Part shown: piece after piece, positions 1 to 29,276 of the stretch
Layout of the letters: each line of letters starts with the position of its first letter
Position numbering within the stretch: position 1 is the stretch's first letter
Source: a virus
Strand: one strand, 5' to 3'
IMG/VR virus record: IMGVR_UViG_3300042387_000959
Location: 1-29,276 of that record
DNA: 29,276 nucleotides
Notes under the pieces: generated by a model
What the model was told of the DNA's origin: nothing
The model's database searches: none
The model's input: only the letters and a program-made list of their open reading frames with translations
Position numbers and translations under genes: made by a program

Positions 1-561
1 ATACTTCTCAACAACTTCTTGGAAATCTAAATTCTCAACAAAGGTAATCTTATCCAAATGTGCTCTATATTCAGGATGTTTTAATTTATCCATAAAAATT
101 AGAACTTTACAACGATACTTACCTTTATAATCTGTATAGTTTGAAGTCTCAGGTTTAGAACCCGAAAAAACTTGTGTTAAAACATAAACATACTTAGCCG
201 CGATGTCAAAATTAGGTTCATCACCAATAACCAAATCATCATTAAAGACTTCTTTTTGGTATTTTTTAAACATTTCATTGTATTCAGGTGGAGTATTCTC
301 AACACCCACTTGTTGACATGGGTATTTTGCCAACTCTTCCCACATTCTGTCATATTGTAATGAACATTTGAAAAGGTTAGCGTTTAGTCGATTATAGTCA
401 TTATAAACAACAGTTTTTAAATTAGGGTAATCTTTTAAGTCCATATTAAAAAATACCCAGAACATACCTGAAAACCCCTCTACGTAGGTTTCTATGTCTT
501 TAGGGATAAATGGTTCTATCCAATTACCAATTCTTGCTTTTCCACCAATATATGATATCAT
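1..561 (-). CDS. dam: DNA adenine methylase (Dam/D12 class), 5' part only
   Basis: The frame is open from an ATG at 561 to the window edge, giving 187 codons with no stop, so the C-terminal part lies outside. The protein starts MISYIGGKARIGNWIEPFIP and continues with YVEGFSGMFWVFFN. This matches the opening of D12-class N6-adenine methyltransferases: a Tyr-x-Gly-Gly-Lys segment, then the motif I SAM-binding segment usually read as EPFxGxG, here EGFSGMF. The helical target-recognition region follows. The visible part ends just before the place where the catalytic DPPY motif would be expected, so catalysis cannot be judged. In phages such enzymes modify GATC-like sites, often to evade restriction. 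It is transcribed divergently from the small gene at 691. The family call is fairly strong; target specificity is unknown. Confidence 0.8.
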   Translation of the reverse strand, partial: MISYIGGKARIGNWIEPFIPKDIETYVEGFSGMFWVFFNMDLKDYPNLKTVVYNDYNRLNANLFKCSLQYDRMWEELAKYPCQQVGVENTPPEYNEMFKKYQKEVFNDDLVIGDEPNFDIAAKYVYVLTQVFSGSKPETSNYTDYKGKYRCKVLIFMDKLKHPEYRAHLDKITFVENLDFQEVVEKY

Positions 562-652
562 TCGTCTTTATTAAAGTGTGTTTAATTTGATTTACCAAAA
601 TATAAGTAAAAAAAACGGAAAAACGAAATGTTGTTCGGAAATTTTTAATAGG

Positions 653-681
653 TTGATAGTTATCTTATAATTGTGTATAAT
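653..681 (+). promoter_or_regulatory. Candidate rightward promoter in the divergent gap
   Basis: In the 129-bp gap between the methylase start (561) and the ATG at 691, TTGATA (653-658) is followed after 17 bp by TATAAT (676-681), a near-perfect sigma-70 arrangement. The -10 lies only 9 nt before the start codon, which would give an almost leaderless transcript. The segment TTGTGTATAATTT resembles sequences just upstream of the genes starting at 14513 and 17595. The DNA is very AT-rich, so a chance match is possible. Confidence 0.4.
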
Positions 682-690
682 TTAATTACT

Positions 691-855
691 ATGGCATGTT
701 CAAAATGTAAACAAAAATCAGAAATAGGTCAGATGACAAAAGAAGATATCAATACTATGGTTAAATCCATGGAAAAAGGGGTTACTTGGTTTGTTTTTAT
801 TTGGAGTCTATTTGCAGTATATGGGATATACTCCCTGATTATTAAATTTTTATGA
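691..855 (+). CDS. Small membrane protein with N-terminal CxxC
   Basis: A 54-aa protein starting MACSKCKQKSEIGQ. It has a Cys-x-x-Cys pair at residues 3-6, a short polar region, and one hydrophobic helix (about residues 30-51, VTWFVFIWSLFAVYGIYSLI). An in-frame GTG lies upstream at 673, but it falls within the candidate promoter, so the ATG at 691 is preferred. The stop overlaps the next start as ATGA (852-855), implying translational coupling. It is probably a single-pass inner-membrane protein with a cytoplasmic, possibly metal-binding N-terminus. Function is not recognised. Confidence 0.6.
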   Translation: MACSKCKQKSEIGQMTKEDINTMVKSMEKGVTWFVFIWSLFAVYGIYSLIIKFL

Positions 856-1490
856 AAAATGGAAAATACTTTATAGTTCTTTTCTGTAATAAGAAACGGG
901 TTAAGATACTTTATAGATGTCAAAAAAGAACGACCATCTACGAATATTGGCGCGAGTTTAAAACGCAACAAAAACCCAGATTTTTAAAGACCCAAGGTAG
1001 TAAAAGAAATAATGAAGTATTATATGAATTAGCGTTAGTGTTTCCAAATAATCGTTGGGCAACAAAAACGTTTGTTAAAGATAGTCTCGGTAGATTAATT
1101 GAGGCTAAAATGGAAAATGATAAACTTCGTATTAAAGAAATTATACCTTATTGGAAAGAAGAATTGATTTATGATTTCCAACAGAAAAAAAGAATACGTT
1201 ATCATGAAATGATTGACGAAATATTGAAGGTGACCGAAATTGGTCAGGTGTTTACTTTGAATAATAAATTGTTTATTCAAAATGATGACAATATTAAACT
1301 CTATGGTAATAAAAACCTAAAAGATACGGAAAGACTATTTGATTTGGTTAGAGAGGATTTACTCAAAAAGAAACGTGGTAATTTCATATTTGTTAAAGAT
1401 GTCACCACCTCCCAACGTAAACAACTTTATTCACTTTTAGAATCAAAAGGATTTAAGAGGACTGAACTTTTTCGGCACTATTCTTATTAA
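852..1490 (+). CDS. Unknown 212-aa phage protein
   Basis: This basic, soluble protein (MKNGKYFIVLFCNKKRVKIL...) begins with an ATG overlapping the stop of the upstream small gene. It contains many Lys, Arg and aromatic residues, has no signal peptide or membrane segment, and shows no motif I can place. Its first part (YWREFKTQQKPRFLKTQ) and last part (TSQRKQLYSLLESKGFKRTELF) are rich in Lys/Arg, consistent with nucleic-acid contact, though that is only a suggestion. Its 3' end overlaps the convergent minus-strand gene at 1453-1704 by 38 bp. The AT-rich third codon positions support it as a real gene. Confidence 0.65.
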   Translation: MKNGKYFIVLFCNKKRVKILYRCQKRTTIYEYWREFKTQQKPRFLKTQGSKRNNEVLYELALVFPNNRWATKTFVKDSLGRLIEAKMENDKLRIKEIIPYWKEELIYDFQQKKRIRYHEMIDEILKVTEIGQVFTLNNKLFIQNDDNIKLYGNKNLKDTERLFDLVREDLLKKKRGNFIFVKDVTTSQRKQLYSLLESKGFKRTELFRHYSY

Positions 1491-1704
1491 AAATAATATC
1501 AACAGTACCAATTTTTATTGTGAATGTTTTCGGTAAAGTACCTGAAGTTTTATTTTGTTTCCTATTGACATAACTGAACACATCAATATAATCTTGGTCG
1601 TTTAACTCAAATACCATTGTACTATTTGTCGCATTAAGGTTAACCTTTTCAATTAAATCCGTTATAATTGCCAATTGATTTATTAAATCACCTTTTTTTT
1701 CCAT
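1453..1704 (-). CDS. Unknown 83-aa protein
   Basis: The protein begins MEKKGDLINQLAIITDLIEK and contains an acidic mixed segment (MVFELNDQDYIDVFSYVNRK) followed by a likely beta-rich end (KTFTIKIGTVDIIFNK). An upstream in-frame TTG at 1710 exists, but the ATG at 1704 is the simpler start. It overlaps the stop of the upstream small gene (1688) by 17 bp and ends 38 bp inside the convergent gene at 852-1490. No family is recognised. Length, codon use and tight packing suggest a small phage accessory protein. Confidence 0.5.
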   Translation of the reverse strand: MEKKGDLINQLAIITDLIEKVNLNATNSTMVFELNDQDYIDVFSYVNRKQNKTSGTLPKTFTIKIGTVDIIFNKNSAEKVQSS

Positions 1705-1804
1705 GACCAAATATCATTAATATTTTTGTAAAAAAACTTATTTTCTTTTTTTCGGGAACTTTGAACATTTCTTTTTTATCGAGACTTTTAATGTCATCAA
1801 TCAT
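1688..1804 (-). CDS. Unknown small basic protein (38 aa, start debatable)
   Basis: The chosen product begins MIDDIKSLDKKEMFKV and ends in a hydrophobic, Lys-rich tail (FFTKILMIFGHGKKR). The open frame reaches an earlier ATG at 1891, which would give 67 aa. Between 1891 and 1804, however, this frame has unusually G/C-rich third codon positions, while the overlapping gene at 1797-2249 keeps AT-rich ones. That makes the upstream part look like a shadow. The ATG at 1804 gives a compact 8-bp overlap with the stop of the preceding gene. The product could bind membranes, but no function is recognised. Confidence 0.4.
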   Translation of the reverse strand: MIDDIKSLDKKEMFKVPEKKKISFFTKILMIFGHGKKR

Positions 1805-2249
1805 TTTGTTCTTGTGTTTCTGTATCTCCACTTCGTCCCTCTTCAATTCCTTGTCCAACCAGTTTAACCCCTGTTGTATTCTCTTGTCCATTTTCTATAA
1901 ATGATAATTCTTTTAACTTATCTAAAGATTCGTGTTGGAATAAAAACTCCAACTCTTTAATTTTTGATTGTAGTAGTTTTTGTTTTTCTTCGTGTTCCTT
2001 ATTGATTTTTACAATCTCCTTTGCACATGAAAAAACAATCTCATATCCATCTGATGTTGCGTTACCAATTAAAGAAACTAAAGTAAATTTTTCGCTCTTA
2101 TCCTGTACCTTAGTTTTAACAGATTTGTACGGGGTAACAATAGTTTCAAATTTCCAAGTTACCGGTAATTTAATATCTAAACTAACATTATTGTCAATTT
2201 CTCTTAATGAGAAAAAATATGGTCTTAAAGTTCTTATATTATCAAACAT
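1797..2249 (-). CDS. Unknown 150-aa protein with coiled-coil segment
   Basis: It starts MFDNIRTLRPYFFSLREIDN. The first ~85 residues look like a small beta-rich domain (VSLDIKLPVTWKFETIVTPY, then FTLVSLIGNATSDGYEIVF). Next comes a charged helix likely to form a coiled coil (IVKINKEHEEKQKLLQSK), and the end is a polar disordered tail (GIEEGRSGDTETQEQND). Neighbours on the same strand are small unknown phage genes; the start lies 2 bp from the stop of the upstream membrane-protein gene. No family recognised. Confidence 0.6.
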   Translation of the reverse strand: MFDNIRTLRPYFFSLREIDNNVSLDIKLPVTWKFETIVTPYKSVKTKVQDKSEKFTLVSLIGNATSDGYEIVFSCAKEIVKINKEHEEKQKLLQSKIKELEFLFQHESLDKLKELSFIENGQENTTGVKLVGQGIEEGRSGDTETQEQND

Positions 2250-2251
2250 AA

Positions 2252-2434
2252 TTATACTATTAAACTTGTTATTATGTACGATAATGACAAGTAAAGAAAA
2301 ACTTCATTCACTTTACTTATTTTCATTGGTACGGGTTCTTCTTGAAATAGTTTCAATATAAATTCAAATATGAATCTTAATGAGAAAACTACACTTAAAA
2401 TCAAAAAGAAGATTTTTATTTCATTAATCATCAT
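2252..2434 (-). CDS. Small membrane protein (60 aa)
   Basis: MMINEIKIFFLILSVVFSLR opens with a strongly hydrophobic helix (about residues 7-31). A short polar loop containing EEPVPMKISK follows, then a second hydrophobic stretch (about 45-60, VFLYLSLSYIITSLIV). It is probably a two-pass inner-membrane protein. Its start overlaps the end of the upstream histone-like gene by 11 bp, so both probably share one transcript. Function unknown. Confidence 0.5.
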   Translation of the reverse strand: MMINEIKIFFLILSVVFSLRFIFEFILKLFQEEPVPMKISKVNEVFLYLSLSYIITSLIV

Positions 2435-2606
2435 GATTTTTTATTTCTTTTAAAATTTCTTTTCTATAAATGGGAATTAATTCCTTAATTTCTTGTGCAT
2501 ACTTTCTTGCACGTATAGAAGCACTCCTATTCCCTTTTTCATGTACTTTAGTGGTGTCAACGGACATCTTCTCCACCAAGTCTTTTATTCTCTTTAGCGT
2601 TTCCAT
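2424..2606 (-). CDS. Histone H1-like (Hc1-type) DNA-binding protein
   Basis: This 60-aa protein (METLKRIKDLVEKMSVDTTK...) has the pattern of the short Bacteroidetes histone H1/Hc1-like proteins: an N-terminal helix, then HEKGNRSASIRARKYAQEIK, then ELIPIYRKEILKEIKN. The KGN-x-x-A-x-x-R-x-RK core and the following Q-E-I-K-x-L are the features I recall for that family. It lacks the long Lys/Ala-rich tail of chlamydial Hc1. It may bind or compact DNA during infection or packaging, or interfere with host nucleoid proteins; that role is inferred. It overlaps the next gene downstream by 11 bp. Confidence 0.65.
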   Translation of the reverse strand: METLKRIKDLVEKMSVDTTKVHEKGNRSASIRARKYAQEIKELIPIYRKEILKEIKNHDD

Positions 2607-2643
2607 TATTGTTTGTTTTTGATACTAATATACGGAATAAATT

Positions 2644-3099
2644 CTACTTTTTCAAGTTTTGTTCCAACAATTTATAAACTTCAGTTAGTACATCAAGTTC
2701 AGACCTTGATTTTTTATAACTAAAATCAAAAAGTTTATAAAAATATTCACCTATCCGGGTTTGTTTACCGTCTAATTTGGTTAAATAATACGCCTCAAAG
2801 AAAAAGTTCCAAAAGTATTCGTAATGGTTACCTTTATCCTTGAAATAAATCTTTTCTCTATTAAAATTTTCGATTGTTTTGTTCCAGCACCAACTAAAAT
2901 GGTTTCTCTGGTCTGTCTCGTTATATAAGACATCGGGTCCTAAATATGTTTCGTCAATCAACCCATATAACGAAGAAAGAAAGTCGTAGAATAACTCGAC
3001 TTTCTCCCTGTGTATATTGTAAGCCCTATACCAAATATCTATTTGGTGTTTGTACTTGTCTGAAATATCAAACTCATTATAATTTTTTCTGTTTTCCAT
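2644..3099 (-). CDS. Unknown 151-aa phage protein
   Basis: MENRKNYNEFDISDKYKHQI starts a helical, aromatic-rich, soluble protein. Distinct segments are NHFSWCWNKTIENFNREKIY, YEYFWNFFFEAYYLTK and a C-terminal SRSELDVLTEVYKLLEQN. There is no signal peptide or transmembrane helix. I have an impression of similar sequences in other uncultured tailed phages, near structural genes, but cannot name a family. It stands alone between short gaps (2607-2643 and 3100-3146). The upstream gap contains the inverted arms CCTTAT...ATAAGG at 3104-3123, which may be a weak terminator or operator. Confidence 0.6.
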   Translation of the reverse strand: MENRKNYNEFDISDKYKHQIDIWYRAYNIHREKVELFYDFLSSLYGLIDETYLGPDVLYNETDQRNHFSWCWNKTIENFNREKIYFKDKGNHYEYFWNFFFEAYYLTKLDGKQTRIGEYFYKLFDFSYKKSRSELDVLTEVYKLLEQNLKK

Positions 3100-3146
3100 A
3101 ATTCCTTATTTTAAAATATAAGGATAAAAGAAATTAAAAAAAAGAA

Positions 3147-4727
3147 TTACTGAGTTTTTTCATCATATCCGTACATTTTCTTCATTCTTTTGATTTCCTC
3201 TTCCAAAATTGAAGACATGTTCGTTTTTGATTCTTTAACGATAACAACCCTTTCAGGAGATTTCCAAGAGTGACCCCAACTAATTACTGAATCTTTAGAT
3301 TGTTTCTCTTTTTTTCTTAACGCAGTTTTTGCTATTTTTTCACCTGTTTTAGATGGGATAACATTCGCAGCATCTTGTGAGTTACCCATTTTAGGGTCGC
3401 CCTCTAACGCCATTTTTAATCTTTTTTTGAATCCTTCAGAAGGTTCTTGGTCATAATCTAAATCAGCCAATGTACCACCTCTATTATCATCAAAATATTC
3501 ATCTTGTTCAGGTGTTGCATTTATCGCCATTTTTTCACCTTTACCGTTTTGTTTTGGGAATTCTGGATTGTCTGCTCCGTCAAAAGATGAATATTTTTTA
3601 AGTTTACCTTCAACCTCTTTCATGTAATCATCATTTTCTTTCTTAGAAGCCTTTTGTGCTCTTTTTGTAACATCGATACCAGGAACGGATTCTGAAACCA
3701 TTCTTGAAATCATATTTACCATTTCACTTTCGGTTAATCTTAATGTTCTCTTTTTAGATTCGTACATCATTTTACCACACTCGTTACATGTTGTTCCTTC
3801 TTCATTCATTCCACCGCCACACTCAGAACACATACCTTTGTTTTCCTTCATTTCACTATCTTTACCACTTGAAGTTGAATATGAATCGTATTCACTACTT
3901 GTTGAATTATCTTCTTTATTCATACGGTTATCTTTAACTGAATTAACCATTTGAATTTCGTTATCGTTCCAATCATCTATTTCTCCGTCCGTGGTACTGC
4001 CTGTAGTTTCGTATTCGTTTCCGTCTTCATCTGACCCCATTAATATAATTTCATCATTGTGACCTCCACCATCAAGATTTCTTTCCATTGCCTCATAGTC
4101 ATACCAAACAATGGTTTTTCCATTATATTCCGATGTTACTGGGTTACCGTCAAATGTTTTAAGCTCATTAATGGAAGTTAAATCTTCACTTTCTTCCATT
4201 TTTTGTGACTTACCTTCTTTTTTGTTTCTCAACATTTCAAAGTCTTTTGCGTTGATTTTACCATTATCATCCATGTCAATTTCATCTCGACCATCACCAA
4301 ATTCTTCTTCTTCAAGTTGTTTCCAAGATTCATTAACATCATGTGTTTCCCCGTTAAGTTTGAACTCTTTTAATCCCTTTTCTTTAGCGTCCATAACGGC
4401 GTTTGCGAAATTTTTAACTTTATTTGTTTCCATTGTTTTGTTTTCTTTTACTTCTAATTTTTCTCCCATCTTATCTAATTCATCAATCATATCAGATGGT
4501 GAGTTATATTTTTTCTTTTCAATTATGAATTCCTTTTCCGGATGTTTCTTCTTATAAATATCCAAATGTGACATTGCCTCATCTTTATTTTCAAAAGTTT
4601 CAATAGGTTCTCCATCACATATAATGTGATAAACCTCATCTACTTCTTTATTTTCTCTTAGAATGGTTTTTTTAACCTCATCAAAAAGAGATTCGTTAAT
4701 TATGTTTTGGATATCCGTGGACTTCAT
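3147..4727 (-). CDS. Large acidic protein with EF-hand-like loop and zinc ribbon; possible virion protein
   Basis: The 526-aa protein is strongly charged and mostly low-complexity, so largely disordered. Visible elements are an N-terminal segment (residues 1-90) with VDEVYHIICDGEPIETFENK; an EF-hand-type loop at about 151-162 (DMDDNGKINAKD) fitting DxDxNGxIxxxD; a zinc ribbon at about 300-317 with two CxxC pairs (C300, C303, C314, C317); then LRLTESEMVNMI at about 329-340, resembling short motifs I associate with phage virion proteins. The C-terminal third is Lys/Asp-rich and ends in a helix (LEEEIKRMKKMYGYDE). Neighbours 4732-6105 carry similar charged segments, so a scaffold or internal virion role is plausible but unproven. 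Confidence 0.65.
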   Translation of the reverse strand: MKSTDIQNIINESLFDEVKKTILRENKEVDEVYHIICDGEPIETFENKDEAMSHLDIYKKKHPEKEFIIEKKKYNSPSDMIDELDKMGEKLEVKENKTMETNKVKNFANAVMDAKEKGLKEFKLNGETHDVNESWKQLEEEEFGDGRDEIDMDDNGKINAKDFEMLRNKKEGKSQKMEESEDLTSINELKTFDGNPVTSEYNGKTIVWYDYEAMERNLDGGGHNDEIILMGSDEDGNEYETTGSTTDGEIDDWNDNEIQMVNSVKDNRMNKEDNSTSSEYDSYSTSSGKDSEMKENKGMCSECGGGMNEEGTTCNECGKMMYESKKRTLRLTESEMVNMISRMVSESVPGIDVTKRAQKASKKENDDYMKEVEGKLKKYSSFDGADNPEFPKQNGKGEKMAINATPEQDEYFDDNRGGTLADLDYDQEPSEGFKKRLKMALEGDPKMGNSQDAANVIPSKTGEKIAKTALRKKEKQSKDSVISWGHSWKSPERVVIVKESKTNMSSILEEEIKRMKKMYGYDEKTQ

Positions 4728-4731
4728 ATTA

Positions 4732-5340
4732 TTATATAAATATCTTCTTTATTTCATTTATCACTACCTTTTCCATTTCTGAATATGGTATTCCGTATTT
4801 TTTAGAAACTTCTTGAACTGATTCCTTTAATCCCTCAACTTCGTAGAATTCTATTGAGCCAGTATTTCCTTGGTTACAGTATGGAAATTTCTTACATTTT
4901 TCCTTAACTTTAACATAAACACCACCGGGGCCACCCCATTTAGGGAAGTTTTTATCTTTAACCGCTCTACTTTGCATTACACTCTTAGGTCCATTTACTT
5001 TAAGTGGATTTTTACTTCCATCCCCAAATGGGACATCATAACTTCCCGGGTCACCGGCGGTTATTTCATTAATATCGGTTTCAGGAAAATTATGGATTTT
5101 ATTTATCTTTCTTTTAATTGTGTTACCACCACTAAGAGCATTTCCTCCCTCAAATGAACCAGACGAATCACCTCCCGTTTCTTTTACTTCAATTTTATTT
5201 TCCTTTGATAAGTGATTATCAATCCATTTTTGTATTTCATGGACATTTGGTGCATACTCCTTACCTTTAGATTTTGTTATATTCTTGTGAGCTAGATTAA
5301 TTAGTCTCTTTGATTCTTCTTCAGATGGATTTTTTTTCAT
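4732..5340 (-). CDS. Unknown 202-aa protein, Gly/Lys-rich
   Basis: The ATG at 5340 is preferred over the upstream 5370 start because it forms a TAATG stop/start overlap with the preceding gene. The N-terminus (MKKNPSEEESKRLINLAHKN) looks helical. A Gly/Ser-rich stretch follows (GGDSSGSFEGGNALSGGN), then a Gly/Pro-rich region with FPKWGGPGGVYVKVKEKC and FPYCNQG, and the end is amphipathic (YSEMEKVVINEIKKIF). Three cysteines sit in the last third. No family is recognised. The position within a run of likely virion genes suggests a structural or assembly role. Confidence 0.6.
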   Translation of the reverse strand: MKKNPSEEESKRLINLAHKNITKSKGKEYAPNVHEIQKWIDNHLSKENKIEVKETGGDSSGSFEGGNALSGGNTIKRKINKIHNFPETDINEITAGDPGSYDVPFGDGSKNPLKVNGPKSVMQSRAVKDKNFPKWGGPGGVYVKVKEKCKKFPYCNQGNTGSIEFYEVEGLKESVQEVSKKYGIPYSEMEKVVINEIKKIFI

Positions 5341-5579
5341 TACTTTACACTTTTTAAAGAAGTTTCCCAAAACGATTTACGTTGCCATAAAGTTTTGAAT
5401 AATTCAACTACTACTTTAGTTGATAAGTCGACAATTTTATCGTCAATTGTTTTTGTACCAAGTTCTTTTTGAATCATTTTCATTACAATATTGTGAGCCT
5501 GCGTGCTCTCCAAGAAATCTTTCATTTCTTTTCTTGTAATTTTCTCAATTTCTTTGATATCAGTATTAGATAAAGCCAT
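5340..5579 (-). CDS. Conserved-looking small phage protein (79 aa)
   Basis: MALSNTDIKEIEKITRKEMK begins a mainly helical, charged protein. A middle segment (MIQKELGTKTIDDKIVDLST) leads to a C-terminal aromatic end (LWQRKSFWETSLKSVK). I have the impression that proteins with this N-terminus and a terminal Trp-x-x-[RK]-S-x-W motif recur among virion genes of T4-like phages from uncultured hosts, but cannot verify it here. It sits 1 bp from the stop/start junction with its upstream neighbour (5581) and shares a TAATG overlap with the downstream gene, so it is tightly coupled in the operon. Confidence 0.6.
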   Translation of the reverse strand: MALSNTDIKEIEKITRKEMKDFLESTQAHNIVMKMIQKELGTKTIDDKIVDLSTKVVVELFKTLWQRKSFWETSLKSVK

Positions 5580-5580
5580 A

Positions 5581-6105
5581 TTAACTGGTTCTTCTTGTTC
5601 TTAACAATGGTTCCATTGCGGTTATGAATGTTGGTTTAAACTTCAATAGTTTACTTAACATATCTAAAGTTTCTTGTTCAATGTTTAACATATCACTATT
5701 GATATATAAACCACTTTCCTCACCAACAATAAATGTAAAACTTATTTCAGTTTCCGTCATATTACCATCTAATCTTATTTGATTTTCATCAATGGTTATA
5801 CCCGGGTCTAATTCCGCTAATTGTGAAACTTGTTGTCTGAATGAATCAATAAACTGACTTATTGAACTTTTTTCCTCATCTTTTAATTTAACGTCTTCTT
5901 GGTCTGTAGAAAGTATTTTTACTTCTACGTCATTGATAACCTCAACGTTGTCAAATTGTTCCTTTGATGAGTCTAATGAGGGTTCTTCACCTGTTTCGAT
6001 GTCCTCGTTTAATGTTTTCTTTGTAATATTTTTTGATTCATTAAGGTTTCTCAATGTATTTAACATTCCCTTAATTTGGTCATATTCTGATTTGTTCTTG
6101 TTCAT
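5581..6105 (-). CDS. Unknown acidic protein, probably structural
   Basis: The 174-aa protein starts MNKNKSEYDQIKGMLNTLRN, followed by an acidic, flexible segment. From about residue 75 it looks ordered: a helix (SSISQFIDSFRQQVSQLAEL), then beta-rich ITIDENQIRLDGN and EISFTFIVGEESGLYINSDM, then a helix (ETLDMLSKLLKFKPTFIT). No catalytic motif is visible. It overlaps the end of the amidase-fold gene by 26 bp and abuts the 79-aa gene. The context of likely virion proteins supports a structural role, but no family is recognised. Confidence 0.6.
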   Translation of the reverse strand: MNKNKSEYDQIKGMLNTLRNLNESKNITKKTLNEDIETGEEPSLDSSKEQFDNVEVINDVEVKILSTDQEDVKLKDEEKSSISQFIDSFRQQVSQLAELDPGITIDENQIRLDGNMTETEISFTFIVGEESGLYINSDMLNIEQETLDMLSKLLKFKPTFITAMEPLLRTRRTS

Positions 6106-6700
6106 CTTTAAAAAGTTGTATAAAATTGAATGATGGGTTTATATCTGTATAAATATTTGAAAAATTAGATTTACATACAACTCCATTGAATTTTATTGCA
6201 TTTTCAAAGAATCCTTGAGTTTTAACTGATTTTTTTGGTATATTGTGTTTATCACAAAGTAAATCACATAGTTGTGATAATGACCTCATTTGGGAATCAG
6301 TATACTTATCCCAAAAGTAATAATTCCTCCACCCTTGGGTGTGAGGTTCTGACCTATATATGTCACCTATCCAATTAGTTAAAAATCCCGTAATGGTGTT
6401 TTTATTTAACCATCCGAGATTTTCAATTGCAATTTTTATAAACTGTTTATCGATTTGAGGGTCATCAAAAGTATTTGAATAATTATTTGTATCAAATATT
6501 TGGTAAACCGTACCTAATTTAGTAATAATGAAGTGTGGTACTTGACTGTATTTTTCATTATTCCTATATTTTATTTTACCAATAAAATCATCCGCTCTTC
6601 TTGATGTATCATATAGTAGAATCTGTGTTTTTTTAGACTTTCTACGAGTAATGTTAAGATTTTTACTATCTAAATTTTCTACGTTGTGTATTTCCAACAT
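6080..6700 (-). CDS. Amidase-fold (Amidase_2/T7 lysozyme-like) protein, probably catalytically degenerate
   Basis: The 206-aa protein resembles phage N-acetylmuramoyl-L-alanine amidases in order and spacing: QVPHFIITKLGTVYQIFDTN (about 53-72), FIKIAIENLGWL (about 87-98), LTNWIGDIYRS, YTDSQMRSLSQLCDLLCDKH (about 133-152) and a C-terminal YTDINPSFNF. The Zn ligands of active members seem absent. The early 'LHHT'-type histidine is replaced in QILLYDTSR (about 27-34), and the late 'GHN/GHD' position reads SVKTQG. H56 in PHF may remain. It may therefore be a structural or peptidoglycan-binding virion protein rather than an endolysin. No signal peptide. Its start lies inside the -1-frame extension of the gene upstream. 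Confidence 0.55.
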   Translation of the reverse strand: MLEIHNVENLDSKNLNITRRKSKKTQILLYDTSRRADDFIGKIKYRNNEKYSQVPHFIITKLGTVYQIFDTNNYSNTFDDPQIDKQFIKIAIENLGWLNKNTITGFLTNWIGDIYRSEPHTQGWRNYYFWDKYTDSQMRSLSQLCDLLCDKHNIPKKSVKTQGFFENAIKFNGVVCKSNFSNIYTDINPSFNFIQLFKDEQEQIRI

Positions 6701-6893
6701 TCCTTATGAAATTTTTTCTCACTGCGGATGAAACTGATGATGGTATATCATTACCATCTTGTGTTAAATCTTGATTATCAATTGGTTCTTCTATGGTTTC
6801 AATATCATTTGTTTCCACCTGAGACTCCCCAATTTCCTCCAAACCATCTATTTGAGATGGTATTATTGGTATTAATAGTTCTTCTACTAATTT
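6666..6893 (-). other. -1-frame continuation of the Pro/Glu-rich membrane protein
   Basis: After the A10 run (plus-strand T at 6891-6900), the -1 frame reads K-LVEELLIPIIPSQIDGLEE, then IETIEEPIDNQDLTQDG, and ends VRKNFIRNVGNTQRRKFR with TAG at 6666-6668. It has AT-rich third codon positions, the same acidic Glu/Pro/Ile character as the upstream tail, and no internal ATG. It therefore reads best as a C-terminal extension reached by -1 frameshifting or polymerase slippage, or as one gene split by a homopolymer sequencing error. It fills a stretch that otherwise has no gene (6701-6886) and overlaps the amidase-fold gene by 35 bp. Confidence 0.6.
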
Positions 6894-8140
6894 TTTTTTT
6901 CTTCATCTGTTGTTTCAGATAAAGACTCAACCGATGTTTCAGTAATTACCTCTTCTACGATTGGTTCAGGAATAACTTCCTCTACAATAGGTTCGGAGAC
7001 TACCTCCTCAACGATATTCTCAATTGTGGGTTCGACTATAGGTTCAGGAATAACTTCCTCTACAATAGGTTCTTCAACTATCGGAATAACTATCGGAATT
7101 TCTTCAACTACTATCTCTGTAGTTGGTGTTGGTATTGGTTCTTCAACTATTGAAGATATCGGAGCTGGTTCAGTAAAAACTTCTTCAGATTCATCCTCAA
7201 CCAAATCAAATTTTCTTTCCCATTCGTCTAAAACCATTTCTCTTACTTCATCGTCACCCAACGCAGGAACAAATTCCGTAACCAGTTCATTAATAGGTTT
7301 TGGTTCATCAATTGTTTGAGTTTCCTCCGGTTTAACTAAATCGATAATGGGTGAATTTTCATCCATTGGTTTAAGGTTATGTGGTAAAATCTCTTCCCAC
7401 TTTTCAACGATTGGTTCATCAATTTTTTGTTCAATAACCTCTTCAGGTTTTTCAACTGGTTCAGGAACAAAAACGTCAAAATTTTCATCTACTTTTTTTT
7501 TGTATTCCTCAGATGCCTTTACCAATTCCTCATTTGGTTTTGGTGGGTTTGATAATATCTCTTCTAATACTGATAAATCATCTTCTGATAATCTAACTCT
7601 AGAAACTTCGCCAACTATATCTTTAGCCTCAACAATTGGTGTATTTGGTTCAATGGGGGTGTTAGTTTCATTCTTAGAATTTTGTATAAATTTAACCAAC
7701 ATATGTAAGAATGAAAGTGAGATTATTGGTAACATACCTCCAGCAAAAAACGCCAAAAATCTTTTATGACCAACAAAATCATTTGGGTCAACACCCATAA
7801 ATTCAACTAACGGTGATGTTAACTCAACCCAAGATTTAAACGACTCACCATTTATATCAATATATGAATAAGCGAAGAAAATATTACCTATAAATTGTAC
7901 CAATGTTACAATACCGAAAGGAAAATAAACTTTCTTTCCCATATCAGCGGATATCGCAGCCAATGCTGATAATGCTGCAATTTCAATACCAACAGATAAG
8001 TATAAAGCCCACGTTACCGGATTGGAAATACCATACCATTTAGTAACGTGTGAAATGGAAACAATTGCTACGGTTATAATCGGTATTAAAAATGCCGATA
8101 TAATTATAGTCTTAAAATTTTTACTAAACCAATTTTTCAT
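6887..8140 (-). CDS. Four-helix membrane protein with Pro/Glu/Val repeat tail (0-frame product)
   Basis: The 417-aa product has four predicted membrane helices: about 10-30 (TIIISAFLIPIITVAIVSI), 43-64, 72-92 (VYFPFGIVTLVQFIGNIFFA) and 128-151. A long acidic cytoplasmic or periplasmic tail follows. The tail contains RLSEDDLSVLEEILSNPPKP, then Pro/Glu/Ile/Val repeats such as EEPIVEEVIPEPIVE. A 32-bp perfect DNA repeat (6963-6994 and 7041-7072) lies in the tail. The 0-frame stops right after a run of ten A (sense strand), and the -1 frame stays open with matching composition to 6666, so the natural product may be about 491 aa. Its ATG directly follows the TAA of the upstream gene. Function unknown; a phage membrane or host-takeover role is only a guess. 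Confidence 0.65.
   Translation of the reverse strand: MKNWFSKNFKTIIISAFLIPIITVAIVSISHVTKWYGISNPVTWALYLSVGIEIAALSALAAISADMGKKVYFPFGIVTLVQFIGNIFFAYSYIDINGESFKSWVELTSPLVEFMGVDPNDFVGHKRFLAFFAGGMLPIISLSFLHMLVKFIQNSKNETNTPIEPNTPIVEAKDIVGEVSRVRLSEDDLSVLEEILSNPPKPNEELVKASEEYKKKVDENFDVFVPEPVEKPEEVIEQKIDEPIVEKWEEILPHNLKPMDENSPIIDLVKPEETQTIDEPKPINELVTEFVPALGDDEVREMVLDEWERKFDLVEDESEEVFTEPAPISSIVEEPIPTPTTEIVVEEIPIVIPIVEEPIVEEVIPEPIVEPTIENIVEEVVSEPIVEEVIPEPIVEEVITETSVESLSETTDEEKKN
6963..7072 (-). repeat. 32-bp direct repeat in the Pro/Glu tail coding region
   Basis: Identical 32-bp segments at 6963-6994 and 7041-7072 (ggttcaggaataacttcctc and onward) encode the repeated peptide EPIVEEVIPEP. They reflect internal duplication in the repetitive tail. 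Confidence 0.85.
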
Positions 8141-8428
8141 TTATTTAATACTTTTTTCCAATTTTGTTATTTCATTATCAATCTCTGTTTGTCTGTTTAC
8201 ATCTAAGATTTTTCTATCTGTTGCTTGAATCATTCTTTTTTCGGACTTTAATCCTTCGATTCTAAGTTTAACATCTAATTCATTTTTAGTGTAAGTGGAA
8301 TCTTTAATTGACTCGATTTCTTTTCTCATTTTTGAGAGTTCTCTTCCATCACCACAACCTTTTAATAAACCTAAAAGTGCGATTACCAATACGATAACGG
8401 TGAAATTGTTTTGAATAAAATTTTTCAT
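8141..8428 (-). CDS. Membrane-anchored coiled-coil protein (95 aa)
   Basis: MKNFIQNNFTVIVLVIALLG has one N-terminal hydrophobic helix (about 8-22) followed by LKGCGDG and a long charged helix, probably a coiled coil (ELSKMRKEIESIKDSTYTKN onward to the C-terminus). The Cys after LLKG vaguely resembles a lipobox, but Lys at -2 makes lipidation doubtful. The topology (short cytoplasmic end, one helix, outward coiled coil) also fits an inner-membrane spanin-like protein, though a better spanin candidate lies at 10149-10520. Its stop directly abuts the start of the four-helix protein, so the two are co-translated and may interact. Confidence 0.6.
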   Translation of the reverse strand: MKNFIQNNFTVIVLVIALLGLLKGCGDGRELSKMRKEIESIKDSTYTKNELDVKLRIEGLKSEKRMIQATDRKILDVNRQTEIDNEITKLEKSIK

Positions 8429-8442
8429 AATTTTTTTTGTTT

Positions 8443-9252
8443 TTATAAATAGTTTAATAATCCGTAACTATCATTACGTAGTTTCTTTAATGCTTTATCT
8501 CTTAATTGTCTTATACGTTCTTTTGTACATCCAAACTCCTCACCCAAATCCTCCAAATTCATTTCAACACCATTTAGTCCATAAGATTTTTCAATTATAA
8601 CTTTTTCTCTGTCGTCCAATATTGACAATAGGATTGAAACTCTTTTTTTAACTTCATCTATTGTGTCCAATGCCTTTTCAGGACTTTCTGAGTCATGATT
8701 AACTATTGTGTCAATTAATAAATCCCCGTCCTCATTAATTTCTTTAAAAAGGTCAATACAATAAGGTAAAATAACATCCGAATCATTATAATCTTGATGA
8801 ATAAAAAATTGTTCATCAGACATTTGACTATTTTTTCTTTTTTTCTGGTTTTCTTGAATAATATTTGAAGGTAATCTAATTGTTCTCGCATTTTCATTTA
8901 ACGAAGCCATAATAGATTGTTTAATCCACCAAACCGCATAAGATATAAACTTAAAACCACTATTCGGATTAAATCTTTCCGCTGCTCTCATTAATCCAAT
9001 ATTTCCTTCAGATATGATGTCAATTAAATCCATACCACTATTTTGGTAAGATTTGGAAATTGTAATTACAAAACGTAGGTTACCAAGAACTAACTCATTA
9101 TGAAGTGCTTGTTTTTCCGATTTTGTTATATCACTCTTGGATAACAACTTGAAAATTTCATCCTGTCTTTCATGCGATATTACTTTTATTTTACGTATAT
9201 CCTTAATGTAATTTTGTATTTCTTCTGTGTTAAATAATATTGTTTTACTCAT
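8443..9252 (-). CDS. Phage-encoded sigma-70 family RNA polymerase sigma factor
   Basis: This 269-aa protein has the layout of a compact primary-type sigma factor. Region 1.2 is at about residues 11-35. Region 2 is at about 52-128 with NLRFVITISKSYQNSGMDLI, SEGNIGLMRAAERFNP and GFKFISYAVWWIKQSI, the conserved core-binding and -10 recognition segments, ending in NARTIRLPSN. Region 3 is shorter and divergent. Region 4 is at about 213-262 (LDDREKVIIEKSYGLNG, then LEDLGEEFGCTKERIRQLRD), the helix-turn-helix for -35/-33 recognition. It would direct host RNA polymerase to phage (probably middle or late) promoters. Length is close to that of Bacteroidetes RpoD, suggesting capture from such a host; the divergent region 3 suggests specialisation. 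Its 3' end is 14 bp from the downstream small gene. Confidence 0.9.
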   Translation of the reverse strand: MSKTILFNTEEIQNYIKDIRKIKVISHERQDEIFKLLSKSDITKSEKQALHNELVLGNLRFVITISKSYQNSGMDLIDIISEGNIGLMRAAERFNPNSGFKFISYAVWWIKQSIMASLNENARTIRLPSNIIQENQKKRKNSQMSDEQFFIHQDYNDSDVILPYCIDLFKEINEDGDLLIDTIVNHDSESPEKALDTIDEVKKRVSILLSILDDREKVIIEKSYGLNGVEMNLEDLGEEFGCTKERIRQLRDKALKKLRNDSYGLLNYL

Positions 9253-9296
9253 GAAAATGTAGTTTGATTGGTTGGTGTAAAAATAAACAAATAAAT

Positions 9297-9779
9297 TTAG
9301 TTTTTAAAGCTATCTAAAAACTTTTTTTCATCAGATGATAGACTATCAACCCCAAATTCATCTATTTTTTCTAAAATAGTATCTAAATCCATGGTTTTTA
9401 ACGATGTATCTTCAGTTTTTTTGTCATATTCTAACCTTAAAGATGTGTGTTCATCTTTAGGTTTAAACATAAATTCTTTCATTTGCACAGGAAGATTGGC
9501 ACTATAAATGTTGGTTCTATCGAATAAAAAGTAAAATTTTACAGTTTCTTTTGATAAAATACCATGTAATTCCTCAGATAACTCCTTTCTCGGTGAATCT
9601 GATTCAAATATTATTATAACATTTTTTGGGTTATCTTCTATTACAAATCTTACCTTTTTAATCATTGGACTATGTCCGAGTATCTCTGTGGTAAAAAAAT
9701 CCACGTATTCGTGGTCTTCAAAATTTGAATATAAAAATAAAAGATATGTTTTCATTAATTCTTCTTTATTGTTCTCCAT
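9297..9779 (-). CDS. Unknown 160-aa protein with C-terminal DUF6576-like motif
   Basis: MENNKEELMKTYLLFLYSNF opens an alpha/beta-looking domain (VRFVIEDNPKNVIIIFESDS; VKFYFLFDRTNIYSANLPVQ). The last 30 residues (LDTILEKIDEFGVDSLSSDE followed by KKFLDSFKN) match the pattern LDxILxKIxxxGxxSLsxxEkxFLxxx. I recognise that pattern at the C-terminus of Bacteroidetes rhomboid-type and other proteins (DUF6576-like). It has no signal peptide or membrane helix. The gene sits upstream of the sigma factor and downstream of the spanin-like pair. The function of the N-terminal part is not recognised. Confidence 0.6.
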   Translation of the reverse strand: MENNKEELMKTYLLFLYSNFEDHEYVDFFTTEILGHSPMIKKVRFVIEDNPKNVIIIFESDSPRKELSEELHGILSKETVKFYFLFDRTNIYSANLPVQMKEFMFKPKDEHTSLRLEYDKKTEDTSLKTMDLDTILEKIDEFGVDSLSSDEKKFLDSFKN

Positions 9780-9808
9780 TGTATACCAATAACAAAATAT
9801 ATCATTTT

Positions 9809-10222
9809 CTAACGAACTATCAATAGTGTACCCAAAACTAAAACGGCGGCACCCGAAAGTATCGATGTAAACCTGCTTTTAACTTTCTCTTTCTTTAATT
9901 GAAACTCAAGTTTTTTTGAGTAGTTTTCCATAACTGTATATTTCTTATCCTGAGCGTCAATTATAGTGATATAATTCTCCTTTTGAATAACCATAGTGGA
10001 GATGACACTATCTTTAAGTGATACCTTTTCTTCTGTCTTTGCAAGTTGTTCGTTTGCTAATTTTAATTCAGCCATAGCCGAATCACCTTTTAGTAAATCC
10101 TTTGCGATTTGTTTCGCTACGTGAACCGGAAAACATTTTACCTTTTCCTTACTTGTATCTGTCTGAGAAAAAGCTGTCAAGCTCAGGCTCAGTATAGTTG
10201 TCAACACGATTAATCTTTTCAT
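9809..10222 (-). CDS. Secreted coiled-coil protein with C-terminal membrane helix; possible spanin partner
   Basis: The 137-aa protein has a classic signal peptide (MKRLIVLTTILSLSLTAFSQ, probable cleavage after FS or near TAFS-Q), typical of Bacteroidetes exported proteins. The mature part contains CFPVHVAKQIAKDLLKGDSA, then a long charged helix, then a hydrophobic helix at about 117-135 (FTSILSGAAVLVLGTLLIV). The first 74 bp lie inside the 3' end of the gene at 10149-10520 in another frame, the way Rz1 genes sit within Rz. Unlike Rz1 it has no lipobox and has a C-terminal membrane segment, so it could be an unusual spanin subunit or another envelope protein. Confidence 0.6.
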   Translation of the reverse strand: MKRLIVLTTILSLSLTAFSQTDTSKEKVKCFPVHVAKQIAKDLLKGDSAMAELKLANEQLAKTEEKVSLKDSVISTMVIQKENYITIIDAQDKKYTVMENYSKKLEFQLKKEKVKSRFTSILSGAAVLVLGTLLIVR

Positions 10223-10520
10223 GATATTCTTTTTTAACTGTTGTTTTTTTCTTTTTTATGTCTTCAATTTGTTTGTCGACCTGTTCAATCTCCTTGTTGA
10301 GACTCATAATGGTGCTATCCAACTTTAAATTCTCACCATGGAGACCCTGAATAACAACATTTAGTGAATCAATCTGTGCCTTTTCTTTATTAGACATTGT
10401 AACTGATGGTGTGATAATAAAAATTACCCAATAAAACAGAAACAACCCTAGAATTACAAATAATAATGTTTTATAATTCTTACTAAAAAAAGAACCTACC
10501 GTGTTTAAATTCTTGTCCAT
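10149..10520 (-). CDS. Rz-like inner-membrane spanin candidate
   Basis: The 123-aa protein has a short N-terminus, a strong membrane helix (about 19-37, LLFVILGLFLFYWVIFII), and a long periplasmic coiled coil (QIDSLNVVIQGLHGENLKLD; then LNKEIEQVDKQIEDIKKKKT), ending DNYTEPELDSFFSDRYK. This is i-spanin (Rz) topology. The 74-bp out-of-frame overlap with a signal-peptide gene is the arrangement seen for Rz/Rz1 pairs. If correct, it links inner and outer membranes in the last step of lysis. No endolysin or holin is recognisable next to it, so the call is by topology and gene arrangement only. Confidence 0.55.
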   Translation of the reverse strand: MDKNLNTVGSFFSKNYKTLLFVILGLFLFYWVIFIITPSVTMSNKEKAQIDSLNVVIQGLHGENLKLDSTIMSLNKEIEQVDKQIEDIKKKKTTVKKEYHEKINRVDNYTEPELDSFFSDRYK

Positions 10521-10557
10521 AATTGTGTTTTAGTAATAAATACTAAGCCCAATTATT

Positions 10558-11232
10558 TTACTTCTTTTTAGTAATAATCTCATCAATAATGCCATATTCA
10601 AGAGCATCTTGTGATGATAACCACAAATCTCTTGATGCATCATTCATTACCGTTTCGGCCGATTTACCACAATAAGAACCAAGTAATTCAAACAATGTCT
10701 TATTTAATTTATCCCACTCAACCATATTAATTCTAGCATCTTGGATATTACCCTCAAAACCACCTGATGATTGGTGTAACATGGTTCTTGAGAACCTCAA
10801 TGAACTTCTTTTACCCTTTGTACCAGCCCCAAGTAAAATAGACCCCATAGATGCCGCCATACCTGTGTTAATGGTTCTAATGTCCGAGTTAATATAATCC
10901 ATAACATCAACCATGGATAAACCAGATTTCACAGAACCTCCCGGACTATCAATGTGCATTGTAATATCATTATTGTCGATACTATCCAAGAACATTAACT
11001 GAGCTTGTACAATAGTGGACATGTTGTCGTTAACAACACCAGCAACCCATATGATACGTTCCATCATTAAACGTGAAAACACATCCATTACGGTAACATT
11101 CATCGACCTTTCCTCTAGGATGTATGGTGTTAAACTATCCTCTACCTGTTTGTTGAAATGATGTAAGTTCATTCCACTAATACCTTTGTCCTTTGCGAAC
11201 AAACCGAATTCTTTATAAATTTTTGATGTCAT
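10558..11232 (-). CDS. clpP: ClpP-like serine protease
   Basis: This 224-aa S14-family peptidase has a full catalytic triad. The Ser is in TGMAASMGSILL (S128), the His in RTMLHQSSGG (H153) and the Asp in SRDLWLSSQDALEYGIID (D202). The oxyanion segment MHIDSPGGSVKSG (about 92-104) also fits ClpP. About 40 residues precede the core, somewhat longer than usual ClpP N-termini. In phages, ClpP-type enzymes serve as prohead proteases or alter host proteolysis. Here no capsid, portal or scaffold gene is adjacent; the neighbours are gp46 upstream and the spanin pair downstream, so the role is open. A TACTTTTG element 15 nt upstream may be its promoter. Confidence 0.92.
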   Translation of the reverse strand: MTSKIYKEFGLFAKDKGISGMNLHHFNKQVEDSLTPYILEERSMNVTVMDVFSRLMMERIIWVAGVVNDNMSTIVQAQLMFLDSIDNNDITMHIDSPGGSVKSGLSMVDVMDYINSDIRTINTGMAASMGSILLGAGTKGKRSSLRFSRTMLHQSSGGFEGNIQDARINMVEWDKLNKTLFELLGSYCGKSAETVMNDASRDLWLSSQDALEYGIIDEIITKKK

Positions 11233-11247
11233 ATTTTTTATTTTTTA

Positions 11248-11255
11248 CAAAAGTA
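11248..11255 (-). promoter_or_regulatory. Candidate Bacteroidetes-type -7 element upstream of clpP
   Basis: The sense strand reads TACTTTTG, an exact match to the TAnnTTTG -7 consensus known from Bacteroidetes, 15 nt before the clpP ATG. No clear TTG -33 element lies at the usual distance, so the site is tentative. Confidence 0.35.
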
Positions 11256-11271
11256 ATGATTATTTTTTAAA

Positions 11272-13614
11272 TTAAGAAATTTTAGGAGTAATAAAATCTA
11301 TTGAACTTACATTTTCTTCTTTTTTAACCATAACCAAGTTATCTGACCAATTTCGTATTAACGAGTTGTGAGAGATAACAAAAATATGGTCAAAATAGTC
11401 CTTAATTTTCTTAAAAAATTCTCCGACCATCTCTAAGTTTTCATCTGCAATCTTACCAAACACCTCATCCATAACAACAATATTTGGTTTAGGTAAGGAT
11501 GATATTTTTGTTAAAACACTTCTAAGTGCCAATGATGATATTGTACGTTCATAACCCGAACCTGAATTTAATGGTTTTACAACTCTGGTTTCGGTATCAA
11601 TCATAACAAATTCAACCTCATTCTTATCGTTAATGTTTAACTCTAATATAAAATGACAACTATCAACCAATAATCGATATAATTCTTGGTTAATCAACGG
11701 TATCATATTTTTAAGGATGACTTTTGAAATACCATTTTTACCGAACACACTTAAATAAACTTTGAATATTGATTGTGTAATATTTTCTTTTTTAATTTTA
11801 TCACACAATTCCTCATTTACTTTAATCTTTTCACCCAATGAAACAATAGTTGCTTTCAATTTCTCAATACTACTATTAAATTGACGAATATCCGCATTTG
11901 CCGTGTCAATCTGAGTTTTCAGACCAATTAATTCCCCATCAATTTTTTGATTTTCATCTAATTTCTGTTTGTTACGGTCATAGTTGTCAAGTTTGAGTTG
12001 TAACCTATCAATCTCCATTTGTTTTTGGTCAGATTCAAGTTCGTACCTCGTTTTTTTCAATTTGTTTCTTTCATACTCATCGTACTCTTTTTTCAAATCG
12101 GATAGAACCTTCTCTTTTTCGGTTAATTCGTCATATTTTTTTCTATTTTCAGTTTGAATTCCATTGGTACTTTCAATCAATTGTTTTATTTTATTGATTT
12201 CATCGGTATGGTCAACATCTTCCAATGCACGATTACAAGTTGGACATATCTGTCCTTCTTCTAATTGTTTTACTAATAACTCATTTCTTTTAATTACATC
12301 AGCATTAACCCTACCCTCAACGATTAAACCATTCATCTCATCTTTTACTAATTGATGGTCTTCTTCTAAGTAAAATTTTGATGGTTCTTTTACATTGGTG
12401 GAATTAGCTTCAGTTAACGCCTTTTGTTTTGAAACATTAAGAGTTCCAATGTCTTTCTTGATTTGGTCTGGGTTTGTTTTTATTAACTCTTGGTCAATAT
12501 CATTATTTCTTTTTAATTGAACTTCGTCTTTACGAGATTCTAATTTTTTTAATCTTTTTTCCGTTGATGATAATTCATTAGATAATCGTTTTATCTCATT
12601 GTTGTTGTTATCAATACTTTCCTTGAATAGTGTGATTTCACCTTCTAAATCAACAAGATTGTGACTATTTGAAACTAACTTTTTACTCCATTCACTTTGT
12701 ATGGTTTTACAAATATCTTCTTTGTCTTTAAGTGTTTCTAAACCTAAAAATTTGGTCAATATTTGTCCTCTTGCTGTTGGTTTGGATTCAATTAATTCTT
12801 CTAAATTATATCCTGTGGTTAGTATTGTTGATAAGAAATCTTCCTCATCACCAATTGCCATAACGATGAATTCTTCGGTCTCTCTTCTTTGTTCTCCGGT
12901 TAAATTTTCAATAGTACCGTCAGAATTTATTTTGGAGAAATCAAGTTTATTGGTGATGGTGTAATCTCCGCTTTTACTTTTCTTACGATTACTTATTCTT
13001 TCAATTATAAAATCATCCCCATCAATGTTAATATAACCTTTTACCTTAACTTCATCAACATCTGTAAATCTATTAAAGACTTCAGCGTTAGTTTTAGTTT
13101 TGGTTGTTTTATTAAAAAATAAAAACATTAACAAATCAACAGTAGCGGTTGATTTTCCTCCGAAATTTTTTGGTGTTGATTCGACAACGGTGATACCAGG
13201 TAAATCGGTAAAGTCAATTACATTGTCATTACCATAAGAAAGAAAATTAGAAAATTCAACTTTCTTAATATACCATTTACTATATTTTACTTTACCACCA
13301 TTTTGTTTGGTTAGTTGCTCATTTACCCTATTATCTAATCTATCAATAAGGTCAATATCAATAGTGATATTATTTTCTTTAATGAAATCTTTCATTAACA
13401 TTTTTTGATATCCGTAATCTGAAATACTTTCAGAAATATCTAAGGATGCTAACTTAGTGTCTTCATCGTTTGTGATAACTTTCGTTATTATTTGTACATA
13501 TTTGGTATTGTATTTTTTTTGGAAGTAGGATTTAATTCTACTTATTTTTTCTGGTGTGAAATTTTCGTGGGTATCTTGCCAGGTTACTTTTATGTATGGA
13601 TTTTTATAAATCAT
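11272..13614 (-). CDS. gp46-like recombination nuclease ATPase subunit (SbcC/Rad50 type)
   Basis: The 780-aa protein has the SMC/Rad50 architecture. A Walker A-like site is at about 145-157 (ESTPKNFGGKSTA, with Pro at the usual first Gly), followed by two long coiled coils around a zinc hook (ICPTCNRAL, CxxC). The signature-like LNSGSGYERTISSLALRSVL is next, then Walker B (NIVVMDEVFGKIADEN) and the H-loop (VISHNSLIRN). With the gp47-like partner at 15000-15806 it would form the ATP-driven nuclease that resects DNA ends for recombination-dependent replication. About 110 residues precede the ATPase domain (MIYKNPYIKVTWQDTHENFT...), an extension not found in T4 gp46. Its start overlaps the end of the upstream gene by 11 bp. 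Confidence 0.9.
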   Translation of the reverse strand: MIYKNPYIKVTWQDTHENFTPEKISRIKSYFQKKYNTKYVQIITKVITNDEDTKLASLDISESISDYGYQKMLMKDFIKENNITIDIDLIDRLDNRVNEQLTKQNGGKVKYSKWYIKKVEFSNFLSYGNDNVIDFTDLPGITVVESTPKNFGGKSTATVDLLMFLFFNKTTKTKTNAEVFNRFTDVDEVKVKGYINIDGDDFIIERISNRKKSKSGDYTITNKLDFSKINSDGTIENLTGEQRRETEEFIVMAIGDEEDFLSTILTTGYNLEELIESKPTARGQILTKFLGLETLKDKEDICKTIQSEWSKKLVSNSHNLVDLEGEITLFKESIDNNNNEIKRLSNELSSTEKRLKKLESRKDEVQLKRNNDIDQELIKTNPDQIKKDIGTLNVSKQKALTEANSTNVKEPSKFYLEEDHQLVKDEMNGLIVEGRVNADVIKRNELLVKQLEEGQICPTCNRALEDVDHTDEINKIKQLIESTNGIQTENRKKYDELTEKEKVLSDLKKEYDEYERNKLKKTRYELESDQKQMEIDRLQLKLDNYDRNKQKLDENQKIDGELIGLKTQIDTANADIRQFNSSIEKLKATIVSLGEKIKVNEELCDKIKKENITQSIFKVYLSVFGKNGISKVILKNMIPLINQELYRLLVDSCHFILELNINDKNEVEFVMIDTETRVVKPLNSGSGYERTISSLALRSVLTKISSLPKPNIVVMDEVFGKIADENLEMVGEFFKKIKDYFDHIFVISHNSLIRNWSDNLVMVKKEENVSSIDFITPKIS

Positions 13615-14125
13615 CTTTGGTTTTTATTTTTTGTAGTTGCCAAATATCGTCAATTAAATTGTATGTCTCGACATTTTTTTCTTCAAATGACATCCATTTT
13701 TCAATTTCGTTACTATTGTTTGGTTTGAACTCTGTAAATAATATTTTTGTTTCGTCTTTAATTGTGTTGGGTCTAATTAAAATAACCTGAGTAAAATCTT
13801 TATTTGTTCGAATGAATAAATGTTCATAATCATTTGGTGCTCTTTCATCATTAACATTACTATACCAATATTTTAATTTTCGTATCGGTATGTTTATTGT
13901 TCTTGATTCTAACCCACTTATTAGTGAATAATCACTATCCCAAAAATTACCTGTCCATCCCCCTCTTTCTAACTCTACTCCGTGTGAATAATCATCAGGA
14001 TTTATTAAGTCAATTGCTTTACAATTTGGGTGTGATTCAAATAAAAGATTGAAAACATCCTTTGTAAATTTTATTCCGAACTCTCTAACTTTACTATCGT
14101 CATAATTGTTTTTTTTAAACGCCAT
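13604..14125 (-). CDS. Unknown 173-aa protein between gp46 and a membrane protein
   Basis: MAFKKNNYDDSKVREFGIKF starts a soluble alpha/beta protein. A segment AIDLINPDDYSHGVELERGG followed by WTGNFW has Asp and Glu residues spaced loosely like a PD-(D/E)XK nuclease core, and later parts are beta-rich (HLFIRTNKDFTQVILIRPNT). The required Lys partner is not obvious, so the nuclease idea is weak. The gene overlaps gp46 by 11 bp and is in the recombination operon, which keeps a DNA-related function possible. Confidence 0.55.
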   Translation of the reverse strand: MAFKKNNYDDSKVREFGIKFTKDVFNLLFESHPNCKAIDLINPDDYSHGVELERGGWTGNFWDSDYSLISGLESRTINIPIRKLKYWYSNVNDERAPNDYEHLFIRTNKDFTQVILIRPNTIKDETKILFTEFKPNNSNEIEKWMSFEEKNVETYNLIDDIWQLQKIKTKDDL

Positions 14126-14165
14126 TAAATTTCATGTTTACACTATCACCCCTTGGGTGTGTTTA

Positions 14166-14513
14166 TTATTGTCCGAATCTATTCTCTTCGAAAAATTCGA
14201 CAATTCCATTTATTGCCCATACAATACCGGCAGTGAATATACCATCAAAGAAAATTGACGGTAACCATCCAATATTGAATAGTTGTGATGTTAATCCACC
14301 AAGACAAATTGAGAAAAAGAACCCAACCCATGTTGACGTACATAACATACATTTTATTAGTCCTGAAATAAATTTACCAAGACCTTGAAGTGGTACAAAT
14401 GTGTTATCACCCCATTTGTGCATAAAATTTCTGAATCCTTCAAAAATTGAACCGTACACTATGATGGTACTCATTCCATACGCGGCTAACGCCCAAAATA
14501 TAATCTTTTCCAT
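14166..14513 (-). CDS. Multi-pass membrane protein with CxxCxxxWVG motif
   Basis: This 115-aa protein has hydrophobic segments at about 2-22, 48-74 and 88-108. The middle one contains IKCMLCTSTWVGFFFSICLG; its C-x-x-C-x-x-x-W-V-G pattern resembles DUF1360-type membrane proteins. Orientation and function are unknown. A motif similar to that upstream of the primase (TTTTTTTTTGTATAATTT) precedes the start by 6 nt, so the gene may have its own promoter inside the operon. A short inverted repeat (CACCC-ctt-GGGTG, 14147-14159) lies after its stop. Confidence 0.6.
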   Translation of the reverse strand: MEKIIFWALAAYGMSTIIVYGSIFEGFRNFMHKWGDNTFVPLQGLGKFISGLIKCMLCTSTWVGFFFSICLGGLTSQLFNIGWLPSIFFDGIFTAGIVWAINGIVEFFEENRFGQ

Positions 14514-14540
14514 AATGCTAAATTATACAAAAAAAAATTG
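14514..14540 (-). promoter_or_regulatory. Candidate promoter before the membrane-protein gene
   Basis: The sense strand carries CAATTTTTTTTTGTATAATTT ending 6 nt before the ATG at 14513. It closely matches the repeat element upstream of the primase and the sequence before the gene at 691. The TATAAT box so near the start codon implies a leaderless or nearly leaderless transcript. Confidence 0.35.
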
Positions 14541-14551
14541 ATTAAACCAAA

Positions 14552-15028
14552 CTATTCGTCATATAATGATGAAAGATTACTATCTTTCATTAATTTACCC
14601 TTACGACCTAAACCTTCGAGTGACGATGTTATTTTTTCTAATTCCTCTTTTAATTTTTTATTTTCCTCGGTTAATCTATTAATCTCATCTGAATTAGTGA
14701 CCTCAACCATAACTTCTTTTATGACCTCTTTAGTTATGATTTGAGTATCACCTTTTATCTCAACCGGAACTTCCTTTATTACTTCTTTTATGATTTCAAC
14801 TGGTTTTTCAACTATTCTATCAATAAACTTCTCAACGATTACTTCCTTAATAACTTCTTTCTCAACAACTGTATTTTGACCTTTTAATCCATTAGGTATC
14901 TCACCGTATTTAACAATGGTGAATCCTTTCTGAAATATTTCTTTTGCCAATTTTTCAGGGTCGGTAATATTGTTAATCTCACAATATTTTAAAAATTCAT
15001 TATCTAATGTTAAGGAGGATTTCTGCAT
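14552..15028 (-). CDS. Lys/Glu/Val repeat (KEVIKEV) protein
   Basis: The 158-aa protein has a small N-terminal helical domain (MQKSSLTLDNEFLKYCEINN ... ITDPEKLAKEIFQKGFTIVK). Then come repeats of the type VEKEVIKEVIVEKFIDRIVE and KEVIKEVPVE (about 54-110), a coiled coil (EINRLTEENKKLKEELEKIT), and a polar C-terminus. Such (K)EV(I)KEV repeats probably form an extended rod. The N-terminal part resembles a short DNA- or protein-binding helical domain, but no family is certain. It overlaps the gp47-like gene by 29 bp, so it is translated with the recombination proteins. Confidence 0.6.
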   Translation of the reverse strand: MQKSSLTLDNEFLKYCEINNITDPEKLAKEIFQKGFTIVKYGEIPNGLKGQNTVVEKEVIKEVIVEKFIDRIVEKPVEIIKEVIKEVPVEIKGDTQIITKEVIKEVMVEVTNSDEINRLTEENKKLKEELEKITSSLEGLGRKGKLMKDSNLSSLYDE

Positions 15029-15806
15029 TGTTTTCTATATCGGAAATGTCTATTATTGAAAAATTTAAAAACGGTTGTTCATTATCAATGTCATGTGTTG
15101 TGTACTCTTCAGATTCAACATCATAAATTCCATACCCATGGAAGTTAACCGTTTCACCAAAATTTTGTTGGATTAATGAACCAATCATGAATGCTCTACC
15201 ACCACCAGCTAAATCAAACATTTGTCTCTTATGTATATCACCACACAGTACAATATCTAAATTTACAAAGTTTAATGGTGAATATGCGTTGTCAAATTCA
15301 AATCCTAAGTCAGTAGATAGACCCTGAATCGGACCATGAAATAAACCAACATATAAACTATCGTCTTCTTTTACAAAATCGGGTCTTTGATTGTGTTGAT
15401 ATAACGAATATACAACCCATTTAACGTTGTTATCATCGTAGATACCACTATCTCTATAATAAGTGATATTTGGGTCATTTAATAACTCCACAACGGGTGT
15501 TATACTATCAACTCTTGAGTGATTGTTTTCTAAAAAGTCGTGATTACCGGGAATTATTATTAATTTACCGATTTTATCGACAATTTGTTTAAAAAACCAT
15601 GAAGTTAATAACATTTGTTCGTTAGACACATTAATTTTTTGATGAGCAATGTCACCAGCAATAACTACTCTAATTTCATCGTAGTCATAACCCTCAACTT
15701 GTTTCTTAACATCCTCTAAAAGTAGTTTAAACTGTTTTTTGTACATATCATGTAACTGAAATGTTCTGATATGTAAATCAGCGATGTGAATTATTTTTTT
15801 TATCAT
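15000..15806 (-). CDS. gp47-like recombination nuclease subunit (SbcD/Mre11 type)
   Basis: The 268-aa metallophosphoesterase carries the five expected motifs: DLH (D10, H12), AGDIAH (D52), IPGNHD (87-90), the FHG histidine (H157) and CGDIHKR (188-194, with Asp replacing the first His of the usual GHxH, as is common in phage gp47 proteins). It is the nuclease partner of the gp46-like ATPase at 11272-13614. Four genes lie between their starts, instead of the direct adjacency usual in T4. The ATGA overlap with the upstream nuclease gene shows translational coupling. Confidence 0.9.
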   Translation of the reverse strand: MIKKIIHIADLHIRTFQLHDMYKKQFKLLLEDVKKQVEGYDYDEIRVVIAGDIAHQKINVSNEQMLLTSWFFKQIVDKIGKLIIIPGNHDFLENNHSRVDSITPVVELLNDPNITYYRDSGIYDDNNVKWVVYSLYQHNQRPDFVKEDDSLYVGLFHGPIQGLSTDLGFEFDNAYSPLNFVNLDIVLCGDIHKRQMFDLAGGGRAFMIGSLIQQNFGETVNFHGYGIYDVESEEYTTHDIDNEQPFLNFSIIDISDIENNAEILLNIR

Positions 15807-16657
15807 TTTAAATATTGTTTTATGTTCATTTGCATAACACCTTGACTTATTTCTGATGGTACTTTATATTCATCAAATGTTCCATTTTCTTTTAAGTGTG
15901 TAACAACACACCCTAATAGTTTCAAGTCTTCAAATTTAGTGTTTTGTAACATCTTTATCAGCAATTTTGCGTACAATGGTAATTGCACATAATAATGTGT
16001 TAATGCTGTGTCATGATAGTTTTCAAAAGGGTGTAACATCCAACCTGTATATGGTTGAACTAAGAAGTTCTTTGGTTGATTTGTCTTCCAATCTGTCACA
16101 ACAATACCAAAATTGTCTTTAGTTTTGTTTAACATCAACCATATTTTATCTGGTTGACCTGTGTACCCTAATTCAGGGTCACCTAAAACAATCTCAGTAT
16201 CCAATAGTACTGCACCTCTTGAAATCATTAGGTCAATAAACTCTTTACCGGCTGAAATCATTCTGTCACTCTTATCAATTTGAACATCGTCACACTCAAA
16301 TATAGGTCGTCTAATCTCTTTATAGTTATCATATCTACCAATTAAGTCAAACTCCAATTCATAGTGTACTCTACTACCTAAGTTAGTTGAATAGTCTCCT
16401 GCTTTCTTCCATTTTTCTAATAGAATGTTAGCTTCGTATTCATCCCCATCACTCATTTGTAATGCCTTTGTATCGGCATCAAATGGTATATAAAACTTTT
16501 TTAAAACTTTGGAAACGGATGGAAAATTTGACCTAATTTTTCCATTTGTATCTTTCATGTAGTAAATGTGGTCTTCCTCAATAAAGGTCAACTCTAACTC
16601 TTTTCTTTTTTCCTCAAGAGTGTTTCTTATTTCTTCTGCTATTTTATGTAAATCCAT
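15803..16657 (-). CDS. PD-(D/E)XK nuclease, RecB/Cas4-like
   Basis: The 284-aa protein shows the motifs of RecB-family exonucleases in order: GSRVHYELE (H98), LDTEIVLGD (E155), GYTGQPDKIWLM (D170), VVTDWKTNQP (D189-x-K191) and HYYVQLPLYAKLL (Q-x-x-x-Y). These are the residues that bind two metal ions and cut DNA ends or flaps. No iron-sulfur cysteine cluster is evident, so it is closer to phage RecB-type exonucleases than to Cas4. It is coupled to primase by a TAATG junction and to gp47 by ATGA, so it probably acts in replication-recombination. Confidence 0.85.
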   Translation of the reverse strand: MDLHKIAEEIRNTLEEKRKELELTFIEEDHIYYMKDTNGKIRSNFPSVSKVLKKFYIPFDADTKALQMSDGDEYEANILLEKWKKAGDYSTNLGSRVHYELEFDLIGRYDNYKEIRRPIFECDDVQIDKSDRMISAGKEFIDLMISRGAVLLDTEIVLGDPELGYTGQPDKIWLMLNKTKDNFGIVVTDWKTNQPKNFLVQPYTGWMLHPFENYHDTALTHYYVQLPLYAKLLIKMLQNTKFEDLKLLGCVVTHLKENGTFDEYKVPSEISQGVMQMNIKQYLK

Positions 16658-17595
16658 TAGTCTAATTTAAATTCTTTATAATCTTGTAAATTACCCTGTA
16701 AGTCGGCAATATCCTTATCTTTTGGTAATTTAACAATGTTAATTTTACCCATTAATTTACCACAATTCATTTTATGATATAACTTCTCAGCATCACCCCA
16801 CGCATCCCCATCCAAAACAATCGTAACCTCGTTTCCATTTTCATATATTTTTGTATATAGTAAATCACTTATGTATTTACCTAACATTGGTATCGCATTG
16901 TCTAAAAATATTGAATCAAATACTCCCTCAACAAGATATATTTTTTTATTCCAATCGATTAGACTTTCATTGAAAATGATTAATTCCTTTTGAACATCAG
17001 GATTCTTATATTTCATTTTTGTTTTTGACAAATATGAACGAGCAATAAAGTAATTGATTTTTCTTTGTTCATTATATGATGGGATTATAATCCTGTTTTC
17101 ATAATTTCCCCCATAACAAAAACCAATATTGAATTTCCTAATTATCTTATCATCTATGTTTCTTTTTTTAAGATAAGTCATTGCCGTTTTGTAATGATGT
17201 GATAGTTTCATACCTAAACTCACATCATTTAACGGTACAAATTCAACAGGTAATTTAACTTCTTTTTTAATTGGTTGTACAAATTCAACATCTTCCGGTT
17301 TTAGTAACTCATATCTTTTAAGATGTTTTTGATTTCCATGCTTCTTGATTAATTTATAAATTGAGCCATGGGTATTGTTTGTTTCAGCACATGACCAACA
17401 TTTATAGACACCTCTTCTATAATTAACTTCTAAGTTACCTTTACCATCCCCATCATCTAAACCCTTGATTTCGTAAGAGCAAATGGGACAATCAAAAGAT
17501 ATCTGACCCTTGTAATCATTGTGCATTCTATATTCACCTAGAATATCTTCTAGAATATCTATAACTGGTGCATATTCCGTTGCGACTGATGACAT
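16657..17595 (-). CDS. DnaG-like primase (zinc finger plus TOPRIM)
   Basis: The ATG at 17595 (MSSVATEYAPVIDILED) is chosen over the in-frame TTG at 17613, which lies inside the promoter-like repeat. It gives 312 aa. An N-terminal zinc-binding fold uses CPIC (C36, C39) and CWSC (C66, C69). The TOPRIM_N-type region contains FNIGFCYGGNYENRIIIPSY (about 155-174). The TOPRIM core has LVEGVFDS (E223) and VLDGDAWGDAE (D262, D264). This is the bacterial-type primase that makes RNA primers for the lagging strand and would work with a helicase encoded elsewhere. It heads a tightly overlapping operon with the nuclease and gp47 genes. Confidence 0.88.
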   Translation of the reverse strand: MSSVATEYAPVIDILEDILGEYRMHNDYKGQISFDCPICSYEIKGLDDGDGKGNLEVNYRRGVYKCWSCAETNNTHGSIYKLIKKHGNQKHLKRYELLKPEDVEFVQPIKKEVKLPVEFVPLNDVSLGMKLSHHYKTAMTYLKKRNIDDKIIRKFNIGFCYGGNYENRIIIPSYNEQRKINYFIARSYLSKTKMKYKNPDVQKELIIFNESLIDWNKKIYLVEGVFDSIFLDNAIPMLGKYISDLLYTKIYENGNEVTIVLDGDAWGDAEKLYHKMNCGKLMGKINIVKLPKDKDIADLQGNLQDYKEFKLD

Positions 17596-17600
17596 AGTAG

Positions 17601-17621
17601 AAAGTATAAACAAAAAAAATT
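17601..17621 (-). promoter_or_regulatory. Promoter-like 21-bp repeat, copy 1 (primase)
   Basis: Sense strand: AATTTTTTTTGTTTATACTT plus T, ending 5 nt before the primase ATG at 17595. An identical 21-bp copy lies at 17732-17752, and related sequences precede the genes at 691 and 14513. The TATACT box near the ATG would give a very short leader. Confidence 0.5.
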
Positions 17622-17641
17622 GAAATAAAAAATTTGTAAAT

Positions 17642-17677
17642 AAAAAAAGACGGAAGTGTACACCAACAACTTCCGTC
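17642..17677 (-). terminator. Intrinsic terminator before the primase gene
   Basis: On the minus strand, GACGGAAGT pairs perfectly with ACTTCCGTC (9 bp, 11-nt loop) and is followed at once by seven T. It would end leftward transcripts from the tail tube/RuvC region or from the candidate small RNA, insulating the primase operon. Confidence 0.8.
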
Positions 17678-17680
17678 CTA

Positions 17681-17708
17681 TACCATTGTACATTGTGCTA
17701 CAATGGTA
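17681..17708. repeat. Perfect 10-bp inverted repeat
   Basis: taccattgta at 17681-17690 and tacaatggta at 17699-17708 flank the 8-nt loop cattgtgc. On the plus strand a T7 run follows after 7 nt (17716-17722), so it may also act as a weak rightward terminator or a protein-binding operator. Confidence 0.7.
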
Positions 17709-17731
17709 CGATATGTTTTTTTACTGTAAAT

Positions 17732-17752
17732 AAAGTATAAACAAAAAAAATT
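17732..17752 (-). promoter_or_regulatory. Promoter-like 21-bp repeat, copy 2
   Basis: It is identical over 21 bp to the element at 17601-17621 but precedes no start codon; the two hairpins follow instead. It is the best evidence that the hairpin region is transcribed on its own. Confidence 0.4.
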
Positions 17753-17768
17753 AAATAACCAAATTAAT

Positions 17769-18245
17769 TTAATAATTTAATATAACATTCGATACACTCA
17801 TGTTTAGTGTAATATCGGCCAATTCATCAGAACTATAGTCTAAATCACCAAAATTGACAGAATTAATTGCTCCCCATATTGACCAATCTGAAACCACAGT
17901 TCCAACTGGGTCTAACATTTGAAGTTTTATAACCAATGGATTATAAAATATTTGTCCACCTATGAGTTCATAAATTCTTTGTGACGTGGATGGACTTATT
18001 GGGTCATATAATGTAAATTGTATATCATCCCATGTGACTAAACCATTGTTAAATGTTGCTGAGGGTCTTGATGTCATTCTAACAAGATAGGGTGATATGT
18101 TGAAAATTTCAGGAAAGGTAACCAAGAATCTATTTTGCCTCATTGGTTCAAATGCGGGAATAAACACTCCATTTTGACGTGGGGTGTTATCAACCACTTG
18201 ACCCGGTTTATCCACATAACCTCTAAACAATTTAAAATTAGACAT
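17769..18245 (-). CDS. T4 gp19-like tail tube protein
   Basis: The 158-aa protein fits the gp19 tail tube family in length and sequence character: RQNRFLVTFPEIFNISPYLV near residue 37, a middle DDIQFTLYDPISPSTSQRIY, then LVIKLQMLDPVGTVVSDWSI and GAINSVNFGDLDYSSDELAD, ending in a beta-strand (ITLNMSVSNVILNY). The G-x-V-x-x-x-W and V-x-F-G-x-L-D-Y-x-x-D-E signatures are characteristic. Subunits would stack as hexamers to form the inner tube of a contractile tail, supporting a myovirus. The gene lies 1 bp after the RuvC-like gene. Confidence 0.85.
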   Translation of the reverse strand: MSNFKLFRGYVDKPGQVVDNTPRQNGVFIPAFEPMRQNRFLVTFPEIFNISPYLVRMTSRPSATFNNGLVTWDDIQFTLYDPISPSTSQRIYELIGGQIFYNPLVIKLQMLDPVGTVVSDWSIWGAINSVNFGDLDYSSDELADITLNMSVSNVILNY

Positions 18246-18246
18246 G

Positions 18247-18855
18247 TTAATCTTTTAAACCGTTTTTCATCATATTAACATAACCAATAACCGCAGTAGC
18301 CGCATCACTCATGTCGTAGTTTTCTTTTTTAAGTTGTCCCGTTTTACCGTATAACCATTCAACTTCAGGACAAACAGAATTTACGTTTTCCCAAATGATA
18401 TGTTTTTTATCGATGTCTTTTGGTAATCCACCAAATAAAACATTTTTACCCTTATCATTTTGTCCAACTAAACTTGGGAATGCAAATTTTCTCGCATTGT
18501 AAGTTGAGATAAAAGTGGGTACAATACCTAACATATCATAACAACATTTTAAAATCATTGTGTTGTATCTCAACAACGTTCCGACCGTATAAATGTTGTT
18601 TGAATTCAACAAAGGTTCTTCAATAACTATTTTAGTTATCCCCACATCCTTATAATTCTCTAAGTGTTCTCTAAAAGCGTCCGCTTTTTTTAACATCTCT
18701 TCGATTTTATCTTCTGGTTGTGGTTTTATTTTCGGTGAGAAATGTGTTAATTCTAATAATTTAGAAGAATTAATATCGAATAACGCCCACCCGGTGGTCT
18801 TAGTTGAAATGTCCAATCCCAAAATTTTGGGAGCATTCTTTAGTTTTATACTCAT
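18247..18855 (-). CDS. RuvC-like Holliday junction resolvase
   Basis: The 202-aa protein has the RNase H-like fold pattern of RuvC-type enzymes: ILGLDISTKTTGWALFD (D15) at the first strand, ITKIVIEEPL (E79/E80), and a C-terminal NYDMSDAATAVIGY helix with D181 and D184 as acidic metal ligands. Such enzymes resolve branched DNA before packaging and could replace T4 gp49 (endonuclease VII), which has an unrelated fold. It is packed with the tail tube gene, 1 bp apart, mixing DNA-processing and structural genes in one transcript. Confidence 0.82.
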   Translation of the reverse strand: MSIKLKNAPKILGLDISTKTTGWALFDINSSKLLELTHFSPKIKPQPEDKIEEMLKKADAFREHLENYKDVGITKIVIEEPLLNSNNIYTVGTLLRYNTMILKCCYDMLGIVPTFISTYNARKFAFPSLVGQNDKGKNVLFGGLPKDIDKKHIIWENVNSVCPEVEWLYGKTGQLKKENYDMSDAATAVIGYVNMMKNGLKD

Positions 18856-18894
18856 ATAAGAATATATACGGGATATTTTTAAGAAAGTAAAGTC

Positions 18895-21054
18895 TTAGAA
18901 ATCTATCTTGACAGCAAACACTTGAGTACCACTTCTTTTTATTGGGTTAGAAACTTTACCAATAACAAGAACTTCCTTGTTTTCATTTAATAAAGCAACT
19001 TCGGTAATTCTTTTCATTTGTCCTGTGGTGTATGTTGGGTTTTGTGTTGTTAAAAACTGAGACGATGGTAAGTTAACCATAAAATTCATTTTTTCAATGT
19101 CGGTTGCCCTTACTAATCTAACACTACCGGGGAATGGTTGTTCGTCACCAAATTGAGGTAAATTTGTATTATTATTATTCGGTACATTTCCCAAGAATTC
19201 CTCAATATCGTAAAATGGTGCATTATCATATGAATCAAAATCCACAATAAATGAAACATCAACTAAACTATCGGGGTCAATCAGATTACCAATCTTTGTT
19301 GTTCCTGATGTCATGTCAACCATTTTCCAATCATTTGGTGTTGGTAGTTCTCCTAAATTTGTTTTTTGTATTAGTATATGGAATTTAGTTGCGATGAAAC
19401 CATTAGTTGCGTCACACGGTTGATTCGATGACATCATATTTGAGAAGAAATCACCCGTAAATTTAACATATAAATTTGATGGCATTTGATAAAAAGTACT
19501 TCCGCTAGTAACATTGAATTTACTATAATAGTTACATGGTAAGCCATTTAATGATGTATCTCCACTATAAGTAAACATATATGTTACCCATGTTGTTTCT
19601 TCCACATTGCCCTGAAAAAACGAATTTGCGGATGCAATGTCACTTGGTATATAACTAATTTTTGGTGCAGGTAATGTGTATCTTCTATTTGATTTATAAT
19701 CAAGAATTGCAACTAACTCTTGGTCATCAAATACCACAATTTTATTATTTACAAAAACCTTTCCAACTTTATTCCCATTTTCATCTAATAGATAATGGAA
19801 CTTTAATCGTTGATTTGGATTTACTCTTGAATTAACATAGTAGTCAGTTGTGTCCATGGTAAATAACGCACCTATAGTGTCACCACTATTTCTATGATAT
19901 TGTATAAATGGAATATAAACTTCAAAATATTCTAAATCAGTAATTGTACCTACAACATCGTTTTCTAACAATGCATCACCCTCAACATTGTTTGTTGAAA
20001 TGTAATCATCATATTTGAAAAATCTTTCTGGGTCATTTTTTAAATCACCTAATTCTGAATAATGGATAATTACAACACATCTTTGTTCTTCGGGTGATAC
20101 TTCAATTTGTTCATTATATGAATTATAGTAAGAAGTTGGGTAACTTAATGTTCCACCGGTAAAGTTGCTAAATGTTTGTCCACTTGATGTGGTGTAACCT
20201 AAAAATTGTTTTGTTGAAACATGTTTATTTGATGTAAACCCTGATAGACTTTCATCTACACCTGTACCAAAAAATGCGGTAGAATCAAATCCAATTGGTT
20301 TGTCACCCCAAACAACTTCCATTTTCCATGGATTCAATTGTTGCGATGGGTCAATCTCGGCAGGTCTACAACTTGGATTAAATTCAACACTTATTGGAAA
20401 TTCATTTTCACATGAATTACAGATAACTTGAACATTACCTGTACATCCCGTTAATATAGGTGTTGGTCTATCAATTGAAAGTGTGTTACCACTAACAGAT
20501 AAAACTTTATAAACTAAACTTGAAGATTGTCCTGTAATCACCGGATAATTAGGGTCAGTTCCGCAAAATTGACTGAAAACTAATGTAATGTACTCACAAT
20601 TATTAAAACTACTACCCGTTGGAACAGTAATTGAAGACGAACCATTAATATTTGAAATAGAAATACTTTGTGTGGTACATTCAATAGATGTTCCTGTACA
20701 ATCTGTTGGGTCGTATTCTTTATATTCACTAACAAATCCCGCAGGTCCCATTACGTTTCTTATTGTATCAGTTGTTGACATCTGAATAGGAACACCGTAA
20801 ACGGTTGATGTTGCTGAATTATCAATTTTATAAGGATATTTTATTCCACCTTCTTTATCCATTGGTGAAAAAACGGATTGATGGGGTATTAAACCTAATC
20901 CGGTAAAGTTATCAAATGGAGTTGTATAATCGAATTCGGAATCACCAATTTGAAAATATGATATGTTAAAATTACCCTTTGAGATATAGTTTCTTCCCTT
21001 TTGGGTTATTCTCACAGATAGGAATTCTGAATTATTTTTACTTAAAAAGCTCAT
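18895..21054 (-). CDS. Large tail/baseplate-associated structural protein
   Basis: This 719-aa, beta-rich, Ser/Thr/Asn-rich protein starts MSFLSKNNSEFLSVRITQKG, then NISYFQIGDSEFDYTT. The opening resembles the first domain of phage tail-collar or baseplate fibre proteins (R-I-T-x-K-G, then F-Q-x-G-D). The C-terminus ITEVALLNENKEVLVIGKVS with a final FAVKIDF resembles the end of DUF3751-type tail fibre domains. A Cys-containing insertion lies at about 120-230 (DCTGTSIECTTQSIS; VICNSCENEFPI). It probably connects tail and host-contact proteins encoded next (21093-29276). The exact family is uncertain. Confidence 0.65.
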   Translation of the reverse strand: MSFLSKNNSEFLSVRITQKGRNYISKGNFNISYFQIGDSEFDYTTPFDNFTGLGLIPHQSVFSPMDKEGGIKYPYKIDNSATSTVYGVPIQMSTTDTIRNVMGPAGFVSEYKEYDPTDCTGTSIECTTQSISISNINGSSSITVPTGSSFNNCEYITLVFSQFCGTDPNYPVITGQSSSLVYKVLSVSGNTLSIDRPTPILTGCTGNVQVICNSCENEFPISVEFNPSCRPAEIDPSQQLNPWKMEVVWGDKPIGFDSTAFFGTGVDESLSGFTSNKHVSTKQFLGYTTSSGQTFSNFTGGTLSYPTSYYNSYNEQIEVSPEEQRCVVIIHYSELGDLKNDPERFFKYDDYISTNNVEGDALLENDVVGTITDLEYFEVYIPFIQYHRNSGDTIGALFTMDTTDYYVNSRVNPNQRLKFHYLLDENGNKVGKVFVNNKIVVFDDQELVAILDYKSNRRYTLPAPKISYIPSDIASANSFFQGNVEETTWVTYMFTYSGDTSLNGLPCNYYSKFNVTSGSTFYQMPSNLYVKFTGDFFSNMMSSNQPCDATNGFIATKFHILIQKTNLGELPTPNDWKMVDMTSGTTKIGNLIDPDSLVDVSFIVDFDSYDNAPFYDIEEFLGNVPNNNNTNLPQFGDEQPFPGSVRLVRATDIEKMNFMVNLPSSQFLTTQNPTYTTGQMKRITEVALLNENKEVLVIGKVSNPIKRSGTQVFAVKIDF

Positions 21055-21092
21055 TTTGGTTATTTATTTATTTTTTTCATTTAATTTTATTT

Positions 21093-24000
21093 TTAACATA
21101 TCATTCCTGAACATGGATGTGTTAAATCAGTTATAGTTGAATTTGATGGTACAGTAGGTACTCCAGTTCGTATGGTGTAATAAGATAAACCGTATGACCA
21201 AAGATTCATAATACACATTGTATATGTTCCAGATGTATTAAATGTTCTTGTATTCCAACTACCATCACACTCCTGAACTCTCACATATAATGTGCCGCCG
21301 TCAGATACTGCATAATCAGTTGGGTCAAAGTAAACCTCATGACATGTACAATTTTGATTTAATTCACATTCATTCGCGGTCAGGGTTATTTGACCTACTC
21401 CTCGTACTACTACCGTATTCTCACATGCACATACAAAAACAACATCATTTTGGTCTACTTGTACCCAACTATAAGGTATTGTTTCGGTATTTCCATTTTG
21501 ACAATTTATGTATTCTATATCTCCACCATCATTTACATTCGGGAATAAAATTTGATATGTTTTACAAGCACAACTAAATGGTGTTGGTGTTGGTGATGTT
21601 GTCGGTGTTGGTGATGGAACTACAGGTGTTATAGTATTAGTTGGGGTTATGGTTCTAGTTGGGGTTATTGTTGGGGTTATGGTATTAGTAGGTGTTATAG
21701 TTGGAGTTATGGTATTAGTAGGTGTTATAGTTGGAGTTATGGTATTAGTAGGTGTTATAGTTGGAGTTATGGTATTAGTTGGGGTTGGGGCGATAGGTAG
21801 TCCACAACAATCATCTAAATTAACTCTGTAAATATTTTGACAACATCCAACACAATCCAATTTTACGTAAATTTCAAGTAAATTAGGGTTGATACCAGTT
21901 AAATTACAAGTACTTCCAGATGGTAATGAAACACAATATGTAGAACCTGTAACTGTTGACTCGGTTAAACCTGTATAAACTGTACAATCACTATAAATTG
22001 AGTTTGATGTTATATTAATTATTACACCTTTAGGTGTTACTGTATCCCTAACACATGGTACTCCCGGTGATGATGTAACTGATGGTGTTATTGTTGGTGT
22101 TGGTGTTAAAGTGTTTGTTGGTGTTATCGTTATAGTTGGGGTAAGAGTATTGGTAGGTGTTGGTGTTATCGTTATAGTTGGGGTAAGAGTATTGGTAGGT
22201 GTTGGGGTAATTGTATTTGTTGGTGTTACAGTTGGAGTTAATGTATTAGTTGGTGTTACCGTTGGGGTTGGAGTTGGGTCCACACATGTTCCCTCTCCAA
22301 GTATTTCAATCGAGACTCCTAATTCAACTAAATTATTTGTAAATCCTGATGTTGCAGGTAATAAACAAACACACTCTAAAATCATGACACTATTACCCAA
22401 AATGGAAACATCATAGATAACAGTTCCATCACATTTTACCCAATCAAATTGATAGTCATTAGGTGTGGTGTTAGTTAAAGTATAATCGTTACAAGGTGAG
22501 CAACCTATATTATTACACAATAAAGGTTCTTCTATAATTAAATCTAATGTTACATTTTGTACAGGTGGAATATCATCAACTGTACATGTCCAACAACCAC
22601 TATTAGTTCCCCCACTATATGTTTGTCCAATAATACCAGGTACATCGTTTAATACATAATAATCACCACAACAACTTTTAAATTTATATGATTGTGTTGT
22701 AGTCGGTGTTATTGATGGAGTAACTGTAGGGGTTAAAGTATTTGTTGGTGATGGTGAACCTCCCGGAGTTTGAGTATTGGTAGGGGTAAGAGTATTAGTT
22801 GGTGTGATTGTATTGGTAGGTGATGGTGAACCTCCCGGAGTTTGAGTATTGGTGGGGGTTAGGGTATTTGTTGGTGTTAACGTATTTGTGGGAGTCAGAG
22901 TATTAGTTGGTGTTAGAGTATTAGTAGGTGTTATCGTTATAGTTGGAGTGACAGTATTGGTAGGTGATGGTGAACCTTCCGGTGTTTGAGTGTTAGTCGG
23001 TGTTAAGGTATTTGTTGGAGTTAGAGTATTAGTTGGTGTGATTGTATTTGTGGGAGTTAAGGTATTAGTAGGTGTTAAAGTTGGTGTTTCAGTTGGTGTG
23101 GGGGTTGGACAGGGATTTTCAAGTAAACAAGCATTACAATCGGGAAAAAATAACCCGAGTGTTTTGGTAGGATAAATTGGATTATATGGTAACGCACCAC
23201 TATTAACACTATAACATTTACCGTCAATAATATATGTGTCAGGAAGATTTAAAATCGTCCCCATAATATTAAAATACACATCTTCTTCACCGCCACAACA
23301 ATTTGTAAATGCGTATAAATAAATTGGTGTTGATGGGGTAACTGTTGGTGTAATTGTATTGGTTGGTGTAATTGTATTTGTTGGTGTGTTTGTTGGAGTT
23401 AATGTATTTGTTGGTGTTGGTGATGGGATATCATTAAATGATGGTGATGGTGTAATCGTATTAGTTGGAGTAATCGTATTAGTTGGAGTAATCGTATTAG
23501 TCGGTGTTAGGGTATTAGTCGGTGTTAGGGTATTTGTTGGAGTAATCGTATTAGTCGGTGTTAGGGTGTTTGTTGGGGTTAATGTTGGGGTTAATGTGTT
23601 TGTTGGAGTAACTGTTGGTGTTGGGGCAATAAAACAGTCATCATCACTTGTACATGGTGAACCTGCTGTTAACCATGATGAATATGTATTATATTGAGTA
23701 TCATATGCAAAATAATACGAATTACTGGGTGGTGTGGCACTTAAACATTTACCCAAAACACCCGCAGTTGTTGTTGAACCCGTTATTTCAGTAGTTAATA
23801 CTCCGCATGGTGTATATGTAAAAAAAACCTTACCATTTAATGATGGGTCAGTATTTTCAATTGCACTTTCTAAATCAGTTTGTGTAACCTCAAGTGAATG
23901 ACAAAAACAATCACTTTGAGGTGTTGGTGTTGGGGTAAGGGTGGGCGTTAATGTTGGAGTTGGGGTTACAGAAGAACATGGGGGACATTCACCCGATTCA

Positions 24001-24662
24001 CAACTAGGTTGTTTAACCCACGTTCTGTCATCCACAGTCAAAGATGCTGGACCCGAAGATGTAACAACAATAAAACATATACCACGCTCTAAATAAACAT
24101 CACCAACATTATAAAATGCCCCACTTTGTGTTTCATATAATTGACCATTTGGGTTACAACATTCTACTAAATATTTTGATGTTTGACCTGGTGTGGGTGT
24201 AATAGTAGGTGTTGGGGTAGGTGTTGGTGTTTCACAGGGTGGAGCTTCACTATTTGTAAAACAATCAGTACAATCGTCGTATATAGTTGCCGGTATTCCT
24301 ATACCACTTACAGTAGTATTAATACCTTGATATTCCCAACATTTACCGACATAAAATACTGTTTTTCCAACATAATTCGCCGCAACACTATTTGGTATAT
24401 CAAATACATAAAAATCAAACCCATCACAACAATTTACAAATTCCCATCCTTGTAAGGAATCATTACAATCAGTACAATCGCTGTATGGTCCAACAAAATT
24501 GGTATTTGGTACTGTTCCGGGTATGTTTGTTGCTTCCCAACACGATAAAGTTGTGTTATCAAATAAAACGACACCCGACGTATAGACGGTGTCGTCGACT
24601 AAAAAATCATTAGTTGTCGCGGGGTCAGAACATAACCTAAATTGTTTTATCGAAAATCCCAT
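21093..24662 (-). CDS. Giant TP-repeat protein with cysteine-rich modules
   Basis: The 1189-aa protein alternates Cys-rich domains with Thr/Pro linkers. The N-terminal domain (MGFSIKQFRLCSDPATTNDF...) carries a first module with VNCCDGFDFYVF, KCWEYQG and DDCTDCF. Later modules include ECCNPNGQLYE with GICFIVV; TNCCGGEEDVYF with KCYSVNSG and DCNACLLENPC; and KSCCGDYYVL with SGCWTC. Linkers are [12 protein letters not shown]-type hexapeptide runs, six in number. The C-terminal ~165 aa (SCACKTYQILFPN... [16 protein letters not shown]... CSGMIC) is shared with the gene at 26307. There is no signal peptide, as expected for a virion protein. The Thr-rich linkers probably form extended stalks. It is likely a host-contact fibre or decoration protein. 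Family unknown. Confidence 0.65.
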   Translation of the reverse strand: MGFSIKQFRLCSDPATTNDFLVDDTVYTSGVVLFDNTTLSCWEATNIPGTVPNTNFVGPYSDCTDCNDSLQGWEFVNCCDGFDFYVFDIPNSVAANYVGKTVFYVGKCWEYQGINTTVSGIGIPATIYDDCTDCFTNSEAPPCETPTPTPTPTITPTPGQTSKYLVECCNPNGQLYETQSGAFYNVGDVYLERGICFIVVTSSGPASLTVDDRTWVKQPSCESGECPPCSSVTPTPTLTPTLTPTPTPQSDCFCHSLEVTQTDLESAIENTDPSLNGKVFFTYTPCGVLTTEITGSTTTAGVLGKCLSATPPSNSYYFAYDTQYNTYSSWLTAGSPCTSDDDCFIAPTPTVTPTNTLTPTLTPTNTLTPTNTITPTNTLTPTNTLTPTNTITPTNTITPTNTITPSPSFNDIPSPTPTNTLTPTNTPTNTITPTNTITPTVTPSTPIYLYAFTNCCGGEEDVYFNIMGTILNLPDTYIIDGKCYSVNSGALPYNPIYPTKTLGLFFPDCNACLLENPCPTPTPTETPTLTPTNTLTPTNTITPTNTLTPTNTLTPTNTQTPEGSPSPTNTVTPTITITPTNTLTPTNTLTPTNTLTPTNTLTPTNTQTPGGSPSPTNTITPTNTLTPTNTQTPGGSPSPTNTLTPTVTPSITPTTTQSYKFKSCCGDYYVLNDVPGIIGQTYSGGTNSGCWTCTVDDIPPVQNVTLDLIIEEPLLCNNIGCSPCNDYTLTNTTPNDYQFDWVKCDGTVIYDVSILGNSVMILECVCLLPATSGFTNNLVELGVSIEILGEGTCVDPTPTPTVTPTNTLTPTVTPTNTITPTPTNTLTPTITITPTPTNTLTPTITITPTNTLTPTPTITPSVTSSPGVPCVRDTVTPKGVIINITSNSIYSDCTVYTGLTESTVTGSTYCVSLPSGSTCNLTGINPNLLEIYVKLDCVGCCQNIYRVNLDDCCGLPIAPTPTNTITPTITPTNTITPTITPTNTITPTITPTNTITPTITPTRTITPTNTITPVVPSPTPTTSPTPTPFSCACKTYQILFPNVNDGGDIEYINCQNGNTETIPYSWVQVDQNDVVFVCACENTVVVRGVGQITLTANECELNQNCTCHEVYFDPTDYAVSDGGTLYVRVQECDGSWNTRTFNTSGTYTMCIMNLWSYGLSYYTIRTGVPTVPSNSTITDLTHPCSGMIC
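21193..21294 (-). repeat. 102-bp dispersed repeat, copy 1
   Basis: The segment coding for [20 protein letters not shown] and onward differs at about four positions from 26407-26508. Neighbouring parts of the same C-terminal domain are clearly more diverged, which suggests recent gene conversion or recombination. Confidence 0.85.
21691..21780 (-). repeat. Three 30-bp tandem repeats
   Basis: Three copies of a 30-bp unit (ggtgttatagttggagttat plus ggtattagta), differing only at the last base of the third, encode a 10-residue TP repeat. They lie in the sixth linker of the giant TP-repeat protein. Confidence 0.9.
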
Positions 24663-24800
24663 TAATTACTTAATATATCAGATAAATACCGGAAAGTAAA
24701 TTTTAAAAAGAAATAAATGACTTAAAAATAAAATTATTATTTACGGTTACTTGATATGTTTTTAATACTGGCATTATTTTATAAATATAAAAAATTTAAT
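24663..24800. other. Intergenic gap before the giant TP-repeat gene
   Basis: This AT-rich, 138-bp gap is the longest within the tail-protein block. The sense strand contains CCGGTATTTATCTGATATAT about 15-25 nt before the ATG at 24662, a possible promoter. I see no clear hairpin terminator and no small gene. Confidence 0.35.
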
Positions 24801-25625
24801 TTATACACAGTACGTTGGATTAACACCACAATCTATGTAAGCAATTCCACAATAGTTAGGGTCAGTTATTGTTCCACTTAGACCTAATTGTGCAACTAAA
24901 TATTCTCCAGCACTTGGATTTAAATTTATATTTCCGCTATCACTTGAGTTACCTGTTACAATTTTCCATGCTGGGGTAGTATATGTCCCAATAACCACAC
25001 CCGAACTATTTACTCTATAAAAAGTGATTGGAATATCTGATGTTGCATTTGTTGTGTTACTTAAATTATCTTTAAGTGTCCATGTAACGGCATATTCTGA
25101 ATTTTCATCTATTGTTTCAATGGTATACCATAAACAATACCCTGATGGGGGACTACCATCGGGAGTATTTGATGGTGTCGGGGTATTAGTTGGTGTAACA
25201 GTAGGAGTAAGAGTTCTTGTTGGTGTTAAAGTAGGGGTAACTGTGTTAGTTGGTGTTACATTATATGTCGGTGTTACGGTTGGTGTTGGTGTTGGGGTGG
25301 GAGTTAAAGTAGGTGTTGGTGGTGTACCTGATTCACAATCGGAACACCTTAAATCAACATACGACATTTGATATCCACCTTGATTTGTTTCAGAATTATT
25401 GTGACCATCACAATGTTCAACAAATAAATAAATGTTTTTTATTAATGAACTTATAGTTAACGAAAATGTATATCCACTTGGTGGAATGGGAATGAGAGTT
25501 TCTGAACCATTTATGTAATCCGTGCCCACACCATTTATATTGGTTGTTAAACCTGTATAAATGTAATAACCACCACATGGTGTTGTTCCTATAAAATTAT
25601 TTACTGTTATTTGATATGTTGACAT
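24801..25625 (-). CDS. TP-repeat protein with two flanking domains
   Basis: The 274-aa protein has an N-terminal domain of about 100 residues (MSTYQITVNNFIGTTPCGGY ... YLFVEHCDGHNNSE ... DLRCSDCESG). A Thr/Pro linker follows at about 101-157 ([20 protein letters not shown]...), then a C-terminal beta-rich domain (YCLWYTIETIDENSEYAVTW ... SAGEYLVAQLGLSG ... CGIAYIDCGV). Six or more cysteines suggest disulfides outside the cell or metal sites. It is on the same strand as the other TP-repeat genes, 26 bp from the next, and is probably a smaller member of the same virion-surface set. No family recognised. Confidence 0.6.
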   Translation of the reverse strand: MSTYQITVNNFIGTTPCGGYYIYTGLTTNINGVGTDYINGSETLIPIPPSGYTFSLTISSLIKNIYLFVEHCDGHNNSETNQGGYQMSYVDLRCSDCESGTPPTPTLTPTPTPTPTVTPTYNVTPTNTVTPTLTPTRTLTPTVTPTNTPTPSNTPDGSPPSGYCLWYTIETIDENSEYAVTWTLKDNLSNTTNATSDIPITFYRVNSSGVVIGTYTTPAWKIVTGNSSDSGNINLNPSAGEYLVAQLGLSGTITDPNYCGIAYIDCGVNPTYCV

Positions 25626-25651
25626 GTTATGGTATAATAATTAAATCTAAT

Positions 25652-26242
25652 TTAGCAACATTGGTTTGTGTTAGTTAAAACTCCACCCCATTGTGTATCA
25701 TTAATATATGGTGTGGTTCCAGGGTAAACACATCCAAATACTTGAGGTATCATCCCACCATAACCAGCAACACTTGTAATAGCTGAAATATTGTCACAGT
25801 GCTGGTAAGAAATGTTAACACTAGGTGTATTTCCACTAAAATAATATGTCCATTGAGAACAACATGGTGGGGTTGGGGTTGGGGTGATGGTTGGGGTTGG
25901 GGTGATGGTTGGGGTTGGGGTGATGGTTGGGGTTGGGGTTGGACTTATATCACACATGACTTCAGTATCAAAACATAACGTATCGTAACATGGATATGTT
26001 TTACTATCGTTTGTATAAATGTTTTTAACGATGTACCTATTTGTTGTTTCATCGGTCATTTTAACCCAATATTGGGTATCAAAACTCATTCCTGTTAAAA
26101 CAATTGATGAGTTTGTTAAACCAGTTCCATATAATGTATAACTTGTATTATCATGTTCAGGATATGGATTTGGTCCGGACTTATATCTTATTGAATAAGG
26201 TCCGTCATTTGTTATATTATATAATTTTACGTTTAATCCCAT
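25652..26242 (-). CDS. Short TP-repeat protein with fibronectin-like N-terminal domain
   Basis: The 196-aa protein starts MGLNVKLYNITNDGPYSIRY. It has a domain of about 100 residues whose segments (SSIVLTGMSFDTQYWVKMTD; RYIVKNIYT) look like a fibronectin type III-type beta sandwich. A linker of [16 protein letters not shown] type (about 100-125) follows, then a Cys-containing C-terminus (PCCSQWTYYFSGNTPSVNIS ... VFGCVYPGTTPYIND ... NTNQCC). It lies in the same array as the other TP-repeat genes. The linker DNA holds telomere-like G-runs on the plus strand. Confidence 0.6.
   Translation of the reverse strand: MGLNVKLYNITNDGPYSIRYKSGPNPYPEHDNTSYTLYGTGLTNSSIVLTGMSFDTQYWVKMTDETTNRYIVKNIYTNDSKTYPCYDTLCFDTEVMCDISPTPTPTITPTPTITPTPTITPTPTPPCCSQWTYYFSGNTPSVNISYQHCDNISAITSVAGYGGMIPQVFGCVYPGTTPYINDTQWGGVLTNTNQCC
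25867..25942 (+). repeat. G-run tandem repeat with G-quadruplex potential
   Basis: The plus strand (template strand of the gene) has ggggttggggtgatggtt units repeated about three times, with many GGGG runs separated by TT or short spacers. This satisfies simple G-quadruplex patterns. It encodes the Thr/Pro linker on the other strand. Confidence 0.7.
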
Positions 26243-26280
26243 TGGTATTCTATAAATACTTTATTCATTATTTTATTCTT

Positions 26281-26303
26281 AATATTGTACATCATTCAAT
26301 ATT
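26281..26303. repeat. Small AT-rich inverted repeat after the last TP-repeat gene
   Basis: aatattg (26281-26287) and caatatt (26297-26303) form a 7-bp stem with a 9-nt loop just after the stop codon at 26307. It has no strong T-tract on the minus strand, so it is at best a weak terminator. Confidence 0.3.
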
Positions 26304-26306
26304 TTA

Positions 26307-29276
26307 TTAACAATTAGTTCCTGAACATGAAGCACCTGTATTATTTACAAAAGAGAAAGGTGCTACGGATATATTACCTCCAACTAAGATATAAATAGAA
26401 TTAGCATATGACCAAAGATTCATAATACACATTGTATGTGTTCCAGATGTATTAAATGTTCTTGTATTCCAACTACCATCACATTCTTGAACTCTAACAT
26501 ATAATGTGTTGTCGTCAGATGCAGTGGCGTCAGTTGTGTCAAAGAAAACTTCATGACATGTACATCCGGTGTTTATTGTACAATTAGCAGATGACTCAGT
26601 AATTTGTGTACTTTGTGCACTTACCGTACCATCACACGCACATACATCAACATAATCAGTTTGATTTTGTATCCAACTATATGGTACTGTTTGTGTTAAA
26701 CCATTCGAACAATCTGTATAGGTTATATCACCACCAGCGTTATTGTTTGGATATACTACATTATATGTTTTACAAACACATTCAGGACAAGGATTAACCG
26801 CTACACATTGGTCACAACTTACATATGGTCCAATATACATTTCAGGTGATGTTATACATGGAGTAATAACTCCATTTATTTCATAACAACATCCATTGTA
26901 GTTTATTGATTTATGTAAAAGGTAAGTCATTGCATCTTCACCACAAGGTATTTGAACGCCAATTGATATTGATAAATCACAATTCGGACATTCATTAAGT
27001 ATACATAAATCTGCTGTTATTTGTGCACAATTACAAGGATGTGTATTCACACACACACCACAATCATCTGACGTAAATAAATTATAATCTACAAAACCAT
27101 AAGTACCATCACCACCTTGACTAATTATACTATAACAACAATCATTAATGTAAATTGTCCATCCGATTTGAGAGCTGTCATACCAACCAGATTCTACATT
27201 TACATATATGGTATCTTGAATACCATTAATAATACAACATGAATCTAATTGTAAACTTACCACACCCATTGATGGTGTTGGTGTTGGTGTTCTAGTTGGA
27301 GTTGGAGTAATTGTTCTAGTTGGTGTTATGGTTGGTGTTAATGTTGGTGTAATTGTTCTAGTTGGTGTTAATGTTGGTGTAATTGTTCTAGTTGGTGTTA
27401 TGGTTGGTGTTGGTGTAATTGTTCTAGTCGGAGTCAGAGTATTTGTTGGGGTTAATGTTAATGTAGGTGTTACTGTAGGTGTAGGAGTTGGACAAGGATA
27501 TTCTATTTGACATGCCGGACATGTATTATAAATAAAGTATGGACTACCTGTAGCTACAGATGAGACATATGTTACAATTTGATAACAACAATCAATGTGA
27601 GCTAAAAATTTACCGACATAATCTGCTGGGTTAACACCACATGGTAATTCTACGTCAATTTGTTGAGCACTTCCACAACATTCAGCACATGGTACTACAT
27701 CATATTTTGCCACAATACATGGGGTTGTATCTTTACAAGTTTCACAGTCTATTGGTTCAATTGCCGAACTTGGATAAAAACCATCGGCACCGTTACCACC
27801 TACACCAAGTATTGTCCAACAACATCCAGAAATAGTGATAGTACCAGAGTAAAAGTAAACAGGGGGCGATGGTGGTGGACCAAAAGTCGGTGATGGTGGT
27901 GATGCCAAATTGGTGGTTGTAATGTATTTTCTAATTCCTGTTGTATTACCACAACACGGTATCAATTCAAGATATACAACGGCTTGTGATGGGGTTATAG
28001 TTGGTGTCGGTGTTAATGTTGGTGTTAATGTTCTAGTTGGAGTTAATGTGTTTGTGGGTGTTATGGTTCTTGTAGGAGTTAGGGTATTGGTTGGTGTGAT
28101 GGTATTGGTTGGTGTCAGGGTATTTGTTGGGGTAATGGTGTTTGTGGGAGTAATAGTATTCGTTGGTGTTATTGTCGGGGTAATAGTTCTAGTTGGTGTG
28201 ATGGTATTGGTAGGAGTAATAGTTCTAGTTGGGGTAATGGTGTTTGTGGGAGTGACCGTTGGTGTAATGGTTCTAGTTGGTGTAATAGTATTTGTAGGGG
28301 TAATTGTATTGGTCGGGGTAATTGTATTTGTTGGTGTTAGAGTTGGCGTAATAGTTCTCGTTGGTGTTAAGGTGTTAGTTGGTGTAATCGTATTTGTTGG
28401 TGTTAGAGTTGGCGTAATAGTTCTCGTTGGTGTTAAGGTGTTAGTTGGTGTAAGAGTATTTGTTGGAGTAAGGGTATTGGTAGGTGTCAATGTGTTAGTT
28501 GGAGTTATTGTGTTTGTTGGAGTTATTGTGTTGGTTGGTGTAACAGTAGGAGTGATAGTTCTAGTTGGTGTAATAGTATTTGTAGGGGTGATAGTATTGG
28601 TTGGAGTTACTGTTGGTGTAAGAGTTCTAGTTGGAGTTATTGTGTTTGTAGGGGTGAGTGTATTCGTAGGGGTAATGGTGTTCGTGGGTGTTAATGTATT
28701 GGTAGGTGTTATAGTATTTGTTGGGGTTACTGTTGGGGTAAGAGTTCTAGTTGGAGTAATTGTGTTTGTTGGTGTGATGGTGTTAGTTGGTGTAACAGTT
28801 GGTGTAAGGGTTCTAGTCGGAGTTAGAGTATTTGTTGGAGTTATAGTATTTGTTGGAGTTAGGGTTCTAGTTGGAGTTAAAGTATTAGTCGGTGTTATAG
28901 TATTGGTAGGGGTCAGGGTGTTGGTTGGGGTAACAGTTGGAGTAAGAGTTCTAGTTGGTGTTATTGTATTAGTAGGTGTAAGGGTGTTAGTAGGAGTAAC
29001 AGTTGGAGTAAGAGTTCTTGTTGGTGTTAATGTGTTAGTTGGAGTGATGGTATTGGTTGGGGTAATTGTATTTGTTGGTGTTACCGTTGGTGTAAGGGTT
29101 CTAGTTGGAGTTATTGTGTTTGTTGGCGTGATAGTATTCGTAGGAGTTAATGTTGGTGTAAGAGTTCTAGTTGGAGTTATTGTGTTTGTAGGGGTTATGG
29201 TATTTGTCGGTGTCAACGTATTCGTAGGAGTTAATGTATTCGTAGGTGTAACTGTGTTTGTAGGGGTTAATGTATT
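26307..29276 (-). CDS. Very large TP-repeat/Cys-module protein, N-terminus beyond the window
   Basis: The frame is open to the window edge (989 codons seen). The internal TTG at 29216 is not a credible start because the same TPTNT repeats continue upstream of it. The first ~440 visible residues are nearly pure repeats ([22 protein letters not shown]). Cys-rich modules follow: [13 protein letters not shown] with GCCWTILG and [18 protein letters not shown] with CCYQIV and CPAC; a second, shorter TP linker with TPTRTITP; then [13 protein letters not shown] with CCYSIIS and DCGVC; and [13 protein letters not shown] with CCYEING and CDQC. It ends in the domain shared with the gene at 21093. It is probably a long fibrous virion adhesin. 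Length variation through the repeats is likely. Confidence 0.65.
26407..26508 (-). repeat. 102-bp dispersed repeat, copy 2
   Basis: This is the partner of 21193-21294, with about four mismatches over 102 bp. It encodes [20 protein letters not shown] and onward in the C-terminal domain of the last gene. Confidence 0.85.
27990..29276 (-). repeat. Long degenerate tandem array encoding TPTNT repeats
   Basis: About 1.3 kb of degenerate 18-bp units (plus-strand pattern gttggtgttaatgtattt and variants) with interspersed 12-bp units encodes TPT-x-T repeats and reaches the window edge. It includes a perfect 64-bp duplication (28324-28387 and 28390-28453, 66-bp period), indicating recent expansion. 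Confidence 0.9.

Follow-up and report, generated by a model that had tools for sequence, protein, structure and literature searches.

The analysed window, a 29,276-nt stretch of viral DNA (positions 1 to 29,276 of IMG/VR record IMGVR_UViG_3300042387_000959), carries on its minus strand a gene for a 417-aa membrane protein (positions 6887-8140), characterized by the ORF list, hydropathy and charge, an AlphaFold model and comparison with homologues. The 3′ end of this frame reads GAT GAA GAA AAA AAA AAT TAG. The A10 tract (6891-6900, minus strand, context G-A10-TTAG) is the sole A/T homopolymer of at least 10 nucleotides in the whole window, and the 0-frame stop codon (TAG, 6887-6889), which ends the short form, begins 1 nt past the run. 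The -1 frame is open from TTA (6890-6888) to TAG (6668-6666) and contains no ATG. Joining the two frames yields a 491-aa product, in which the extension (6666-6890, minus strand) contributes 74 codons after the run and a stop. Its last residues form a conserved basic C-terminus, RNVGNTQRRKFR (6669-6704, minus strand), most of which overlaps, in another frame, the start of the next gene. This gene (6080-6700, minus strand, ATG at 6700) encodes a 206-aa, endolysin-like Amidase_2 protein; the long form ends 32 nt beyond the amidase ATG, thus its last 10-11 codons overlap the amidase gene. The preliminary description of this DNA had given the same coordinates for the tract, frames and stops, the same lack of ATG in the -1 frame and the same length of the joined product, all of which proved correct when checked against the sequence. 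An in-frame A9 in the membrane protein gene (7493-7501, minus strand), with stops in the other frames a few nucleotides later, was considered as a second conserved site and rejected: in locus L001 there is an A8 at this place, and in L003 there is no run.

The N-terminal domain of the membrane protein comprises four hydrophobic helices (residues about 11-149, 7694-8110, minus strand), as judged from hydropathy and from the AlphaFold model (mean pLDDT 71). A fold search with the four-helix model found no significant match in the PDB, and in a viral library it found only unnamed phage proteins. The PHROG search gave no match for the membrane protein. The remainder is an acidic tail (76 D/E versus 20 K/R in 265 residues), which by the positive-inside rule would be cytoplasmic. 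Within the tail, and thus in both forms, residues 171-214 (7499-7630, minus strand) resemble the toxin-binding segment of TacA/AtaR/KacA antitoxins: PF08681 matches with E=4.9e-6 (26.9 bits, cut-off 21), and antitoxin chains in the PDB match the same segment (7zg5, 6ajm, 5zgn, 6gtq and 7ak9; best E=2.8e-5). Only positions 36-79 of the 80 in PF08681 are matched; the ribbon-helix-helix DNA-binding half is absent, the N-terminus being the membrane domain. The TacA-like segment occurs in 54 of the 81 loci described below, all of them in the clade that carries the A-run. By this resemblance the tail could be a membrane-anchored antitoxin mimic directed against host acetyltransferase toxins.

The neighbours of the gene are a sigma-70 factor, a 95-aa protein with a single transmembrane (TM) segment and the Amidase_2 enzyme, which matches PF01510 with E=3.2e-9 and, weakly, a PHROG endolysin (E=3e-4). 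The membrane protein has holin-like traits, namely TM helices and an adjoining endolysin-type gene. On the minus strand the window also contains two overlapping ORFs (9809-10222 and 10149-10520). Of these, the upstream ORF weakly matches an Rz-like spanin (E=3e-4) and the other begins with a signal-like N-terminus; they are a possible i-spanin/o-spanin pair. With these neighbours, and the weak Rz-like match further upstream of the gene, a role in the lysis region is plausible. The preliminary description had also pointed to the frameshifts by which tailed phages make two related proteins. This analogy is loose, because the gene lies between the small TM protein and sigma factor on one side and the amidase on the other; tail or tape-measure genes, the usual context of tail assembly chaperones, do not adjoin it in the window.

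Relatives were collected by scanning IMG/VR with the protein, its N-terminal domain and the downstream amidase. Counted as distinct by the 700 nt that precede the amidase, they amount to 81 loci, which an amidase tree divides into two groups (split support 100/100): the window's clade of 61 and a sister group of 20. All clade members except one have an uninterrupted A10 (49 loci) or A11 (11 loci) near the 3′ end of the gene. Relative to the genomic frame the long frame lies in -1 in 54 of these 60, in frame in five (L060, L072, L085, L088 and L089) and in +1 in one (L063). Neither run nor extension was found in the 20 loci of the sister group, where the membrane protein ends near the amidase start. 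The remaining clade member, L087, has lost both, hence the feature has been dispensable at least once. The clade runs appear to have one origin in the amidase tree, therefore the locus counts do not represent independent events, and the argument from conservation rests on long retention of the run while other synonymous sites of the gene changed freely.

Sense-strand A-runs of at least 10 are rare in these genomes: across the 60 homologous loci (632 kb) only two others were found, both inside the same gene, in L085 and L072, which have two A10 runs each. A rescan with deeper amidases returned almost exclusively contigs already found, indicating that sampling of the clade in the IMG/VR collection is near saturation. 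Clade contigs reach 335 kb. Searching isolate phage records at the DNA level gave no hits, searches at the protein level reached only distant uncultured phages, and a scan of a genome collection gave one distant MAG contig (L172), which has no run. The Rfam search gave no match. The host is probably a member of the Bacteroidota, judged by likeness in kind to the lake phages of PMC9723584.

The A-run survives exchange of the N-terminal domain. Comparison with the window and L001-L005, which have the four-helix type, revealed that in eleven loci (L008, L009, L040, L041, L047, L053, L059, L060, L076, L081 and L084) this domain is swapped for a TM-coiled coil-TM type, with the acidic tail, the A-run, the extension and the amidase neighbour kept. 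Most outgroup proteins bearing the coiled-coil membrane domain lack the run. Two further arrangements were noticed among coil-type proteins. Outside the set, a related membrane protein ends after an A9 (L280, 4846-4854, TTA AAA AAA AAG TCT TAG), and its -1 frame stays open for about 294 coiled-coil-like residues, which makes it a second, different candidate for a slippage extension. Another subfamily of the coil-type protein has, conserved in four similar loci (L311, L312, L331 and L329), an A10 in frame that is followed after 5 nt by a stop in the -1 frame; in L311, L312 and L331 the A10 lies about 388 nt before the stop.

Evolution of the extension was analysed in 21 pairs of relatives, which are disjoint in members and not fully independent in history, with substitution counts confined to the extension upstream of the amidase ATG. 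In the -1 frame pN was 0.124 and pS 0.364 (dN/dS 0.27), and differences at codon positions 1, 2 and 3 numbered 168, 167 and 369. The other two frames of the same DNA showed no synonymous excess, and the upstream 0-frame tail gave 0.36 in the same analysis. By these counts the extension is under purifying selection. In most loci it ends in RNVxNxxRRxFR or a variant, overlapping the amidase start. Another motif, LYWExDDxNPNQVIYDLENNxxIIPTSEEEI, was observed in the extensions of 28 loci (e.g. L060, L065 and L082), far from the gene overlap; the motif is absent from the rest of these loci. Several large proteins with long repeats between cysteine-rich segments are encoded in the window at 21093-29276 (minus strand); this style of repeat recurs in some of the extensions (L008, L121 and L125).

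In all 54 loci with the -1 arrangement the distance from the run to the start of the 0-frame stop is 0-12 nt (median 1), and the -1 frame stays open for about 30-150 more residues. For the +1-frame stop, taken as a control, the median distance is 68 nt. Were the long form alone of importance, nothing would hold the 0-frame stop in place; since it is kept close to the run, both forms appear to be selected. Each of the five relatives encoding the long form in frame has kept an A10, followed at 2-6 nt by a stop in the +1 frame. What is conserved is thus a pair of products rather than one reading: a quick stop and a long frame appear to be retained together, no matter which of the two is genome-encoded. 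The suggestion that two C-terminal forms are made by slippage or frameshifting is supported by the recurrence of the arrangement in 54 loci and by purifying selection on the extension; homologues do not all end at the 0-frame stop without a counterpart of the extension.

These observations suggest, with a probability of roughly 80%, that the A10 acts as a site of programmed slippage, at which RNA polymerase adds or loses an A, and that both products are made. Among run-bearing clade members the run is never shorter than 10; the A9 of L280, outside the set, is a point on the other side. The third positions of its Glu and Lys codons showed zero changes in the 21 disjoint pairs, whereas 19% of the Glu and Lys codons elsewhere in these genes differ (P about 1e-6 if the pairs are taken as independent). 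The locus also has two traits of the slippage class: an A-run of about 9 or more within coding sequence, and conservation of the run together with selection in another frame.

According to this reading RNA polymerase, most likely that of the host, would insert or drop an A when copying the tract and so produce mRNAs of mixed length. From mRNA with ten A's the 417-aa membrane protein ending just past the run would be translated; mRNA with eleven would give the 491-aa form, in which translation of the basic C-terminus runs over the beginning of the endolysin-like amidase gene. We infer that slippage takes place during transcription, that the two proteins are both produced and that their ratio matters. 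The ratio could be important for membrane or tail complexes, or through coupling of amidase translation to that of the long form. Since the extension, with its acidic motifs and basic tip, brings ribosomes to the amidase start, amidase translation may be coupled to the slip, for which spa13/spa32 offers a precedent (PMC5009743).

An unlikely alternative is that the mRNA is faithful and the long form arises by programmed -1 ribosomal frameshifting on A_AAA_AAA within the run. Every -1 site has this heptamer in frame, -1 shifting in bacteria usually takes place on A-rich heptamers (PMC3711429), and T_TTA_AAA is also present at a few sites (L125, L133 and L141). Because A_AAA_AAA fits into an A10 in every phase, its presence alone cannot discriminate between the two mechanisms, and a ribosomal shift may add to slippage. 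Seven A's would be enough for the ribosome, yet all run-bearing members of the clade have at least 10; sites of the form TTA AAA AAA AAA retain a third AAA that is superfluous to the heptamer, and A_AAA_AAG is never used inside the run. Downstream RNA structure in related phages, a check proposed in the preliminary description, was not consistently present: for 39 sites the mean z was -0.52 versus -0.16 in control stretches, with z below -2 at 5 of 39 sites and in 9 of 117 controls, a test that covers neither pseudoknots nor Shine-Dalgarno-like stimulators. In the relatives encoding the long form in frame the quick stop is in the +1 frame, and reaching it takes a shift in the opposite direction, which polymerase indels provide and a -1 ribosomal shift does not. 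Transcriptional slippage is therefore better supported than the ribosomal shift; both may contribute.

The same tract could instead be a contingency locus, toggled between long and short states at the DNA level by replication slippage. Five in-frame states and one +1 state occur among the relatives, and L063 and L062 are nearly identical except that the run of L063 is one A shorter (A10 versus A11), which means that DNA-level change also occurs. Phase variation is nevertheless very improbable as the main explanation: run length is equal in 9 of 10 near-identical pairs, a 700-nt stretch with the A10 is identical in about 13 separate assemblies of one phage, and 54 of 60 loci are in one state rather than a mixture, with length held at 10-11.

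Homopolymers are error-prone and the joined frames make a single ORF, as expected if a sequencing or assembly error had split one gene, but for the clade this part of the preliminary description can practically be discarded, because the -1 arrangement recurs, with both A10 and A11, in 54 distinct loci from many metagenomes, the stop directly after the run is conserved, and about 13 assemblies agree over the 700 nt. Equally negligible is the idea that the -1 ORF is a small gene with a start of its own, or what is left of a decaying one: there is a TTG at codon 17 of the window's extension, but 43 of the 54 extensions have no in-frame ATG, alternative starts are scattered over differing places, the -1 frame is tied to the run, and a dN/dS of 0.27 rules out decay.

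Known cases of programmed transcriptional slippage come from single bacterial genes, insertion sequences and RNA viruses. In the openly licensed literature that we searched, we found no case in which slippage is conserved throughout a clade of tailed DNA phages. Confirmation of slippage here would mean that standard gene calling truncates the membrane protein in the majority of these phages; when an A10 turns up in an AT-rich phage genome, it would then deserve to be treated as a potential two-product signal instead of an error. The clade also provides a natural comparative set for slippage, with 54 short-encoded and five long-encoded loci, A10 and A11 runs and two types of N-terminal domain. 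A wider and rather doubtful picture can be drawn for this clade of large tailed phages. In it, slippage of the host RNA polymerase, not ribosomal frameshifting, would set the proportion in which a membrane-anchored hub, with a tail mimicking TacA-type antitoxins, is made in its two forms. That slip would also couple long-form translation to the downstream lysis amidase; the homopolymer would thus control ratio or timing in the lysis region.

The closest parallels come from bacteria. One is the tssM1/tssM3 pair: in Citrobacter rodentium tssM1, slippage on an A11 occurs at about 20-25%, and neither form is dispensable; tssM1 encodes the short form and Yersinia tssM3 the long one (PMC4256274). 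As in the phage gene, the product is a membrane protein, a stop soon follows the poly-A run, an extra A leads to a longer C-terminus, both states are found encoded in genomes and RNA structure is not needed. The proteins are unrelated, tssM is a bacterial secretion gene known from two species whereas the phage clade comprises dozens of loci, and the phage reading comes from DNA sequence. In Shigella spa13/spa32 and mxiE (reviewed in PMC5009743) slippage likewise makes a C-terminal extension, and the end of the extension overlaps the start of the next gene, whose expression is affected by slippage. Those are type III secretion genes, whereas in the phages the next gene, the candidate for coupling, is an amidase. 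The tau and gamma forms of dnaX resemble the phage pair in that one gene with a run of 9-10 A's gives long and short C-terminal forms, with some species encoding the long form in frame and others spreading it across frames: the A9 of Thermus thermophilus dnaX undergoes slippage, and two-ORF dnaX genes have an A10 (PMC5009743, PMC3711429). Unlike the phage protein, DnaX is a cytoplasmic replication protein. Lambda G/GT (PMC5009743) shares with the present gene its phage origin, the -1 extension and the two forms; there the shift is ribosomal and the product a tail chaperone, whereas here the product is a membrane protein, and the gene has a sigma factor and an amidase for neighbours.
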